Source: Aridibacter famidurans (GTDB taxonomy: Bacteria > Acidobacteriota > Blastocatellia > Pyrinomonadales > Pyrinomonadaceae). Taken from it: a stretch of 64,000 nucleotides of DNA. The stretch covers positions 1-64,000 of the forward strand of contig JAGFIQ010000002.1 of the NCBI GenBank assembly GCA_024103495.1, given 5' to 3'. The position numbers were made by a program, and so were the translations under genes. Below the pieces are notes generated by a model, which did not search any database, was not told the DNA's origin, and was given only the letters and a program-made list of their open reading frames with translations. Positions 1-64,000 of the stretch are shown here, one piece after another (within the stretch, counting starts at the first letter, position 1; the number at the start of each line of letters is the position of its first letter).

Positions 1-1963
1 AAGCCCTGAAATTGGTCTTGTCGGTGAACCTGTACTTCGCGTGAACCGAGGCGAAGTAGTTGTTGAAACTGTTCTCGCCGGGGATTGCCAGGGTCGAGAC
101 ATAGTCTCCTTCGTCATCGAAGAGGACCTCGTTGCCAACATAGTCGATATCGGTTCTCTCGAATCTGATCCCGGGCACAAGCACGAGTTTCTCGCCGATA
201 TTCAGTTGCGTCATCGCGTACGCCGCGAAGACATTCTCGGAGGCCCTGTAGTCAGCGGCGTCTTCTTCGAGATCGAACTCGGATTCGGCGTTCGGGTTTG
301 TCAGGATGGCCCTGGCAGCGGTCGGGTCCTGAAAGGTCGCTCTGAAGTTATAGCGCCCGTCGATGATGGTGGTGGTATCGAAGCTGCTGTCCAGCACATT
401 GACAAACACCGGAGCATCATCATCGTCGTCGAATTCGAACTCGCGCACCTGTACGTTCCGGAATTTTTTCTTGTACCTGTCCGCGGCCCCGAACTTGAAT
501 ACACCGGCAAATCCGGAAGAGGTCGGCATCGGCATCGAGACGTTGAAGCGAAAAGCCACATCGCGGTCTGTCGTCACGTTGTTCTCGTTCGAAGCACCGT
601 CGAAGAAGTATTCGTTGAAGTCCTCGTTCAGCGGATTCGCCTGAATGTTTTCGGGGTTGATCGAGCCCGGCGAAACGTTGGGGTCGAAAACCACGTCTTC
701 CTGGAGAAAGATCGAATATGCAGCGTCCGGCTCTTCTTCGTCGGAGAAGGCGATGGAAGCACCCCAATCGAGACGGATGAAATTCGGCAGGAGATGATCT
801 CCTCCTACTTTTGCCTGATATATCGTTTGGCCTTCGAAGCGGTCTTTCAGCTCGCGCTCTATCTCGTTGTCCGAGACCTTGTACGCTATCGCGCGCCTGT
901 ACTCATAGTCGTCGAACTGGTTGTAGATCCCTTTGAAGTAGATCGAGGATGTGGGTGAGAAGGCGTAGTCGAACGCCGGAACGAATCCCCAACGCTTGCG
1001 GTTGATCGAATAGTCACGTAGTTCCAGAGCGTCCAGATCTCCGTCATCGTACTCAACCTCGAAGTTCTCGGAGCCGCGGTCGGTATTGAAGTAGCTCGCT
1101 GAGAAAAGTGCTCCCAACTTGTCGTTAAAGAACCGGCTTCCGACCGTTCCGTTGAAGGTCTGCAGGTCGTCCTCGGAAACGCGGTTGTATCCCCAACCGG
1201 CCGTCAGAGAGACCTTTGTTTTTGAAGGCGCCCCTTTCGTTACCAGGTTCACCGAGCCGCCGATCGAATCCGCCCACATATCGGCGGTCGGCGCCTTCGT
1301 TACTTCGATCGCTTCAAGCAGATCCGCCGGAACGACATCAAGCGCAACGGCGCGGATGTCGCCTTCCGGAGACGGGATCCTCTCGCCGTCGATCATCATA
1401 GCGTTGAGCCGCGGTTCGGTCCCCCGGATTGAGACATACCGTCCTTCTCCCTGATCGCGCTCGATCGTGATTCCGGGAATCCTCTGCGTGGCTTCGGCGG
1501 AGTTCGGGTCCGGAAATCTGCCGATCTGGTCCGAGGAGACGACATTCGTGATATTGACGGCCTCCTTCTGCTGGTTCAGCGCTTTTGCCTGTCCCTCGAG
1601 GATAGGGGCTGAGACTTCGACAACTTCACGGACACTCGATTCGAGTTCCACGGAGACCGAAGAGAAGGCGTCCAGACCTACGTTCGTCGTTACCGTTTTA
1701 TCCGCATAGCCAAGGTACGTGATCGTGATGCTGATCTCTCCCGATGGCACTGCGACAAGAGTGAACTTACCCTGTCGGTCGGTCTGCACGTTGAGCGGCG
1801 TGCCGTCGACTGATACCTTTGCGCCAGCCATCGGCAGGCCGGTCACAGAATCGGTTACCGTTCCGGTGATGCCTCCGGTCTCTTGCGCGAAACTAGTCGC
1901 TGCGAGTACGAAAAACAGGACCACTGCGGTCAGCAGTCCGATACCCCCTCTACGAATTTGCAT
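1..1963 (-). CDS. TonB-dependent receptor (C-terminus beyond window)
   Basis: This is the N-terminal part of an outer-membrane TonB-dependent receptor; about 654 residues are visible before the window edge. Residues 1-27 form a signal peptide ending SFAQ, followed by a carboxypeptidase-regulatory-like beta sandwich (about 28-110, starting ETGGITGTVTD). A plug domain follows (about 120-235) with QIGRFPDPN, YVSIRGTEPRLNAMMIDGE and WADSIGGSVNLVTK. This is the pattern of TIGR01782-type receptors known from Xanthomonas and Caulobacter, which import large substrates such as glycans. The remaining sequence reads as barrel strands and loops. The ATG at 1963 has GGGAG eight bases upstream. The family is secure. 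The substrate cannot be told, and no dedicated uptake partner lies next to it. Confidence 0.93.
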   Translation of the reverse strand, partial: MQIRRGGIGLLTAVVLFFVLAATSFAQETGGITGTVTDSVTGLPMAGAKVSVDGTPLNVQTDRQGKFTLVAVPSGEISITITYLGYADKTVTTNVGLDAFSSVSVELESSVREVVEVSAPILEGQAKALNQQKEAVNITNVVSSDQIGRFPDPNSAEATQRIPGITIERDQGEGRYVSIRGTEPRLNAMMIDGERIPSPEGDIRAVALDVVPADLLEAIEVTKAPTADMWADSIGGSVNLVTKGAPSKTKVSLTAGWGYNRVSEDDLQTFNGTVGSRFFNDKLGALFSASYFNTDRGSENFEVEYDDGDLDALELRDYSINRKRWGFVPAFDYAFSPTSSIYFKGIYNQFDDYEYRRAIAYKVSDNEIERELKDRFEGQTIYQAKVGGDHLLPNFIRLDWGASIAFSDEEEPDAAYSIFLQEDVVFDPNVSPGSINPENIQANPLNEDFNEYFFDGASNENNVTTDRDVAFRFNVSMPMPTSSGFAGVFKFGAADRYKKKFRNVQVREFEFDDDDDAPVFVNVLDSSFDTTTIIDGRYNFRATFQDPTAARAILTNPNAESEFDLEEDAADYRASENVFAAYAMTQLNIGEKLVLVPGIRFERTDIDYVGNEVLFDDEGDYVSTLAIPGENSFNNYFASVHAKYRFTDKTNFRA

Positions 1964-2162
1964 TTATGTCGCTCCCTTTCTCGAAATACGGCGGCTTCGC
2001 CTCGTTTAGTAAATGAGAGAGGTTATCCCGGGAAGCGTAAATGCGTGTGACGGTACGGTTAAATCGAAGTTAAGGAAGGACGTGTTGTATTGCCAATCTT
2101 GTTTCGCCGTGTGCGGTCGTAGGGGACCAGGAGAGGTTCTTTGGAGTAGAGCAAGCGCAAGG

Positions 2163-2185
2163 AAAAAGCCGCCCAAAATGACGGC
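2163..2185 (-). terminator. Probable intrinsic terminator of the MBL-fold gene
   Basis: Read on the minus strand, a six-pair stem (GCCGTC with GGCGGC, one G-T pair) closes a short AT-rich loop and is followed by five Ts. It lies about 80 bases after the stop of the MBL-fold gene. Confidence 0.5.
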
Positions 2186-2226
2186 CTCCCTCTAAATGGA
2201 TCGCTATTTGCAGTCGCATGTTCCTA

Positions 2227-2280
2227 TCCCACGCACAAGTGCGCGGGCTAAACGGCTCACTGCTCACCGCTCACTGAAAA
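2227..2280 (-). repeat. GTGAGC heptamer array plus CGCACTTGTGCG hairpin
   Basis: On the minus strand the units GTGAGCG, GTGAGCA and GTGAGCC are followed by GTTTAGCC and the palindrome CGCACTTGTGCG. The stop codon of the MBL-fold gene (2264-2266) falls within the second unit. The same combination (heptamers, GTTTAGCC, CGCACTTGTGCG) recurs on the plus strand at 48756-48802, so it is a dispersed element and not a chance feature of this gene. Confidence 0.7.
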
Positions 2281-2992
2281 AGCTCTTCAGCATATCGGCG
2301 TAACCGTTGACCGCCGCCGCGCCGTCGCCTGTGAACACCGCGCCGTGCATCGTCGCGACCGTCTTTGGTTCTAGCGCTGCCAGGGACCGGATTATCCCGT
2401 CCGTCTTTGCCGTGTACGGAAGATAGTCGGCAAGCGGGCTCGCCTGCATATCGTCCAGCGTCTTTCTGCAGATCGAAAGCACGTCTAGATCTTCGGTCGC
2501 GGCCTCCGAATCTCCGTTCTGGTGAAGAATGTCGGAGCTGAAAAGCGTTCCGTTCGTTTCTTCGAACAAGAGCCCGGCTTCCCAGTTATGAGGCACGTGC
2601 GGGGTCTTGATGAAACGGAACCGGTATTTGCCTGTCTCCAGCACGTCGCCGTCATTCATCCCCCTTGCCTCCTTCCCGGAGAAATCGTCTACAGACACCA
2701 TCTTGCCGACAAGGCTGCAGACGGCCGTCGCTTCCGGTGCGACCTTCTGCCATTCGGGAAGCGATCCGCATTCGTCGGCCTCGAAATGGCTGAAGCCGAT
2801 CCATCGAAGCGTGGATGGATCGATCAGTTCGCTGACTCCTTCGAGCACCAAAGGGAACAGCGCCTTCATACCTGTGTGAAACAAAAGCGGCTCCTCGTCG
2901 CGGACCAGAAACTGCGCGAATTGCAGGTCGAATTCGGGAATGAAAGTGGATATCCGGAATACGTCCGGAGCGATCTCGTCGATGCGCGGCAT
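2264..2992 (-). CDS. MBL-fold protein of flavodiiron (ODP) type, no flavodoxin domain
   Basis: A 242-residue metallo-beta-lactamase-fold protein resembling the oxygen-binding diiron domain of flavodiiron proteins. Candidate metal ligands appear in order: H69, E71 and D73 in HFEADECG, H132 or H135 in [10 protein letters not shown]154 in FSSDIL and H216 in ATMHGA. The position after the Asp, usually His, is Glu (E74). The protein stops after this domain, so the flavodoxin or rubredoxin parts of true flavodiiron proteins are absent. Relatives reduce O2 or NO, but a stand-alone domain may do something else, so the activity is left open. The last codons and the TGA lie in a heptamer repeat. It stands alone between the receptor and a palindrome-rich spacer. 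Confidence 0.8.
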
Positions 2993-3127
2993 AGTCTCCT
3001 CCTTTTGTCAGGGCGCGAGTCTATCACGGAACCGGGGACACCGGTCCTTTTTCCCGGCGCTCTGAACTTTGTTCTGATCTGAAACGCGCGGAATCTGTGA
3101 AGATCGTGGCAGGGGAGAAGAAGAAGG

Positions 3128-3335
3128 GAGACGGAATCGGAACCCCGAGCGCGAGCAAGGGGCGAAAGCGACCGCGTAGCGGTCATGTGCATTTAGCCGT
3201 GGGTAAGCCCGAAGGGCGCAACCCACGGTACAGGAGCCCTCAATTGATTTCGCCGCTGTAGCGGCGACATGATTGGAACCCGGAGCGCAAGCGACGGGCA
3301 GAACAGGAGACAGGAGATGGGAGAGCGGAAAGGAA
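3128..3335. repeat. Palindromic repeat cluster
   Basis: No gene is seen here. The stretch holds a CCCCGAGCG...GAGCAAGGGG-type motif near 3143, a long palindrome at 3197-3228 (CCGTGGGT arm with ACCCACGG arm around GCCCGAAGGGC), a GCCGCTGTAGCGGC hairpin at 3251-3266, and the motif GGAACCCGGAGCGCAAGCG followed by ACGGGC near 3277. The last motif recurs at 16626 and, in variant form, near 10980 on the opposite strand, each time followed by runs of G/A-rich heptamer-like units. Confidence 0.6.
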
Positions 3336-3341
3336 ACCGTT

Positions 3342-3481
3342 TCAGTTGCCCCTCGCTTTAGCGGGGGGTTGCGACGGACAACAACATTGAGAAGGGGCTT
3401 CAGCCCCGACAGTAGCCGGCTGAAGCCGGCGAGATCTTTTTGCGGATTCTGATCCCCCTGCTGAAGCAGGGGGCAACTGAT
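3342..3481. repeat. REPIN-like composite palindromic element, copy 1
   Basis: A roughly 140-bp element bounded by inverted ends: TCAGTTGCCCCTCGC at the left and GCAGGGGGCAACTGA at the right. Inside are GGGGCTTCAGCCCC (3394-3407), GCCGGCTGAAGCCGGC (3415-3430) and CCCCCTGCTGAAGCAGGGGG (3454-3473). It starts within 20 bases of the stop of the 3498-4889 gene. Related copies lie at 22268-22397, 35332-35425 and 59440-59505. Confidence 0.7.
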
Positions 3482-3497
3482 CAAAGATGATTTCCGC

Positions 3498-4889
3498 TCA
3501 CCGCGGCACGGACGCGATCCGTTTGCGGCCGTCCGAGGAAGGCAAAGGAGGAGGACTACCCGACACCCGCACGGCCTGGAAATCGAACTCAAGCTCGCCT
3601 TCCTGAACCACAGGCTCGCCTGAAGAACAATCCCACGCCTGGCGGCGGCCGATCAGCATCGTCCCTTCGGACTGCAGATATATCTCGGTCGTGACAGCTG
3701 CCTCTTTTTCCGATCCTTCGCAGGTCGCGGTCACCCGCACGATCTTGAGAGTCGTGCCTTCAAGCTCGGCCTTTGAGACATACGCCTGTTTTGAAGGATC
3801 GCTCGCGAACGCTCGCTCGCTGAACTGCCAATCGTCCGAGACCGGGGTCTGAAAGACCGATCCCCAGTAGTGAACACCATTGTTGTCCACCACGATTGCG
3901 AAGTGGCTTCCGATCTCGGAATTCAGCCCGCTCTGTCGTATCTGGTAAACGCCCGGGAAGCCGGTCGATCGAAAACCCTTCACGGAGACGATCGCCGAGT
4001 CCTTGAGCAGCGAGTCGGAGTATCGGTCGAAGACCCTCACTTCGTATCTGCCTCCCCTCTGCGGTGCCATCATGTAAGTCGTACCAGTTGTCTGCGAGGA
4101 ATCGCGAAAAGTGATGACGGATGTCGAGTTGATCTTCCCGTCCCGGACATCGCCTTCGGCGATCAGGACAAATCTGGGGAGCCTCACACACGGCGAGAGC
4201 TCGTAGTTGATCGTGATCTGCGCGCCGGGATCGTAAGGCTTGTCGCCCGGATCGATCTTCGATTCCGCCGTCCGGATCTCCGGGACCGTAAATCCCTCGA
4301 GCGTCCTTCCGATCGTCGGGCCGAGCTCCTTCACCGCTTCCGGAGCCTTTTCCGGCGTGTCGGTCGTGTCGAGACTCAGGCTGTTCCCGACCATCGAAAC
4401 CGATTCCCAGACCCAAGCGGTTACCCTCTCCTTTCCCGTGTTCTGCTTGAAATCGATCAGCGCCTTGGAGAGGTCCTCGCCGCGCGCCTCGTTCAGCTTC
4501 ACGACGCAGTACATCAGCGAATCGCCGTCGGAGGACTTGAAGATCAGGTTCCGGATCGCATCGTGAACGCTGTGAAGTTTCGCGACCTTCTGGCGAAGGT
4601 CGGTCGAATTCTCGTAGTTCGGAAGCTGTGTGATCCAGAATGCCTGGAGCCTTGCGAACAGCTGAGCGTCCTCGAGGTCGTTGAGCAGCTTCTGCATCGC
4701 GGCACGGTCGGCGTCGGGGCAGTCGGTGCTGACGCACTGCTTTGAAAGCTCGCGCACCGAATCCAGCCGGGACAGAAGCCCGTCGAGCTCGTCCTGCGCG
4801 AAGCTACCGGCGGCAAGGGCAAGAATCAGAAGAAGGATCGAAACGGGAGAGATGACCTTTCGGAAGGGTATTGCAGTTCCACTTATCAT
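3498..4889 (-). CDS. Secreted protein of unknown function, paralogue of its upstream neighbour
   Basis: A 463-residue protein I do not recognise. Residues 1-31 look like a signal peptide (long hydrophobic stretch ending AAGSFAQ), so it should act outside the cytoplasm. An N-terminal helical part (about 35-130) carries a Cys pair in CVSTDCPDAD. A middle region contains INYELSPCVRLPRFVLI and APQRGGRYEVRVFD, and a beta-rich C-terminal domain starts near VYQIRQSG. The same order of motifs appears in the gene immediately upstream (5053-6495): Cys pair, RLPRFV-like strand, GG-YEV-x-x-(F/Y)D, then a C-terminal beta domain. The two are therefore diverged tandem paralogues. The 163-bp gap between them leaves room for a separate promoter. 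Role unknown. Confidence 0.8.
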   Translation of the reverse strand: MISGTAIPFRKVISPVSILLLILALAAGSFAQDELDGLLSRLDSVRELSKQCVSTDCPDADRAAMQKLLNDLEDAQLFARLQAFWITQLPNYENSTDLRQKVAKLHSVHDAIRNLIFKSSDGDSLMYCVVKLNEARGEDLSKALIDFKQNTGKERVTAWVWESVSMVGNSLSLDTTDTPEKAPEAVKELGPTIGRTLEGFTVPEIRTAESKIDPGDKPYDPGAQITINYELSPCVRLPRFVLIAEGDVRDGKINSTSVITFRDSSQTTGTTYMMAPQRGGRYEVRVFDRYSDSLLKDSAIVSVKGFRSTGFPGVYQIRQSGLNSEIGSHFAIVVDNNGVHYWGSVFQTPVSDDWQFSERAFASDPSKQAYVSKAELEGTTLKIVRVTATCEGSEKEAAVTTEIYLQSEGTMLIGRRQAWDCSSGEPVVQEGELEFDFQAVRVSGSPPPLPSSDGRKRIASVPR

Positions 4890-5052
4890 CTGAGCCTCCG
4901 GGAAGGGGGGTCCGGGTCCAACGGGAGAGGTCTTTTAATCTTAAACCCTTACGGGCAAAGAATGCGAGGGATTAAATGGTCCGGGTGCTTCTGCGGTATC
5001 TACAAGATTGAAAATGAAAGCAGCCTCGGGGATCCGAGAAACGAACGTGTTC

Positions 5053-6495
5053 TCAGTTATCGACTATTTCGCCATCCGCCCCGTCCGGGTTCGTGAGGTC
5101 GGTCTTGGGTTTCGGTCGAACCCGCCAAAGCCTGATAAACCCCTTTCCTTGTTCGGGTGACACGTAGCAGGCCGAGTGCGTAAGAATGAACGAATCGATC
5201 GTGTCCATGGTTATCTGGAATTTCCTCCAATAGCCAAACGGTTCCCAATCGTTTGGCTTTCTTGGCACAAGACATTCTCCAGAGTAGATCTCCATCCCGT
5301 CGCTTCCTATCTCTTCGACTTTCAGGTTCCTCCAGAACAAGGCATTCTTTTCGAGATCCCGGTCATTTCCAAGTTGATTGATCTTGCCTAATTCCCGTAT
5401 GTTTCCCCTGATTCCACCCTCGCCGTCGTTGATGATGATCTCGAACCCGTCTGCCGCTCTCCAGAAACCGATCAAATGATTCTTTGGGAAAAATTCCCTC
5501 ACCGTCAAACTCAATGTCGTCAGCACCCTTTCCGACAAGAGGTCATATGCTACGACCTCGTACTGGCCGCCCTTCGAAGGGACAGTCATCCGGCTCCCGC
5601 TGCTCATGTGTCCTGTAGGATCGGGTTCAACATACGCCTTTGAAAGGGTTCTTTCGAAGCCTTGGTTTTCCACCAGCCCCTTGTCGAATAATCCGATCAC
5701 AACCTGCGGCGGGCGGCATCTCGGTATCGAGTGGTAAACGAGCACCTCCTCCGAAGACTTAAGAACGTACTGATTGAGTGAAAAGTCCAGGATGTGCTCT
5801 TTCGTTTTGGGGATGTAGAATCCCTCCTTCCTTACCCTCTGAATACGCGAATCGAAGTGATTGAGCGCTTCAGCGATTTTCTCAGGGAACTCCGCTTTTC
5901 CGCTTGCCGGATCGTCCGAGGCAAACGTTACAGATGAAAAGTGCTCGGGGATGTATTCCGTTGTTCCAGCTTCGTTTCTTTCATCAAACCTTACTTCGCA
6001 GGTTCGAACTAATGGCAAAAGGCACCTGGTCAGCGTTCCCTCGGATCTGTTGTTCGGATTTCCCTCACCAAGCAGCCAGTCCAGCCGCCTGTAGATCAAG
6101 AGCGAGAGCTGGTACCTGTCCTGAACCGTTCCGGACGATGTGAACTCAGCAAGATTTCGAAGCCAAAAGGAGTACAAGCGAAATAGCTCACGCCTCCGGC
6201 TTGCCGTGGCGGCGATAAATTTCGCGGTCGAGCAGTGGAAGTCGGGGCACTTCAATTGCGCGCACGACCGCGCCATCTCCTCGAGTTTCGTGAGTTCAAG
6301 ATTGATCGCAACGAGGTCTTCGTTATCCGGCGGCAGAACGTGAGCCTGGGAATTCGCTTCGGACGTGAGAAAGCAAAGGAATAAGACGAAAAACATCGAG
6401 GGCACGAGCACGATCCTACTCACTATGTGCGGCAGGCCCTGTGGACCCTCAAACCCGCCTGAAGTGAAGATCGAATTCTTGTACAGACTATTCAT
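5053..6495 (-). CDS. Secreted protein of unknown function, tandem paralogue
   Basis: A 480-residue protein with a hydrophobic segment at about 27-48 (VLVPSMFFVLFLCFLTSEA), which could be a late signal peptide or anchor; an internal Met start close to that segment would give a standard signal peptide. After it come a Cys-rich helical part (SCAQLKCPDFHCS), a strand-rich middle with IPRCRPPQVVIGLFD, the shared motif PSKGGQYEVVAYDLLSERV, and a C-terminal domain beginning LIGFWRAADGFEIII. Comparison with the 3498-4889 gene shows the same arrangement at low identity, so these are old duplicates. No catalytic motif is evident. Codon use and GC are a little more AT-rich than in the neighbours. Confidence 0.8.
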   Translation of the reverse strand: MNSLYKNSIFTSGGFEGPQGLPHIVSRIVLVPSMFFVLFLCFLTSEANSQAHVLPPDNEDLVAINLELTKLEEMARSCAQLKCPDFHCSTAKFIAATASRRRELFRLYSFWLRNLAEFTSSGTVQDRYQLSLLIYRRLDWLLGEGNPNNRSEGTLTRCLLPLVRTCEVRFDERNEAGTTEYIPEHFSSVTFASDDPASGKAEFPEKIAEALNHFDSRIQRVRKEGFYIPKTKEHILDFSLNQYVLKSSEEVLVYHSIPRCRPPQVVIGLFDKGLVENQGFERTLSKAYVEPDPTGHMSSGSRMTVPSKGGQYEVVAYDLLSERVLTTLSLTVREFFPKNHLIGFWRAADGFEIIINDGEGGIRGNIRELGKINQLGNDRDLEKNALFWRNLKVEEIGSDGMEIYSGECLVPRKPNDWEPFGYWRKFQITMDTIDSFILTHSACYVSPEQGKGFIRLWRVRPKPKTDLTNPDGADGEIVDN

Positions 6496-6573
6496 CGCGC
6501 CGACGCCCGGATGTCTCTTAGGAACCGTATATCAAAATATCTGGTCAGAGCGCAACATTTTGAGGCGGAGTGC

Positions 6574-7482
6574 TTACAGGCCCCGCAGCCAGTCGACGAT
6601 CACGCCCGCCAGTTCCTCGCCCTTGTCTTCCTGGATGAAGTGCCCCGCGTTCTCGATCGTCGTATGCGGCTGGCCGAGCGCTCCGGGCACGCGCTTCTGA
6701 AAGACCTTGTCCGCTCCCCGCATAATGGGATCGCCGTCGGCGAAAGCGGTCAGGAACGGCTTGTCCCATTTCGCGAGCCGTTCCCAGGCGCGGCGGTTGT
6801 TCGCCGATTCGACGTTGTCCGGGGAGATGGGGACAAGCGTCGGAAAGATCCTCGCCGCCGCCTTGTACGAATTGTCGGGAAAGGGAGCCTCGTATGCCTT
6901 CCGGACCTCTTTCGCGACCTTCGAGGAACAGCCCATCTGTATGATCCTGCCGACCGGGAACACCGGCGTCGCCTGCGAGAACGCGAGCCAGACCTTGAAA
7001 GCCTTCGGCGTCTTCTCGTCGCCCGTGGGAAGGAAGGTGTTCGCCGCCACGATCCTCGAGAACCTGTCTTCCATTTCGACCGCGAGGCGCAGTCCGAGCA
7101 ATCCTCCCCAGTCCTGGCAGACGAGCGCGATGTCTTTAAGATCGAGCTTTTCGATGAATGCCCTCAGCCATTCCAGGTGCGAGCGGTAAGTGTAAGCTTC
7201 CTTCTCTTTGAACTTGTCAGACCTTCCGAAACCGATCAGATCCGGAGCGATCGCCCGGAAACCCGCGTCGGCCAATATCGGGATCATTTTTCGATAGAGG
7301 TAACTCCAGGTCGGCTCGCCGTGCAGCACAAGCACCGTCGGAGCGTCCCGACCACCCTCGTCGACGTAATGCATACGGAGCCCGCCGATGTCGGCGTAGT
7401 TCGGCTCGAACGGGAAACCGGGAAGGTCCCGGAACCGCTCGTCGGGCGTTCGGAGGATCTCTCTTTCACCTTTGTTCATCAC
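6574..7482 (-). CDS. Haloalkane dehalogenase, DhlA-like (HLD-I)
   Basis: An alpha/beta hydrolase of 302 residues that strongly resembles Xanthobacter DhlA, which hydrolyses carbon-halogen bonds to give alcohol and halide. The oxyanion region reads LHGEPTWSYLYRKM (about 53-66). The nucleophile is D124 in VCQDWGG, with the halide-binding W125 beside it, at the same residue numbers as in DhlA. PDLIGFGRSDK follows the expected strand, the third acid is probably D251 (FADGDPI), and the catalytic His is H281 in ENAGHFIQED. It is cytoplasmic, with no signal peptide. Its ATG overlaps the stop of the P450 gene (ATGA, four bases), so the two are translationally coupled. Substrates of many HLD-I enzymes are unknown; a halogenated natural metabolite is as likely as a pollutant. 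Confidence 0.92.
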   Translation of the reverse strand: MMNKGEREILRTPDERFRDLPGFPFEPNYADIGGLRMHYVDEGGRDAPTVLVLHGEPTWSYLYRKMIPILADAGFRAIAPDLIGFGRSDKFKEKEAYTYRSHLEWLRAFIEKLDLKDIALVCQDWGGLLGLRLAVEMEDRFSRIVAANTFLPTGDEKTPKAFKVWLAFSQATPVFPVGRIIQMGCSSKVAKEVRKAYEAPFPDNSYKAAARIFPTLVPISPDNVESANNRRAWERLAKWDKPFLTAFADGDPIMRGADKVFQKRVPGALGQPHTTIENAGHFIQEDKGEELAGVIVDWLRGL

Positions 7483-8831
7483 TCACGCTTCCGCTTTTCC
7501 GCCACCATCCTCATCCCGTATGCAGGCCGGAGCGTCATCAGCGGCTTCAGCCCGAGCTTCTGTCCTTCCGCAAGGCGGAACCGCCATTTCCGGGCGATCG
7601 CAGCGATCGCGAGGATCCCTTCCGTCCATGCGAAGCCCTCGCCGATGCAGCTTCTGACTCCCCGGCTGAAGGGCAGATAGATGAACTTGCGGCTCGCCTC
7701 TTTAACACTCTGCGTTTCCCATCGCTCAGGGATGAAGTCGTCGGGCCGCTCCCAAAACCTCTCGTCGCGGTGCATCACGAACGGGCTGATAAGAACAAGA
7801 GCGCCTTTCGGGACATTATAGCCGCCAAATTCGTGTTCCTCGGCGGCGAGCCTTCCTACCGCCCAGGCGGGCGGGAACAAACGCATCGATTCGGCGAGGA
7901 CGGCCTCCGTGAATTTCAGGTCCGGAATATCCTCGAAAGAAGGCGCGCGCCCTCCCAGCACGCTGTCGATCTCATCGTGCAGTCTGCTTTCGGCGTCGGG
8001 GTTCTGCGACAAAAGGTACCACGTGAAGGTCAGGGCGTTGGCAGTAGTTTCGTGTCCCGCAAGGAACAGCGTGATCGCTTCGTCGCGGACCTGCTTGTCC
8101 GTCATCACGCCGCCGTCGTCCTCGTCCCGGGCCAGAAGTAGCATCGACAGCAGGTCGCCTTCATCCGAAAGGTCCATCCGCCGCTCTTCGATAAAGCCGT
8201 AGATCACGCGGTCCAGCGTAGCGATCGCCCTCCGGCATCGGTTCGCGGGCGGGATAGGGAGCTTTTCGAGGTGTTCGGAAAAGGGGATCAGAAGAAAGTC
8301 GAACGACTCGATAAGATCGGTCATCGCGGCGCCGACCTCTTCCGCGTCGCCGTCCACATCGACGCCGAAAAGCGTTCTGCCGACGATCCGAAGCGTCAAC
8401 CGCATCATCTCGCGGTCCATGTCCAACGTCGATCCGTTCTTCCATTCCTTTCGGATCCGCACCGCCTCTCCGCTCATCGTCTGCGCATACGAGGCGATCC
8501 TGTCCTTGTGGAAGGCAGGCTGGATCATACGTCTCTGCCGCAAGTGCGCCTCGCCCTCGCTCGTCAGGAGCCCCTCGCCGAGCAGCATCTTCGCCCTTTG
8601 AAGCGCGCGTCCTTTCACGAATTTCGAGTTCGAGTTGACCAGAAGGTCGCGAGCGAGGTCAGGATGGTTGAGCAGATATGCGGGCATCCGGAACAGCTGC
8701 ATATGCGTGACATCCCCAAGCGCGGCCATCTCGCGCAGAAATTCCGTGGGCCGCTTTCTGTACCTGAAAAAGTGGCCGCCGAAGATGCCGGGCGCGAGGC
8801 CCGGCGGAAGCCGATCGCCGTTTTGGGACAT
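7479..8831 (-). CDS. Cytochrome P450
   Basis: A soluble bacterial cytochrome P450 of 450 residues. The I-helix oxygen-binding motif is LFLAGHETTAN, the K-helix ExxR is in ESMRLFPPAW, the PERF-type region is FIPERWE, and the haem loop reads FSRGVRSCIGEG with the Cys thiolate ligand. The haem loop has S and R where FGGGPR is common. It would oxidise a hydrophobic substrate using electrons from a ferredoxin or flavodoxin partner, and no such partner is encoded next door. It is the first gene of a two-gene unit with the dehalogenase. A TAGAAT hexamer (8839-8844, minus strand) sits seven bases before the ATG and there is no ribosome site, so the mRNA may be leaderless. Confidence 0.95.
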   Translation of the reverse strand: MSQNGDRLPPGLAPGIFGGHFFRYRKRPTEFLREMAALGDVTHMQLFRMPAYLLNHPDLARDLLVNSNSKFVKGRALQRAKMLLGEGLLTSEGEAHLRQRRMIQPAFHKDRIASYAQTMSGEAVRIRKEWKNGSTLDMDREMMRLTLRIVGRTLFGVDVDGDAEEVGAAMTDLIESFDFLLIPFSEHLEKLPIPPANRCRRAIATLDRVIYGFIEERRMDLSDEGDLLSMLLLARDEDDGGVMTDKQVRDEAITLFLAGHETTANALTFTWYLLSQNPDAESRLHDEIDSVLGGRAPSFEDIPDLKFTEAVLAESMRLFPPAWAVGRLAAEEHEFGGYNVPKGALVLISPFVMHRDERFWERPDDFIPERWETQSVKEASRKFIYLPFSRGVRSCIGEGFAWTEGILAIAAIARKWRFRLAEGQKLGLKPLMTLRPAYGMRMVAEKRKRE

Positions 8832-8838
8832 ACGCGGA

Positions 8839-8893
8839 ATTCTACATCACTATCGAAACGCGTATGGGAATTCGGCCGGAAAACTGCTATTTT
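8839..8893. promoter_or_regulatory. Divergent promoter region between P450 and aminotransferase
   Basis: The 68 bases between the two ATGs hold a TAGAAT box for the minus strand (8839-8844) and a TATTTT box for the plus strand (8888-8893). Each ends six or seven bases before its start codon (8831 and 8900), so transcription should begin at or next to the ATG. Neither start has a Shine-Dalgarno sequence. The -35 boxes are weak. Confidence 0.4.
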
Positions 8894-8899
8894 GTACCA

Positions 8900-10060
8900 A
8901 TGCAAGAAGCAAAATCGAAGAAGGTGAAGCCCGACATAAGGGCTATCACGAGGCTCGTTCCGCCTTCGGGGAATCTCGTTCAGGGGCAGTCCGAACTGCC
9001 GATCGATCCCGATCTCGCGAAAGAGGCCTACGACGTCATCGCCGCCAGCCGGAACCATTACGGCGGAAGCGAGGGCGACGCCGCTCTGCGGTCCTCCGTC
9101 GCTGAGAAGATCCGCCGTTACAACGGTATCGATCTCGATCCGGATGCGCGTCCGTTCGAACTGATGATCACCAACGGGGGGACCGGAGCGCTGATCGGAA
9201 TCACGCAGAGTTATTTGAAAGGCGCGTCGGCGCTCGTATTCGAGCCTTACTATCCGTATCATCGCCGCATTCTCGAGGAGTTCGGCGGAAAGACAGAGAC
9301 GTTCGAGCTGGATGAGAACCTCGCGTTCGAAAAGGGCGCACTTCTCGCAAGGTGCAAGGCGCTTGCGAACCGCTCGGAGTTCCCCCTCAAGGCCGTGATC
9401 GTGTGCACGCCTTCCAACCCGAGCGGAAAAGTGATGACCCGCGATGAGCTTCAGGCGATCGCCGAAGTTTGCGAGGAGCTGGACCTGCTCTGCATTTCGG
9501 ACGAGGTGTACGAGCATTACGTCGCGGGCGAGAATCCGCACGTCCCGATCGCCTCGCTCCCCGGAATGTGGGACCGGACCATCACGGTTAACTCGTTCTC
9601 GAAATCCTGGAACATCTCGGGCTGGAGGCTTGGGTATACGTACGCCAAGGGCGAGCTTCTCGCTCCAGTGAACAATGCGGCCAACGTGATCTACGTGTGT
9701 CCCGCGACCCCTCTTCAGGCGGCGCTTTCGAAGGTGCTGACGGCGGATCCGGATTACTATGACGACCTTCTGAAGAAGTTCGACCGGAAGCGGATCCTCG
9801 TAAGCGACGCGCTGACGGAGCTCGGATTCGATATCTACCCCTCCGGCTCATCCTTCTACCTCTGGGCGCGCATCCCGGAAGAGTTCGACGACGCGCTTAC
9901 TTTTAACGAGATGCTGATGGAAAAAGCGGGAGTCGGAGTGGTTCCCGGAAGCGCGTTTGCCGATTCCGACCTCTGGGACGCGCACGTAAGGGTCTGCATC
10001 GCTCGCGAGGATTCGATCCTCGAAGGCGCGATGGAGAAGATGCGGAGCGCGCTTAGCTAA
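8900..10060 (+). CDS. Class I/II pyridoxal-phosphate aminotransferase
   Basis: A fold-type I PLP enzyme of 386 residues, related to aspartate/aromatic aminotransferases. The PLP lysine is K235 in NSFSKSWNISGWRLGY. N173 in CTPSNPSGK, D201 and Y204 in ISDEVYEHY, and a C-terminal Arg in HVRVCIA complete the active site pattern. It transfers an amino group between an amino acid and a 2-oxo acid in the cytoplasm; the amino acid cannot be named. The start at 8900 is preferred to the ATG at 8864 because a TATTTT promoter box lies between them. The next gene begins 13 bases after the stop and shares the transcript. Confidence 0.9.
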   Translation: MQEAKSKKVKPDIRAITRLVPPSGNLVQGQSELPIDPDLAKEAYDVIAASRNHYGGSEGDAALRSSVAEKIRRYNGIDLDPDARPFELMITNGGTGALIGITQSYLKGASALVFEPYYPYHRRILEEFGGKTETFELDENLAFEKGALLARCKALANRSEFPLKAVIVCTPSNPSGKVMTRDELQAIAEVCEELDLLCISDEVYEHYVAGENPHVPIASLPGMWDRTITVNSFSKSWNISGWRLGYTYAKGELLAPVNNAANVIYVCPATPLQAALSKVLTADPDYYDDLLKKFDRKRILVSDALTELGFDIYPSGSSFYLWARIPEEFDDALTFNEMLMEKAGVGVVPGSAFADSDLWDAHVRVCIAREDSILEGAMEKMRSALS

Positions 10061-10073
10061 AGGGAGTTTCGGC

Positions 10074-10691
10074 GTGAGATCGATCCTTCTGGCAATCCTT
10101 CCGATGACATTCCTGGCGCTCGCCGGCCTGGCAGGAGCTCAGGAGACGTCTCCCGACGGAACAACGCTCTCGGATGTTCAAGCCTACGTTAAGGAAGCGA
10201 GGGAATTTGTCGAGAAGCAGGGCGAGCCTCACCTGATCTTCGCCGATGTTTCCGACTACAACGAAGGTTCGAAGCCGGTCTGGAAAAAGTACGCGTCGAT
10301 GATCGATTTCCAGAACGCGGGTGAAGAGGCGGAAAGCTATACGGTGGCGTACGTGTGGCTTAAGGAAGGCAAGGTGATCGGCGTCAACTTTACGTATTCG
10401 TCTCCGTCCGGCGACTGGGCGCATTACGCCGAGCATGTGTTCCGGCCTGACGGATCGGTCGCGGAGATCAGAAAGGAACTCAGGACGTTTATGGGAGACG
10501 TGATCGTCATCCGGACCACGGTCTTCGATCCTTCGGGTAAGGAACTGAAGGTGTCGAAAGAGTTCCTCGATCTGAACACGCAGAAGCCGGTCGCTCCTAC
10601 TGAAAACTTCCAGGACGTCGATGTGCCGGTCTACAAAAAGGCGGGCGATCTTCCGTTTGCTTCGGAGTTAGCGGTGAGCGGTAAGCAGTGA
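10074..10691 (+). CDS. Small secreted protein of unknown function
   Basis: A 205-residue protein starting at GTG, with AAGGGAG eight bases upstream. Residues 1-22 are a signal peptide ending LAGAQ. The mature part is mixed alpha/beta, with KQGEPHLIFADVSDYNEG and NFTYSSPSGDWAHYAEHVF and no Cys. I do not recognise the family. Several other small secreted proteins in the window have the same style: short signal peptide, one compact domain. The last codons (VSGKQ) and the TGA lie inside a heptamer array of GTGAGCG/GTAAGCA/GTGAGCA units, so the C-terminal tail was probably rewritten by the repeat. Confidence 0.8.
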   Translation: MRSILLAILPMTFLALAGLAGAQETSPDGTTLSDVQAYVKEAREFVEKQGEPHLIFADVSDYNEGSKPVWKKYASMIDFQNAGEEAESYTVAYVWLKEGKVIGVNFTYSSPSGDWAHYAEHVFRPDGSVAEIRKELRTFMGDVIVIRTTVFDPSGKELKVSKEFLDLNTQKPVAPTENFQDVDVPVYKKAGDLPFASELAVSGKQ

Positions 10692-10700
10692 GCAGTGCCA
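10669..10700 (+). repeat. GTGAGC-type heptamer array over a gene end
   Basis: Four consecutive heptamers (GTGAGCG, GTAAGCA, GTGAGCA, GTGCCAG) cover the last codons, the stop and the first bases after the secreted-protein gene. They are followed at once by CCCGTTTAGAGC, as GTGAGC arrays elsewhere in the window are followed by GTTTAG. Confidence 0.65.
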
Positions 10701-10702
10701 GT

Positions 10703-10910
10703 CCCGTTTAGAGCGGACCTTTGGGCTGCACGAGGTAACGCGGACTTCAGTTTGCGCCGCGCGGACGCGCGGAACTCCGTGCCTCCACGCCTCCCGTTTA
10801 GAGCAGCGCTTTGCGCTGCACGAGGTACCGCGAACTTCAGTTTGCGCCGCGCGCTAGCGCGGACTTCCGTGCCTCCACGCTTCCCGTTTAGAGCAGCGCT
10901 TCGCGCTGCA
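10703..10910 (+). repeat. 90-bp tandem repeat, two copies and a partial third
   Basis: Copies begin with CCCGTTTAGAGC at 10703, 10793 and 10883, exactly 90 bases apart; the third breaks off after about 28 bases. Each unit contains a GCAGCGCTTTGCGCTGC-type palindrome and a TTTGCGCCGCGCG palindrome region. The central part recurs inverted at 24112-24143 and the GCTCTAAACGGG end recurs at 42290-42307. No gene is present. Confidence 0.8.
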
Positions 10911-10982
10911 TTAGTCGGGCTTTGCCCGGCTATTGCAGCCCGAGGGGTCCTCGGCTATGCCCGTCGCTCGCGCTCCGGGTTC

Positions 10983-11022
10983 CGATTCCTCCGGGTTCCG
11001 ATTCCTCAGTCCTCAGTCCTTT
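10983..11022 (-). repeat. GGACTGA heptamers over the end of the cytochrome c gene
   Basis: On the minus strand two GGACTGA units are followed by GGAATCGGAACCCGGAG twice (a 14-base spacing, twice seven). The TGA of the first unit is the stop codon of the cytochrome c gene at 11013-11015. The downstream motif GGAACCCGGAGCGCGAGCG followed by ACGGGC is the one also seen at 3277 and 16626. Confidence 0.6.
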
Positions 11023-12008
11023 TTCCTCGGAATCGCGTGCTGTTTCGGAACCTTGTTCTTGATCGGCTTGATCGACATCAGGTAAGCGTAGATCGCCGCA
11101 AGATCTTCCTCGCTCATCGTCGCGTATCCCTGCCAGGGCATCGGAGAATTGAAATCCCCTTCCTTGACCGCGTCTTCCTTGTACATTCCAGAGGTCTTGT
11201 CGAACGCCTTGAAACGTGAGATGAAGTCCTTCTCGCTCCAGGCTCCGATGCCGGTTTCCTTGTCGGGAGTGATGTTCGACGTTATCACGCTCGCATTCTT
11301 CGTGTCGATGTACCTGCCCCCCGAGAACGCAAGCTCGGGAATCGTCTGGCCGCTTTTTGCAGGTGTATGGCATTCGGCGCATCCGGCCGCGTTGGATAAA
11401 TACTCCCCGTACCTGACCTTGTCGGTCCTGGAAGGCCGTTGCACAAACGAAGGCGCGGAAGGGATCGCGTGGATGATGATGCTCATCGGGAAATCAGAAG
11501 AAGAGGGAGGGGTTTCGCTCTTCACCGCAGGAAGCGTCCGTATAAAGGCGATGATCGAATAAATGTCCTCTCGATCCATCTTCCCGTAGTTCGGATACGG
11601 CATTATCGGGAACAGAGGCCGCCCGTCCTTGCTTACGCCCGATGTGATCGCACGAAACAGCTCTGCGTCGGTCCAGTCCTTAATGTTGTGAGGGGTCAGG
11701 TTAGGAGCCGTGTACGATCCCGGAAAGCCCATAGATTGATCGAATCGCTCCCCGCCGGCACCCTCCGTACCCGGAGTGATAGGTCCGGAGAACCTGGACC
11801 AGTCGCGTTCCGAATGGCAGTCGAGGCATTGCGCAACAGACTTCGCGAGATACTCGCCGCGTTTTATCCGTTCGTGGGTGTATTCGATCCGAACTTCCTC
11901 GAGAGGCACGTTCGGCAGGAATGTCACTACATATCCAATGAAAGCCGCGAAGCCGACGCCGGCCAGGACGACGATCACGAGCACGATCTTCAAGAGCTTT
12001 TTAAACAT
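11013..12008 (-). CDS. Membrane-anchored diheme cytochrome c
   Basis: A c-type cytochrome of 331 residues with two haem sites, CLDCH (61-65) and CAECH (210-214), each opening a cytochrome-c-like domain. Met-containing loops (MPYPNYGKM and MPWQGYATM) are candidate axial ligands. Residues 4-29 form an uncleaved-looking hydrophobic anchor with Lys before it, so the haems face the periplasm. Such proteins pass electrons to terminal oxidases or from dehydrogenases; no partner subunit is adjacent. I start at the ATG at 12008 because the longer frame to 12083 crosses a perfect hairpin (12042-12065) and adds a charged tail before the anchor. The stop codon lies in a heptamer repeat. Confidence 0.88.
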   Translation of the reverse strand: MFKKLLKIVLVIVVLAGVGFAAFIGYVVTFLPNVPLEEVRIEYTHERIKRGEYLAKSVAQCLDCHSERDWSRFSGPITPGTEGAGGERFDQSMGFPGSYTAPNLTPHNIKDWTDAELFRAITSGVSKDGRPLFPIMPYPNYGKMDREDIYSIIAFIRTLPAVKSETPPSSSDFPMSIIIHAIPSAPSFVQRPSRTDKVRYGEYLSNAAGCAECHTPAKSGQTIPELAFSGGRYIDTKNASVITSNITPDKETGIGAWSEKDFISRFKAFDKTSGMYKEDAVKEGDFNSPMPWQGYATMSEEDLAAIYAYLMSIKPIKNKVPKQHAIPRKKD

Positions 12009-12041
12009 TGATTTTACTTGTTCGGTCTGACTATCCTCACG

Positions 12042-12065
12042 GGAAGCGCATCTCGAAGCGCTTCC
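12042..12065. repeat. Perfect 8-bp inverted repeat upstream of the cytochrome gene
   Basis: GGAAGCGC and GCGCTTCC are separated by eight bases, in the region just before the cytochrome c start. It could be an operator or a hairpin in the leader. No regulator gene is adjacent. Confidence 0.4.
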
Positions 12066-12165
12066 GTCCGCACGATTATCCATATTCGCCTACGGGCAAT
12101 CAACGCCCTCCGAATGAAAACGCGCGGTTTCGCTTTGTTTCGATCAGGGTCGGCAGAAAAAGGTA

Positions 12166-12212
12166 CCGCTCCCTTGCAGGCCGCCGGAGAAATGAGCAAC
12201 TGCAGGGAGCGG
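12166..12212 (-). terminator. Long hairpin, possible terminator of the TPR gene
   Basis: Arms CTGCAGGGAGCGG and CCGCTCCCTTGCAG pair over 13 bases with one bulge around a 20-base loop. On the minus strand the hairpin is followed by TACCTTTTT. It lies about 95 bases after the stop of the TPR gene. The large loop makes it an atypical terminator, and a processed or regulatory hairpin is also possible. Confidence 0.4.
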
Positions 12213-12305
12213 CAAAGTGCAGAACAGCGAACTTACGTGGTTATCCGGAGACCCGAACGGGTGCCTGTCAGGACCCCGATCTTACACGGTCAGAAGATCG
12301 AACGA

Positions 12306-13385
12306 TCACTTCGAATTGAAGGCCTTTGACCAGTTCCAGAACGCCAAAAGGTCTTGCTGGTTCTTTCCGAGCCAATCCATAGCGGCATCGCTGCCGATCT
12401 GGGCAAGGACAAGGTGTCCAAGGACTTTGGTGTAATCCTTTGCTTTTATCTCGCGGAAGTACGGAAAGTAGTTCTTCCCGGAAAACGTCTTTCCGTTCTC
12501 GTCGTCTTCCGCGACGCTGTCCACAAGCATCTCGAGGGTTTCCACGAACTGCTCTTCGCGCGTCTTGGGTTTCTCATCCTTGTCGTCGTCGCCTCCGATC
12601 CTCATCGCGCTTCGCATCGAGAGGATAAGATCGATCGTCGAGAAATCTCCCTCGTCTTTGGGCGAGTTCAAGTCGACAAAGATATTGATGTTCCCGGATT
12701 CCTTGTTTCGAGTCGCTCCCGACTCAAGCTTCTGAGCGATCAGCGCGGCAGCGCTTTTGGCCCGCGGCGTGTCCGCCTCCAGCGAAAGGAACCGGAGGCC
12801 GGCAAGAAGCGAAGGGACCTTGTAGCCGGAATCGGAGAAATGGACAGCGAGTATGTAATGCGGGCTGGGATAAGCAAAGTCAAGTTCGACCGCTTTCTTC
12901 GCTTGTGCTCTCGCCTCTTTGAGTTTCTTAAGCCTGAAATAGGTGATCGCGATGTTGTACCGGAGTACAGCCAGATCGGGATTCTGCTTTATGGCTTCTT
13001 CATAGATCTTGATCGCCTTTTCCGGCTCCCCTTTGTCGTCCACGACATTGGCGATCATCATATAGACCCTCGGCAGGATGTCTGACCGGTATTCAGCCGC
13101 TTTCAACGCGTACCGGAGACTGTTGTCCAGGTCCTTCTTCGCGTAATACGCGTATCCCACCTCGTAAAGAGCGAGAACACAATCAGGCGATTCGGCAAGC
13201 ACCTTGTTGTACTGCGCGATCGCCTCATCGTAACGCTTTTCCTCGTGAAGCCGTATGCCTTCGTTGATGATCTCGCGTTGCGCCGGTGTCGGCTCTTTTC
13301 CGTCTTTCGTCGGCTTTCCGATCTTCTGCGCAAATGCCGGTATTGCGAGGGCCAGAATGGCGATCGCCAGGAATGCTCGTTTCAT
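12306..13385 (-). CDS. Secreted tetratricopeptide-repeat protein
   Basis: A 359-residue exported TPR protein. The signal peptide is residues 1-20 (KRAFLAIAILALAIPAFAQ). At least four TPR-like helix pairs follow: YDEAIAQYNKVLAESPDC, LDNSLRYALKAAEY, PEKAIKIYEEAIKQNPDL and LKEARAQAKKAVELD. The C-terminal third, with an acidic GGDDDKDEKPKTREEQ patch, is not TPR and is unrecognised. TPR proteins act as protein-binding scaffolds; the partner is unknown. The ATG at 13385 is chosen over an in-frame TTG six bases earlier because it has CTGGAG at the right distance. It is divergent from mpl. Confidence 0.85.
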   Translation of the reverse strand: MKRAFLAIAILALAIPAFAQKIGKPTKDGKEPTPAQREIINEGIRLHEEKRYDEAIAQYNKVLAESPDCVLALYEVGYAYYAKKDLDNSLRYALKAAEYRSDILPRVYMMIANVVDDKGEPEKAIKIYEEAIKQNPDLAVLRYNIAITYFRLKKLKEARAQAKKAVELDFAYPSPHYILAVHFSDSGYKVPSLLAGLRFLSLEADTPRAKSAAALIAQKLESGATRNKESGNINIFVDLNSPKDEGDFSTIDLILSMRSAMRIGGDDDKDEKPKTREEQFVETLEMLVDSVAEDDENGKTFSGKNYFPYFREIKAKDYTKVLGHLVLAQIGSDAAMDWLGKNQQDLLAFWNWSKAFNSK

Positions 13386-13587
13386 AATCAACTCCAGTTC
13401 CAGTTTTGGATACTCTCAGGACCCTCCCATCAGACAACAGGAGCGGTCGAGATGCAAGCGGTAATCTTTTTCGAAACACTGCGATGCCTCTTAAAGCGGA
13501 TCGGTTCCGGACCCGCGCTGTTCGAGTTCCGCCGCCGATGCTAAACTTGTCCCCGACTGAGCCCGAACCGGGCGGAATCACATCAAA

Positions 13588-15000
13588 ATGCACTATCACC
13601 TGATCGGTATTTGCGGGACCGCGATGGCGAGTCTCGCCGGGATGCTGCAGGCGCGCGGCCACAAGGTCACGGGCTCGGACCAGAATGTCTATCCACCGAT
13701 GTCCACTCAGCTCGAGAGCCTAGGGATCGAGGTAATGACGGGCTACAAGCCCGGGAATCTCGATATAGGCGCGGACAGGATAATCGTCGGAAACGCCATC
13801 TCGCGGGGAAATCCGGAGATCGAAGAGGTGCTGAACCGGAAGCTCGCTTACTTTTCGCAAGCGGAGACCGTCAAGAACGAGTTCATACGCGGGAGGCGCT
13901 CACTGGTAGTCGCGGGAACACACGGAAAGACGACGACGACGAGCATCGCGGCGTGGGTCCTGGAAACGGCCGGGTTCGATCCTTCGTTCCTGGTCGGCGG
14001 CGTCGTTCAGAATTTCGGAGCAAGCTTTCGGGTCACGGACAGCGACTACTTCGTTATCGAGGGCGACGAGTACGATACGGCCTACTTCGACAAGAAGCCG
14101 AAGTTTATGCACTACCTGCCTGAGGTCGCGATCGTCGGCAACATCGAGTTCGACCACGCCGACATTTACCGCGACCTGACCGACATCAAGTTTCAGTTCT
14201 CGAGATTGATGAATCTTGTGCCCGCGAACGGCCGGCTGGTCGTCGGCACCGATTCGCCGGTCGTCCGTGAGGTGCTTGCGGAGATGGAAGGGAAGCTGTT
14301 CACCGACGTGCATTCGTTCGGGCTTTCCGAAGACGCGAAATGGCGGGCTCGGGATCTCGACTTTTCCGGGGAAAAGACGAAGTTCAGCGTCTTTCGTGAC
14401 GGCAGGCATTGGGCGGACTTCGAAACCGGGCTGATCGGGGAGTTCAATGTCCGCAATTGCCTTTCAGTGATCGCGGCGGCGGACTTCTGGGGGATCGCGC
14501 CCAAGACTATCCAGAAAGCGTTTGCGACATTCAAGTCGGTGAAGCGGAGGGCCGAGATCCGAGGCGTCGAACGCGGCGTCACGGTCATCGACGATTTTGC
14601 TCACCATCCGACCGCCGTAGGCGCGACTCTCGAGGCATTGCGGCAGAGGTACGGCGGCAATCGCCTTATCGCGGTATTCGAGCCCAGAAGCTGGTCATCA
14701 AGGCTCGCTGTTTTTCAGGAACCGTACGTCGAGGCTTTCTCGAAAGCGGATTACGTGATCGTCGCCGGCGTGTACGATACGTCGACCGCGAGTAAGGTCG
14801 GAAGAGTGCTGGATACGGGGAAGCTGATCGAGGCTGTTCGCGCGAAAGGGCTTCCGGCCTTCAACTTTCCGGACGCCGATACGATAGTCGAGCACCTTGC
14901 GCCCGAGATGCGCGAAGGAGATATCGTGGCGGTGATGTCGAACGGGGGCTTCGGCGGGATACACGAGAAACTCCTGGCATCTCTAAGAAAAGAGAATTGA
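13588..15000 (+). CDS. mpl: UDP-N-acetylmuramate:L-Ala-gamma-D-Glu-meso-DAP ligase
   Basis: A Mur-ligase of 470 residues that joins the recycled murein tripeptide to UDP-MurNAc in the cytoplasm, re-entering peptidoglycan synthesis. The N-terminal Rossmann part starts MHYHLIGICGTAMASLAG. The ATP P-loop is VAGTHGKTTTT (about 109-119). IVGNAISRGNP and IEGDEYDTAYFDKKPKF are hallmarks that separate Mpl from MurC, and DDFAHHPTAV marks the third domain. The length matches the family. It implies meso-diaminopimelate peptidoglycan and thus a Gram-negative envelope. No other recycling gene is adjacent, but DacB and a lytic transglycosylase are within 20 kb. The stop codon is directly followed by an ACCGCAGAGAACGCAGAG repeat. 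Confidence 0.95.
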   Translation: MHYHLIGICGTAMASLAGMLQARGHKVTGSDQNVYPPMSTQLESLGIEVMTGYKPGNLDIGADRIIVGNAISRGNPEIEEVLNRKLAYFSQAETVKNEFIRGRRSLVVAGTHGKTTTTSIAAWVLETAGFDPSFLVGGVVQNFGASFRVTDSDYFVIEGDEYDTAYFDKKPKFMHYLPEVAIVGNIEFDHADIYRDLTDIKFQFSRLMNLVPANGRLVVGTDSPVVREVLAEMEGKLFTDVHSFGLSEDAKWRARDLDFSGEKTKFSVFRDGRHWADFETGLIGEFNVRNCLSVIAAADFWGIAPKTIQKAFATFKSVKRRAEIRGVERGVTVIDDFAHHPTAVGATLEALRQRYGGNRLIAVFEPRSWSSRLAVFQEPYVEAFSKADYVIVAGVYDTSTASKVGRVLDTGKLIEAVRAKGLPAFNFPDADTIVEHLAPEMREGDIVAVMSNGGFGGIHEKLLASLRKEN

Positions 15001-15180
15001 ACCGCAGAGAACGCAGAGATTCGGAAAGCATTGAACGCGAAGGTCGCCAAGGACGCAAAGAACTTTTCCCCATTTCCGCGGGACCATTAAATCTATTCCG
15101 AAGACCGAAGCCAGGTGATTAAGGAATACAGCAGTAGTTTCCTTCGCGGCCCTCGCGACCTTCGCGTTAAATTCGCTTAT
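15001..15180. repeat. AACGCGAAGG-type inverted repeat
   Basis: The left arm (15034-15060) reads AACGCGAAGGTCGCCAAGG then ACGCAAAG, built on a nine-base rhythm. The right arm (15139-15168) is its inverse (CCTCGCGACCTTCGCGTT). About 80 unrelated bases separate them. The same arms recur at 26045-26183 and 60781-60860. No gene is seen. Confidence 0.65.
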
Positions 15181-15209
15181 GGGCCGATTTGATTCGTGGT
15201 GAATCCAGT

Positions 15210-15863
15210 TCACACGAGGCTCAGCAGATGCCCCATCTGCAGCTTCTTCACACTCAGGTACTTGAACGTGTCTTCGGAAGGCTCGAACTCGATCGGCAGG
15301 CGCTCAATCAGCTCGAGCCCGCCTTCGCGGACTGCCTGGATCTTCTCCGGGTTGTTCGACATCATCCGGACCTTATTCACTCCAAGATCGCGCAGGATCT
15401 CCACGCACTGGCTGTATTCGCGGAGGTCGACATCGAGCCCGAGCCGCTCGTTCGCCTCGATCGTATCGGCTCCTTCGTCCTGCAACGCATATGCGCGGAT
15501 CTTGTTGATGATCCCGATCCCTCGTCCTTCCTGGTGCTGATAGACGATGACGCCGCGTCCGGCTTCCTCGATCGTTTCCATCGCACGCTGCAGTTGGGGC
15601 CCGCAGTCGCACTTGATCGAATGGAACACATCGCCCGTCAGGCACTGCGAATGGATCCTGACCGGAACGGCCTCGTCGCTGTCGAGCTCCCCCTTGAACA
15701 CGGCGACGAATTCCTCGTCGCTCGTAAGCGAGCGGTAACCCGCGATCCGGAACTCTCCGAATTCGGTCGGCAGCCGCGCTTCCGCGACTCGTAGGACCGT
15801 GGCCTCTTCGGGCTCAATGTGTCTTACGGTGTAAGTCGTGACCTTGGTGGTGTCTTTGATCAT
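15210..15863 (-). CDS. ribA: GTP cyclohydrolase II
   Basis: A stand-alone GTP cyclohydrolase II of 217 residues, the first enzyme of riboflavin synthesis, opening GTP to a diaminopyrimidine with loss of formate and pyrophosphate. Zinc ligands are C74, C85 and C87 in [17 protein letters not shown]. The GTP site shows [11 protein letters not shown] and the C-terminal part [11 protein letters not shown]. It has about 20 extra residues at the N-terminus relative to E. coli RibA and no fused RibB (DHBP synthase) domain. The upstream region lacks the conserved FMN riboswitch sequence. No other riboflavin gene is in the window. Confidence 0.95.
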
Positions 15864-16227
15864 TTTCTTCCCCTTGTTCGATAATTCCCTTTGACCGTAA
15901 ATATATTCGCCGCCGGAGCGCCGGCGGATGCACCCCCGTTCGCACGATGGCAGGAGTAGCTGCGGGCCAACAATTTACTTGCCAAAACAGGGCAAGATGG
16001 TCATACTTACCAAGGTTTTTGCTCTCATCTGTGTCTCGATAGGCGCATCCGTTTCAGAAAAGATTGCGGCGGCTTTGGTTCGGTTAGAGAGTTTGGTAAG
16101 AAAGGTCACGAAGCATCAGATATTTAGAAAGTTAGGCGCGCCGCATCTTAGACAGGAGTTCCGCTAGAGACCATCCGCTAGTTCAGCCTTCCTTCGTTGC
16201 TTCACTTGAATTGTAAATCTACGAATA
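15864..16227. other. Intergenic region between ribA and the RRM gene
   Basis: This 364-bp divergent spacer holds a GCCGCCGGAGCGCCGGCGG palindrome near 15910 and AT-rich stretches. A TAAATC box (16214-16219) lies eight bases before the RRM start codon. A 79-codon open frame (15928-16167) shows no family features and is not called. Confidence 0.4.
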
Positions 16228-16551
16228 ATGAACAATAAACTGTATGTTGGAAACTTGTCTTTCCATCTGACAAGTGATGATCTGCACGACTTCTTTTCGC
16301 GTGCGGGAACAGTGGAATCCGCTAAGGTTATCGAGGACAGGGACACGGGACGCTCCAGAGGTTTCGGATTCGTCGAGATGGCCACGGAAGAAGAAGCGCA
16401 GACCGCGATCGAGCAGTTCAACGGAGAGGACTTCGAAGGAAGGAACATCGTTGTCAACGAGGCTCGTCCGCGTGAGGACCGCGGCGGTGGAAACCGCGGA
16501 AGGAGCCGCGGACACGGCGGCGGCGGCGGTGGTTACAACTCCGGCTGGTAA
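16228..16551 (+). CDS. Single-RRM glycine-rich RNA-binding protein
   Basis: A 107-residue RNA chaperone-like protein. One RRM spans residues 4-80: RNP2 is LYVGNL and RNP1 is RGFGFVEM, both intact with the RNA-stacking aromatics. The tail (82-107) is Gly/Arg-rich (EDRGGGNRGRSRGHGGGGGG). This is the layout of cyanobacterial and other bacterial Rbp proteins, which are often cold-induced. It is monocistronic, ending in a strong terminator. There is no Shine-Dalgarno, and a -10-like TAAATC sits just before the ATG, so it may be leaderless. Confidence 0.93.
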   Translation: MNNKLYVGNLSFHLTSDDLHDFFSRAGTVESAKVIEDRDTGRSRGFGFVEMATEEEAQTAIEQFNGEDFEGRNIVVNEARPREDRGGGNRGRSRGHGGGGGGYNSGW

Positions 16552-16571
16552 TTCCTCCGGACAGAAAGATC

Positions 16572-16611
16572 AAAAGCGGCGGTTCGCGAAATGCGGGCCG
16601 CCGCTTTTTTT
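16572..16611 (+). terminator. Intrinsic terminator of the RRM gene
   Basis: A stem of AAAAGCGGCGG with CCGCCGCTTTT around a 17-base loop, ending in seven Ts, starts 20 bases after the RRM stop. Confidence 0.9.
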
Positions 16612-16618
16612 AGGAGAC

Positions 16619-16775
16619 GGGAATCGGAACCCGGAGCGCAAGCGACGGGCAGAGCAGAAGACAGAAGACGGACGGTGAATTGCCCCGAAGGGGCTACGGA
16701 AGATAGCCCGGGGCAAGCCAAAGGCGCAGCCCCGGGTACAGGTGACAAGATGTTCTCCGCCCCGGAGGGGCGACG
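16619..16775. repeat. Palindromic repeat cluster
   Basis: It opens with GGAATCGGAACCCGGAGCG, as near 3277, then AGCAGAAGACAGAAGACGG heptamer-like units. Next come the hairpins GCCCCGAAGGGGC (16682-16694), a 30-base palindrome with CCCGGGGC and GCCCCGGG arms (16707-16736), and GCCCCGGAGGGGC (16759-16771). Related hairpin pairs occur at 3197-3266 and 23909-24003. Confidence 0.65.
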
Positions 16776-16793
16776 CTTTAACAATGATGACCG

Positions 16794-16997
16794 CTACTGC
16801 TCACGATTCATCCAGAATCCAAACGCGGCACAACCTGACAGGAATGCAAAAAAGAAAAAACCCAGCATCACAAACCAGCCGACCAGTTCGAATCCATCCG
16901 GATCCCTGGAGTATGTACCAAGGACTACTGAGCACAGAAAGATCACGATCCCGAGAACCGCAAGCATTACAGCCAAGATTGCAGTAGTTCTAACCAC
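16794..16997 (-). CDS. Small two-helix membrane protein
   Basis: A 67-residue protein with two predicted membrane helices (about 5-27 and 38-60: ILAVMLAVLGIVIFLCSVVL and GWFVMLGFFFFAFLSGCAAF) joined by a short polar loop, YSRDPDGFELV. It has no recognisable family. Its regular hydrophobic pattern and position upstream of a repeat cluster favour a real gene over chance. Confidence 0.55.
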   Translation of the reverse strand: MVRTTAILAVMLAVLGIVIFLCSVVLGTYSRDPDGFELVGWFVMLGFFFFAFLSGCAAFGFWMNREQ

Positions 16998-17039
16998 GCC
17001 CCATCCCTTGCGAATCCGTGTTCATCCGTGTCCCTTCTT

Positions 17040-17130
17040 ATACTGCGCAGGTGTTCGCTTCGCTCAATGCGGGCGAGGACGCCCGCGGTCCGGCGCCCGC
17101 GCTCCGGCAACTGCGCTCCGGACGAGCCGT
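17040..17130. repeat. GC-rich palindromes of the CGCTTCGCTCAA...GCGCTCC type
   Basis: TTCGCTTCGCTCAATGCGGGC is followed by GGACGCCCGC and then CGCCCGCGCTCCGG. The same parts (CGCTTCGCTCAA, a GC-rich hairpin, GCGCTCCA) occur inside hemW at 25733-25772 and, in part, at 24056-24086. Confidence 0.5.
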
Positions 17131-17148
17131 TCTTCCGCGTCGACACAC

Positions 17149-18774
17149 TTACTGAACGGTCTTGACCACCTGCGGAGTCGGATCGAAGAACGTCTTTTCC
17201 TCCAGATTCGCCAGCTGAAGCACGATCTCGTCGATCGCAGAAACTCTTGTCCCGGCGTCGGGGATTCCGTTCGTGATAATCGCGAACGCGAACCGCTCGC
17301 CCGCCTTCGATGTGACGTATCCCGAGAGTGCCGACACCTGGTCGATCGTCCCCGTTTTGCCGCGCACGTTCCCGGATGCGCTGGTGCCCTTGAAACGCCT
17401 TCTCAATGTTCCGTCCACCCCGCCGATCGTCAGCGAATTCTTCCAGAACGCAGAATATCGCGCCGTGTCGAGATATTTGAAGAGCATCGCCGAGGCGTTC
17501 GGAGTGATCAGGTTGTGCCGTGAAAGACCGCTGGCGTCATACTGGACCACGCTGTCGAGCGGAACGCCCGCCTTTACGAGGAGGTCATTGATCACAGCCA
17601 TTCCCTTGTCCTCGCTGGTCCTTCTCAGGTCAGAGGGGTCGCCCGTGATCTCGCCGAGCGAACGCAGAAGGATCTCCGTGTAGAGGTTCTGGCTCGGCTT
17701 CATAGTGTTTTCAGCGATGATGCGAAGCGGAGGCGACGGATGCGAGACCAGTTCGACGAGCTCTTCCGTCTTGAGCGGCTCGCCTCCGCGGTCAAACCGA
17801 TCAACCCCGAGAGCGTTTCCAGTAACGGTAACCCCCTTCAGCGCGAGCCTCTGCTTGAGAAGGTCCGCGAACACCTGAGGAGGATTCGAGATCGCGACCG
17901 TGCCCGAGAATCCCGGATCGCCCGACGGCAGACTACCGGAGATCTCGTACACATTATCTTTGGGCCGCTTGGCGATCTTCAGAGTCTTTCGCTCTCCGCC
18001 CGGAACGGTCTTGGCCGTGTTCACGACCCGGAACAAGGAACTCGCCGGCTCGAACGTGACGAGCGGGGCAAGCCCTGTGGTCGAAGGCGAGACCTTCATC
18101 ACGACGACATTGTCGTTGACCGAGAGCGCCGACACTTCCGCCCCGTAATACCACTGAAGGTCGTCCCACTCCCAGCCGAACGGCACAGCCTCCGTATTGA
18201 AATATGAACCGTCGCCGACGATGTTGCCGTCGATCCTGCTGACCCCCGCCGCGATCAGTTTGTCGGCGAGACTATCGATGGCGATCAGCCAGTCGCCTCC
18301 GTTGTACCGCCAGGAGAAAGCCGGATCACCGCGGCCGAAGATGATCAGATCGCCTTTGACCACGCCTCCTTCGGGTTTGGAGGGCGCGTACACGCTCGTA
18401 GTGAATCGATGCTCCGGGCCGAAACGTTCAAGCGCCGCCGCAACTGTGAAGCTCTTCATATTCGACGCGGGCATAAAATACTTTTCCGCGTCGCGCTCGT
18501 AGACGGTCTCTCCCGAATCGAGAGAAATGATCTTGATGCCGACGGTCCCTCGTCGCAGAGCCGGGCTTGCGACGGTCATCGAGATCCGCGTCCGAAGGAG
18601 CGGGAGCGCCGTCGCCGAACTGTCCGAGACGGGCGTCGAGCCCGGTTTCGCCACGCTGTCCGTGACGACTACGCGCGTCCTCGGTTCGTTCTGTGCGACC
18701 GCGTATGAAGGGGGCAATGTAAGAAGTGCCAGGGTCGCGAGGAGGAACGCTTTTCGTGTACGGGAACTGCCCAT
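17149..18774 (-). CDS. dacB: D-alanyl-D-alanine carboxypeptidase/endopeptidase, PBP4 (S13) type
   Basis: A periplasmic class C penicillin-binding protein of 541 residues that trims terminal D-Ala and cuts cross-links in peptidoglycan. A signal peptide (1-27, ending AVAQ) and a linker of about 45 residues precede the domain. The SxxK active site is PASNMKS (S104, K107), the second motif lies in QYDASGLSRHN, and the third is RGKTGTI near the C-terminus. The insert between the first two motifs, typical of the S13 family, is present (DGNIVGDGSYFNTE). The upstream gene (18886-19920) is on the same strand. A TAACAT box seven bases before the ATG may be its promoter. Confidence 0.93.
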   Translation of the reverse strand: MGSSRTRKAFLLATLALLTLPPSYAVAQNEPRTRVVVTDSVAKPGSTPVSDSSATALPLLRTRISMTVASPALRRGTVGIKIISLDSGETVYERDAEKYFMPASNMKSFTVAAALERFGPEHRFTTSVYAPSKPEGGVVKGDLIIFGRGDPAFSWRYNGGDWLIAIDSLADKLIAAGVSRIDGNIVGDGSYFNTEAVPFGWEWDDLQWYYGAEVSALSVNDNVVVMKVSPSTTGLAPLVTFEPASSLFRVVNTAKTVPGGERKTLKIAKRPKDNVYEISGSLPSGDPGFSGTVAISNPPQVFADLLKQRLALKGVTVTGNALGVDRFDRGGEPLKTEELVELVSHPSPPLRIIAENTMKPSQNLYTEILLRSLGEITGDPSDLRRTSEDKGMAVINDLLVKAGVPLDSVVQYDASGLSRHNLITPNASAMLFKYLDTARYSAFWKNSLTIGGVDGTLRRRFKGTSASGNVRGKTGTIDQVSALSGYVTSKAGERFAFAIITNGIPDAGTRVSAIDEIVLQLANLEEKTFFDPTPQVVKTVQ

Positions 18775-18885
18775 AAAACCTATGTTATTCCAATCGGACT
18801 TCCGGGAAAAGATGTCGGCGGGGGAAAAGGAATGGCCGCCGAATGTCTCGCGGCGGCCGCTGAAAGAATTCGAAACGGTGCGGCG

Positions 18886-19920
18886 CTACTTCTTGCCTAC
18901 GATGATATCCAGGTCGCCCTGCGGGATCTCCAGGTTCACCATCAACTCGGTATCGTTCCTGTCTACGGAGAGATTATCGAGCATTCGGCCGTAGACCTTC
19001 TTGTCCTCGCCTTTCTGCTGTTTCAGGATCCCCGAAAACAGGCCGCGGAACCCGGAGAGCATTATCTCGAGGTTCTCAGCCTGCTTCGCATCGACGGTCC
19101 GGGCGGCAAGAGACAACATAGTCCTTCCCGGCACGACGTCGAGAGATCCGTTGACCTCGCGGACAGCATTAAGACTCTCGCCGAGTTCGTCCTCTTCGAG
19201 TTCGAAGTACCGGGAGAGGCCGTCGGGAACGACCATTCCAAAGTTGGCCACAGCGGTCTGTTTCCGGCCCAGCATCTCAAGCAGCCGGTTCTCGATCCTG
19301 GGCGAATTGCCGAGCAGTTCTTTTACTCGAGCCAGCGAGCCAAGCGCGACCGTATTCGAGTCGTACGCGGCAAGCGCCACCTCATCCGAGAGTCCGTTCA
19401 GAACCTTGTCGAGCATCTTTTCGAACATGCTCTTCGACACGGCGTTCGACGATCGGTTTCGGTCGACTATGTCTCTTGCCGAGAAGACATAGATCGTTCT
19501 CCCGGCAAATTCTTCGGTGCGGGATTCTCCTTTCGAAGCCATCTTTGCAGCCTCGGCGAGCGAACTGCCGTTGTAGGGCCCGCGGGCGAGAAGAACCGGT
19601 TCTACATTCAACGTCTTCTCGTCGACCTGCTTTGTCCTCAAACCCAAGGCCAGCAAGTCGAACTGCCTCAGGTCCAGCCCGGTTCGGTTCTTGATCTTGG
19701 CTGCCTCACCGTTGATCTTCGCAAGCATCGGCTCGTTCGCCGACAGGATCTGCGGAAGCGCCTCGTCAAAGAGCTTCTTGACGTCGAGCACGAGCACGCC
19801 ATCCGACTGCGGAAGCAAAGCGGCAAGCTCGTTCGATCTTGCCTCGCTGTCGTCTGTAAACACGAACGATGCGCCAATGACGAACGCAACCGCGAGAAAA
19901 GCGAATAACTTCTTTCTCAT
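18886..19920 (-). CDS. Secreted protein of unknown function
   Basis: A 344-residue exported protein with a signal peptide of about 27 residues (MRKKLFAFLAVAFVIGASFVF). The mature part begins ELAALLPQSDGVLVLDVKKLFDEALPQILS, a pattern I know from large uncharacterised bacterial proteins that start with a DUF3352-like fold, but the match is only impressionistic. Later segments include GRTIYVFSARD, VALAAYDSNTVALGSLA and SLDVVPGRTMLSLAARTVDA. There is no Cys and no catalytic signature. GAGGAAAT precedes the ATG. It lies upstream of dacB on the same strand, with a 111-bp gap. Confidence 0.75.
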   Translation of the reverse strand: MRKKLFAFLAVAFVIGASFVFTDDSEARSNELAALLPQSDGVLVLDVKKLFDEALPQILSANEPMLAKINGEAAKIKNRTGLDLRQFDLLALGLRTKQVDEKTLNVEPVLLARGPYNGSSLAEAAKMASKGESRTEEFAGRTIYVFSARDIVDRNRSSNAVSKSMFEKMLDKVLNGLSDEVALAAYDSNTVALGSLARVKELLGNSPRIENRLLEMLGRKQTAVANFGMVVPDGLSRYFELEEDELGESLNAVREVNGSLDVVPGRTMLSLAARTVDAKQAENLEIMLSGFRGLFSGILKQQKGEDKKVYGRMLDNLSVDRNDTELMVNLEIPQGDLDIIVGKK

Positions 19921-19993
19921 TTATTTCCTCTGGAACTAAGAACTACGGGCCAAATGCACCTTCCGAGATGATACATCAGCCGGGATCAGTTGG

Positions 19994-20593
19994 CTAAGCA
20001 TTCGCTTTCGGTCCGTCCTTTACAACCTTGAAGACGAACCTGAGTTCTTTGCCCCGGACAACCGTACTAAGGTAATGCTCCCAGAACTTCCGTAAAAACC
20101 GGAAGCGCCTAGAACGGCGGTCGAGGTTCACGAGGAACTCGATCCCTAGAGCCTTCCACAAGTTCGCAAGGGAAACCTCAATGTCGAGCGGTTTCAGAGT
20201 CGCCTCCGTATAAAAATCGAACACTTGCCGTTCCGGAACGAATGAATTGAACGAGTACGAATTAAAAAGGTTTCGGTGAGTCGGGTCGTTTGCCCAGTCG
20301 GGATTCGTGTAATGCGGGGTCACGATCTCGATAATGCCCCCGGGTTTCGTGATCCTGTAAAGCTCTTCCACGAAATCGATGACCAAAGGGAGATGCTCGA
20401 TCACGTGCCGCGAAACGACGATGTCGAACTCGCTGTCGTCGAATGGGTACGGCACTTCTCCAAGATCATGAAGCACGTCGGCATCCGTTCTTGGATTGTT
20501 GTCGAGCCCGATGGCGCCTTCGAGCTTGTTCTTCCCGCAGCCGACGTCCAGTATCTTCGGGCTTTCCGTTTCGTGAGTGAGTACTTCTTCCAT
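19994..20593 (-). CDS. SAM-dependent methyltransferase (class I)
   Basis: A 199-residue Rossmann-fold methyltransferase. Motif I is KILDVGCGKNKLEGAIGLD (residues about 13-31), the acidic post-motif is the D of GLDNN, motif II is FDIVVSRHVIEHLP, and motif III is KPGGIIEIVTPHY. The C-terminal helical part (LWKALGIEFLVNLDRRSRRF) is probably for substrate. This type methylates small molecules, often quinones, lipids or sugars; the substrate is unknown. It starts four bases after the stop of a small zinc-knuckle gene (20598-20837), so the two form a unit. Confidence 0.88.
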   Translation of the reverse strand: MEEVLTHETESPKILDVGCGKNKLEGAIGLDNNPRTDADVLHDLGEVPYPFDDSEFDIVVSRHVIEHLPLVIDFVEELYRITKPGGIIEIVTPHYTNPDWANDPTHRNLFNSYSFNSFVPERQVFDFYTEATLKPLDIEVSLANLWKALGIEFLVNLDRRSRRFRFLRKFWEHYLSTVVRGKELRFVFKVVKDGPKANA

Positions 20594-20597
20594 TAAC

Positions 20598-20837
20598 CTA
20601 ACTTACCCTTGTTCGCTCTTTAGTGCCGCAAACAGGGCATTCCAGGATGCCGGCTTCGCGGTCCGCCCATCGCGCAAGGGCTGCGGTTGAAAATTCCACC
20701 GATCTGTGCTCGGCCTCGCCTTCCGTCAAGAGCCTCGACCGCCGATCCTCACGATCGCGGTTGGAACGGGCTGCACACCGACGGCAGATCCAGCCGAATC
20801 CATCATTGAAAAAGTTCTTGGTCCCGGCCGGTTTCAT
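20598..20837 (-). CDS. Small protein with two CxxC knuckles
   Basis: A 79-residue protein with CRRC at 18-21 and CPVC at 67-70 (LECPVCGTKERTRVS), a plausible four-Cys zinc site split by a 45-residue Arg/Glu-rich linker. Four bases separate its stop from the methyltransferase ATG, which argues that it is a real, co-translated gene. I do not recognise a family. It may be a small adaptor or RNA/DNA-binding partner of the methyltransferase. A TACCAT box ends seven bases before the ATG and there is no ribosome site. Confidence 0.6.
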   Translation of the reverse strand: MKPAGTKNFFNDGFGWICRRCAARSNRDREDRRSRLLTEGEAEHRSVEFSTAALARWADREAGILECPVCGTKERTRVS

Positions 20838-20911
20838 TTGAACAATGGTACACCAAACGAAAACAACGCAGGCGATGCTGGATCGTCTGCGCTGTTTCGA
20901 TCTCTCAGGAT

Positions 20912-22105
20912 CTAGAACCGGCGGTTGCCGTTCCGGGTTTCCGGCATCTGCAGCAGTTTCACCGGAACGGTGATCGTATTTCCTCGTCGATACACCTGGA
21001 CGCTGACCGTTTCACCTATCTTCTTCCTGTCTAGCAGCCGGTACAGGTCGTCGATGTTGTTGATCTTCTGACCATCGATCGTCGTGATGATGTCGCCCAG
21101 CAGCGTCGATTGGCCGTCGGAGGTAAGTCCCCTGAGCCCCGCTCGATCGATCGATCCGCCCGGAACGACGCTTCTCACGAGCAGGCCTTCCCTGACCGGG
21201 AGATCTATGCCGCGGTCGCGAAGTTCTTCAACGCCGTAGAGCGAAGCCCCCAGCTTCGGCCTTCTGACCTCGCCGAACTGAAGCAACTGCGGAATGACGC
21301 GCTTTGCAGTGTTCACCGGGACCGCGAACCCGACACCCGCTGATGCTCCGGAGGGCGACAGTATCTGCGAGTTGATCCCGATCATCCTGCCGAACTTGTC
21401 GAGCAAAGGACCGCCCGAGTTACCGGAGTTGATCGAGGCATCGGTCTGGATGGCAGCGTCGATCGGCCGACCGTTGCGGGCCCTTATCGGTCTCTGAAGT
21501 CCCGAGATCACTCCCGTCGTCAATGTCCTGTCCAGACCGAACGGGTTACCGATCGCAAGGACCTTCTGTCCCACATCGAGCGATCCTGAATCGCCAAGCG
21601 GAATTACCGTCAGGCCTTCTGCCGGCGGGACGATCTTGATCACCGCAAGGTCCGTGTCCGGATCTCCGCCTACCAGAGTCGCAGGATAGACCTTGTCGCC
21701 CCCGAAACTTACGGTCAGCTTCGAGGCTCCCTCGATGACGTGATAGTTCGTAAGGATATGTCCCTGGTTGTCGATCACCGATCCGGAACCGATCCCGCTC
21801 TCTCTTTCGAACTCTTCGCCGAACCAGTTTTCGAACCTGGCGCTCGTCGTGATGAATGCGACTCCCGGCGACATTTTCCGGTAGATCTCAATGTTGTTCT
21901 CTTCGTCAGTTACGGTAGCCGGATCAGTGATCGCGGGTTGGGTCTCGGCGAAGGTCTTCTCCGCCGATTCTCCCGACATAAGGTAGTTCCAGCCGATCCC
22001 GAAGCCGGACATTGCAGCAACCACTGCAACCGCGATGAATGCGGAGATCACGGCAAGCAGAACCAACTGGCGCCCCGTAAGCTGATACGTAGCTTTCTGT
22101 CTCAT
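20912..22105 (-). CDS. Membrane-anchored HtrA/DegS-type serine protease with one PDZ domain
   Basis: A trypsin-like protease of 397 residues. An N-terminal anchor (about 13-34) puts the body in the periplasm. The catalytic triad is H122 (LTNYHVIEG), D152 (DTDLAVIKI) and S230 (INSGNSGGP). A single PDZ domain follows (about 295-390) with GLRGLTSDGQSTLLGDIITT. One PDZ plus an anchor matches DegS or HhoA-like proteins, which sense or degrade misfolded envelope proteins. The in-frame extension to 22192 is rejected because it is polar and precedes the anchor by an unusual distance. GGGGAC lies upstream of the chosen ATG. Confidence 0.93.
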   Translation of the reverse strand: MRQKATYQLTGRQLVLLAVISAFIAVAVVAAMSGFGIGWNYLMSGESAEKTFAETQPAITDPATVTDEENNIEIYRKMSPGVAFITTSARFENWFGEEFERESGIGSGSVIDNQGHILTNYHVIEGASKLTVSFGGDKVYPATLVGGDPDTDLAVIKIVPPAEGLTVIPLGDSGSLDVGQKVLAIGNPFGLDRTLTTGVISGLQRPIRARNGRPIDAAIQTDASINSGNSGGPLLDKFGRMIGINSQILSPSGASAGVGFAVPVNTAKRVIPQLLQFGEVRRPKLGASLYGVEELRDRGIDLPVREGLLVRSVVPGGSIDRAGLRGLTSDGQSTLLGDIITTIDGQKINNIDDLYRLLDRKKIGETVSVQVYRRGNTITVPVKLLQMPETRNGNRRF

Positions 22106-22267
22106 AATTACGTTGTCCCCTTGCAAAATTAAGTAGGGCTTACGATGCGAATCCCCGGAACTGCCGTTGTGTTTCGATATTCCGATCGCCACACAACGGC
22201 TGAATTCTACAAAAACAGTCCCCGCCTAGTAAACGATGTGGGACAGCAGTAACAAGGGCGCTGTAAG

Positions 22268-22397
22268 CTGCCCCCGCCTGAGCGGGGGGTCCAAGGGTAT
22301 GAATTCGTTCATGCCGGTTTCAGCCGGTTATCAAGGGGCCGATGCCCCGAAGCGTTGATGGATCTCATCACCCCCCACTGAAGCGGGGGGCAACTGA
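22268..22397. repeat. REPIN-like composite palindromic element, copy 2
   Basis: It begins CTGCCCCCGCCTGAGCGGGGGG and ends CCACTGAAGCGGGGGG then CAACTGA, so the ends are inverted as in the copy at 3342-3481. Between them are CCGGTTTCAGCCGG and GGGGCCGATGCCCC. It fills much of the gap between the HtrA and DUF2911 genes. Confidence 0.7.
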
Positions 22398-22461
22398 TGG
22401 AATTGACATCGGGTTCGCGTTCTCGACCCGTGGATAAAGCCGAAGGCGCCTGAGGTCGAAC

Positions 22462-23589
22462 CTAAAGAGTCTCGCCCAGTTCCTTCAAGAGTTTCTCTGA
22501 ATTCGCCCTGACAGCCGGCGGTGGATTCATCGAAAGCGACTTCCGAAGGTTCTTGATGGCGTTCTCGCGATCGCCCGCCTGTTTGTACGCCTCTCCCAGA
22601 CTATCGAAACAGTTGGGGTCGTCGGGAAATCGCTCGGCATTCAGCTTCAGGAACTCGATCGCGCGGTCGAAGCGCTGCTGAGCCAGCATCTGGTATCCGA
22701 GCGCGTTCAGCTGGTTCTTGTTCGCAAGCTTGGCGGACTCGGCATACGTCGAATCAGCCTCGGCCTGCTTTCCGGACTGGCTCAAAAGCCCTGCCTTTGT
22801 GGCAAGCGTCTGGAACGAACGGTTCCGTGCTATCGCCTGGTCAGCCCATTGAAGAGCCTCTTCGTGGTTGATGTTGTTGTTCAGGCACCATTGCGCCGCG
22901 CTTTGGTAGCCCTGCCAGAAGAAAGCCGGAAAACTGCGGAGCTCATTTCTGATGCTCGCCAGTACGGTCTTCTGCAGATCGACCTCGATCTTGAAGGGTA
23001 TCTGTTTCTTCTCCCAGGCGAGCGCAAGAACCGCGTAATTGTTGCCCATTTCCACAAAGTCATAGGTCAGCACCTCGGTGTGAGCTATCTCTCTGGAACG
23101 CACATCGACGCGAAGCGCGTCGTCCTTTTCCTCGTAGAAGAAACTGCCCCACGACGTGTGGTTCTTGGAGAAGATCAGCGTGACCCGGCCGTCCTCCCAG
23201 ACCGCCATATGAAGACCGTACTTGCCGGCCGGGAGCGGTTTGCCCTCGATGACGACATCATCCGTAAACTCGATCGTCGTGTTTTCATTCGCGCCTGCGC
23301 GCCAGGGGTTCTTGCCCCCGTTCCCGCCCTGAAGGACGTTGAATCCGTACGGCACCTGTGATCCCCAGATCTGACCCGACCGGTCGACACCGTTCAGAGT
23401 CACACGCGGACGCGAGTAATTGACGGTTATCTCGGTTAAACCGATCGTCTGCCTGACTTCAGCCGCGGGGCTTACGGGTCTCGGAGTCGTCACTGTCTGA
23501 CTTTGAGCCGAGATGACGACCGATCCGATGACAAACGTGATGAGTGCCCAGAGGGCTCCTGAAACGAGATGTTTAATGCGTGACTTCAT
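22462..23589 (-). CDS. DUF2911 domain protein with C-terminal TPRs
   Basis: A 375-residue exported protein. Residues 1-28 form the signal peptide. The DUF2911 domain (about 38-190) is recognised by SPAAEVRQTIGLTEITVNYS, the WRAGANENTTIEF segment and GKPLPAGKYGLHM. The C-terminal part (about 240-370) has TPR pairs, such as RFDRAIEFLKLNAERFPDDP and DRENAIKNLRKSLSMNPPP. DUF2911 proteins are common in Bacteroidetes and Acidobacteria, but their role is unknown. The fusion with TPRs suggests a scaffold in the periplasm. Confidence 0.9.
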   Translation of the reverse strand: MKSRIKHLVSGALWALITFVIGSVVISAQSQTVTTPRPVSPAAEVRQTIGLTEITVNYSRPRVTLNGVDRSGQIWGSQVPYGFNVLQGGNGGKNPWRAGANENTTIEFTDDVVIEGKPLPAGKYGLHMAVWEDGRVTLIFSKNHTSWGSFFYEEKDDALRVDVRSREIAHTEVLTYDFVEMGNNYAVLALAWEKKQIPFKIEVDLQKTVLASIRNELRSFPAFFWQGYQSAAQWCLNNNINHEEALQWADQAIARNRSFQTLATKAGLLSQSGKQAEADSTYAESAKLANKNQLNALGYQMLAQQRFDRAIEFLKLNAERFPDDPNCFDSLGEAYKQAGDRENAIKNLRKSLSMNPPPAVRANSEKLLKELGETL

Positions 23590-23826
23590 AACAATTTTTG
23601 GCGCTCCGCGGCTCGAAACGGAAGGTGCGCCTTGCCTCCTATCCTGAGTTGAAGGGAAAGACGGGCGACCCCGCCCGAGACGGAAGCCTCAAGCCGGGAC
23701 CGATGCCCGGGCACAAGAAACCTGAACCGGAATGAGGTTTCGTTCCGGTCCGGGCACTGAGCCCGAGGCCCAAATTGTTATGCAGGTGATGGGTTGAGCC
23801 GGATGCAGTATAGCAGAAGTTTGCAG

Positions 23827-23898
23827 AGTCTATCGAGTCTGTCGGGTCTATCGAGTCTGCAAAGTCTATCGAGTCCTTCGAGTCTGTCGAGTGAATCG
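23827..23898 (+). repeat. Tandem 9-mer, eight copies of AGTCTATCG-like units
   Basis: Eight adjacent units: AGTCTATCG, AGTCTGTCG, GGTCTATCG, AGTCTGCAA, AGTCTATCG, AGTCCTTCG, AGTCTGTCG, AGTGAATCG. Nine is a multiple of three, so it can be read through as a peptide, but no start, ribosome site or family supports a gene. Confidence 0.85.
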
Positions 23899-23908
23899 GA
23901 TCTCGTCC

Positions 23909-24003
23909 GTCCGCGAAGCGGACGACATATTCGTAGCCCCACACAAGCCGAAGGCGCAGTGTGGGGTATCGCCGGAATATGGATCTAGAGCGGCTTTAGC
24001 CGC
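23909..24003. repeat. Palindrome cluster
   Basis: GTCCGCGAAGCGGAC (23909-23923), then a 30-base palindrome with CCCCACAC and GTGTGGGG arms around GCCGAAGGC (23937-23966), then GCGGCTTTAGCCGC (23990-24003). The order of short hairpin, long palindrome and short hairpin matches 16682-16771 and 3197-3266. Confidence 0.65.
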
Positions 24004-24055
24004 GACATAATTGCGTCAAAGACCTTTAAGTGGATCGCCGGGTTATCTGGGTCCG

Positions 24056-24143
24056 ATTGGAGCGCGGGCAGCTTGCCCGCATCGATTTTCTCGCGACCGG
24101 GCATCACGCTACCGCGGCGCAAACTAAAGTTCGCGTTACCTCG
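24056..24143 (-). repeat. Fragments of two dispersed repeats
   Basis: GGAGCGCGGGCAGCTTGCCCG (from 24060) is a hairpin of the GCGCTCC type. Bases 24112-24143 are the inverse of the middle of the 90-bp repeat at 10703-10910 (GCGGCGCAAACT then GTTCGCGTTACCTCG). Confidence 0.55.
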
Positions 24144-24153
24144 CCCTCACCTC

Positions 24154-24678
24154 TCATTTTCCCGGAGCTCCCGACAGCTTCTTACGGTTCTTCTTGCTCT
24201 TGATCTTCAACACTTCCGGGTCCTTCGAAAACTCGCGTTCGCCTATATGGATCTCGCGAAACTCAACGGAAAAATCGTCAGGCACCTTGTCGATGACAAG
24301 CCATCCCGCGCGTCGGCCTCCGGCCCGGCATCCGCCCCATATGTTCACGATCTCGACAAGGTATTTCCTGGCCGCGCGGTCAACCAGTACATCGATCAGC
24401 AGGCGCATATGGCAGTCCCCGCCGGCCCGGTATGCCAACAGCGATTCCTTCGAAAGATCGGCATTCGGCTGCTCGAACTCGGCACATCTTTCGTGCGACC
24501 AAAGCTTTTCTAGCTCCGCCGACGAAACGACGGAGTTGTCCGAAGGCGCACAGAAGAAGGGTTCTGGCGAAGGCAGACCGCGAAACGGAACCGATTCCCA
24601 GATCTGCTGACCCGGCACTTCGACGGCGGCGAACGGAAGGAAAGCGGCGGCAGCAAGAAAAGCGATCAGAAATCTCAT
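24154..24678 (-). CDS. Small secreted protein of unknown function
   Basis: A 174-residue protein with a signal peptide (MRFLIAFLAAAAFLPFAAVEV). The mature part has two Cys in FFCAPSDN and HERCAEFEQ and two more in GGDCHMRLL and NIWGGCRAGG, which could form disulphides. It ends in a Lys-rich tail. No family is recognised. It begins 28 bases after the hemW stop on the same strand and probably shares its transcript. The ATG at 24678 gives a clean signal peptide; a TTG six codons earlier is the alternative. Confidence 0.7.
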   Translation of the reverse strand: MRFLIAFLAAAAFLPFAAVEVPGQQIWESVPFRGLPSPEPFFCAPSDNSVVSSAELEKLWSHERCAEFEQPNADLSKESLLAYRAGGDCHMRLLIDVLVDRAARKYLVEIVNIWGGCRAGGRRAGWLVIDKVPDDFSVEFREIHIGEREFSKDPEVLKIKSKKNRKKLSGAPGK

Positions 24679-24706
24679 AACGATCAAAAGCAGCAAGAAT
24701 CAAGGC

Positions 24707-25933
24707 TCAAACAAACACCCCGAACACCTCGTTCGAGTAAAGCCTCCCTCGGTCGGTCAGGCGCAGAGTTGATTCCGAAATCTCGATCAGTCCGATCTCC
24801 CGAAACTCTCCCAGCTCCTCGCCGAACTCGCTCAGTAGCTCCGAACCGAAACGTTCCCGGTAGTCCGCCAGGTCAAGCCCTTTGTTCAAACGGAGTTTGA
24901 GAAACGCGAATTCCGCTTTCAGTTGCTTCTCCGGCAGATCATCGATCTCGACGACAGGCGAATCGCCGCACTCCACCGATCTCACATAGGCGAGGGTGTC
25001 TCTGGCATTGACCCATCTTTTGGAGCCGTAGAACGAATGCGCCGAAACGCCGAAGCCGATCACGGGGTCGAGCTCCCAGTACTTCAGGTTGTGTCTCGAT
25101 TCGCGGCCGGTTCTTGAGAAGTTCGAGATCTCGTACTGTTCATAGCCCGCCGCGTCGAGCCTTTCCAGCATTGCCTCGTACATCTCCGCCGCAAGGTCCT
25201 CGTCGGGGAGCGGTTGGCGTCCCGACCGGACCTGTTCCGCGAGCGGCGTTCCCTCGTGGATCTCCAGAAGGTAGAGAGAAACGTGTTCGGGCGACATCGC
25301 GACCGCTTCCTCGAGATTCGCCTTCCATCCCTCGATCGTCTGGTGCGGAAGGCCGCCGATCAGATCGAAACTTATGTTGTCGAACCCTGCCGTGCGAAGA
25401 AGCTCGTAAGTATTCCGAGCGTCGTCGGCGTCGTGGCCTCGAGCGAGGAGCTTCAGCGAGCGGTCGTCAAAGGTCTGTACGCCGAAACTCGCGCGGTTCA
25501 CGCCGAGTGCGCGGAAATCCTTTAGTTTCTCGAGTGTGACCGTCGCGGGATTCATCTCGACGGTGATCTCGGCATCTTCAGCGATCTCGAACCGTTCTCG
25601 AACGGCTTCCAGGATTCTTTCCAGCTGATCGGGACTGAGAAGGGAAGGCGTTCCGCCGCCGAAGTAGATGGTGTCGGAAGCGAGTGATGAGTGATGAGTG
25701 ATGAGTGAGGGGTGGCCCGGACTGGAGCGCAGGCGGCCCGCCTGCGTTGAGCGAAGCGAATCGTCCTCGCGGGTGGGGACAAGCCCCGCCCCTACATTAG
25801 CTCCGGTCTCCTTCAGCAGCGCGCTCACATACCTCTCCACCGCCTCGTCGTTGCGGTAGACATCGGTCGCGAAGTCGCAGTACGAGCATCGGGACTTGCA
25901 GAAAGGGATGTGGATGTAAACTCCCGCGGGCAT
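24707..25933 (-). CDS. hemW: Radical SAM haem chaperone HemW, with an in-frame repeat insert
   Basis: A HemW-family protein (often misnamed oxygen-independent coproporphyrinogen oxidase) of 408 residues, thought to deliver haem to membrane enzymes. The radical SAM motif is CKSRCSYC (C12, C16, C19). YFGGGTPSLL, VEMNPATV, NRASFGVQTF and SFDLIGGLPHQT are the expected later motifs, and the HemW C-terminal domain is present. Between LLKE and DTIYFGGG, where relatives have about ten residues, there are about 40 extra (45-84) encoded by intergenic-type repeat DNA. The frame stays open, so the protein may still work with a surface loop. There are no other haem genes beside it. Confidence 0.93.
   Translation of the reverse strand: MPAGVYIHIPFCKSRCSYCDFATDVYRNDEAVERYVSALLKETGANVGAGLVPTREDDSLRSTQAGRLRSSPGHPSLITHHSSLASDTIYFGGGTPSLLSPDQLERILEAVRERFEIAEDAEITVEMNPATVTLEKLKDFRALGVNRASFGVQTFDDRSLKLLARGHDADDARNTYELLRTAGFDNISFDLIGGLPHQTIEGWKANLEEAVAMSPEHVSLYLLEIHEGTPLAEQVRSGRQPLPDEDLAAEMYEAMLERLDAAGYEQYEISNFSRTGRESRHNLKYWELDPVIGFGVSAHSFYGSKRWVNARDTLAYVRSVECGDSPVVEIDDLPEKQLKAEFAFLKLRLNKGLDLADYRERFGSELLSEFGEELGEFREIGLIEISESTLRLTDRGRLYSNEVFGVFV
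25682..25800 (-). repeat. Repeat DNA inserted in frame within hemW
   Basis: On the plus strand: GAGTGAT heptamers (25684-25710), a GGAGCGCAGGCGGCCCGCC hairpin followed by TGCGTTGAGCGAAGCG, then GTGGGGACAAGCCCCGCCCC and TACATTAG. Each part recurs in non-coding DNA of this window: GGGGACAAGCCTCGCCCC then TACATT at 42304, and the GC-rich hairpin parts at 17045 and 24060. The insert keeps the hemW frame. Confidence 0.8.
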
Positions 25934-25949
25934 AGGTAGAGTTTACACT

Positions 25950-26200
25950 GAATGTAGGAGACAGGAGACCGTGTCCGAAGCCCGACCGTGAGGGAGGGCT
26001 ACCGCAAGCAATCAGGAGGAGCAGCTACCAGAAGCGGACCGTTGAACGCGAAGGCCGCCAGGGTCGCTAAGTGGAATGAGTTGGCACGGAGCTTCTAACC
26101 AGATTCTTGAAAGCGATAAACAAAAGGCGGTTGGTTAAGTTCCTACCCTGGTTCCTTTGCGCCCCTCGCGACCTTTGCGTTGAGACCCCTTCCTGCGGAA
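25950..26200. repeat. AACGCGAAGG-type inverted repeat and G/A-rich units
   Basis: TAGGAGACAGGAGACCG units are followed by the arm AACGCGAAGGCCGCCAGGG then TCGCTAAG (from 26045), about 80 unrelated bases, and the inverted arm CCTCGCGACCTTTGCGTT (to 26183). The layout matches 15034-15168. No gene is present. Confidence 0.6.
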
Positions 26201-26207
26201 ACAGCTC

Positions 26208-28511
26208 TCAAGCCTCAAGCAAAGATTCAAGCGCGGACTTCCACTTCTTCTCGAGACCCGAGACCGGGGCGCTCACGGCTTCCGAACCGTCGATCGAGAT
26301 CGACAGATCGTCGCTTTCCACTTTTCCGATCACCTCGAATGGGCATCCCAGCCCTTCGGCTATCGAGGCGACACGGTCCGCGTTCTCAGGCGAGAAGCTG
26401 ATCACGATCCTAGAGGGCGATTCGGAGAAGAGGACCGCTTCCGGATCGAGCCCGTTCGATGAAAGCTCGAGCACCGCTCCGTCCGGGGCGTTGTTCAGCG
26501 AAGAAAAACAGCATTCGGCGACCGCGATCGCCAGGCCTCCGTCCGAGCAGTCGTGCGCCGAGGCTAATAGCATTTCGTCGACAAGTTTCAGGCAGGTCTC
26601 CTGAACGGTCTTTTCAAGCTCAAGATCGAGCGACGGCACGTTCCCGATCTCGATCAGTTCGTTCGTGGAGATCCCGAGCACCGCCTGCGAGTACTCGCTG
26701 ACCGAAAGGTCGTCGTTCGTTGTGCCGAGAAGAGCGATGACATCGCCCTTCTTTTTGAAGCCCTGCGTGACCAGCTTCCTCACATCCTCGAGCAGACCGA
26801 CCATTCCGATTGTAGGCGTCGGAAGCACGCCGTCCCCGTCCGTCTCGTTGTAAAAGGAAACGTTCCCGGAGATGACAGGTGTGTCGAACGTCTCGCACGC
26901 CTCCTTCATTCCGTCGATCGTCTGGGAGAAGGCCCACATTATCTTCGGCCTTTCTGGCGATGCGAAGTTCAGGCAGTTCGTTACCGCGATCGGCCGGGCG
27001 CCGACGCATACGTTGTTACGCGCCGCCTCGGAGACTGTCAGCTTGGCGCCTTCGAGCGGATCGACCGCCGAATAAAGCCCGTTGCCGTCGAGGCACATCG
27101 AGATCGCGCGCCTCGTTTCCTTCACTCGCACGACTGCGGCGTCCGCTCCCGGAAGGATCGCCGTGTTCGTCCTGACCATGTGGTCGTACTGCTCGTAAAC
27201 CCAGTGCTTGGAACAGATGTCGGGAGATGTGATGAGAGTCTCGAGCACCTTAAGGAGATTCCGCGATCCGTGTCCGGCTACTTCGGCCCGGACCTTCCAC
27301 TTCGCGGCGCGCTCATCGCGGCTAGCGGAAGCGTACGCCGGCGCTTCCATAGGTCGTTCGTACCTCGGAGCCTCGTCTGTAAGCTTGTCCACCGGAAGAT
27401 CGGCCATCAGCTCGCCGTGATGGAAGACCTTCAGGCGGTTCCCTTCGACGACCTTTCCGATCACGACCGCGTCGAGGTCCCATTTGTTGAAGATCTCGAC
27501 AAGTTCTCGTTCGCGACCGGCTTTCGCGACGATCAGCATACGCTCCTGCGATTCGCTGAGCAGCATCTCGTACGCCGTCATTCCGGTTTCGCGCTGAGGC
27601 ACGAGCGTCAGATCGAGCTCGAGGCCGGTTCCCGCTCGGTCGGCCATCTCGACCGAAGAACTCGTCAATCCCGCCGCGCCCATATCCTGGATGCCCTCGA
27701 TCGCGCCGGAGCGCATCGCCTCGAGACACGCTTCAAGAAGCAGCTTCTCCAGGAACGGATCGCCGACCTGAACGGTCGGGCGTTTCTCGAGAGCCTCTTC
27801 GTCGAACTCTGCGGACGCCATCGTAGCGCCGTGAATTCCGTCGCGGCCCGTCTTCGCTCCTACGTAAAGAACCGGGTTGCCGATCCCCGAGGCCTTCCCG
27901 AAGAAGATCTGGTCCTTGCGAACGAGTCCGAGCGCGAACGCGTTCACAAGCGGGTTCAGGTTGTAAGCCTCGTCGAAGACGACCTCGCCGCCGACCGTCG
28001 GAACGCCGAAGCAGTTTCCGTAAAACCCGATTCCTTCGACGACGCCTTTCAGGATCGACTTGTTGCGGTTCGCGATCTTCCTTGTCGTCGATCCATTCTC
28101 GTTCAGCGTCAGAGGCCCGAACCGAAGCGAGTTCATCGCCGCGATCGGCCTTGCGCCCATCGTGAACACGTCGCGGAGGATGCCTCCGACTCCCGTCGCG
28201 GCTCCCTGGAACGGTTCTATGAAGCTCGGGTGGTTGTGCGATTCGACCTTGAACGCGACGCACCAGTCGTCGCCTATGTCCACAACTCCGGCGTTCTCGC
28301 CCGGCGGAACGATCACGCGCTCGCCGGTCGTAGGAAGTCGCCTCAGGTGCACGCGGGATGATTTGTACGAGCAGTGCTCGGACCACATTACGCTAAAGAT
28401 GCCGAGTTCGGTGAAGTTCGGCTCGCGTCCTAGGATCTCTATGATCTTCCCGTACTCTTCCGGAGTTACGTGCTGTTCAATAAGTTCTGGAGTTATGGCG
28501 GGGCTCGTCAT
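26208..28511 (-). CDS. purL: Phosphoribosylformylglycinamidine synthase subunit
   Basis: The small-type PurL (767 residues), which with PurQ and PurS converts FGAR to FGAM in purine synthesis using ATP and glutamine-derived ammonia. Family motifs: [11 protein letters not shown] near the N-terminus, [17 protein letters not shown] (the signature His/Asn/His stretch), [15 protein letters not shown], and a second AIRS-like half with [11 protein letters not shown] and [13 protein letters not shown] start at 28511 ([10 protein letters not shown]), where the conserved N-terminus begins; the longer frame to 28589 adds residues encoded next to repeat DNA. purQ and purS are not in the window. Confidence 0.95.
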
Positions 28512-28606
28512 CAGGATAAATGTCACCTGCCGGGAATTCGGTCGGATTTGGAAAAGAGAGAGTTTATTAGGTGGGGGGCGTTTTTTCAAACGGGCGGCGG
28601 AAATGA

Positions 28607-29015
28607 GTTCCAGGTTCCAGGTTCCAGGTTCAAAGAGGCAGAAACGCGACAGTCAGGGAGCGTGCAACGAACGAAGGCGGAACCCCGGGCGTGAGCGAGG
28701 GGGCGAAAATGAGTTCCAAGTTCCAGGTTCCAAGGGGCGGAACCCCGAGCGTCAGGGAGCGGAGCGACCGGAGGCGGAACCCCGAGCGTGAGCGAGGGGG
28801 CGAGCGCGAGTTTCATATTCCATGTTCCAGGTTCAAAGAGGCAGAAACGCGACCGTCAGGGAGCGTGCAACGAACGAAGGCGGAACCCCGAGCGTCAGCG
28901 AGGGGGCAGGGAGCGGAGCGACCGGAGGCGGAACCCCGAGCGTCAGCGAGGGGGCGAGCGCGAGTTTCACATTCCAAGTTCCAGGTTCAAAGAGGCGGAA
29001 CCCCGGGCGTCAGCC
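28607..29015 (+). repeat. Heptamer-plus-core composite repeat, several copies
   Basis: Heptamers GTTCCAG x3 and GTTCAAA open at 28607 and lead into a core: AGGCAGAAACGCGAC, GTCAGGGAGCGTGCAACG, AACGAAGGCGGAACCCC, GAGCGTGAGCGAGGGGGCGA. Parts of this unit repeat near 28710, 28812 and 28970, with shorter copies of the GGCGGAACCCCGAGCG segment between. A full inverted copy lies at 35443-35580. Several reading frames on both strands are open through it, giving spurious peptides. There is no gene between purL and the TlpA-like gene. Confidence 0.85.
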
Positions 29016-29063
29016 AGAATTGGGATCATCTGATCGCGGCCGAAGTCCGCATCCCCGCCGGCT

Positions 29064-29978
29064 TCACCGATCCGGACCGACGGATTCAGTCGTTCTGACC
29101 CCTACCGACTTCCTGAACTCGTCGGGAACCGATTCGTTCAGCCTCACGGGCCCGATCGGAAGAAGTTCCTTGATCAGTTTCTGAAAATTCGGCTCCGATG
29201 TGTCGAACTGGGCCTTGTTCGCATAGCGCGTGATAAGAACGATATCGAATTCAGCTTCTTCTTTCGGATCGCCTACCTGCAATTCGAACGACTCGATATA
29301 TCCGCGCTTCAAGGCTTCCTCTCGAAGCTTCATCCAGTTGTTCCGATAGTAGAAGATCGCCTCGTCGCGCTTGCCGTTCATGATCTTCACGAGTTCTGTT
29401 ACCGCGATCGGGCCGGGTTTCGCGAGCAGGCCATCCAGAATGCCGCGCACAACAGGGACCTTGATCTTGCCCTGGCGCGCGTGCGCCACCTTGCCTTCGG
29501 CATCGTACAGGACCGTGAATGGAAGCCCGCCCTGCCAATCCTTCGAGATCGAGCCGATGACCGCCGTCTCGTCGAGCGTCCGCAAAAGGTACGGAGTCAT
29601 CGTCGAGCCCATTTCCTCAAGAAACTTCGGAACGTCGCGCGTGATCTCGACCGGATCGTCGAGGGAGATGATTAAGAAATCGATCTTGCCTTCGTATTCG
29701 CGGTCGATCTCGATCAGTTCCGGGAACTCTTCCCGGCAGGGCTCGCACCAGGTCGCCCAGAAGTTGATGAGAAGCGGTTTCCCGTCCGGGACCAGCAGAG
29801 GTTTGATCGATCCTTCGTCGACCTGAGTGACCTTCAGATTGACGGCCTTTCCTCCGCCTGTCTGAGCGGAATCCGAACCGTTCGCGCCGGATTGCGCGGA
29901 GACCAAGGGGACAAAGATCAAGGCGAAGAGCGAAACCGCCGCCGCCCTTCGCCAAATCGCGATCGAGAGCTGATTCAT
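29064..29978 (-). CDS. TlpA-like exported thioredoxin-fold protein
   Basis: A 304-residue periplasmic thioredoxin-like protein. The signal peptide is 1-28 (ending VSAQ). The redox site is ATWCEPCREEFPEL (about 75-88), preceded by KPLLINFW, with the cis-Pro in GGLPFTVLYD. A C-terminal extension of about 110 residues after the thioredoxin fold is not recognised. TlpA relatives reduce disulphides during cytochrome c or oxidase assembly. It is 15 bases downstream of a redoxin gene on the same strand; the two probably work in one periplasmic redox path. Confidence 0.88.
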   Translation of the reverse strand: MNQLSIAIWRRAAAVSLFALIFVPLVSAQSGANGSDSAQTGGGKAVNLKVTQVDEGSIKPLLVPDGKPLLINFWATWCEPCREEFPELIEIDREYEGKIDFLIISLDDPVEITRDVPKFLEEMGSTMTPYLLRTLDETAVIGSISKDWQGGLPFTVLYDAEGKVAHARQGKIKVPVVRGILDGLLAKPGPIAVTELVKIMNGKRDEAIFYYRNNWMKLREEALKRGYIESFELQVGDPKEEAEFDIVLITRYANKAQFDTSEPNFQKLIKELLPIGPVRLNESVPDEFRKSVGVRTTESVGPDR

Positions 29979-29993
29979 ACTGCCTGCTTGTGT

Positions 29994-30587
29994 CTAACCT
30001 TCCGCCTTCACTCGCTTGATCGAGCAGCCGAAAGCCTTCGTGCTCTGTTCGGAGATCGCCTTACCTGAAAGCTTCTCATTCAGCGCCGTCTTCAGGAACG
30101 GCCTCGTTATGTTGCTTCCCGACCTGTCGTTGTCGATCGCGCCGTGATAATCGAGGACGTCATCGGAGTTGAAGTAGAAGATCTCGGGCGTGAACGAGGC
30201 GCCGAGCCTGTCGGCAAACACGTTGTTTTCGTCGATCAGCACCGTGAACTTGTAGTTCTCGCTCGAATGGCGGGTAACCCAGGCCAGGTCTTCAGTGTAG
30301 TTCGAGTAGATCCCGACCATCGTGATCCCCTTCGCGGCATATGCGTCGGCGATCTCGTTGATTCGGTCGTTATAGGCCGCCACGACGGGGCACTGCGCTG
30401 AAAGAAAGATCACTATAGTGCCTTTCTCCCCTTTTAGGGTTTTGTAACTGTGAGCGGCGCCCGCGGGATCCTTCATCGAGAAGCCGTCAAGCTTGGTCCC
30501 GATCGGCATTACGTCGATCGATGCAAGTGCGGGTACGGCGAAAAGCGCGAGAACGGCTGCGGCGAGAATAATGCGTCTTGTCTTCAT
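29994..30587 (-). CDS. Exported redoxin (AhpC/TSA-like)
   Basis: A 197-residue thioredoxin-fold protein of the peroxiredoxin/redoxin group with a signal peptide (1-22, ending PALAS). The probable active Cys is in FLSAQCPVVAAYNDR, where the second Cys of the usual CxxC is Val. A second Cys is near the C-terminus (AFGCSIKRV) and could be the resolving one. FTPEIFYFNSDD carries the cis-Pro. AAGGAGATC precedes the ATG. It is the first gene of a pair with the TlpA-like protein. Peroxidase or assembly roles are both possible. Confidence 0.88.
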   Translation of the reverse strand: MKTRRIILAAAVLALFAVPALASIDVMPIGTKLDGFSMKDPAGAAHSYKTLKGEKGTIVIFLSAQCPVVAAYNDRINEIADAYAAKGITMVGIYSNYTEDLAWVTRHSSENYKFTVLIDENNVFADRLGASFTPEIFYFNSDDVLDYHGAIDNDRSGSNITRPFLKTALNEKLSGKAISEQSTKAFGCSIKRVKAEG

Positions 30588-30712
30588 AGCCTGGAGATCT
30601 CCTTGTTGTGAACTTGAATGAGAAATCTATCAGTTCGGGGCGATTTGTTACAAGCAATTCCGTTGGGCGAAAAGGAAATGTCCGATCTTTCCCCGCATAT
30701 TCCGGCGGGTGT

Positions 30713-31414
30713 TCATTTCTTTCGGATCCTCTTCAGAGCCTCGCGCCTGCTCAAAGGCTTCAGACCCGCCTTCGAGACGTATGCCTCCACGAAATCCGGG
30801 TCGGTCTTTCCATAATCCCTCAGCGCCCATCCGATCGCTTTCTGCACGAAGAACTCGTCCGAGTCCTTCACCGCGTCGATGTTCTTCACAAGCAGGGCGG
30901 TGTCCGTCCGTGCCTTGTAGCCGATCTGGAAGGTCACGGCGAGCCTCTGAAGCCAGAAGTTCTCCGACGAAGCCCATCGTCTCGAAACAGCTTCGCGCAG
31001 TTCGGGAAACTGCAGGAAATACTCCTTAAGGCATACCCCGCGTATGTAATCGACCGAATCCCACCACGACCGCCTTACGGCCATCGATTCGAACAGCTCT
31101 ACAGACCGCTCATCCCAATGCTTCCTGTGCTTCGACGCCGACTCGATCGCAAAATAGTGGCACTCCCTTTCATCCTCACCGAGAAGCAAATGCGCCGTTT
31201 CCGGAAGCTTTTCAGGTGAAGGAATCCCGTGTTTTTCGAAGAACTCTTTGAATATGACCTTCCGAAGCGGCGATCTCATCCCGAAGAACTCAAATTTGTT
31301 CCTGAGATAGGCTTTCATCTCGACCGCGTACGCGGGATCCGCGTGCGGCTCGAGCGCCTTTCGAAGAAAACGCACGTAAGTTCTTGCAGCGGAGTCTGTG
31401 AATTCAAGCTTCAC
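30713..31414 (-). CDS. AlkD-like DNA alkylation repair glycosylase
   Basis: A 233-residue all-helical HEAT-like protein of the AlkD family, which removes bulky or charged alkylated bases from DNA. Recognised by FFGMRSPLRKVIFKEF, ECHYFAIES, RRSWWDSVDYIRG (with the family's catalytic-region WWD), FWLQRLAVTFQI and FFVQKAIGWALRDYGKT. Its start codon overlaps the end of the MgtE-N/CBS gene by four bases, so the two are co-translated. The joint role of a repair enzyme and a metal-transport-like regulator is not obvious. Confidence 0.9.
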   Translation of the reverse strand: MKLEFTDSAARTYVRFLRKALEPHADPAYAVEMKAYLRNKFEFFGMRSPLRKVIFKEFFEKHGIPSPEKLPETAHLLLGEDERECHYFAIESASKHRKHWDERSVELFESMAVRRSWWDSVDYIRGVCLKEYFLQFPELREAVSRRWASSENFWLQRLAVTFQIGYKARTDTALLVKNIDAVKDSDEFFVQKAIGWALRDYGKTDPDFVEAYVSKAGLKPLSRREALKRIRKK

Positions 31415-32634
31415 TCGAATCGCTTCGGCAGCAGTATTTCCATCGCGTCATCAACCGTGACGATCCCGAGCAGCTCTTCCTTGTCGTCTACGACCGGTAT
31501 CGCGAGCAGATTGTATTCAGCGATCTTTAGCGCTACCTCTTCCGCCGGCTCGCCGGGTCCGACCGCCTGGAAGTCCTTTCGCATAAGCTCTTCGAGCCGT
31601 TCGCCGCTGTCCGCAAGAATAAGCACTCGCAGCGTGATTATGCCTGAAAGTTTCCTCGAGCCCTCAGATTCGGTGAGATAAATGTAGTAGATCATGTGCG
31701 GGGTCCGCGCCATCTCGCGCAGCTGCGCGATCGCTTCGCCCGCCGACATTGACTGCGGAAACGTGACCATCTCCGTGGTCATAAGCCCGCCGGCCGTGTC
31801 GTTCTCGTAGAACATCAGTTCGACGACGTCTGCCTTCTCCTCGTCCTCCATAAGAGCTACGAGTTCCCGTGCCTTGTCTTCGTCCAGCTCCTCAAGCACG
31901 TCCGCCGCGTCGTCGGGAGACATTTCCTCGAGGAGGTCCGCCGCCCGCTCTCCGTCGAGGTCTTCGAGCACACGCGCCTGGTTCTCCGTAGACATTTCCT
32001 CAAGCGTGTCGGCGGCGATCTCGTCGTCGAGGGATTCGACAATGTCGGTCCTGTGAAGCGGCGAAAGCGCCTCCGCGAGCTGTGCTATTTCAACGGGATG
32101 GAGTCTCGAAAGCTTGTCTTTCGAAGACTTGAGCTGAACGGTGACGGTCTTCGAGTCCGTGGCAAGATAGCCGACGTCTTTCCAGTCGATGACCTCAACC
32201 GGCTTCTTCGAGCCGTAAAAGCCCGACGGCATAAGCCGCCTCAGAAATCCCTGAAGGCTGACGTCGGCGCCGCTTATCCGCCATTCCCGGTTGAACTCGA
32301 CGAGCTGGACATCGTTGACGCGTACCACACGCTTGCCGTCGATGTCGATCAGCTGTTTGTCGAGGACGTCTTTAGCGAGGAGTACCTCGCCCTCCCGCCT
32401 GGAGAAGGGCCTTAGGTCGAGGACATCGGTCCGGAGCTGGGTGCCCGCCGATCCGAAGACCTTCAGTTGAGCGCGAGGTATAAAGAAGAGCCTTCTTCGG
32501 TAACGCGCGACGAGGCCGATAACGGGGGGATGGTCTTCATTGCCGTACCGCACGACGAGGTCCTTGATCGTGGCAATCGACTCGCCCTCGACGCTATGGA
32601 TGGGCTTTCCCAGGATCTGCGAAAGATAGATCAT
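31411..32634 (-). CDS. PRC-barrel/MgtE-N/CBS protein without the transport domain
   Basis: A 407-residue soluble protein with a PRC-barrel-like N-terminus (MIYLSQILGKPIHSVEGESI), a second similar barrel (about 85-170), the MgtE intracellular superhelix (about 180-280: LHPVEIAQLAEAL, ERAADLLEEMSPDDAADVL) and a CBS pair (about 285-407). The five-helix Mg2+ channel of MgtE is missing. In MgtE these domains sense Mg2+; alone they may gate or regulate another transporter or a metal-dependent enzyme. Such stand-alone forms are known from other bacteria. It is co-translated with AlkD. Confidence 0.88.
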   Translation of the reverse strand: MIYLSQILGKPIHSVEGESIATIKDLVVRYGNEDHPPVIGLVARYRRRLFFIPRAQLKVFGSAGTQLRTDVLDLRPFSRREGEVLLAKDVLDKQLIDIDGKRVVRVNDVQLVEFNREWRISGADVSLQGFLRRLMPSGFYGSKKPVEVIDWKDVGYLATDSKTVTVQLKSSKDKLSRLHPVEIAQLAEALSPLHRTDIVESLDDEIAADTLEEMSTENQARVLEDLDGERAADLLEEMSPDDAADVLEELDEDKARELVALMEDEEKADVVELMFYENDTAGGLMTTEMVTFPQSMSAGEAIAQLREMARTPHMIYYIYLTESEGSRKLSGIITLRVLILADSGERLEELMRKDFQAVGPGEPAEEVALKIAEYNLLAIPVVDDKEELLGIVTVDDAMEILLPKRFE

Positions 32635-32893
32635 TTCCTAGAAGATAGACGATTTCCTCGATCGGTTGAAGGCCGCAAACGAAAGACGGATCAAGTATTT
32701 AGCATCGTTTAACATTGCAAAGCTTTTTGGAACAGCCTTGCCATTCGTCGTTTCTTTTCCATTAGGCGGGTTAGCTTCCCGCCGGCCGCCAAGCGGCTCC
32801 CGCGTTCGAACTCAAGACAAATAGCACAACCGAAAGGACCCGTAGCTCGTATGTGCTGACCCGCCCAAGATCAACCTTCCGCCCTACTGCTCA
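32635..32893. promoter_or_regulatory. Divergent spacer with hairpins upstream of the lytic transglycosylase
   Basis: Hairpins GCGGGTTAGCTTCCCGC and CCGCCAAGCGG lie near 32765-32795. Further on, AGCACA pairs with TGTGCT around an ACCGAAAGG loop region (32822-32859). They could be a structured leader for the lytic transglycosylase gene. No known riboswitch consensus was recognised. Confidence 0.3.
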
Positions 32894-33685
32894 ATGAAAC
32901 ATCTCATACTGCTCCTTCTCTTGATCCTGACCGTTTCGGTCCCCGCGGCCGCTCAATCAAGGCGCGTTTTCGACAACTTCGACACGGCGAAAGGAGTGCA
33001 GGTCGTACGACCCGAAGCCGAAACAGTCCCTCTGGAAGAGGCTCCCGTAAAGAACACAAAGGCTTCGAAGGCAAGTACCTCCAGCGGCAATCCGCTTGTC
33101 AGGCGCATCGCGATGAGCTCTTCGCGAAGCCTCAGAGGATTTTCCACGGGCGATTCCAACGTAGATTCGTACATTCTTAATTCGTCGAAGAAATACAGCA
33201 TCGATCCGCTGCTGATCTATGCGCAGATGCATCAGGAGTCCGCATTCAAGCGCCGCGCGAAGTCGCATAAAGGCGCCAGCGGGCTTATGCAGCTGATGCC
33301 GGCTACCGCGAGGCGTTTCGGAGTGACGAACATATGGGACCCGAAGCAGAACATAGAAGCGGGCGTTAAGTATATGCGCTGGCTCATCGATAAATTCGAC
33401 GGCGACGTGGTTCTCGCTCTTGCCGGCTACAACGCGGGCGAAGGGGCCGTGATGAAGTACGGATGGCGTATCCCCCCGTACAGGGAAACACAGGAGTATG
33501 TCAGAAGGATAACCAACAGATATAACTCGCTCACCGACGCGAAATTCGTTCAGCGTGCTACGCGCGTTGACTCGAAGGCTGCGAAGGAGATCGACGAAAA
33601 AGAGGCGGTCCCGCTCGCGCTTTACGAACGGGACATCATCGCCGTGAAGCTGCCTAACGGCACGATGCGGCTTGTGTCGCAATAA
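32894..33685 (+). CDS. Lytic murein transglycosylase (SLT domain)
   Basis: A 263-residue periplasmic enzyme that cleaves the glycan strand of peptidoglycan to give 1,6-anhydroMurNAc. The signal peptide is 1-20 (ending PAAAQ) and a Ser/Lys-rich linker runs to about residue 85. The SLT domain (about 90-215) has the catalytic E115 in MHQESAFKRRAKSHKGASG, then LMQLMPATARRFGV, IEAGVKYMRWL and ALAGYNAGEGAV, all typical of family 1. The C-terminal 45 residues are unassigned. Its turnover products would feed the recycling enzyme Mpl encoded about 19 kb away. A strong terminator follows. Confidence 0.93.
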   Translation: MKHLILLLLLILTVSVPAAAQSRRVFDNFDTAKGVQVVRPEAETVPLEEAPVKNTKASKASTSSGNPLVRRIAMSSSRSLRGFSTGDSNVDSYILNSSKKYSIDPLLIYAQMHQESAFKRRAKSHKGASGLMQLMPATARRFGVTNIWDPKQNIEAGVKYMRWLIDKFDGDVVLALAGYNAGEGAVMKYGWRIPPYRETQEYVRRITNRYNSLTDAKFVQRATRVDSKAAKEIDEKEAVPLALYERDIIAVKLPNGTMRLVSQ

Positions 33686-33738
33686 GACGGGGGATCGCGG
33701 ATCCTCCGTTTTCTTCTCCTCTTGCTCTTGAATGACTC

Positions 33739-33766
33739 GCGGCCGGACGATTCCGGCCGCTTTTTT
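33739..33766 (+). terminator. Intrinsic terminator of the lytic transglycosylase gene
   Basis: GCGGCCGGA pairs with TCCGGCCGC across a short loop and is followed by six Ts, 54 bases after the stop. Confidence 0.9.
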
Positions 33767-33831
33767 GTTCGCGGGATCGAATTCCTGTATCATTCCGCCA
33801 ATCCAGAACGGAATCTTCGGAACGACAGAAT

Positions 33832-34428
33832 ATGTACTGCAACAAATGCGGATCAGAGAATGCCGATGACGCCGTTTTCTGCCAGAAGTGCGGCAAACGG
33901 TTCGAAATGCAGGCGGAAGAAGAGACTCTTGTCGCGCAAAAGAGCGGGGTACCTGCTTCCGACGACGAAGAGACGATATTCTCCATCCGGCCGACGCTGA
34001 TCTTTGTCGGCTCGGGCTACGTGCTCGCGGTGATAGGCGGCATCCTGTTGGCCGTCCTGCTGGGACTTCTCGGTGTCCTGTTCACGAACTTTGCTATCTC
34101 ATCACTGGTCGTCGTCGTGGTGTGCCTTTCGCTCCTGCTGATCCCGGCCTACCATCACATCAAGCAGAAAATGATCCGGTATACGCTGACCGATTCGAAG
34201 ATCGAGATCGACGAGGGCCTGATCAACAAGACGACCCGAAACGTGCCTCTCCGGATCATTCAGGACGTGACGGTCTCCGCGAACGCATTCCAGAGGATGC
34301 TCGGTTTCGGCAACATCGAGATCGAGAACGCCAATGAGAACGACTCGATGATAGTGCTCAAGAACATCAATTCCCCCAAACAGCACGCCGAACAGATCCT
34401 CCGGCAGATGCGCCTCCTCAACAAGTGA
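33832..34428 (+). CDS. Zinc-ribbon membrane protein with bacterial PH (bPH2) domain
   Basis: A 198-residue protein. The N-terminus is a zinc ribbon, MYCNKCG...VFCQKCGKRF (four Cys, residues 3-20). Two membrane helices follow (about 58-80 and 85-105), and the C-terminal half is a bPH2/DUF304-like domain with KMIRYTLTDSKIEIDEG and RNVPLRIIQDVTVS. Proteins of this build are membrane-associated and uncharacterised; YdbS-type relatives are linked to envelope stress. The next gene, rfbD, begins 28 bases later and may be co-transcribed. Confidence 0.85.
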   Translation: MYCNKCGSENADDAVFCQKCGKRFEMQAEEETLVAQKSGVPASDDEETIFSIRPTLIFVGSGYVLAVIGGILLAVLLGLLGVLFTNFAISSLVVVVVCLSLLLIPAYHHIKQKMIRYTLTDSKIEIDEGLINKTTRNVPLRIIQDVTVSANAFQRMLGFGNIEIENANENDSMIVLKNINSPKQHAEQILRQMRLLNK

Positions 34429-34456
34429 AGAATCCGCGCTCTCATAATCTTGCAAA

Positions 34457-35308
34457 ATGAAGATCTTGGTAACCGGTGCGGAAGGAATGGTCGCCCGGGC
34501 AGTCTCTAGGGTTTGCGTCGGACTCGGCGATGACGTCGTCGCTTTGGCGAAACGCGAACTCGATATCACAGACCGCGATGCCGTAAGCCGTCTGATCGGC
34601 GGCGGGGAATTCGACGCTGTCATCAACTGCGCCGCATTCACCGATGTGGATGGGGCCGAATCAGATCCGCAGCTGTGTTATGCGGTGAACGCTGAGGGTG
34701 TAGAGAATCTGGCGCGGGCCTGCCGCGACGCGGATTCAGTGTTCGTCACTATCTCTACAGACTATGTCTTCGACGGATCGAAGGATGGTTTCTATGACGA
34801 GTCGGATGTGCCACGTCCGCAGTCGGTCTATGCAGCGGCGAAGCTTGAAGGCGAGAAACTGGCCGCAGCCAGCTATGCTCGCTCGATCATCGTCCGTTCC
34901 GGATGGATCTTCGGGCCCGGAGGGACAAACTTCCTGAGCGTGATGCCTGAATTGCTCGCTGACGGAAAGAAGATAACCGCTATCGAAGACAGCTTTGGCA
35001 CTCCTACATACGCGGAAGACCTGGCCGGACATCTCAGGCGGCTCGCTGCTTCGGGATCAGAGGGCGTTTTCCACGTCGTCAATTCGGGAGAGGGAACAAG
35101 CTATCTTGGCTTCGCGAAAGAGATCTGCACGGCGGGAGGCTTCGACGATGCGCTTGTCGCTCCAGTCTCTTCCTCGGACCTCGAACGTCCGGCTCCGAGG
35201 CCGTGGAGTTCGAAGCTGGCGACGGTCCGGGGCGGGACTTTGGGCCCAATGCCGGACTGGCGTGATGCTGTGAAGAGATTTGTGAAGGGAGTGGGTTTCG
35301 GCGCTTAG
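34457..35308 (+). CDS. rfbD: dTDP-4-dehydrorhamnose reductase
   Basis: An extended SDR enzyme of 283 residues that makes dTDP-L-rhamnose by NAD(P)H reduction, the last step of the pathway. The nucleotide-binding Gly motif is MKILVTGAEGMVARAV; FDAVINCAAFTDVDGAE and VTISTDYVFDG are family signatures. The catalytic Tyr/Lys pair is in PQSVYAAAKLEGEK. The other rhamnose genes (rfbA, B, C) are not in the window. Its neighbour on the opposite strand is the Wzc-type kinase, so the region serves surface polysaccharide. CATAAT eight bases before the ATG, with no ribosome site, suggests a leaderless or internal transcript. Confidence 0.9.
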   Translation: MKILVTGAEGMVARAVSRVCVGLGDDVVALAKRELDITDRDAVSRLIGGGEFDAVINCAAFTDVDGAESDPQLCYAVNAEGVENLARACRDADSVFVTISTDYVFDGSKDGFYDESDVPRPQSVYAAAKLEGEKLAAASYARSIIVRSGWIFGPGGTNFLSVMPELLADGKKITAIEDSFGTPTYAEDLAGHLRRLAASGSEGVFHVVNSGEGTSYLGFAKEICTAGGFDDALVAPVSSSDLERPAPRPWSSKLATVRGGTLGPMPDWRDAVKRFVKGVGFGA

Positions 35309-35331
35309 GCGGCGATCCGGAGGTTTGGGCT

Positions 35332-35425
35332 TTAACAACAGCCGGCTGAAGTCGGCGAAACAATCTATTGCCCCTTTCGGTCCCCCCGGTTGAAACGGGG
35401 GGCAGATGATGCGCGGCTGAAGCCG
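35332..35425. repeat. REPIN-like palindromic element, degenerate copy
   Basis: CAGCCGGCTGAAGTCGGCG, then ATTGCCCC, CCCCCCGGTTGAAACGGGGGG then CAGATGAT, and GCGGCTGAAGCCGC. It has the hairpins of the 3342-3481 element but altered ends. Confidence 0.55.
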
Positions 35426-35442
35426 CAAGTTTCCGCCCCTTT

Positions 35443-35580
35443 CTTTGAACCTGGAACTCGTTCTCGCCCCCTCGCTGACGCTCGAGGTTCTGCCGTCGTT
35501 CGCCGCACGCTCCCTGACGGTCGCGTTTCCGCCTCTTTGAATCTGGAACCTGGAACTTGGAACCTGGAACCTGGAACTAT
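35443..35580 (-). repeat. Heptamer-plus-core element, single inverted copy
   Basis: On the minus strand: GTTCCAG/GTTCAAA heptamers next to the kinase stop codon (35577-35579), then the core AGAGGCGGAAACGCGAC, GTCAGGGAGCGTGCGGCG, AACCTCGAGCG, GAGGGGGCGAGAACGA, then again GTTCCAGGTTCAAAGAA. This copy shows the core flanked by heptamers on both sides and defines the unit seen in several copies at 28607-29015. Confidence 0.8.
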
Positions 35581-38111
35581 TCTTTCTCTTCTTCCCAACC
35601 CGGACCGAGTTCATCGCCCGCGACCTCTTCCAGCCTCGGCGTAGTTTCGTCTTCCCGGTAGTAGCGGCTGTAGTCGTATCCGTATCCGTAATAGCTGTAC
35701 TCGACGGAGTTCGGCTTTATACCGTTCAGAACCACGCCGTAAACCCTCGCGCCCATATTCAGAAGCCTGTGCTTGAAGCGCCTCATCAGGTGGATCGAGC
35801 TCTTGCCGGCCATTGCGACAAGCACGACACCGTCTACCAGCGTCGCGATGATCGCCGCGTCCGTAAACGAGATCGCCGGCGGAGAGTCGATGACCACGTG
35901 CTGGAACCTTCCTTTCAGGAACTGGAGAAGGTGCTTCATCTCGTTCGAACTTAGAAGCTCCGCCGGGTTCGGAGGGATCGGCCCGCTCGTGATGACCTTC
36001 AGATTGGGAAGGTCGGGGAACGGCTTGAGCAGATTCTCCGTGTTCTTCTCGCCGGAAAGGTAGTTCGTCAGGCCGTGCGTGTTCTCGAGATCGAATAGGC
36101 TGTGGAGCCTCGGCCTTCGAAGGTCACAGTCGATGATCACGACATCTGCGCCGGATTGAGCCAAAGTGATCGCGGTGTTGATCGCGGTAGTCGTCTTGCC
36201 TTCCGAAGGCTGCGAGGACGTAACCAGAATTGTCTCAGGCGGCTTGCCCGCGGACGAGAAAAGAAGCGACGTACGAAGATGCCTGTACGCTTCGGCCATT
36301 CCCGATCTGTTGTCCTCAAGCGCGACGAACTCTGTGGATGACGTCCGCCCGTTCGAGTTACCGGGAAGCAGTTTCGGTTTCCGCTTGTCCAGCGCCTTTT
36401 GGTGAGGGATGAGCCCCAGCGTCGGAAGCCCGAGGCTTCTGCCTATGTCGTCCGAGCTCTTGATCGAATCGTCGAGGTAATCGAGAAGGAAAGTAAGCCC
36501 GATACCGCCGACAAGCGAAATGAACAGCGCGATCAGGATGTTCCGGCTTCTCGCCGGGCCGACAGGGCTTGCCTGGGCTTTCCCGGTAACCTTTATGTTG
36601 TCGGGCGCGCTCGCGTCGATCGAAAGCTCCATCTCGCGCTCCCTCTGTAGGAGGCGGTCAAGTATTCCACGGTTATTCTCGATCTCGCGCTTTGCAGTGG
36701 TCAGCATCGTTTCCTGCTGTCCCTGCTGATTCGCCCGGGCGGCCTCCTGTTCGTATGCGGCGCTTAGCTGAGCCTCCCGCCTGCGTGCCGTGTTCAGCTT
36801 TGCCGCGAGAGCGGAGGTGATCTCCTTTTGGACCTCTTTCTCGAGCGTCTTGGACTCTTCGTCGATTATCTTCTTGCTTTCGGCCTCAAGGTCCGTCTTC
36901 TGCCTTTTCAGGCTGTCGACAAGGCTGACGCCTTCCTTTACACGCCAGTGTTCGTTCGTGTACTTAACACGCAGTTTGGCGAGCTCCGATTCTGCCTCTT
37001 TGATCTTTTCATCGATCGAGCCGATCTGCTCGTCGAACTTCGCTTTCCTCTCGCTCTTCGTTTCGCGCAGCTGAGAGGCGAGAAGACTGCCGGACGAATC
37101 CGAAAGCGCGTACGGATTCTTCGCCTGCAATGCGGCCGCATATTCGGCTTCCAGCTTCCGCCGGGCGTCGATCGCCTCGAGCAGCTGGCTGCTTACCGTG
37201 CCGAGCCGGCTTGCCGAAAGCTCGGTAGTTTTTCCGTCGCCGACCGGGAGATTGCTCTCGCGAAGCTTTCCAATGAAATCGATCTCCTGATCGCTGATCG
37301 TCTTCTTCAGCTCGATGATGGAGTCCTTGAGGTCCGCAAGCGCTTGTTTTTCGTTCTTTGTCGCGAGCTCGGTGCTCTGGACCTTGTACATCTCGGCGAG
37401 CGTGTTCGCGACCTGCTGGATCAGCTCGGGTTCCGAGCCTCTTATGGTCAGGTTTACAAGGTTGGTCGTCTCCACCTTTTCAACAGAGAGCATCCCGGCA
37501 AGTTCGCCGGCGTATGACTCGGCACGCTGTTTCTGCTCCGGGGTCAGCGAGACCTGCTCGACCGTGTCGGCTTCACGAGAGTCGATCGCCGGAAGTGCGC
37601 TCTGTTGTTCCGGCTGTCTGCCGCCGCCAGTGATCATCGCTCCAAGTGTTTCGAAGATCCCGCGCTGCCGGTTTCCGTCGAGGCTTTCCCGTTCGTAGAG
37701 TTTCATCGCGACAACCACGTCGCGCATAAGGTCCTGGCTCCGCATCAGCTGGAGCTGCGTGTTGTAGTAGTTCTGGTCGTAGCCGAAGTTCAGGATGACG
37801 CTCTGGGAATCTGTCGCTTTCGGTTTCGGCGGTTCGACGATCATCGTCGCAGTCGCTGCGTATTCGTTCGGCTGGCGGAACATATAGAACGCGACGACGG
37901 CAGTGACCATTATCGTAATGGCTAGGATCAAAGGCAGGCGCTTGTAAACGATGCTGAAGTATTCACGGATCGAACGGCTGTCCCCAAGGGAATCGTCGTC
38001 GTAAAAAGGTGAGTACGCGGGAGGATAATCCTGGGGCTGCGGCTGAAGTCCCCTTTCAGATCTGCGGTCTTTGATCTCGGGGATCTGCAGCAAACGGTCG
38101 TTCGATTCCAT
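35577..38111 (-). CDS. Wzc-type polysaccharide co-polymerase/tyrosine autokinase
   Basis: An 844-residue inner-membrane protein that controls exopolysaccharide or capsule chain export. A Wzz-like domain begins at SIREYFSIVYKRLP, with the first membrane helix at about 59-78. A long coiled-coil region spans about 220-490, and a second helix lies near 520. The cytoplasmic BY-kinase domain has Walker A SSQPSEGKTTT (about 629), Walker A' VVIIDCDLRRP and Walker B VVIDSPP. The tail is a tyrosine cluster (YSYYGYGYDYSRYYRE, about 804-819), the autophosphorylation site. GGAGAG precedes the ATG at 38111; the frame extends to 38162 without a ribosome site. No wza or wzx gene is nearby. Confidence 0.93.
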   Translation of the reverse strand: MESNDRLLQIPEIKDRRSERGLQPQPQDYPPAYSPFYDDDSLGDSRSIREYFSIVYKRLPLILAITIMVTAVVAFYMFRQPNEYAATATMIVEPPKPKATDSQSVILNFGYDQNYYNTQLQLMRSQDLMRDVVVAMKLYERESLDGNRQRGIFETLGAMITGGGRQPEQQSALPAIDSREADTVEQVSLTPEQKQRAESYAGELAGMLSVEKVETTNLVNLTIRGSEPELIQQVANTLAEMYKVQSTELATKNEKQALADLKDSIIELKKTISDQEIDFIGKLRESNLPVGDGKTTELSASRLGTVSSQLLEAIDARRKLEAEYAAALQAKNPYALSDSSGSLLASQLRETKSERKAKFDEQIGSIDEKIKEAESELAKLRVKYTNEHWRVKEGVSLVDSLKRQKTDLEAESKKIIDEESKTLEKEVQKEITSALAAKLNTARRREAQLSAAYEQEAARANQQGQQETMLTTAKREIENNRGILDRLLQREREMELSIDASAPDNIKVTGKAQASPVGPARSRNILIALFISLVGGIGLTFLLDYLDDSIKSSDDIGRSLGLPTLGLIPHQKALDKRKPKLLPGNSNGRTSSTEFVALEDNRSGMAEAYRHLRTSLLFSSAGKPPETILVTSSQPSEGKTTTAINTAITLAQSGADVVIIDCDLRRPRLHSLFDLENTHGLTNYLSGEKNTENLLKPFPDLPNLKVITSGPIPPNPAELLSSNEMKHLLQFLKGRFQHVVIDSPPAISFTDAAIIATLVDGVVLVAMAGKSSIHLMRRFKHRLLNMGARVYGVVLNGIKPNSVEYSYYGYGYDYSRYYREDETTPRLEEVAGDELGPGWEEEKE

Positions 38112-38350
38112 ACTACTTCGCTCTCCGGGCTTGTGCCGTTTACCTGCTATAAAGGACAGCATCAGAAACCCTAGCTGTCCCCTTCGTCCGGCAACCTTTT
38201 AATATAAACCCGCCCCGGCACTTAACAAAGGGCCAAAAGACAGAAATACTTGAAAAATATACACGTTTTTGCTGCGTGCCGCAAAAATTCAGCCGTCGCC
38301 CGCGGGCCGCAGTTTTGTCCGGCGCCGAAGGCGGATGATATATTTTCCCT

Positions 38351-38380
38351 TTGGATTCAACATGCGGATCCGGCTATACG
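38351..38380 (+). promoter_or_regulatory. Putative sigma-70-type promoter of the fused oxidoreductase
   Basis: TTGGAT and TATACG are separated by 18 bases, 33 bases before the ATG at 38413. The preceding 150 bases are AT-rich compared with the surroundings and hold no gene. Confidence 0.45.
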
Positions 38381-38412
38381 GAATTTATTAATACGGACGG
38401 AACTATCAGGTA

Positions 38413-41400
38413 ATGAGTGGTACGTACGACATCGCCCTGGGCATTGAAGGCTTCCGGTACTCGGACCTTTACGATGCTCTGCGCCTGAAGGACCTGGCGG
38501 ATGCCTTTTACGAAACGGTAAAGGAGCGCGACGAAGCGCTACACGGCGAGTTGCGGTCCTACATCGACGCGAAAGGCAAGGGCCTTGATCCGAAAACGGC
38601 CTCGAAGATACTTACCGATTCGTCGCCGATCCTCTCGGAATTTGTCGCGAAGCTGTTCTTCATCGACAAAGAGCGCTCGGACCTGAGGAAGGAGATACAG
38701 ACACAGGACCCGATCTGGAAATACAAGTTCTTCGTCCAGCGCCGCGCGGTAAGGAAGTTCAAGGAAGATGATCTCAAGAACTTCCGCGAGCCGGAAGTGA
38801 CGGAGGCGATCCGCGAGTTCAAGAACGCGGTCTATCCCGAAACGCACATACTGGACGGCGAGCTTGCGATAGCGACGGTCGTAGCCGAGCTCGTTGGCGC
38901 CGAAGAGGAATTGCAGAAAGGAGCGCCGCTGTCGGACAGTTCGAAAGAGACGCTTAAGAAGGTCGCAAAAGCTTACGAATCGAAGCTTGAGTCGGTCTTC
39001 GGGAGGGTCTTTTCCGCATTCACCGAGGACATCGACGCGACCGGCGAGCTTCTTCAGGTGCAGTCCGTGCTGCAAATGTACGAGATATGGTCGGCGATCC
39101 ACTTCTACCGCAAGTCCTTCGACTGGTACAGCTTCAAGACCCCGCATCCGCTTGATTACCAGAACCTCGTGAGGATTCAGCGCTCGAGTCCGAAGGTCCC
39201 GGAGGCGCTCGAAGGGCTCGACAAGGAGCTTCGAAGACGCGACGGATTCAAGCTTACCGACGACCGAGGCACTATGCGCGATGCGCTGGCGGAGATCGAC
39301 TACTGCCTGATCTGCCATGAGCGCGAAAAGGATTCCTGCTCGACCGGGCTGCACGAACGCGACGGAAGCGTGAAGGTCAATCCACTTGGTATCACGACCG
39401 CGGGCTGCCCGCTCGACGAGAAGATCTCGGAGATGCACCTGATGAAGAAGCAGGGCGATCCGATCGCGTCGCTCGCTCTTGTGACGATCGACAACCCGAT
39501 GTGCGCCGGGACCGGACACAGGATCTGCAACGACTGCATGAAGGGCTGCATTTTCCAGAAGCAGGAGCCGGTCAACATACCGCTCGCGGAAACCGCATCG
39601 CTGACGGACGTTCTCGACCTGCCGTACGGGTTCGAGATCTACTCGCTTCTGACGCGCTGGAACCCTCTGAACGCCGCTCGGCCGTATCCGCTTCCGTACA
39701 ACGGCAAGAACGTGCTGGTGGTCGGGCTCGGACCTGCGGGATACACGCTCGCGCACTATCTTCTGAACGAGGGCTTCGGTGTCGTCGGCTTCGACGGGCT
39801 GAAGATCGAGCCGCTCAACGACATATGGACCGGGAAGGGAGGAACCGAATGTCCGAAGCCGGTCAAGGACATCAACAAGATCAAATCGGAGCTGGACGAG
39901 CGGATCCTCTCCGGATTCGGAGGCGTGTCGGAATACGGGATCACCGTGCGCTGGGACAAGAACTTCCTGACGATGATCCAGCTTATGCTCACGCGGCGCA
40001 AGCGTTTCCGTGCTTACGGAGGCATCCGGTTCGGCGGGACCCTTACGATCGACGACGCTTGGGATTTCGGCTTCGACCACATCGCGATCGCGACCGGCGC
40101 CGGCCGTCCGACCATCGTCAAGATGAAGAACAACCTGATACGCGGGATCAGGCAGGCTTCCGATTTCCTCATGGCGCTTCAACTTACGGGCGCATTCAAG
40201 AAAGACACGCTCTCAAATCTGCAGGTAAGGCTGCCGGCAGTCGTCATCGGCGGCGGGTTGACGGGTATCGACACTGCCACCGAGATGTTCGCGTACTATC
40301 CCGTGCAAGTCGAGAAAATGCTCGAGAAGTTCGAGGAGGTCTCGGAGGCGTTCGGCGAGGAAGAGATCTGGGCGATGTTCGACGAGGAGGAAAAGAAGGT
40401 GCTTGGCGAGTTCATCGTCCACGGAAAGGAGGTCCGTGCCGAGCGGGAACGCGCGAAGAAGGCGGGCGAGAAGCCCAACTTCATACCGCTAGTCAGAAAA
40501 TGGGGCGGTGTGTCGCTGATCTATCGAAAACGCCTTCAGGATTCGCCGGCGTACAGGCTCAATCACGAGGAGGTCCAAAAAGCGCTTGAAGAGGGTATCG
40601 AGTTCGTCGAATTGATGAACCCGGTTGAGGCGGAGCCGGACGAGCACAACGCCGTGCGCGCGATCGTATTCGAGCGGCTGGATCACAACGAAGAGACCGG
40701 GCGGTTCGATTCGACGGGCGAGCGAGTGCGCTTTCCCGCGCGGACGGTCTGCGTCGCAGCCGGAACGGCACCGAACGTGATCTACGAGAAGGAATTCCCG
40801 GGCACCTTCAAGCTTGACGAATGGAGGCAGTTCTTCGAGCCGCACGAGGTTTCGAGGAATGGCGACGGCGGGCTGCACGTGCGCGAAGCGAAAGACGGGT
40901 TCTTCACTTCGTACGAAAAGGACGGAAAGTTCATTTCCTACTACGGCGATAATCATCCGGCGTTTGCCGGCAACGTCGTCAAGGCGATGGCCTCAGCGAA
41001 GAACGGTTACAAGCGGGTGGCCGAGATCTTCGAGGACGAAATTAGACAGCAGGGCTCTCTCGCGCAGGAAGAAAAGGACCGGATCTTTGCCGATCTGATT
41101 GCCGGGCTTGATGAGCAGCTCCGCGCTTATGTCGTGAAGGTCGACCGGCTAACGCCGACGATCGTCGATGTCGTGGTCAAGGCCCCGCTGCAGGCAAGGA
41201 AGTTCGAACCCGGACAGTTTTACCGACTGCAGAATTTTGAGACGAACTCGCCTGTCGTGGACGGAAAGCGCTTGATGATGGAGGGCCTGGCGCTGACGGG
41301 CGCGTGGGTCGATGAGGAGAAGGGCCTTCTGTCTATGATCGTTCTCGAGATGGGCACGTCGTCGAGGCTCTGCCGTTTCCTGAAAGAAGGCGAAGAAGTC

Positions 41401-42081
41401 GTCGTGATGGGGCCGACCGGAACGCCGACCGAGATCCCGGAGAACGAGACGATAATGCTTGCCGGCGGCGGGCTCGGAAACGCCGTGCTGTTCTCGATCG
41501 CCAAGTCGCTCCGGGAAAAGAACAACAAGGTCATCTATTTCGCGGGATACAAGGACGGAGCCGATCTTTTCAAGAGGGAAGAGATCGAGCAGAACACCGA
41601 CCAGGTCATCTGGGCGACCGACTGGGGAGAAGAGATCGAACCGCACAGGCCGCACGACGCTCACGTTCGCGGGAACATCGTCGAGGCGATGATCGCATAC
41701 GCGAAAGGCGAGCTGACGGAACAGACCGTGAAGCTTTCGGATGTGGACAGGATAATCGCGATCGGCTCCGACCGGATGATGAACGGTGTGAAGGAAGCGC
41801 GCTATTCGACTCTGAAGCCGTACCTGAAGGAACAGCACGTCGCGATAGGGTCGATAAACTCGCCTATGCAATGCATGATGAAGGAGGTCTGCGCGCAGTG
41901 CCTGCAGAAGCACGTAAACCCGCACACGGGCGAGGAAGTCTTTGTTTTCTCGTGCTTTAACCAGGACCAGAATCTGGATTTCGTGGATTTCAAGAACCTG
42001 AACGACCGTCTTCGTGCGAACTCGATCCAGGAGAAGCTGTCGAACAAGTGGCTGGATCGGGCGCTTGTCAATGTTCAGTGA
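38413..42081 (+). CDS. 1222-residue fused flavoprotein: GltD/NfnB-like plus PyrK/NfnA-like domains
   Basis: A very large cytoplasmic oxidoreductase. Residues 1-290 are a helical region I do not recognise. A Cys-rich segment follows (about 296-380: YCLICHEREKDSCS, AGCPLDEK, HRICNDCMKGCIF), fit for two [4Fe-4S] clusters as in GltD/NfnB. The FAD Rossmann motif is VLVVGLGPAGYTLA (about 433) and the NAD(P) motif AVVIGGGLTGIDTA (about 609). From about 905 a ferredoxin-reductase fold begins (FEPGQFYRLQNF), with LAGGGLGNAVLF (about 1016) and a final CMMKEVCAQC...FSCF [2Fe-2S] site (about 1152-1180), as in PyrK/NfnA. The order B-A in one chain suggests an NfnAB- or SudAB-like electron-transfer enzyme. 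The redox partners are unknown. It is monocistronic. Confidence 0.85.
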   Translation: MSGTYDIALGIEGFRYSDLYDALRLKDLADAFYETVKERDEALHGELRSYIDAKGKGLDPKTASKILTDSSPILSEFVAKLFFIDKERSDLRKEIQTQDPIWKYKFFVQRRAVRKFKEDDLKNFREPEVTEAIREFKNAVYPETHILDGELAIATVVAELVGAEEELQKGAPLSDSSKETLKKVAKAYESKLESVFGRVFSAFTEDIDATGELLQVQSVLQMYEIWSAIHFYRKSFDWYSFKTPHPLDYQNLVRIQRSSPKVPEALEGLDKELRRRDGFKLTDDRGTMRDALAEIDYCLICHEREKDSCSTGLHERDGSVKVNPLGITTAGCPLDEKISEMHLMKKQGDPIASLALVTIDNPMCAGTGHRICNDCMKGCIFQKQEPVNIPLAETASLTDVLDLPYGFEIYSLLTRWNPLNAARPYPLPYNGKNVLVVGLGPAGYTLAHYLLNEGFGVVGFDGLKIEPLNDIWTGKGGTECPKPVKDINKIKSELDERILSGFGGVSEYGITVRWDKNFLTMIQLMLTRRKRFRAYGGIRFGGTLTIDDAWDFGFDHIAIATGAGRPTIVKMKNNLIRGIRQASDFLMALQLTGAFKKDTLSNLQVRLPAVVIGGGLTGIDTATEMFAYYPVQVEKMLEKFEEVSEAFGEEEIWAMFDEEEKKVLGEFIVHGKEVRAERERAKKAGEKPNFIPLVRKWGGVSLIYRKRLQDSPAYRLNHEEVQKALEEGIEFVELMNPVEAEPDEHNAVRAIVFERLDHNEETGRFDSTGERVRFPARTVCVAAGTAPNVIYEKEFPGTFKLDEWRQFFEPHEVSRNGDGGLHVREAKDGFFTSYEKDGKFISYYGDNHPAFAGNVVKAMASAKNGYKRVAEIFEDEIRQQGSLAQEEKDRIFADLIAGLDEQLRAYVVKVDRLTPTIVDVVVKAPLQARKFEPGQFYRLQNFETNSPVVDGKRLMMEGLALTGAWVDEEKGLLSMIVLEMGTSSRLCRFLKEGEEVVVMGPTGTPTEIPENETIMLAGGGLGNAVLFSIAKSLREKNNKVIYFAGYKDGADLFKREEIEQNTDQVIWATDWGEEIEPHRPHDAHVRGNIVEAMIAYAKGELTEQTVKLSDVDRIIAIGSDRMMNGVKEARYSTLKPYLKEQHVAIGSINSPMQCMMKEVCAQCLQKHVNPHTGEEVFVFSCFNQDQNLDFVDFKNLNDRLRANSIQEKLSNKWLDRALVNVQ

Positions 42082-42112
42082 ACAGTGTTCATCGATCAAT
42101 GCGCGGCTCTAG

Positions 42113-42301
42113 ACGGATCGCGCCGGACCGCGGGCGTCCCCGCCCGCAAATCTGCAGGCCATAGCGCTGTTCTTAACGGATCGCGCCGAACCGCGGGCTT
42201 CCCCGCCCGCAAATCTGCAGCCCATAGGGCTGCTCTAAACGGATCGGGCTGGACCGCGGGCGTCCCCGCCCGCATATCGGCAGCGCAAAGCGCTGCTCTA
42301 A
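42113..42301 (+). repeat. 63-bp tandem repeat, three exact-length copies
   Basis: Copies start ACGGATCG at 42113, 42176 and 42239, and the next unit breaks off as ACGGGG at 42302. Each unit contains GACCGCGGGCGTCCCCGCCCGC and ends GCTCTAA or similar. The last copy carries GCAGCGCAAAGCGCTGC and GCTCTAAACGGG, shared (inverted) with the 90-bp repeat at 10703. Sixty-three is a multiple of three and of seven, so the array stays open as a spurious peptide. It is followed by GGGGACAAGCCTCGCCCC, also found inside hemW. Confidence 0.85.
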
Positions 42302-42334
42302 ACGGGGACAAGCCTCGCCCCTACATTCGGCCTC

Positions 42335-44605
42335 TCACTCCATAACCCACGTCACCAGCACGACCTCCTTCTCGCTTTCCGAAGTGTTCTTCAGCCTGAG
42401 CTTCCAGACTCCGTTCGCGACCGGTTTGTCGAAATAGATAGACCGGAAGATCCCCGCCGCCTCCGGCGAGTTGGCGTCGTTCTTTCCCGCCGCCGCACCC
42501 GCCGCGTTCAGAAGCACCGCTCCGACCGAGCGGTCCGCCAGGAACGTGATCCCCAGATTCCCCGCCGCCTCGACAGGGATCTCGACATCGACCGTCGCCT
42601 TCGGAGCTATCTTCAGAGCCTTCGCGAACGGAGCGGTTTCGTATTTCCATTCCTCCGCTGAAGGACCTCCCGCGAAAGTAGTGAACGCCGCATTCAGTAA
42701 TCTCGCCGGCGAGTACCCATTCGAAGCCTGAACCTCCGGTATCGCGGGATTGTGATCGCCTCCCGGCCCGATCGCGAGTCTCGGTTTGACGAAAGTAGAA
42801 AAGTCCTCGGTCCCCGTAAGATCGGTATGCAGGCGCGGGGACAGAGCGTTGTCGCGGATCTGCCAAAGCGCCGAAGGCACCGGCACCACGCCGTCGTTCC
42901 AGACCACAGACTTGCACATCACCGGGAGGGGATTTCCGGCGAGGACCGAGAATTTAACGCCCTTTCGGTTCGTGTTGACCCGGTTGAATTCCGCGACGAC
43001 CGTTGGCCTGAGCTGCCTGATCGCCTCGACGTTCTTCCCGGTCAAACCGAACGCGATGTCCATCACGTCGGCGCAGGGCGAACCTTGGTTCGGAGTGCCG
43101 AGCATCACCAGATGCGACACCTGCGGGCGTCCGTCCGGCGAGTCGGTCGGCATGAACGCGTGTATGTAATGGCGCGAGATCAGCCCGCCCATCGAGTGCG
43201 CCACGATGTCCACGTGCCAGGCGTTGCGGTCTTCCTGGGCATAGCGGATGTACTTGCCGAGCTGCTGCGAGTTCTCGAAGATCGAATTCGTTGGGCCGGA
43301 CGAAAGAAATTCGCTTCCCGTGTTCATCAAGCCCTTCTCCGGCTTTTCGCCGACCGGGAATGCCTTCCAGTCGTAGCTGTGAGAGATGGTCAGGATATTC
43401 TGCCAGCTCTCCCACGCTTTCCAACTGCTCCAGAGGCCGTGGACCAGCACTACGGGTTTTGGAGCGACCTTCAGATTCTCCGTCCGCTCATCGACCTTCT
43501 TTCCTTTTTCCGAAAGCTCCGCCTTGATCCGCTGAACAAGCCTCGGCCGGCCGTCGTCGAACCACGAATAACCGGAGGAATCCCACACGAACTCGACCTC
43601 CTGCTGCTCGCCCGGCTCGAGCGAGATCGCCGCCGGCTCGGGCATCAGGTCCTTGTCCTTCATCGCGCCGTTCCACTTGTCGCCCTTGTAGGTCTCCGCG
43701 ATCTTTAGTTCCGCCTGCCGGGTGTCGCCGGAGGCGTTAAGCACTGTCGCGGTGATCTTGACCATGTTTCCGTCGATCGTGCCGATCTGTTCGCTGATCT
43801 CCTGCCAATCGTTGAAGTTGGGGAACTTCGGATGCTCGAACTTAAGGTCCGTGATCCGCAGTTCGCCGCCGCATTTTGTAAGGTTCCAGGAGATCGTCTC
43901 GGTCACGCCCAGGTAAGACCTTGTCGAACTGCCGCTTAGTGTTGTCGGGTCGTTGGGGTTAACGCGCTGGGTATCGGACGTCATCGAGTTTCCCTCGATT
44001 GTGGTCTCGACGGGCGACATCGTCGTGTTCTTCGACTCCTTCGGACGGCACTGGCCGGAGCAGCTTCCTGTCTGCGAACCGGACAAAGTGCCTTTCACGG
44101 GCGGCAGTCCGACGCTGACCGTGTACGTTCCGTCGTCGTTGACGCCGATCCCGACATTGGCGTCGGCTCTCGCGTTCGCCGACGCAACGGACTTCGAAGA
44201 TGTCCGGCAAGACATGTCGCGCCAGGTCTTTCCGTTGTCGCAGGAATTCTTCTCGACCGCGTAGATGTCCTCGATCGACGAGAACTTGTGCGAGATCGTC
44301 GCTGTCCCGACGCTCGATCCGTTCTTTTCGGGAGCTTCCGTGACGGCAACCGTCGCTTTGTAGTCGTACTTCATCTCCCAGTTTCGCGTGTCGGTGCCGC
44401 GGCCGGAGACACGCTCGACGGTTTTGTTGTCGGACTGGCTTTGCGATCGGGAGTAGTTGATGACCCCTGTCCAGGCGCCGGAACAGGTCGGCGCCTTTTG
44501 CGCCGCCTTACGGGTCTGCGCCCCTACGTGCGCGACCTGGGTCATCTGGAAGACGACGGATAAAAGGACGAGCGTCCTGATCGTAAACTTTGCGATGCGT
44601 GCCAC
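42335..44605 (-). CDS. Secreted alpha/beta hydrolase (lipase/PGAP1-like)
   Basis: A 756-residue exported protein with a signal peptide (1-29). Residues about 35-380 form a beta-rich region of unknown family with Cys pairs (NSCDNGKTW, SGQCRPKE). The hydrolase domain (about 385-620) has PKPVVLVHGLWSSW, the nucleophile elbow VDIVAHSMGGLISRHYI (Ser near 470) and SHLVMLGTPNQGSP, like GPI-inositol deacylase/triacylglycerol lipase families. The catalytic His is probably in a late GGDHNP. A C-terminal beta domain ends the protein. It would hydrolyse an ester outside the cytoplasm; the substrate is unknown. Confidence 0.87.
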   Translation of the reverse strand: MARIAKFTIRTLVLLSVVFQMTQVAHVGAQTRKAAQKAPTCSGAWTGVINYSRSQSQSDNKTVERVSGRGTDTRNWEMKYDYKATVAVTEAPEKNGSSVGTATISHKFSSIEDIYAVEKNSCDNGKTWRDMSCRTSSKSVASANARADANVGIGVNDDGTYTVSVGLPPVKGTLSGSQTGSCSGQCRPKESKNTTMSPVETTIEGNSMTSDTQRVNPNDPTTLSGSSTRSYLGVTETISWNLTKCGGELRITDLKFEHPKFPNFNDWQEISEQIGTIDGNMVKITATVLNASGDTRQAELKIAETYKGDKWNGAMKDKDLMPEPAAISLEPGEQQEVEFVWDSSGYSWFDDGRPRLVQRIKAELSEKGKKVDERTENLKVAPKPVVLVHGLWSSWKAWESWQNILTISHSYDWKAFPVGEKPEKGLMNTGSEFLSSGPTNSIFENSQQLGKYIRYAQEDRNAWHVDIVAHSMGGLISRHYIHAFMPTDSPDGRPQVSHLVMLGTPNQGSPCADVMDIAFGLTGKNVEAIRQLRPTVVAEFNRVNTNRKGVKFSVLAGNPLPVMCKSVVWNDGVVPVPSALWQIRDNALSPRLHTDLTGTEDFSTFVKPRLAIGPGGDHNPAIPEVQASNGYSPARLLNAAFTTFAGGPSAEEWKYETAPFAKALKIAPKATVDVEIPVEAAGNLGITFLADRSVGAVLLNAAGAAAGKNDANSPEAAGIFRSIYFDKPVANGVWKLRLKNTSESEKEVVLVTWVME

Positions 44606-44900
44606 TGCGCTAACCTCCGAGCGGATCTGGGTCTCGGGATCTAACGCGAAAGGCGCCGCCGATTCGTATCAGGGGAAACGAAATGTCGGTTGCGCATCGG
44701 CAGCGAAGTGAATGAGCGGCGGCGAGGGATGATACCCGGTGCGGCGCAGGCCTGGATCGTTCTGAACGGATGGTCTCGAGTGCCTGATCGGTGCTGCGGA
44801 TGCGTATCGCGGATCCGTATCGTGACGCCTCGCGGGGTCCTCCGTTGCATTCGTGCTGAAACCGTTGGAGAATGAAATGAACACTCAGGAGGCACCTTCT
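44606..44900. other. Divergent spacer between hydrolase and UspA genes
   Basis: About 295 bases, GC-rich, with no gene. Short inverted motifs (GATGCGTATCGCGGATCCG, GTATCGTGACGCC) lie near 44800-44835. Promoters for both genes must lie here, but none is clear. Confidence 0.35.
44887..44892 (+). promoter_or_regulatory. Strong ribosome binding site deciding the UspA start
   Basis: A perfect AGGAGG sits eight bases before the ATG at 44901. It fixes that start over two upstream in-frame candidates (GTG at 44853 and ATG at 44877). Confidence 0.85.
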
Positions 44901-45821
44901 ATGTCTGACGAAATGAAGATCCTTATCGCTTACGACGGTTCTGACTCAGCAGATTCCGCGCTCGACGACCTCTCTCGTGCCGGTTTTCCGGACGAGGGTG
45001 TCGAAGCAAAGGTCGTGACGGTTGCCGAGGTTTGGCTGCCTCCTATGGAAGACGGCGAGACCGTCCACAGGCATTTCGCTTCTCCCGCCCTGAAACAGCG
45101 GTACGATATGAACGTCGAAATGCTCAAGGAGGCGGATGAGAAGGCGGCGGCCGCTGCCGAGCGTGTTCAGGGCCTCTACCCGGGCTGGACGGTGACGTCA
45201 GATTCGACGTACGGGTCTCCCGCGTGGGAAGTGCTCGCATTCGCCGAAGCGATGGCAGCTGATCTCATAGTAGTTGGCGCCAAGGGAATGTCCGCTGTCG
45301 AACGGGTGCTTCTCGGGAGCGTGTCACAAAAGGTCGTAACGGAAGCAAAATGCCCGGTGCGCGTCTCGCGTGGAAAGGTGATCGTCGACGAGTCACCGAT
45401 CAGGCTTCTGATCGGCTATGACGGCACCGAAGGCGCCCGGGAGGCAGTGCGGACGGTGGCGTTGAGGGACTGGCCTGATAACACCGAGGTCAAGGTCGTG
45501 ATCGTTGAAGATTCGATGTTCGTCCGCAGCTCGCTCGAGATCGATGTCGACGACATAAAGTCGGTCGGCGAAGGCCTTGTCAACGACCTCAGGAAGATCC
45601 CTATGAACGCCGAGCTGACCGTGCTCGAGGGAAATCCGAAGAACGAGATCGTTTCGCTCGCAGAGGAATGGGACGCCGACTGCATTTTCATCGGAGCCAC
45701 ACGCTACAACGACATCCTCACGAAATACGTCATCGGCAGCGTTTCTTCAGCGATCGTTTCAAGGGCTCACTGCACGGTTGAAGTTGTAAGACCCAGAGGT
45801 TACGGTTCCGGAACGGACTGA
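44901..45821 (+). CDS. Tandem-domain universal stress protein (UspA)
   Basis: A 306-residue cytoplasmic protein with two UspA domains (about 4-145 and 155-300), each starting with a strand and Asp (ILIAYDGSDSAD; LLIGYDGTEGAR). The ATP-binding signature G-x2-G-x9-G-S is complete in the first domain (VGAKGMSAVERVLLGSVS). In the second it reads IGATRYNDILTKYVIGSVS, with Arg for the second Gly, so only the first may bind ATP. Its stop overlaps the ATG of the VIT1-family gene (TGATG), so the two are translationally coupled and probably part of a stress or metal response. Confidence 0.92.
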   Translation: MSDEMKILIAYDGSDSADSALDDLSRAGFPDEGVEAKVVTVAEVWLPPMEDGETVHRHFASPALKQRYDMNVEMLKEADEKAAAAAERVQGLYPGWTVTSDSTYGSPAWEVLAFAEAMAADLIVVGAKGMSAVERVLLGSVSQKVVTEAKCPVRVSRGKVIVDESPIRLLIGYDGTEGAREAVRTVALRDWPDNTEVKVVIVEDSMFVRSSLEIDVDDIKSVGEGLVNDLRKIPMNAELTVLEGNPKNEIVSLAEEWDADCIFIGATRYNDILTKYVIGSVSSAIVSRAHCTVEVVRPRGYGSGTD

Positions 45822-46543
45822 TGGAAGGCCTCGAGCACGAACATACTCACGAAGCGATAAAGGCACGGCTTGCGACAGCCCGCCATTCCTATGTAAGAGA
45901 CTGGATCTACGGAGGGATCGACGGCGCCGTTACGACGTTCGCCGTCGTTTCCGGCGTCGCCGGAGCCCAGCTCTCGCCTTTGATCGTGCTCATCCTCGGT
46001 TTCGCGAACCTGCTTGCGGACGGGTTCTCGATGGCCGCCAGCAATTTCCTGGGCACAAGAGCGGAAGAAGACGATTACCGGAGGCTTCGGGAGATCGAGC
46101 TGCGGCATATCGAGTTGGTCCCGGAAGGCGAGCGCGAAGAGGTCAGGCTGATCTATAAGGGCAAGGGGTTCGAGGGAGAAGAGCTAGAAAAGGCGGTCGA
46201 GCTGATCACTTCCGACAAGGAGCGCTGGGTCCAGACGATGCTGACCGAAGAATACGGCCTGCCGGCGGAGATCCGTTCGCCCTGGAAAGCGGCGGCGAGA
46301 ACATTCTCGGCATTCTTGATCTGCGGGCTCGTGCCGATCCTTCCCTACCTTTTCAAGGCTGAATCGAGTTTTGCGGTGTCGTGCGTGATGACAGGCCTGA
46401 CCTTCTTCCTGATCGGGGCCTTCAAGAGCTTCTGGTCCACGCATTCGTGGTTTCGATCGGCATTTGAGACCCTGCTGGTCGGCGCTCTCGCAGCGGTCCT
46501 TGCTTACGGCGCCGGGGTCCTTCTGAAGGACATCGCGCTTTAG
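45821..46543 (+). CDS. VIT1/CCC1-family iron/manganese transporter
   Basis: A 240-residue inner-membrane protein. The family signature is IDGAVTTFAVVSGVAGAQLS with FANLLADGFSMAASNFLGT in the second helix. A charged cytosolic segment (about 83-150) corresponds to the metal-binding domain of VIT1. Helices 3-5 follow (FLICGLVPILPYLF, GLTFFLIGAFKSF, LLVGALAAVLAYGAGVLL). Relatives move Fe2+ or Mn2+ out of the cytosol. The soluble N-terminal ferritin-like domain found in some bacterial members is absent. It is co-translated with UspA and convergent with the VWFA genes, six bases apart. Confidence 0.9.
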   Translation: MEGLEHEHTHEAIKARLATARHSYVRDWIYGGIDGAVTTFAVVSGVAGAQLSPLIVLILGFANLLADGFSMAASNFLGTRAEEDDYRRLREIELRHIELVPEGEREEVRLIYKGKGFEGEELEKAVELITSDKERWVQTMLTEEYGLPAEIRSPWKAAARTFSAFLICGLVPILPYLFKAESSFAVSCVMTGLTFFLIGAFKSFWSTHSWFRSAFETLLVGALAAVLAYGAGVLLKDIAL

Positions 46544-46549
46544 CGGTCG

Positions 46550-47638
46550 TTATTTCTTGTTGCCGGTCTTTGCAAAGTAGCCTTCGCGGTGGGTGAGCTT
46601 CACCTTTTCTTTCTGAAGCTCGGTATTCACAAGCTGGACCTCGATCTTTCGGTATGAACCGTCCCGGGCCTGATTGGTGGGTTCGTATGCGATCAGGTAC
46701 TGCGATCGCATCTCTTCCTGGATCTGCCTGAACGCGTCCCGAAGCTCCCTTTCATCGCGCGGGAAGAAAGCGTTGCCGCCCGTGCTTTCGGAGATCTTCT
46801 TCAACGCGCCCTTGTCCACGCCTCCGTAATAATTGTCCCCGATGCCGATCGAATAGATCACCGCCTCGGCCTTGAGCGAGGCTTCGATCGCGTCCCTCAT
46901 CTTCTTCAGTCCATAGGTGTTGACACCGTCCGTGAGAAGGATTATCGCGCGCCTGGTTCCTTCAGGTGCCGGCCCGAGAACTTCTTCGGCAGTCACCCAG
47001 ACGGCGTCCCAGATGGCGGTAGATCCGACTGTCGTCTGGTTCCGGCCCGAAATCGGAGGAGTGCCGACAACGACTCCGCCGCCGACATATCCCGAGGGCG
47101 GTACAAAGCGGACATTGTCCACCGCTCTCCGGAGCCTTGTGACGTTACTTGTCATTCCCTGCTCGAGCGTGGCCTCGCCTGTAAAAGAGATGATCGCAAC
47201 CTCGTCCTTGGCAGGCCTTACGACGGACTCGAGGAAAGACTTCGCAGCGTCCTTCTCTTCGGGAAGCGTCCGTTCCTGCGAGGCGGAAGTGTCGATAAGT
47301 ATCGTTAACGAGAGCGGAAGGTCGATCTTTCTGACGAACTCGACTATCTCCTGCGGCTCGCCGTTCTCAAGCAGGCGGATGTCGGTGTCGCGAAGATTTG
47401 TAAGCAGCCGCCTTTGGCGGTCCTGCGCGGTGAAGAGAACGTTGACGACCTCGGTGTCTATCTCGATGATCCCTTCGTCGTCCTCGGGCAGCGGGGGCGG
47501 AGTGGGAACCGCGACGGGCGTCTTCGGAGGTGCGGGCACCTGCTGGGCGCCAGTCCCGACCGAAAAGAACGCGGCGGCGCCGAACAAAAGTCCGAACGCG
47601 ATCGCCGCCGTCAATGAATTTCTCGTAATGCTCTTCAC
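46550..47638 (-). CDS. VWFA-related acidobacterial protein (TIGR03436 type)
   Basis: A 362-residue exported protein. The signal peptide is 1-31 (ending GTGAQ), and a proline-rich stretch follows (VPAPPKTPVAVPTPPPLP). The domain begins DTEVVNVLFTAQDRQRRLLTNL, then the VWA fold with the MIDAS motif ILIDTSASQE intact, STAIWDAVW and ILLTDGVNTYG. The C-terminal part FRQIQEEMRSQYLIAYEP is the family hallmark. These are numerous in Acidobacteria and bind unknown partners through a metal ion. It is 12 bases downstream of a paralogue, in one operon. Confidence 0.92.
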   Translation of the reverse strand: MKSITRNSLTAAIAFGLLFGAAAFFSVGTGAQQVPAPPKTPVAVPTPPPLPEDDEGIIEIDTEVVNVLFTAQDRQRRLLTNLRDTDIRLLENGEPQEIVEFVRKIDLPLSLTILIDTSASQERTLPEEKDAAKSFLESVVRPAKDEVAIISFTGEATLEQGMTSNVTRLRRAVDNVRFVPPSGYVGGGVVVGTPPISGRNQTTVGSTAIWDAVWVTAEEVLGPAPEGTRRAIILLTDGVNTYGLKKMRDAIEASLKAEAVIYSIGIGDNYYGGVDKGALKKISESTGGNAFFPRDERELRDAFRQIQEEMRSQYLIAYEPTNQARDGSYRKIEVQLVNTELQKEKVKLTHREGYFAKTGNKK

Positions 47639-47650
47639 TTCTTTTGAAGA

Positions 47651-48646
47651 CTACCGAAGCGTATCTTTGATAGCCCTGTACTCCTTCTTCGTCCTTATCT
47701 CGTAATCGTCCTCGAGCGACTTGTCGCGGAACCTGACCTCGATCTTGCGCTTGCGCTGCCTGCCGTCGTATTCCTGATTTTCCGGCTGGTACGTGACTAT
47801 GTACTGGGAGCGGAGCTCCTTCGAGATCCTTGTGAAAGCCCTTTCGAGCGCCAGCATGTCACCTGTGAAAAATGCCTTCCCGCCGGTCTCTTCGCAGAGC
47901 CTCTCGAGAAGCTTGTCGCCTTTGTCTTTGACCGTTCCGGCCTCAACGCCGGGGACGGTCCCGAGGAATCCTTCTTTCGTCGAGATGCCGAAGATCGTCG
48001 TCTCAGTTCGCTGGGCGATGTCTATCGCGTCCTCCAGCTCGGCGCGGGAGAAGGTATCCTCGCCGTCGGTGATGATCACGATCACGCGCCTGCCGGGGAC
48101 GTTTCGAAGTTTTTCGTCCGCGAACTGCCACACCGCGTCGTAAAGCGCCGTCTGCGATCCCGTTTCTTTTACGTTGTCGACTGCCTTGTCGAGAACGTCT
48201 AGCCTGTCCGTAAAGTCCTGCACAAGGTTTACCCTGTGATCGAACGTCATAAACGCCGCCTGGTCCTTTCTGAGCCTCGTGACGGTGTAGATGAAGTCCT
48301 TCGCGGCGCGCTTCGAAAAGCGCATCTTGCCCGCGGTCGACGGCGAGGTGTCCATCAGCACGCCGACAAAGACCGGCGGGTTCGTGTTCTGGTCGGTGAA
48401 GAAAGTGATGTCCTGAAGGACCCCATCCTCGTACACGAGGAAGTCGCCGCGCGTTAGGTTCGTCACGAGCCTGTCTTCGTTCTTCTTTACCTTCTTTTTC
48501 TCTACGGTGATCGGAAGCCTTACCTCGAAGACCGAGACCGGGTCGTCATCGGGTGGAGGCGTCGGGCTGGTCTCCTGGGCGGCCGCCGCGGCCGCGAATG
48601 CCAGCGCCAGCGCCGCGGAGAACAAGAACAGAACTGCTTTTCTCAT
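47651..48646 (-). CDS. VWFA-related acidobacterial protein (TIGR03436 type)
   Basis: A 331-residue exported paralogue of its downstream neighbour. The signal peptide is MRKAVLFLFSAALALAFAAA. Domain motifs: LTRGDFLVYEDGVLQDITFF, MIDAS GVLMDTSPST, QTALYDAVWQFAD, VIVIITDGEDTFS and RISKELRSQYIVTYQPEN. The ATG at 48646 is used because the frame further upstream (to 48886) runs through repeat DNA (CTTTGTG units) and heptamers. A second, degenerate paralogue of this gene is fused to a DUF1579-like domain at 50616-52043. Confidence 0.92.
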   Translation of the reverse strand: MRKAVLFLFSAALALAFAAAAAAQETSPTPPPDDDPVSVFEVRLPITVEKKKVKKNEDRLVTNLTRGDFLVYEDGVLQDITFFTDQNTNPPVFVGVLMDTSPSTAGKMRFSKRAAKDFIYTVTRLRKDQAAFMTFDHRVNLVQDFTDRLDVLDKAVDNVKETGSQTALYDAVWQFADEKLRNVPGRRVIVIITDGEDTFSRAELEDAIDIAQRTETTIFGISTKEGFLGTVPGVEAGTVKDKGDKLLERLCEETGGKAFFTGDMLALERAFTRISKELRSQYIVTYQPENQEYDGRQRKRKIEVRFRDKSLEDDYEIRTKKEYRAIKDTLR

Positions 48647-48755
48647 ATCGAATTTTACGGATTGAGGTAACTCGGCAAATGCCTGTGATGCCCCCTCGGA
48701 CAAGGCTTGTTGCTTTCGCCTAAAACGAGGAATTATATCAGAAGGCGCCGACAGC

Positions 48756-48802
48756 GGGTAAGCAGTGAGCCGTTTAGCCTGCGCACTTGTGCGCGGGACC
48801 AG
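48756..48802 (+). repeat. GTAAGCA/GTGAGCC heptamers plus CGCACTTGTGCG
   Basis: GTAAGCA, GTGAGCC, GTTTAGCC and GCGCACTTGTGCGCG follow each other, the same series as at 2227-2280 on the minus strand. Confidence 0.7.
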
Positions 48803-48816
48803 GCGGCAAGCTGCAC

Positions 48817-49060
48817 CACTTTGTGTCTCTTTGTGTTTCTTTGTGGTTGAGATCGATCTGAACCACGAAGAGACACGAAGGAACACTAAGAGTCCCGTTC
48901 AAAAGTGCCCAACCTAAACAGCCCACAGCCCTCTCTTAGCGCGCTTTGCGTAAACCTTTGCGTCCTTTGCGGTTACAATCCGGCTTAGCAATGGAGACCT
49001 GAACAGGAGATCTACCGCAAAGAGCGCGAAGGTATTCGCGAAGGACGCGAAGGGGAAGTC
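48817..49060. repeat. CTTTGTG / CCGCAAAG repeat cluster
   Basis: TTTGTGTCTCTTTGTG units run into GTGGTTGAGATCGATCTG and AACCACGAAGAGACACG, forming an inverted repeat (48817-48893). A CTTTGCGTAAACCTTTGCG block (48950-48980) and an ACCGCAAAGAGCGCGAAGG block (from 49014) follow. They belong to the same broad family as the 52087-53006 array. No gene is present. Confidence 0.65.
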
Positions 49061-49078
49061 AGGGAACAGGATTCAGGG

Positions 49079-49161
49079 ACAAAGACCAAAGACCAAAGAC
49101 CAAAGACCCAGGACCCAGGACCCAGGACCAAGGAGCATAGACCAGGGACCAGGGATCAGAG
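49079..49161 (+). repeat. Heptamer array, eleven or twelve units
   Basis: Units in order from 49085: ACCAAAG x3, ACCCAGG x3, ACCAAGG, AGCATAG, ACCAGGG x2, ATCAGAG. The step is seven throughout and the sequence drifts by single-base changes, as if grown by slippage and mutation. It ends 40 bases before the promoter of the phosphomannomutase gene. Confidence 0.85.
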
Positions 49162-49200
49162 TGATGTATTCTCTTCACAGCTCAAAGCTCACCCTCTCAA

Positions 49201-49230
49201 TTGACAATTGAACATCGATGCCTGTTATAT
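49201..49230 (+). promoter_or_regulatory. Consensus-like promoter of the phosphomannomutase gene
   Basis: A perfect -35 TTGACA (49201-49206) and TTATAT (49225-49230) are 18 bases apart, with TG just before the -10. The -10 ends six bases before the ATG at 49237, so the transcript should start at or within a base of the start codon and be leaderless. Confidence 0.6.
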
Positions 49231-49236
49231 GAAGCC

Positions 49237-50601
49237 ATGTCTCTCAATCCGCATATCTTCCGCGAATACGACATCCGCGGCATTGTAGGCGAAGACCTCA
49301 CCGAGGGGTCCGTCGCCGAGCTCGCAACCGCGATAGGTACGTTCTTTCGCAAGAACGGAGCGCAAAAGATCGCGATCGGATACGACGCGCGTGAAAGCTC
49401 CCCGGAATTCGGGTCCATCCTTTCCGACGGCCTCCGTTCGTCCGGGATCGACGTTGTCTCGATCGGCCGCGTCCCGACGCCCGTTCTTTACTACACCGTT
49501 CACACGCAGGATGTCGACGGCGGAATAATGATCACCGGATCGCACAACCCGCCCGAATACAACGGTTTCAAGATCTGCCTCGGGAAAGAGGCATTGTTCG
49601 GCGACCAGATCCGCGAGATACGCTCGATCGCCGAAAGCGGCGAGAGGTTCGAAGGCGAAGGCGGGCGCGAAGAAACGAAGGTTCTCGATGAGTACCTCGA
49701 CGACCTCGCCCAAAGGGTAGAGATGGGGTCCCTGAACCTGAAAGCGGTCATCGATTCCGGCAACGGGATGGGCGCTGTCACGGCTGTCCCTCTTTACGAG
49801 CGGCTCGGAATCGAGCTTGTCGAACTTTACTCCGAACCCGACCCCGCGTTTCCTAACCATCACCCGGACCCGACAGTAGAGGAGAATCTCACGGATCTCA
49901 TCGACGCCGTAAAAATGTCCGGCGCGGACGTCGGGATCGCTTTCGACGGAGACGGCGACCGGATAGGCGTCGTCGACGAGAACGGCCGCGTGATCTGGGG
50001 CGACGAGCTGATGATCCTGTATTCTCGCGCGGTCCTCGAAGAGCGCCCGGGCGCGACGATCATCGGCGAGGTCAAATGTTCGCAGACGCTCTATGACGAT
50101 ATCGAAAAGCATGGCGGAATTCCGCTGATGTGGAAGGCAGGGCATTCGCTGATCAAGGCGAAGATGAAGGAGACGGGATCCGTTTTAGCAGGAGAAATGA
50201 GCGGACACATCTTCTTCGCCGACAGGTTCTACGGCTTCGACGACGCGGCGTACGCGGGCGCACGGCTCTTCGAGATCCTTTCGAGAACCGAGCGGCCTCT
50301 GAGCGCGCTTCTTTCCGACGTCCCTGAAACGTTCTCGACGCCCGAAATACGCATCCCGTGTCCCGAAGACAGGAAGACAGCGGTCGTCGAGGCTATCGCC
50401 GAAGAGTTTTCGCGCACCCAAGACGTCATCACGATCGACGGAGCGAGGATAAAGTTCGAAGGCGGCTGGGGGCTAGTGAGGGCTTCCAACACCCAGGCGA
50501 TACTTGTCCTGCGGTTCGAGGCTGATTCACCCGAAAGGCTGGAAGAGATCAGGAATAGGGTAACCGGCAGCGTCGAGGCACTGCTCGGCGGATCGGCGTA
50601 A
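49237..50601 (+). CDS. Phosphomannomutase/phosphoglucomutase
   Basis: An alpha-D-phosphohexomutase of 454 residues that interconverts hexose 6- and 1-phosphates for sugar-nucleotide and polysaccharide synthesis. FREYDIRGIVGEDLT opens domain 1. The phosphoserine loop is MITGSHNPPEYNGFK (Ser about 98). The Mg2+ loop is FDGDGDRIGVVD, the sugar-binding loop GEMSGHIFF and the phosphate loop KFEGGWGLVRASNTQ. This is the AlgC/ManB class, active on mannose and glucose phosphates. The start at 49237 follows a strong promoter; the TTGACA box would be inside the longer frame from 49201. The next gene starts 14 bases after its stop. Confidence 0.94.
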   Translation: MSLNPHIFREYDIRGIVGEDLTEGSVAELATAIGTFFRKNGAQKIAIGYDARESSPEFGSILSDGLRSSGIDVVSIGRVPTPVLYYTVHTQDVDGGIMITGSHNPPEYNGFKICLGKEALFGDQIREIRSIAESGERFEGEGGREETKVLDEYLDDLAQRVEMGSLNLKAVIDSGNGMGAVTAVPLYERLGIELVELYSEPDPAFPNHHPDPTVEENLTDLIDAVKMSGADVGIAFDGDGDRIGVVDENGRVIWGDELMILYSRAVLEERPGATIIGEVKCSQTLYDDIEKHGGIPLMWKAGHSLIKAKMKETGSVLAGEMSGHIFFADRFYGFDDAAYAGARLFEILSRTERPLSALLSDVPETFSTPEIRIPCPEDRKTAVVEAIAEEFSRTQDVITIDGARIKFEGGWGLVRASNTQAILVLRFEADSPERLEEIRNRVTGSVEALLGGSA

Positions 50602-50615
50602 GGAGAAGACGAATT

Positions 50616-52043
50616 GTGCGTTTGATCATAATTTCCATAGCAATCTTGGCGTTCGCCGCTTCGGGTTTCGGGCAGGCACCCGCGCCGAACTGCAACAACG
50701 ATCCGAAATTCAGGCAGTTCGATTTCTGGGTCGGTGAATGGGACGTTAAGGATGCCGAGGGAAAGCCGGCAGGGGAAAGCAGTATCACCGGCGACCTGAA
50801 CGGATGCGTGATCTTCGAGCACTTCCGGGCGGGGGATTATTCGGGAAAGAGCATAAACATCTACGACCGTACCGACGGTAAATGGCACCAGACCTGGGTC
50901 GATATCACGGGCGTCCTTACGGAATATACGGGTGGAACCGAGGACGGGAAGATGGTCTATGTTGCGAATGAGGTACGGCAGGGAAAGGCGGTCGTGCTGA
51001 AGATGACGTTCACCAAGCTCGAAAACGGAAGCGTTCGGCAGTTCGGCGAGATCTCGACTGACGGCGGAAAGACCTGGCAGACGAGGTACGACCTGACGTA
51101 TTCGAGAAAGAGACCTTCTTCTTCAGCGGAGATTCTGAGCCGGGATGCGCGAGTTTCGTCCGCCGAGGTTCGGCTCCAGATCATTGTTGACGAGAAACCG
51201 GGAAAAAAGCGGGAAGAACAACGCGCTGGTGAATTTACCAAGAACGATTTTCTTGTTCTTGAAAATGGAAAGGAGAAGAAGATCAGTTCATTTTCGACCG
51301 CAAAGGCCGGTCCGCCAGTCTACGTGGGCCTGCTAATGGGTCCGTCTTCTGCTCAAAAAAAGTGGTTAGGTGGCTTAAAGGGAGCCGCAAAGGATTTTGT
51401 GTATTCGCTCACTAGATCGCGCGAGAACTTCGCTGCGTTCATGACTTTCGACAACAAGATGGTCCTCCGGCAAGGCTTCACGAACAGGCTCGACGTTCTC
51501 GATGCGGCCATTGACAGTGCAGAGTCCGCAGGGCCTGAAACTGCGCTCTATGATTCGATCTGGGTCTTCTCGAATGAACAACTCGACAAAGTTCCCGGCA
51601 GCCGTGCGATCGTGATATTCACAGACGGTGAAGATACTATCAGCAAGGCGAAGATCGAAGATGCTATCGAGATCGCCCAAAGGACGGGGACAACTATCTA
51701 CTGTATTTCCACAGGCGGTGGTTACGTCGTATCCCAACCCGGCACAGACGCAAAGAAGATTCATGACGAGAACAGTACGAATCTGAGGAGACTTTGTGAA
51801 TCGACGGGAGGCAAGGCCTTCTTCCCGGACGATACGGTCGGGCTAGACAAGGCACTAGCGGAAGTGTTTTGGGACCTACTCTCCCAATACACCATTAATT
51901 ATAGTACCGACCTTTGTGAAGCCAACGGAGCGCGCAAGATTGAAGTGAGATTTCGCGATCCCGGCCTCCACGAGCGGTTTCTAATCAGAACAAAAAGGAG
52001 CCCAAGTAGCGAGTTGGCCAATTCTGAAGTGCTCAATAAATAG
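50616..52043 (+). CDS. Exported DUF1579-like/VWFA-related fusion with degenerate metal site
   Basis: A 475-residue protein starting at GTG with AGGAGAAG upstream. After a signal peptide (1-19, ending GFGQ), residues 25-165 resemble DUF1579 (FRQFDFWVGEWDVKDAEGK, GCVIFEHFRAG). From about 185 it is a VWFA-related domain clearly paralogous to the 47651-48646 protein (FVYSLTRSRENFAAFMTFD, ETALYDSIWVFSNEQL, VIFTDGEDTISKAKIEDA). The MIDAS DxSxS is lost: where the paralogue has LLMDTSPST this one has LLMGPSSAQ, so metal binding is doubtful. The 3' half looks more AT-rich than the 5' half. It follows the mutase gene closely and is probably co-transcribed. Confidence 0.88.
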   Translation: MRLIIISIAILAFAASGFGQAPAPNCNNDPKFRQFDFWVGEWDVKDAEGKPAGESSITGDLNGCVIFEHFRAGDYSGKSINIYDRTDGKWHQTWVDITGVLTEYTGGTEDGKMVYVANEVRQGKAVVLKMTFTKLENGSVRQFGEISTDGGKTWQTRYDLTYSRKRPSSSAEILSRDARVSSAEVRLQIIVDEKPGKKREEQRAGEFTKNDFLVLENGKEKKISSFSTAKAGPPVYVGLLMGPSSAQKKWLGGLKGAAKDFVYSLTRSRENFAAFMTFDNKMVLRQGFTNRLDVLDAAIDSAESAGPETALYDSIWVFSNEQLDKVPGSRAIVIFTDGEDTISKAKIEDAIEIAQRTGTTIYCISTGGGYVVSQPGTDAKKIHDENSTNLRRLCESTGGKAFFPDDTVGLDKALAEVFWDLLSQYTINYSTDLCEANGARKIEVRFRDPGLHERFLIRTKRSPSSELANSEVLNK

Positions 52044-52086
52044 GAGTAGTTTCTCTCGCGTGAGCTTGTTGTTGAAAGGGGATCTT

Positions 52087-53006
52087 AACCACGGAGTACA
52101 CGGAGGTCTTCACGGAGGACTCAAGGTAAGAGTACTTTGCGAAACTTTGCGCCTTGGCGTCTTTGCGGGAGGATTCTTCCCCGGCGTGTGCTGTTCATTA
52201 GGGAAGCTATAACCACAGAGCACACAGGGGTTTTCACGGAGGTCACGGAGAATGTTCTTTGCGGAAGTTTGCGCCTTGGCGTCTTTGCGGGAGCATTCTT
52301 CCCCGGCGTGTGCAGTTCCTTAGGGAAGTTATAACCACAGAGCACACAGGGGTTTTCACGGAGGACACATAATATGAGCACTTTGCGAAACTCAGCGCCT
52401 TGGCGCCTTAGCGAGAAGTTCGCGGTTTTAAAAGAGCAAGCTAACCACAGAGCGCACGGAGGTACACACGGAGAACACAAGGAAACTCAGTGCCCTCTGT
52501 GAAAAGCTCCGTGTACTTTGTGGTTAGCTCTTTTTATCTGCAGCGAAGGCGCGGAACCCCGCGCGCCGGCGTCTCTTCGTCGATCTCCGTAATTCGAACG
52601 GGGAATTCAACCACGAAGGTCACGGAGATCTTCACGAAGGAGCACAGGGAGAAGAAAGGCCTAATGCCGTGACTACCAATCGATCGATCGAAGTTTCCTT
52701 TGCGTCCTTTGCGAATACCTCCGCGCCCTTTGCGTTAGAGTCTTCTGCTTCGGTTTTCCATCGCCAGCCAGGTTATAACCGCAAAGGACGCAAAGGTTTA
52801 CGCAAAGTGCGCCAAGAGACGCCAAGGCGCAAAGTTCCGCAAAGTGAACTCTCCGCGACCTCCGTGAGAGACTCTGTGTGCTCTGTGGTTCAATCTTCTT
52901 TAAGGAACTGCACACGCAGGGAAGAGTGCTCCCGCAAAGTTCCACAAGGTACATTCTCTGTTACCTCCGTGAAAACCTCCGTGCGCTCTGTGGTTAAGTT
53001 CTTCTC
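52087..53006. repeat. Large array of AACCACAGAG-type long repeats
   Basis: Units begin AACCACRGAG at 52087, 52211, 52333 and 52443 (spacings 124, 122 and 110) and share GTTTTCACGGAGG, CTTTGCGGAA, GCGCCTTGGCGTCTTTGCGG and TTCTTCCCCGGCGTGTGC. From about 52777 the same motifs appear with AACCGCAAAGGACGC. The region closes with inverted ends, CTCTGTGGTT at 52880 and 52988. Shorter relatives sit at 48817-49060. No gene was found in this 0.9 kb. Confidence 0.85.
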
Positions 53007-53099
53007 GTAAATCCGGGGAATTCCCCGGGCAAGGCTCCCCGGATTGGTCACAGAACCCGTTTGCTGTATATTGAAAAGGCAGTTATGAAGTTCTCGACA

Positions 53100-53196
53100 A
53101 TAATTATTGGCACTCGAAGGGACGTCTCGCCCTAGAAGGCGAGCATCGGCTGAGTTCCGCATGAGTCCCAAGTCAGATACGGCTTGGGGCTTTTTC
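53100..53196 (+). ncRNA. Candidate structured RNA or leader ahead of ileS
   Basis: After a possible promoter (TTGCTG, 17 bases, TATGAA at 53062-53090) comes a perfect hairpin, CTCGCC-CTAGAA-GGCGAG. Next is a terminator-like stem, CCCAAG (53167-53172) with CTTGGG (53183-53188), followed by GCTTTTT. It lies outside the repeat array, about 65 bases before ileS. It may be a small RNA or an attenuator of ileS. The T-box consensus is not seen. Confidence 0.35.
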
Positions 53197-53257
53197 ATTT
53201 AGACATACGGTCGCTATACCTTATGATTTACCATTCGACCGTACACGAATACCGACT

Positions 53258-56134
<2,877 letters not shown>

Positions 56135-56150
56135 TCGGAGGAGGATCGTT

Positions 56151-56579
56151 ATGCGAAAGGCGGTTTTATTCCTGATCTTTACGGTATTGCTCGCCGGTTC
56201 GGCGGCGGCTCAAGTTTACACGCCCGAAAAAGGCTCGAAAGTCCGGAAGGACATCACGGACGCTCTCCGCGTTCCTGTGAAAAAGGAACTGAAGCAGGAG
56301 GTCGTGTTCGTGATCGACGAACTCAACGTCGACGGCAACTGGGCGTTCCTCGGCGGCGCGCCTTCGAAGCCGGGCGGCGGGGCGCCGGATTACGGCGCGA
56401 CGGAGTACCAGGAAGCGATCGACGGCGATTTCTTCGACAACAACATCTTCGCGCTTTTTCGCAAGACGGGAGGCAAGTGGAAGGTCGTCACGTACCTGAT
56501 AGGATGTACCGACGTTTGCTATGCAACCTGGTGGAGAGACCATAAGGCGCCCAAATCGATCTTTCCTTACACCGAGTAG
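56151..56579 (+). CDS. Small secreted protein of unknown function
   Basis: A 142-residue protein whose ATG follows a GGAGGAGG site. The signal peptide (MRKAVLFLIFTVLLAGSAAAQ) is nearly the same as that of the VWFA protein at 47651-48646. The mature part has VVFVIDELNVDGNWAFLGGA and a C-terminal GGKWKVVTYLIGCTDVCYATWW with a close Cys pair. The strand pattern suggests a small NTF2- or cystatin-like fold, but I do not recognise the family. It sits between ileS and lspA in a tight operon. Confidence 0.8.
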   Translation: MRKAVLFLIFTVLLAGSAAAQVYTPEKGSKVRKDITDALRVPVKKELKQEVVFVIDELNVDGNWAFLGGAPSKPGGGAPDYGATEYQEAIDGDFFDNNIFALFRKTGGKWKVVTYLIGCTDVCYATWWRDHKAPKSIFPYTE

Positions 56580-56593
56580 GGAAGAATTCTGAA

Positions 56594-57127
56594 GTGAGCA
56601 AGAAAGATCTAATCTGGAAGTTCGGATACCTCGCCGCCGGCGGGGCGGTGTTTATGCTGGACCAGGCCACGAAGGCCTGGGCGATCCGCCGCCTGCGCTT
56701 CCGGACCGACATTTCCGTCATCGACGGATTGCTGAATTTTTCGTATGCGCAGAACACGGGCGTGGCATTCTCGATGTTCGACGGACACGGAGATGCCGGG
56801 CGGTGGGCGTTGTCGGGACTCGCGTTCGTCGCCGCGTCGCTTGTGCTCTACTTCTTCTGGAAGACGCCGCGTTCCGACGACCGGATCCTCGGAGCGCTGG
56901 CGCTGCTTCTGGCGGGAATCATCGGGAATGTAACGGACCGGGTCCGGCTCGGCTTCGTTGTCGATTTCATTGACGTTCAGTTCGGGAACTGGCATTACCC
57001 GACATTCAACATCGCCGACATAGCGATCTGCACAGGCGCCGGACTACTTATCCTGGATATGTTCCTCCGAAAGGAAAGGAAGCCGGATAACGGCAATAAG
57101 GAGGAACAGGATGGCGGTGGAGCTTAG
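56594..57127 (+). CDS. lspA: Lipoprotein signal peptidase (signal peptidase II)
   Basis: An inner-membrane aspartyl protease of 177 residues that removes the signal peptide of lipoproteins after lipidation. It has four membrane helices. The two catalytic Asp are in GIIGNVTDRVRLGFVVDFID and FNIADIAIC, and YAQNTGVAFSMF is the conserved loop before. It starts at GTG. The C-terminus (RKPDNGNKEEQDGGGA) is extended and overlaps the GNAT gene by 17 bases. Lgt, which acts before it in the same pathway, is encoded 0.4 kb downstream in the same operon. Confidence 0.95.
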   Translation: MSKKDLIWKFGYLAAGGAVFMLDQATKAWAIRRLRFRTDISVIDGLLNFSYAQNTGVAFSMFDGHGDAGRWALSGLAFVAASLVLYFFWKTPRSDDRILGALALLLAGIIGNVTDRVRLGFVVDFIDVQFGNWHYPTFNIADIAICTGAGLLILDMFLRKERKPDNGNKEEQDGGGA

Positions 57128-57557
57128 GGAGATCACTCCCTCGAATTTCGACGAGTGCATCAGGCTCAGTGTCTCCGAGACTCAGAGCGGCTATGTCGCG
57201 ACGAACCTTATGTCGATCGCCCAGTCGAAGGTCTATCCGACGCTGAACGTCCGTGCCGTTTACGACGGCGAAGAGATGGTCGGGTTCGTTATGTACGGCT
57301 TCGATCCGGACGAGAACAAGTACAGCCTGATCAGGCTGATGGTGGACGCTTCGAAACAGGGAAAGGGTTACGGCAGGCAGGCGACGATGCGGGTGATAGA
57401 GGCCCTGAGGAATACGGAGGGGTGCGACGCGGTTTATCTTAGCTACGTGCCCGGAAACACCGAGGCGGAAAAACTCTACGAGTCGATCGGGTTCGAGAAA
57501 ACGGGCGAGACCGACGAACAAAGCGGCGAGATCGTAATGCGCTACTCGATCAGATAA
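57111..57557 (+). CDS. GNAT-family N-acetyltransferase
   Basis: A 148-residue acetyltransferase of the spermidine/diamine acetyltransferase type (PaiA/BltD-like). The acetyl-CoA site is KQGKGYGRQATMRVIEAL (Q/RxxGxG/A motif), following YSLIRLMVDAS. The C-terminal SYVPGNTEAEKLYESIGFEKTGE is typical, with the Tyr that often acts as general acid. It is cytoplasmic. Its start lies inside the end of lspA, and lgt begins three bases after its stop, so it is held within the lipoprotein operon without an obvious link to it. Confidence 0.9.
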   Translation: MAVELREITPSNFDECIRLSVSETQSGYVATNLMSIAQSKVYPTLNVRAVYDGEEMVGFVMYGFDPDENKYSLIRLMVDASKQGKGYGRQATMRVIEALRNTEGCDAVYLSYVPGNTEAEKLYESIGFEKTGETDEQSGEIVMRYSIR

Positions 57558-57560
57558 CAA

Positions 57561-58376
57561 ATGTATCCCGAACTCTTCAGAATAGGGGACTTCCCCATCA
57601 ATACATACGGCGTCCTGCTTGCCGTGGGGCTGATCCTCGCGCTTTTCACCGCGGCGAAGCTCGCCGCGCGCGACGGCCTCCCGAAAGAGAGGATCTACGA
57701 TCTGGGGCTCTGGACTATCCTCGGAGGCCTCCTCGGCTCAAAGATCCTTATGCTCTTCGTCGAGGACAACGTGCAGATCTTCTCGCTCGATTTCCTGCGC
57801 TCCGGCGGCGTCTATTTCGGAGGCTTCATCGGCGGTTTCGTCACACTCGTCGTCCTTATACGTTTTTACAAACTTCCGTTCTGGAAGGTAGGTGACGCTT
57901 TCGCTCCGGGCGTGGCGCTCGGGCAGGTGCTCGGAAGGCAGGGATGTTTCTCCGCCGGCTGCTGCTGGGGAAGGCCGACCGATCTGCCCTGGGGAGTCCA
58001 TTTCTCGCACGAGGGGCACACGAACACAGGCGTCCCGATCTACGGCCCCGACGGAGGCGACCTCTATCTGCATCCGACGCAGCTTTACGAATCGTTCACG
58101 ATGCTTGCCGTCTTTGCCTTCCTGCTTTACCTGCACAGGAAGAAGAAGTTCGACGGGCAGGTGCTGATCGCGTATGGAGTGATCTACGGCGTCGTACGGT
58201 TCCTGATCGAGTTCGTTCGTGACGATCCGCGGGGCGATATTCTCGGAGTGACCTCGCTGACGGGTCTTTCGACCTCACAGATCATCGCCCTTCTGGTCGC
58301 CGCCGGCGGCGCGGCACTCTATTTCAAGATGCGAAAGCGCTCGAACGGCGTCGAGGAAGAGGCCAAAGAGCAATAG
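57561..58376 (+). CDS. lgt: Prolipoprotein diacylglyceryl transferase
   Basis: An inner-membrane enzyme of 271 residues that transfers diacylglycerol from phosphatidylglycerol to the lipobox Cys. It has seven likely helices. The signature GRQGCFSAGCCWGRPTDLPW contains the Lgt loop, with an unusual run of Cys. HPTQLYESF and VRFLIEFVRDDPRG carry the conserved Tyr and Arg/Glu residues; GGVYFGGFIGG is also standard. It and lspA together process lipoproteins. There are three-base gaps to its neighbours on both sides. Confidence 0.96.
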   Translation: MYPELFRIGDFPINTYGVLLAVGLILALFTAAKLAARDGLPKERIYDLGLWTILGGLLGSKILMLFVEDNVQIFSLDFLRSGGVYFGGFIGGFVTLVVLIRFYKLPFWKVGDAFAPGVALGQVLGRQGCFSAGCCWGRPTDLPWGVHFSHEGHTNTGVPIYGPDGGDLYLHPTQLYESFTMLAVFAFLLYLHRKKKFDGQVLIAYGVIYGVVRFLIEFVRDDPRGDILGVTSLTGLSTSQIIALLVAAGGAALYFKMRKRSNGVEEEAKEQ

Positions 58377-58379
58377 GCT

Positions 58380-59351
58380 TTGTCCGGATCCCCTGAAAAA
58401 TTCGAGTTCACGGTGGAGACCGGGGACGAGGGTGCGCGCTTCGACGTCTTCCTCGCTTCGCGGTTCGAGGACCGTTCACGCTCCAGCCTGAAGAAACTGA
58501 TCGACGAAGGCGCCGCGACGGTCGGCGGCGGGCAGGTGAAGTCCTCGTACAAGCTTCGCGCGGGGGAGAGAGTTTCTGTCGAGTTCGGCGAATCCGACGA
58601 CGACCGCTTCGAGCCGGAGAACATTCCGCTCGACATAGTGTTTGAAGACGAGTACCTGGCGGTGATCAACAAACCGGCGGGCATGGTCGTGCATCCGGGA
58701 GCGGGAGTTTCGGGCGGGACTCTCGCGAACGCGGTCGCGTATCATTTCGGGCTTTCGGGCGAGGCCTCCGACGAGTCTCGCAAAAACCGTGTAGGCATCG
58801 TTCACAGGCTAGACCGCGAAACGTCGGGACTTATCGTCGTCGCGAAGAACGAGATCACGCAGGACAGGCTGTCGGAGCAGTTCGCTTCACGCAAGGTCTC
58901 GAAATCGTATGTCGCGCTTGTCCACGGTTTCGTCAGGCGCCTGAACGGAAAGATCGACGCCCCGATCGCTCGTGACCGCAAGAACAGGGTCAAGATGGCG
59001 GTCGACAAGAACGGAAGGAACGCACTGACGTTCTTCAAGGTCCGGCAGAGGTTCGAGCGATTCACGCTTCTCGACCTCGACATACGCACGGGCCGCACCC
59101 ACCAGATACGCGTACACACGGCGCATATCAAACACCCGGTCGTCGGAGACACGGTTTACAACGAGGGCAGGGACAACACGATCCCGGACGCGCAGGTCCG
59201 CAAGGCGATCCGCGAGATGGGAAGGTTCTTCCTGCATTCGGAAAAGCTCGAGATCACGCATCCTGTCTCGAAGGATCGGATGGCCTTCGAGGCGCCGCTC
59301 CCGGACGAATTGATCGGGCTTCTCACAATGATCCGGGAGAAGGCGCTTTAG
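58380..59351 (+). CDS. rluD: RluA-family pseudouridine synthase
   Basis: A 323-residue enzyme converting uridine to pseudouridine, most like RluD, which acts on 23S rRNA helix 69. An N-terminal S4 domain (about 14-75: ARFDVFLASRF) is followed by the catalytic core with the active Asp in IVHRLDRETSGLIVVAKN, INKPAGMVVHPG, and RTGRTHQIRVH. The start is TTG, three bases after the lgt stop; there is no better start in frame. It ends the operon and is followed by a REPIN-like element. Confidence 0.88.
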   Translation: MSGSPEKFEFTVETGDEGARFDVFLASRFEDRSRSSLKKLIDEGAATVGGGQVKSSYKLRAGERVSVEFGESDDDRFEPENIPLDIVFEDEYLAVINKPAGMVVHPGAGVSGGTLANAVAYHFGLSGEASDESRKNRVGIVHRLDRETSGLIVVAKNEITQDRLSEQFASRKVSKSYVALVHGFVRRLNGKIDAPIARDRKNRVKMAVDKNGRNALTFFKVRQRFERFTLLDLDIRTGRTHQIRVHTAHIKHPVVGDTVYNEGRDNTIPDAQVRKAIREMGRFFLHSEKLEITHPVSKDRMAFEAPLPDELIGLLTMIREKAL

Positions 59352-59439
59352 CTTTTCGAGGGTATTGGCTCCATTCTAACTCGTTTGGAATTCACTACGA
59401 GGCCATAGACTCCAGCCCGTAAGCAACAAGACCATTTCA

Positions 59440-59505
59440 TCAGTTGCCCCCCGCTTCAGCGGGGGGATCACCGGACAACTCAATCCCTCGCCGGCTTCAG
59501 CCGGC
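59440..59505. repeat. REPIN-like palindromic element, half copy
   Basis: TCAGTTGCCCCCCGCTTCAG then CGGGGGGATCA, followed by GCCGGCTTCAGCCGGC (59490-59505). This is the left half of the 3342-3481 element. Confidence 0.65.
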
Positions 59506-59545
59506 TGTTCTTGGGGTGAGGTGAGCTCGGGGTTCGATCATCCAA

Positions 59546-59672
59546 TCGCGTAGCGACCCACCGATCGGCGACGCCGCTACGCGGCTGGGAATTTGCAAAT
59601 GTCCCAGAATGCCAATCTTCCCACCTACCGTGCGCTGAAGCGCACGGCTAGGTTACAGCGTCGCTACGCGAC
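59546..59672. repeat. Palindromes of the transposase-associated family
   Basis: TCGCGTAGCGA (59546-59556), GCCGCTACGCGGC (59573-59585), CCGTGCGCTGAAGCGCACGG (59628-59647) and GTCGCTACGCGAC (59660-59672) occur in the same order and with similar spacing as in the 258-bp units at 61445-62070. They read through as a 78-codon open frame that is not a credible gene. Confidence 0.75.
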
Positions 59673-59739
59673 CGAAGAGGAAATTCACGGAAAGCAATTA
59701 GATTTTGAGGCTCACCGCTTCTGTGCCAACGACGCAATG

Positions 59740-59770
59740 AAAAAACGGCGCCTGGTCTTCACCGGACGCC
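59740..59770 (-). terminator. Intrinsic terminator of the 59796-60650 gene
   Basis: On the minus strand GGCGTCCGG pairs with CCAGGCGCC (one G-T pair, one mismatch) and is followed by G and six Ts, 26 bases after the stop. Confidence 0.65.
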
Positions 59771-59795
59771 GCCTGATTGAACTTCCCCTTGCCCG

Positions 59796-60650
59796 TTATT
59801 TCTCCCTGCAGTATCTGCCCGATTTCTGAAGACAATCGAACTCCTGAAAGAACTCGGCCTCGGCGTCGATCGGCTTGCTGCCGTCACCTGTGAACCTGAG
59901 AAAAGCGTCGGGCGAGATGGCGCCGAATCTCGGATCTTCGATCGTCCGGGCGATGATGAACTGCGCCGCGCCGGGCTCCGAAATGCTTCTCACACGCTGG
60001 GTGATCAGTTCGTAGCGGGTTAGCGCGCCGATCTCGGACGGGGTCCTGATGATCGGCAGACCGTCGAGCGATTTCCCGTTGTTTCCGAGAAGTTCCGCGA
60101 GCATTCTCTGGCCTTCTTTGGTGTAGGCTTTTCGCGTGTACTCTACCTCGACAGCCGTTCCAAGGCTAAGCCGATTCTTGTCGGGATTGTCTCCCGTGCG
60201 GTCGATCAACGCTGACTGGCGTTCCTGGTATCTGAATTTGGCGCTCGGGAAGAAGTAGACGGGAACGTTGCTCGCTGCTTTGATCGCTTCCTCGCCTGAC
60301 GCGTTCCGAGTGAATCCGGAACGGTCGACGTATCCGTAGAAGACCCAGAATATCTGCTTCCCGTTCTCGTCGTAGCCGGTGCGAGTCTCGAGGATCCGCA
60401 CGCCGCGGAAGACGTCGCTGTCGATGTAATCGAAGACCGAATACCGATCGAAACCCGACCTCCTGTCGATGATCTGTGCATAATCGACACCGTGGTCACC
60501 ATAGTACTTGTCGGCAAAATCGAACGGCCTCTTCTCGTCGAGGATCCTGTCGTTCGACTTCTGCGCGGGAACGGTTGAAGAAAGGGTCACGAGCGACCCT
60601 GCCAGAAGGGCAAACGCGGCGATTGTGTTTATGATCTTCTTTATCCTCAT
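59796..60650 (-). CDS. Secreted protein of unknown function
   Basis: A 284-residue exported protein with a signal peptide of about 29 residues (FALLAGSLVTLSSTVPAQ). The mature chain is rich in Tyr and Arg, with FADKYYGDHGVDYAQII, IFWVFYGYVDRSGFTRN, LSLGTAVEVEYTRKAYTKEGQ and a C-terminal Cys pair (FDCLQKSGRYC). No family is recognised. It is monocistronic, with a terminator, and is bounded on both sides by repeats of the transposase-associated palindrome family. Confidence 0.75.
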   Translation of the reverse strand: MRIKKIINTIAAFALLAGSLVTLSSTVPAQKSNDRILDEKRPFDFADKYYGDHGVDYAQIIDRRSGFDRYSVFDYIDSDVFRGVRILETRTGYDENGKQIFWVFYGYVDRSGFTRNASGEEAIKAASNVPVYFFPSAKFRYQERQSALIDRTGDNPDKNRLSLGTAVEVEYTRKAYTKEGQRMLAELLGNNGKSLDGLPIIRTPSEIGALTRYELITQRVRSISEPGAAQFIIARTIEDPRFGAISPDAFLRFTGDGSKPIDAEAEFFQEFDCLQKSGRYCREK

Positions 60651-60780
60651 TGCTTTTTAACTCCTTATGTCGATCTCCTCAGTAAATCTGTGCCCTTCTC
60701 TCTGTTGGTACAGTGCGGTGAGGCGAGGGAAAAAGACATGAGGTGCGGAGAGCGTAAGAAAAAAGACACGAGGAGTTTCA

Positions 60781-60896
60781 TCGCGCTCCATTTCGTTGCG
60801 ACCGTGGCGACCGTTGCGTTGGAAATGAACGCGAAGGTCGCCAAGATCGCAAAGGCCGTGAGTGCTCGCGACCCGTTTGTTTAGTCGCGTAGCGAC
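60781..60896. repeat. AACGCGAAGG-type repeat and a GTCGCGTAGCGAC palindrome
   Basis: GTTGCGACCGTGGCGACCG then TTGCG and, inverted, AACGCGAAGGTCGCCAAG then ATCGC form arms as at 15034-15168, but with the order swapped. GTCGCGTAGCGAC (60884-60896) belongs to the transposase-associated palindromes. Confidence 0.6.
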
Positions 60897-60985
60897 GTCG
60901 GCAAGACATTGAAGCCGGGGGAAATATCTGCTTCAATATCCACACTCTCACAGGAGCTTCCCCTCACTGGAAGCGTTGACAATAT

Positions 60986-61441
60986 ATGCCAAATACTTAC
61001 TCCTCACAGTTCTTTCACATTGTTTTCAGCACAAAAAATCGGAGACGCCTGATAACCGAAGATATCGAGAATGAGATTTGGAGGTTTATAGGCGGAAGTG
61101 CGAAGCGGTTCGGCGCGACTCCCATCCGCGTAGGCGGCTGCGAAGACCACGTCCATCTCTTGCTGATGTCGCGACCGTCGGTCCTTGTAAGCAGATTGGT
61201 CCAGCAGATCAAGGGAGAATCGTCTCGCTGGATCAGCAAGAAGTTCTCAAACAAGAAAACGTTTGGGTGGCAGGACGGCTACGCCAGCTTTACCGTCAGC
61301 AGATCGGCGGTTGACTCGGTCGAGGCCTATATCAGGAACCAGCGGAAGCATCATTCGCGAATGGGTTACGAAGACGAATACAGGAAGCTGCTCGAGCTAC
61401 ACGACGTGGATATCGTGGATGAGAAATACCTGTTCGGCTGA
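60986..61441 (+). CDS. IS200/IS605-type Y1 transposase (REP-associated-like)
   Basis: A HUH-endonuclease transposase of 151 residues, complete in length for TnpA of IS200/IS605. The metal-binding HUH motif is H55-V-H57 in GGCEDHVHLLLMSRP. The nucleophile is probably Y115 in VEAYIRNQRKH, with Q119 four residues on as in IS200 TnpA; classical REP-associated transposases usually have YIxxNP here. FHIVFSTKNRRRLI and FGWQDGYASFTVS also fit. It nicks and joins single-stranded DNA at hairpins. No TnpB/accessory gene is present. Its stop codon is immediately followed by the composite palindrome array. Confidence 0.9.
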   Translation: MPNTYSSQFFHIVFSTKNRRRLITEDIENEIWRFIGGSAKRFGATPIRVGGCEDHVHLLLMSRPSVLVSRLVQQIKGESSRWISKKFSNKKTFGWQDGYASFTVSRSAVDSVEAYIRNQRKHHSRMGYEDEYRKLLELHDVDIVDEKYLFG

Positions 61442-62075
61442 TCGGGACGCCGCAACGCGGCTGGGGATTCAAAACGTTCGCGACGGGTTTCGTTGTGCCA
61501 GCATCCCGTGCGCTGAAGCGCACGGCTAAGTTACGGCGTCCCTACGGGACGGGATTCGACTCATCGCGTTTCGGATTATCTCGCTGCGATCGGATTCGCA
61601 GATCAAAATGGTCATCGCGTAGCGATTGTGTATCTTAGCCGTGGCCTTCAGGCCACGGTGCGAGCGACGCGTTTGTCCAGTCGCGTAGCGACGTTCCGTT
61701 CGGCGACGCCGCTACGCGGCTGGGAATTCGAATCGTCCCGGACGGGTATCGTGTCCGTCGTTCCGTGCGCTGAAGCGCACGGCTAAGTTACAGCGTCCCT
61801 ACGGGACGGGATTCGACTCATCGCGTTTCGGATTATCTCGCTGCGATCGGATTCGTAGATCAAAATGGTTATCGCGTGGCGATGTTGTACCTTAGCCGTG
61901 GCCTTCAGGCCACGGTAGGCCGACCCGCGTTCGTCTAGTCGCGTAGCGACGTTCCGTTCGGCGACGCCGCGACGCGGCTGGAAATTCACGTTTCTCACGG
62001 CGTATCGTTTCTTTGCATTCCGTGGCCTGAAGGCCACGGCTAAGTTACGGCGTCCCTACGGGACGGACTGCGAAC
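61442..62075. repeat. 258-bp composite palindrome, about 2.4 tandem copies
   Basis: The complete unit is 61681-61938; a partial copy precedes it (61445-61680) and another follows (61939-62070). Each unit strings together GTCGCGTAGCGAC, GCCGCTACGCGGC, CCGTGCGCTGAAGCGCACGG, CGTCCCTACGGGACG, CATCGCGTTTCGG, and CCGTGGCCTTCAGGCCACGG. In the last copy the third hairpin is replaced by CCGTGGCCTGAAGGCCACGG. All hairpin loops are TGAA/TTCA or TA-centred. No gene is present. Confidence 0.85.
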
Positions 62076-62145
62076 CCGCCGGAGTCTTGAGTTTCGGTCG
62101 ACATCAGACCTACACTTGGGAATCTCCGAAATTAGGAAATCCCAA

Positions 62146-64000
62146 ATGAAACGCATATCCGTTCTGCTTGCTATCCTCTTTCTCACGACTGTTCTCTTCG
62201 CCATCGACGATCCGGCGCGGTGGGTCAATCCGTTCGTCGGGACCGGAGGCCACGGGCATACGTTCCCCGGCGCGACGATGCCGTTCGGGATGGTCCAGCT
62301 CTCGCCCGACACGAGGATCGACAACTGGGACGGAAGCTCCGGATACCATTACTCCGACGACATCATCTACGGCTTCTCGCACACGCACCTCAGCGGAACC
62401 GGCATCCCCGATTACTGCGACATCCTCTTCGCTCCTTACATCAGCGACGAGTATTTCTGGGAAGCGAGTCCGGAAGACACGAAGAAGGGATTCGCGTCGA
62501 AGTTCTCGCACGACAACGAGAAAGCGGAGCCGGGTTACTACTCGGTCAAGCTCGACGACGAGAACATCCTCGCCGAGATGACGGCGACCGAGCGCGTCGG
62601 ATTCCACCGTTACACGTTTCCGAATGGGACCAAGGAAGCGAAGATGGCGCTCGATCTCAAGTGGCGGGACGAGGTTCTCGAGTCGGAGATCTGGGTGGTT
62701 GGAGACAGTCGGGTCGAAGGATTTCGTCGATCAAGTTCGTGGGCAAAGGATCAGATCGTCTTTTTCTCGGCAGAATTCTCGGAATCCTTCTATTCCCACG
62801 CCGTCCGTGGCGAGGGGGGCAAGCTGGAAAACAGGAATGACGCGGCAGGTACGATGAGGTCTAGTTACAAGGGGAAGGATCTGAAGGCCAACTTCCAGTT
62901 CCCGAGGCGCAACGACAAACCTCTCCTCCTCAAGGTCGGCATCTCCGCCGTCAGTATCGAGGGAGCGCGGAAAAACCTCGAGGCCGAGGTCCCGCACTGG
63001 GATTTCGACAAGGTCAGAAAGGACGCGCGTGCGGCGTGGAACAAGGAGCTATCGAAGATCGAGGTCTCCGGCGGGACCGACGCCGAGATGACGAATTTCT
63101 ACACCGCGCTCTACCACACGATGATCGCCCCCAACGTCTACAACGACGTCGACGGAAACTACCGGGGGATGGACCGGAAGATCCACAACATCGCTGATCA
63201 GTTCAAAGTTCAAAGCTCAAGGTCCAATGCCAAGTTCAAAGTTCAAAGTTCAAGGTTCAAAGAAAGTGAGTCGGATGATAAGCGTACGTCTTTGAACTTT
63301 GAACCTGGATCCTTGAACAGTTCCAGGAACTTGGAACCTGGAACTTTGAACAGTTCTTTGAACCTTGAACCTGGAACTTTGAACTCAAGACAGTACACAG
63401 TGTTTTCGTTGTGGGACACCTTCCGCGCGACGCACCCTCTCTACACGATCATCGACGAGAAGCGCACCGTCGAGTTCATCAACACCTTCATACGGATGTA
63501 CGAGCAGGGAGGCAAGCTTCCGGTGTGGGAGCTCGCCGGGAACGAGACCGACACGATGATCGGGTATCACGCAGTCTCGGTGATCGCGGACGCGATGGCG
63601 AAGGGCATCGAGGGATTCGATTACGAGAAGGCGTACGAGGCGGCGAGGCATTCGTCGGAACTCGACATAGAGGGACTTACAGCGTTCCGCAGCCGTGGTT
63701 TCATCTCGATGGAAGACGAGCAGGAGTCGGTCTCAAGGACGCTCGAGTATGCGTACAACAGTTATTGCCTGTACGTGATCGCAAGGGAAGTAAATGAACG
63801 CAAGAATCTACTTGTCGACCAAGAACTGGACGATATTGAAAGCGCTCGTCCGAGGCTGAAAGGTCCGGTTTCAGAAGAAGCCGAGATTCACCTCCGCCGC
63901 GCCCAGTTTTACAAGAACCTCTTCGACAAGCAGACCGGCTTTATGCGGCCGAAGCAGAACGGCAACTGGATCTCGCCGTTCTCGCCAAACGAGGTCACCT
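62146..64000 (+). CDS. GH92 family alpha-mannosidase (3' end beyond window), with in-frame repeat insert
   Basis: The first 618 residues of a glycoside hydrolase family 92 enzyme, a calcium-dependent exo-alpha-mannosidase family. The signal peptide is 1-20. The N-terminal domain starts DDPARWVNPFVGTGGHGHTF, then MPFGMVQLSPDTR, and SHTHLSGTGIPDYCDILF; the catalytic (alpha/alpha)6 part begins near FYTALYHTMIAPNVYNDVDG and continues FSLWDTFRATHPLYTII and KLPVWELAGNETDTMIGYHA. Between HNIADQ and RQYTVFSLWD about 63 residues (352-415) are encoded by heptamer repeats; the frame is kept. AGGAAAT precedes the ATG. The TonB receptor at the other end of the window is a type used for glycans, but no link is shown. 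Confidence 0.92.
   Translation, partial: MKRISVLLAILFLTTVLFAIDDPARWVNPFVGTGGHGHTFPGATMPFGMVQLSPDTRIDNWDGSSGYHYSDDIIYGFSHTHLSGTGIPDYCDILFAPYISDEYFWEASPEDTKKGFASKFSHDNEKAEPGYYSVKLDDENILAEMTATERVGFHRYTFPNGTKEAKMALDLKWRDEVLESEIWVVGDSRVEGFRRSSSWAKDQIVFFSAEFSESFYSHAVRGEGGKLENRNDAAGTMRSSYKGKDLKANFQFPRRNDKPLLLKVGISAVSIEGARKNLEAEVPHWDFDKVRKDARAAWNKELSKIEVSGGTDAEMTNFYTALYHTMIAPNVYNDVDGNYRGMDRKIHNIADQFKVQSSRSNAKFKVQSSRFKESESDDKRTSLNFEPGSLNSSRNLEPGTLNSSLNLEPGTLNSRQYTVFSLWDTFRATHPLYTIIDEKRTVEFINTFIRMYEQGGKLPVWELAGNETDTMIGYHAVSVIADAMAKGIEGFDYEKAYEAARHSSELDIEGLTAFRSRGFISMEDEQESVSRTLEYAYNSYCLYVIAREVNERKNLLVDQELDDIESARPRLKGPVSEEAEIHLRRAQFYKNLFDKQTGFMRPKQNGNWISPFSPNEVT
63200..63390 (+). repeat. Heptamer inverted repeat inside the GH92 gene
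   Basis: The left half has GTTCAAA-type units (AAGTTCAAAGTTCAAAG, AGGTTCAAAG). The right half is their inverse (CTTTGAACTTTGAAC, AACTTGGAACCTGGAACTTTG). About 25 unique bases lie between (AGTGAGTCGGATGATAAGCG). The units are those of the intergenic GTTCCAG/GTTCAAA arrays at 28607 and 35443. Confidence 0.9.

Follow-up and report, generated by a model that had tools for sequence, protein, structure and literature searches.

Background

Cyanobacterial STRR heptamers are tandem 7-base units scattered in the spacers of many related genomes. The heptamers described here resemble them in period and in their location in spacers; they differ in phylum and in their units, and are found here inside coding sequence as well.

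REPs of the GTAG superfamily are defined by a GTAG tag followed by a stem of 5-13 bp and a loop of 2-20 bases (PMC3733652). Such REPs are found at about the same recB site in two Xanthomonas species, and flexible linkers or loops have been suggested as REP-tolerant sites (PMC3733652). The REP that we describe shares with these (PMC3733652) the GTAG end, a covarying stem, mostly intergenic dispersal, a RAYT between inverted copies and some intragenic copies. It differs in being a new sequence in an acidobacterial host, in being combined with heptamers and another palindrome as a module of a mosaic, and in that the same loop is refilled here across seven genera.

Rickettsia palindromic elements are about 150 bp long, carry a conserved peptide and lie in genes in nearly half of the cases (PMC10969869). 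As with these, palindromes occur here in frame in unrelated enzymes and are apparently compatible with folding. Unlike them, the units here measure 25-41 bp or form heptamer arrays, the REPs are intergenic in about 90% of cases, and the elements do not fall into the Rickettsia class.

The principle of in-frame REPs is known (PMC3733652, PMC10969869); new are the element, the host group and the repeated filling of one loop. Literature searches gave no report of HemW inserts or of repeats in this bacterial family. Bacterial proteins with in-frame repeats tend to be isolated oddities; here they form a replicated natural experiment, informative on which sites of a protein admit random peptide and on how spacer DNA becomes protein with the gene left unbroken. 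There is also a warning in this: in these bacteria, repeat-derived segments are part of the annotated and aligned sequences of HemW and alanyl-tRNA synthetase (AlaRS).

Data and methods

The window is the whole 64-kb stretch of DNA that was analysed. Its genome, G000, is an assembly of 188 contigs; G000-G006 are members of one genus, and G001 consists of 3 contigs. Rates of repeats were taken from 648 kb of G000 and 400 kb of G001, with genes assigned by a simple home-made gene caller based on codon usage.

Recurrence was measured by a lag-7 test, where an exact run of at least 8 in the HemW loop was compared with windows of the same length from the rest of the same HemW genes. This test was prompted by the HemW of G000, a choice that does not bear on the other genera. 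A k-mer comparison of the loops of 20 relatives with 20 kb of each relative's own genome was set aside because it was too noisy and two of its rows held the HemW locus itself.

Results and discussion

The hemW gene

The reading frame of hemW is open over the full length of 408 codons with no internal stop. The product scores 277.7 bits against TIGR00539 (cut-off 205.4), which places it in HemW, and both the Radical_SAM and the HemN_C domains are matched. The closest named HemW records are from Acidobacteriota, including a Pyrinomonadaceae MAG, which makes Pyrinomonadaceae the probable family of these genomes. The radical-SAM cysteines C12, C16 and C19 are invariant in the family alignment, and dN/dS outside the loop is 0.07-0.14 among G000, G001 and G004, where dS is near-saturated. 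Judged from sequence, the enzyme around the insert is intact and under purifying selection (dN/dS about 0.1).

In a genome of 188 contigs, an artefact of assembly or binning might be suspected, as might a pseudogene in decay. The same kind of insert is found in the three-contig G001 and in others, the frame is open throughout, and this gene is the only HemW match of its genome, with kept cysteines and low dN/dS; such an origin is hardly credible.

Table 1. Positions of the features discussed; those without a genome handle are numbered along the window.
Feature	Position	Strand	Basis or remark
hemW, coding for a radical-SAM heme chaperone (408 aa) with the insert	24707..25933	minus	TIGR00539, Radical_SAM, HemN_C
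Expanded loop, residues ~44-84, predicted disordered	25682..25804	minus	family alignment and AlphaFold
Heptamer array (GAGTGAT)x3.9	25682..25708	+	lag-7 scan; open only on coding (minus) strand
41-bp palindromic repeat GACTGGAGCGCAGGCGGCCCGCCTGCGTTGAGCGAAGCGAA, hairpin 25728-25746	25720..25760	+	genome matches and folding
25-bp GTAG-tagged REP, GTAGGGGCGGGGCTTGTCCCCACCC, lacking one stem pair of the consensus	25771..25795	minus	copies in G000/G004, stem covariation
Repeat inserts of AAGTTCA and AACCTGG-type heptamers in GH92 gene	63232-63253, 63294-63385	+	repeat scan
Candidate cognate RAYT (154-aa Y1 transposase)	G004:C70:6639-7100		inverted REPs at 6579(+) and 7161(-), within about 100 bases
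Homologue (48%) of the G004:C70 RAYT	G000:C101		REPs at 27010(+) and 28843(-), about 0.6-0.8 kb away
Split AlaRS halves, L383 and L384	G038:C3:735324-736151 and C3:610891-612771	- and +	

Composition of the insert

The excess DNA in hemW is a mosaic of three classes of multi-copy repeats of G000 (Table 1), and the in-frame repeat insert that a preliminary description had proposed is therefore real. In a whole-genome search, the 132-bp insert stretch gave 52 matches to its parts in G000, 41 in G001 and 59 in G004, and these sort into the three modules. A few matches join heptamer, palindrome and tail as in hemW, one example being G000:C5:36163 (84%).

The GAGTGAT heptamer is confined to HemW within the window and recurs elsewhere in the genome. 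The double heptamer has 3 matches where 0.01 are expected, far above chance. The palindromic repeat has about 30 further matches in G000 at 83-97% and is present in G001 and G004 too; a perfect 19-mer from it is found at 4 places, and its hairpin folds at -11.1 kcal/mol (z -2.7). The preliminary description had placed all of the motifs also in non-coding DNA at 17045, 24060 and 42304. Relatives of two modules are indeed there, namely a REP-like piece (23/24) at 42304, the tail TTGAGCGAAGCGAA adjoining a related palindrome at 17054, and a related palindrome at about 24057, while the heptamer is at none of them.

Loop length and predicted structure

The stretch from YCDF to GGGTP has 69 residues here and 35-37 in most of the 71 family genomes compared, which show a tail of lengths up to 82. 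Across many phyla, 80 HemW genes mostly have loops of 33-43, and no conserved counterpart of the extra segment is seen in HemW from distant taxa. The excess is thus about 32-34 residues, somewhat less than the 40 or so first given.

In the AlphaFold model (mean pLDDT 92, pTM 0.89) the loop lies between helix 1 (residues 29-44) and strand 2 (85-93). Blocks of pLDDT 42-55 cover residues 51-80, most of the insert stretch, and the insert is accordingly predicted to be a disordered loop within an otherwise confident fold, in line with the surface loop near the first strand that had been expected. The best PDB match to the model is HemN 1OLT (TM 0.80), where the equivalent loop has about 14 residues. 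In barrels of this kind, the active site is at one face and the turns from helix to strand are at the other.

The same loop in relatives

The loop is a clear case of one site that has been filled repeatedly, each time with other repeats, across the family. A lag-7 run of at least 8 was found in 15 of 71 HemW loops and in 1 of 1,040 windows elsewhere in the same genes. With at least 11 as the threshold, 13 of the 71 HemW genes carry a run, compared with 10 among the 1,095 genes sampled, and HemW itself accounts for three of these 10. The 15 heptamer-bearing loops come from seven genera and their units differ (CAGTCCT, ATTTCAG, and GTAATTA with GGTTTTC are examples). In a phylogeny built without the loop, the presence of heptamers needs 11 changes, of which at least 6 (gains or losses) are forced by strong branches. 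The recurrence extends to a HemW of 43% identity from a named Acidobacteria MAG (L180; by sequence not a member of the sampled family), where the loop holds four to five tandem 33-base units; the palindrome of this unit has 51 copies in its own genome (control 0).

Within the genus of the window, G000, G001 and G004 all carry inserts, whereas the loop is short in G002, G003, G005 and G006. A useful extension of HemW, recruited and kept for partner binding or regulation, would account for its retention in some form in three related species. Yet sequence, length and repeat type all differ among the three, four congeners do without it and the insert has no fold in the model, and we regard a function of this sort as very improbable.

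A stronger competitor is that the heptamer part arose in place, with short runs in a hypervariable loop expanded by replication slippage and no insertion involved. Heptamer arrays do dominate the recurrent cases, their units vary from genome to genome, and some short loops (that of L008, for example) resemble small starts. Slippage cannot make a dispersed 25-bp GTAG REP or a 41-bp palindrome, however, and the heptamers of the L019 loop have more than 40 matches in their own genome. Slippage under coding constraint would favour periods of 3n, whereas in the HemW loops no period other than 7 is raised except its harmonic 14. Growth in place is accordingly possible for the heptamers but doubtful.

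The extra segment in HemW is very probably intergenic repeat DNA which entered hemW in frame and was tolerated there. The GTAG hairpins would be dispersed by a RAYT (HUH tyrosine) transposase, the palindromic repeats may spread by some similar route, and the heptamer arrays would lengthen and shorten through slippage. Insertions would land everywhere, with those in coding sequence purged unless they keep the frame, bring no stop and hit a tolerant spot. A disordered peptide would be harmless in the HemW loop, which sits on the side of the barrel remote from the active site, and a gain of function for HemW is not required. The content of the insert would turn over fast, so that close relatives differ. 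Insertion rather than replacement is inferred from other species, because no empty site was seen within a species.

Repeats between genes and inside genes

The motifs are strongly enriched between genes, as the preliminary description had presumed. Heptamer arrays occur per 100 kb at 32 in spacers and 0.8 in genes of G000, and at 75 and 2.1 in G001, a density roughly 40-fold lower inside genes. Period 7 dominates the spacer arrays (38 in the G000 sample, 53 in that of G001), and other periods are nearly absent apart from some arrays of period 9. Words of 13 bases common to at least three spacers were found in genes 138 and 113 times, compared with 51 and 17 for the reversed-word controls. Arrays of longer units are also seen in spacers of the window, with 90-, 63- and 122-base units at 10702-10910, 42103-42305 and 52086-52416, respectively, each holding several palindromes.

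Clusters of repeats in gene interiors are few. The 648 kb of G000 hold two such genes, HemW and a GH92 enzyme, both in the window, and the 400 kb of G001 hold four, coding for an AcrB-type pump, HemW, AlaRS and a glycosyltransferase. The second repeat-bearing enzyme claimed for the window thus exists, and the count of two in 64 kb is right; as a rate it misleads and is a matter of luck, one gene per 100-300 kb being the better estimate. The low barrier to insertion that had been suggested holds for a few tolerant loops, but not generally, given two genes in 648 kb and the rarity of arrays in genes. In the GH92 glycosidase gene (62146-63999, +), which extends past the end of the window, the repeats lie within the catalytic part.

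The GTAG REP, strand and frame

The consensus of the REP is GTAGGGGC[G/A]GGGCTTGTCCC[C/T]GCCC. It consists of GTAG, an 8-bp stem and a CTTGT loop, and folds at -11.4 kcal/mol, within the definition of the superfamily. There are 28 copies in G000, 31 in G004, 1 in G001 and none in the four other genus members (reversed-pattern control 0). The flanks of the copies are unrelated to each other, and 417 of 448 stem pairs are formed, above the shuffled maximum of 401, which indicates covariation. Intergenic copies make up 26 of 28 in G000 and 22 of the 25 read in G004 (about 90%).

The remaining copies, 2 in G000 and 3 in G004, are in HemW and AlaRS of both genomes and in a GH15 enzyme of G004. All five are on the strand of the gene and in the frame GTA GGG GCG GGG CTT GTC CCC, read as VGAGLVP. 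Pure tolerance does not predict this shared strand and frame; the HemW and AlaRS pairs may each be inherited. Elements that target genes in a frame suited to translation, like the Rickettsia palindromic elements, would explain it, and the GAGTGAT unit, too, is closed by a stop on its own strand and stays open on the one used by hemW. Against such targeting, about nine in ten REP copies are intergenic, the REP contains a TAG stop in one frame, and the five cases come down to three independent genes or fewer. Taken one strand at a time, heptamer units are free of stops about as often as their shuffled versions (open fraction 0.665 compared with 0.677 over 91 spacer arrays). We consider gene targeting improbable.

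None of the 35 distinct heptamer units from the sampled spacers of G000 and G001 is closed on both strands, where about 5 are expected by shuffling (P 0.002) and about 2.8 from real spacer 7-mers (P 0.057). The idea that the elements avoid stop codons is therefore at most weakly supported, and unproven.

The AlaRS linker

The linker of AlaRS between DTGxGLER and ADH is a second site of in-frame repeats beside the HemW loop. It has 45 residues in most of the family. In G000 (L278) it contains the REP and two GGTPSVSEG units, in G001 (L277) a GCTCACC heptamer, and in G004 (L279) the REP, whose frame is the same as in HemW. A VPRASATG repeat was also seen in the linker of G003 (L281).

In genus g9, AlaRS is encoded by two genes, split at the linker of the catalytic domain, and in several genomes the halves are far apart on one long contig. 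A split AlaRS is also seen in G038 (Table 1). The halves are adjacent in G019 (L373), G029 (L374) and G011 (L378). The gap contains a BrnT toxin together with another small gene in the first of these, a nucleotidyltransferase and other ORFs in the second, and a Y1 transposase and another ORF in the third. The HemW loop between helix 1 and strand 2 and the AlaRS linker between the catalytic and editing parts could be seen as landing pads, which receive repeats beyond what tolerance gives, in a preferred strand and frame, and at which genes also break. We hold this to be unlikely. As to repeats as a possible cause of the splits, the spacers of the adjacent split genes contain other genes and no heptamers. 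AlaRS of G079 is fused, and a tree of the C-terminal part is too weak to separate fission from re-fusion. A literature search on split AlaRS found only the split genes of Nanoarchaea.

Transposases

A candidate cognate RAYT lies between inverted REPs in G004, and G000 has a homologue with REPs at a larger distance (Table 1). The REP-poor G001 gave weak matches only. Association with a RAYT is as described for the GTAG superfamily. It suggests a pairing of this REP with the putative enzyme but does not prove it, because G003 and G005 have RAYT homologues and no copies of this REP.

The Y1 transposase class has 16 matches in G000. One of these genes, of IS200/RAYT type, is in the window at 60986..61441 (+; PF01797, 103 bits); it is of the same class as the REP-flanking enzyme and a different copy. 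It lies amid several copies of other palindromic repeats (59523-62073), with a spacing of about 257 bases at 61501-62073, and this region is likely a second REP/RAYT unit.

Follow-up and report, generated by a model that had tools for sequence, protein, structure and literature searches.

One loop of a GH92 glycoside hydrolase is filled with in-frame, stop-free repeat DNA in most orthologues from the family Pyrinomonadaceae, and the repeat differs from species to species. In the window (the whole 64,000-nucleotide stretch of DNA analysed here), which comes from a soil bacterium of this family in the phylum Acidobacteriota, the filler is an inverted array of heptamers. The case is wider than the first-pass annotation of this DNA saw, because most family members hold some other in-frame repeat at the same place; therefore, one tolerant spot in the protein would seem to be refilled again and again. 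We consider it very probable that this loop repeatedly captures the dispersed repeats of its host, and that the copies that are in frame and free of stops survive, are translated as disordered sequence and are later swapped for others.

The GH92 gene of the window and its heptamer insert

The gene and the parts of its insert are as follows.

62146-64000, forward strand: GH92 (alpha-mannosidase family) gene; open reading frame with Pfam PF17678 and PF07971, and PDB GH92 matches by sequence and fold
63202-63390, forward strand: in-frame insert of 63 codons, about F353-R415; from the loop alignment across orthologues and AlphaFold pLDDT below 50 at 355-412
63201-63262, forward strand: left arm, forward GTTCAAA-type heptamers encoding a FKVQSSR-like peptide; TRF period 7 and unit scan
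63263-63289, no strand: spacer between the arms; from the sequence
63290-63385, forward strand: right arm, pairing with the left arm and made mostly of reverse-complement heptamers (TTTGAAC/CCTGGAAC) that encode a LNLEPGT-like peptide; TRF and fold

In the list of open reading frames, the GH92 frame is free of stops from 62146 to past 64000. It is still open at the end of the contig (64594) and, therefore, the 3' end of the gene and the C-terminus of the protein lie outside the available sequence. Pfam places the GH92 N-terminal domain (E 7.6e-80) and the catalytic domain (E 2.2e-85) on this one frame, and the best stretch of the latter, residues 415-616, follows the insert. Both domains and the GH92 fold are present by Pfam, PDB and AlphaFold; alpha-mannosidase activity is predicted by family. 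The insert adjoins an FSxWDT motif that 25 GH92 proteins share without variation. Both of its flanks are under purifying selection: dN/dS between the window genome (G000) and its nearest relative is 0.07 before the loop and 0.10 after it.

AlphaFold gives the window protein a confident core (pTM 0.84), and the closest structural matches of the predicted protein are GH92 mannosidases, the top PDB match being GH92 BT3130. Residues 355-412 have a pLDDT below 50; the insert is predicted to be a disordered, flexible loop and is presumably exposed at the surface.

As the first-pass annotation had described, a heptamer inverted repeat lies inside the GH92 coding sequence. The sequence and TRF place the block at 63200-63385, with GTTCAAA-type units followed by their reverse complements and with TRF rows at 63200-63262 (period 7) and 63294-63384 (periods 33 and 14). 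The further claims that no stop occurs across the insert, that the catalytic sequence stays in frame downstream and that about 63 residues are added also hold, as a single open reading frame carries both Pfam domains and the insert measures 63 codons. Because seven is not a multiple of three, a pure heptamer array gives the identical 21-base cycle in all three frames. The six frames of the 184-bp array in the window contain 5, 0, 5, 2, 2 and 3 stops, and the sole open frame is the gene's own. The insert has a predicted fold of -76 kcal/mol and is the only strong hairpin within any open reading frame of at least 200 residues in the 64-kb window.

Heptamers had also been reported to form arrays elsewhere, and this is borne out by further arrays in the window and by the inspected clusters in the genome, which are mostly outside genes. 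The heptamers have 123 + 151 matches in the window genome versus 29 + 18 for a reversed control pattern. Of the 28 clusters that were inspected there, the one in GH92 among them, no other interrupts a real gene internally, and so heptamer tolerance is not general in this genome. One further array codes for the N-terminus of an amidohydrolase (L008; contig C117 of the window genome, 1267-1338), and this heptamer-encoded extension precedes a signal-peptide-like stretch of the protein. Other candidates for genes with heptamers in frame in this genome, a 760-residue frame in L139 and a number of shorter frames, were rejected as spurious or as lying beside a gene. Additional tandem arrays in the window are at 23826-23892, 42101-42305, 49080-49155 and 52086-52413 (9-mer, 63-mer, CAAAGAC heptamer and 122-mer). 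The heptamer arrays and the upstream context of the GH92 gene are listed here.

28607-28636, forward strand: GTTCCAG heptamer array; TRF and genome matches
35539-35577, reverse strand: another heptamer array; TRF and unit scan
60986-61441, forward strand: RAYT-like gene for an IS200-like Y1 transposase, upstream of GH92 and listed for context only; PF01797, E 1.3e-29
61442-62066, no strand: palindrome-rich tandem array with a 257-bp period between the Y1 transposase gene and GH92, likewise for context only; TRF

Unrelated repeats in the same loop of relatives

The loop was parsed between the conserved motifs 'FYTALYH...PN' and 'YTVFSLWDTFR' in 50 family orthologues; a locus broken at an assembly N (L037) and two loci that end inside the loop were left out. 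It is filled (20-83 residues) in 41 of the 50 and empty (11-12 residues) in nine. A wider GH92 scan, mostly of Bacteroidota, found a loop of 10-13 residues in 58 of 60 parsed loci, and both exceptions belong to the Pyrinomonadaceae. The first-pass proposal of an intergenic repeat inserted in frame, for which relatives lacking the segment were the expected sign, is therefore supported by these short loops and by the dispersal of the repeats through the genome. Nor is the segment a conserved loop, as no relative carries those 63 residues.

All 41 inserts have a length that is a multiple of three and contain no stop. Under random frame and orientation, log10 p for the 41 inserts is about -14 for openness and about -20 for length modulo three; the sequences are non-independent, and the number of state changes on the tree described below keeps these p-values small. 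Exact hairpins with a 14-bp stem in GH92 genes are almost exclusively at this loop.

About ten repeat classes, both heptamers and palindromes, occur among the inserts and are named after the peptides that they encode. The fillers vary by species and include heptamers (G000, G003 and G004, and others with a different unit), VSSP, ADTPVR, PPYEGG, SPGFSR, PPATAGG and more; the LQKPAR, YLRRSSAS, GTQA, PPATAGG and 'other' classes were assigned by eye, from appearance. GTTC heptamers, ADTPVR, VSSP, SPGFSR and PPYEGG have dispersed copies in their own genomes. For example, the SPGFSR element has 35 matches in G069 and ADTPVR about 50 in G086, and the insert DNA matches over tens of bases. The SSKLKAD type is weakly dispersed, with only about six matches in its genome. 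In the window's genus, heptamer loops are present in the heptamer-rich G000, G003 and G004 (63-124 matches) and absent from G001 (0 matches) and G005 (4 matches); G002 is heptamer-rich (73 matches) and yet has a VSSP-type loop. VSSP was also considered as a general coding element in this genus and was rejected, its matches outside the GH92 loops being marginal or in short frames. The GH92 gene of L076 (G094) displays the FSLWDTFR segment three times, between PPATAGG-type repeats.

The fillers have turned over. A tree of 63 GH92 proteins with the loop removed, made by a quick method with no bootstrap, requires no fewer than 29 switches between the 12 loop states, and sister species differ in repeat class (L088 and L094, for example). 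A paralogous GH92 subfamily, at most 47% identical to the query, has the loop filled at the same place in 8 of 20 parsed members, the empty site being 33 nt, and was filled independently. Because a single structural position is occupied in both of these diverged subfamilies, the choice of site would seem to depend on what the protein tolerates rather more than on a target sequence in the DNA.

A palindrome of the sister genus inside many genes

ADTPVR fills the GH92 loop in the sister genus g9 and was traced in G086. Twenty copies, picked by DNA similarity, were checked in this genome; 17 are in frame inside long genes and three are intergenic, and no gene-breaking copy was seen among the 20. 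ADTPVR, SPGFSR and VSSP are dispersed palindromic repeats in many copies, as REPs and REPINs are; the heptamer array of the window is tandem and is not covered by this description. REPs and REPINs are also defined as mainly extragenic, and the checked ADTPVR copies of G086 are mainly intragenic.

The ADTPVR host proteins (loci L295-L314, in G086 and G081) include RtcB, asparagine synthase (AsnB), methionine synthase (MetH), TrmFO, LeuRS and TatD; ValRS carries the element in G081 and, by sequence, in G103. The LeuRS insert is just before KMSKS, with the two segments alignable to PDB 6q89 on either side of it, and RtcB had no match at threshold among PDB sequences. Measured from GGAG to CTCC, 14 of the 15 anchored in-gene copies in G086 are 97, 112, 127 or 130 bp long, all equal modulo three, and the exception is L299 at 113 bp; mis-anchored copies, one in L297 and one in L308, are excluded from these counts. 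The two measurable intergenic copies, at 143 and 123 bp, are outside that class modulo three. The element ends that were seen are GGAGnGCGGACAC...GTGTCCGCnCTCC.

A Y1 transposase, or recognisable sequence of one, is located in frame inside acetate-CoA ligase in L302 (G086), L313 (G081) and L264 (G078). It is flanked by ADTPVR copies, halves or parts, and the G086 case alone is Pfam-confirmed (Y1_Tnp). In G014 and G102, a PPYEGG element occupies this same loop of the ligase. In G086, a TrmD-like gene (L312, contig C23) seems to continue at its end into ADTPVR, which would supply a C-terminal tail.

Origin of the inserts and their relation to known repeats

On the account that we prefer, the loop of GH92 that precedes the invariant FSLWDT motif would be a permissive slot in which dispersed repeats of the host genome, either heptamer arrays or palindromic elements, land repeatedly. 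Selection would remove the out-of-frame and stop-bearing copies, the survivors would be translated, giving a loop that is flexible and disordered, and resident repeats would later be exchanged for other repeats; in the window genome, an inverted heptamer array would now occupy the slot. Given the preservation of the frame, the block is probably translated. Palindromes were presumably moved by a Y1/RAYT-type transposase and heptamers by slippage and inverted duplication, or by break repair, and one might guess that the fragility of the palindrome itself drives the turnover. A benefit of the inserts is possible and is not needed by this account.

That the inserts are selected, with a hairpin in the RNA or a peptide that is useful in translation, secretion or substrate access and a slot that is kept filled, strikes us as unlikely. 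The high proportion of filled orthologues, the refilling of the slot with unrelated repeats in sister species and the many very stable hairpins, the strongest at -135 kcal/mol, would all agree with such a role. However, some inserts are nearly hairpin-free (-2.6, -0.4 and -5.0 kcal/mol in L026, L085 and L015, respectively); sequence, length and peptide vary freely, and species with an empty loop persist. Strong hairpins at a fixed site also recall bypass elements, and one could imagine that the insert is removed or skipped at the RNA or protein level (intron-like, by translational bypass or by cleavage), which would leave an enzyme of normal length. Removal would not require an open frame, and yet all 41 inserts keep both the frame and the absence of stops; moreover, the in-gene ADTPVR copies of G086 share a length class that the intergenic ones do not. 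We therefore regard removal or skipping as very improbable.

A loop that is simply hypervariable and disordered, and whose sequence drifts towards low complexity unaided by dispersed repeats, would account for the composition of the inserts, which are hydrophilic on average (72% P, E, S, K, Q, R, G, A and N). It would not account for the matches of SPGFSR and ADTPVR insert DNA to dispersed repeats of the same genome, and drift is already disfavoured for the repeat classes that were checked for dispersed copies; as a general explanation we give it very little credence. As for the assembly, the window genome is in 188 contigs, and repeats are prone to misassembly, so that heptamer repeats in a MAG contig might have been collapsed or mis-joined. 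But the frame and the homology are intact on both sides, and an error is extremely unlikely because relatives assembled in 2-8 contigs (G078, G001 and G093) hold their own inserts at the same place.

Capture of host repeats by a tolerant loop thus remains our preferred reading. A broader picture, possible although somewhat short of probable in our judgment, is that of a 'repeat-fed' slot: one loop, in two GH92 subfamilies, that is continually rewritten by the dispersed repeats of the host and so is a standing hypervariable region, accompanied in the sister genus by a mainly protein-coding palindrome whose copy lengths stay in phase with the reading frame.

The STRR type of repeats in cyanobacteria consists of heptameric short tandem repeats. 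Intergenic TAACTGA heptamer repeats are described in the Beggiatoaceae (PMC4679880). The heptamers studied here resemble these in their seven-base tandem units and many intergenic arrays and differ in that one array is also coding.

The overall behaviour is best read as like that of Rickettsia palindromic elements and intragenic REPs. The Rickettsia and Wolbachia elements are palindromes of about 100-150 bp that occur between genes as well as, in frame, within conserved protein-coding genes (PMC2229807, PMC10969869). Insertion in frame into conserved genes is common to both systems (here GH92 and, for ADTPVR, LeuRS, ValRS, RtcB, AsnB, MetH and TrmFO). ADTPVR is palindromic, at 97-130 bp; the insert of the window is an inverted array of heptamers, 184 bp long. 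The likeness proposed here is one of behaviour; the phylum is another one, and in the present case a single loop of one protein accommodates many unrelated repeats across species. Intragenic GTAG/CGTC REPs have been found inside open reading frames of Opitutus terrae, Thioalkalivibrio, Xanthomonas and others (BMC Genomics 2013, PMC3733652), and recB in two Xanthomonas species holds different REPs at about one site (PMC3733652). This two-species precedent compares with 41 orthologues and eight paralogues here, where heptamer arrays also take part and most of the checked G086 copies are intragenic. REPINs, which occur with RAYT transposases, are inverted pairs that form a hairpin and were described in extragenic space (PMC3116915). 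Hairpin-forming inverted pairs and an IS200-like transposase flanked by element copies are seen here as well; in contrast, the transposase and its flanking elements are in frame inside acetate-CoA ligase, and mobilisation is putative.

In the literature searched, with subscription papers mostly outside its coverage, we found no earlier description of repeats that code for protein in Pyrinomonadaceae or any other Acidobacteria. As far as this literature shows, the size of the single-site hotspot and the replacement of one repeat by another, unrelated one look new; so do the participation of heptamer arrays and the occurrence in Acidobacteriota of a palindrome that is mainly intragenic.

In conclusion, protein-coding repeats extend to the Acidobacteriota and to heptamer arrays, and annotators should be warned that REP-like DNA can be genuine coding sequence. 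About 40 filled and nine empty versions of one enzyme are available, which makes it possible to ask of a single protein whether palindromic elements in frame are useful or just tolerated. These results suggest that the tolerance of loops in host proteins, and not only the sequence of the element, decides where such repeats survive.
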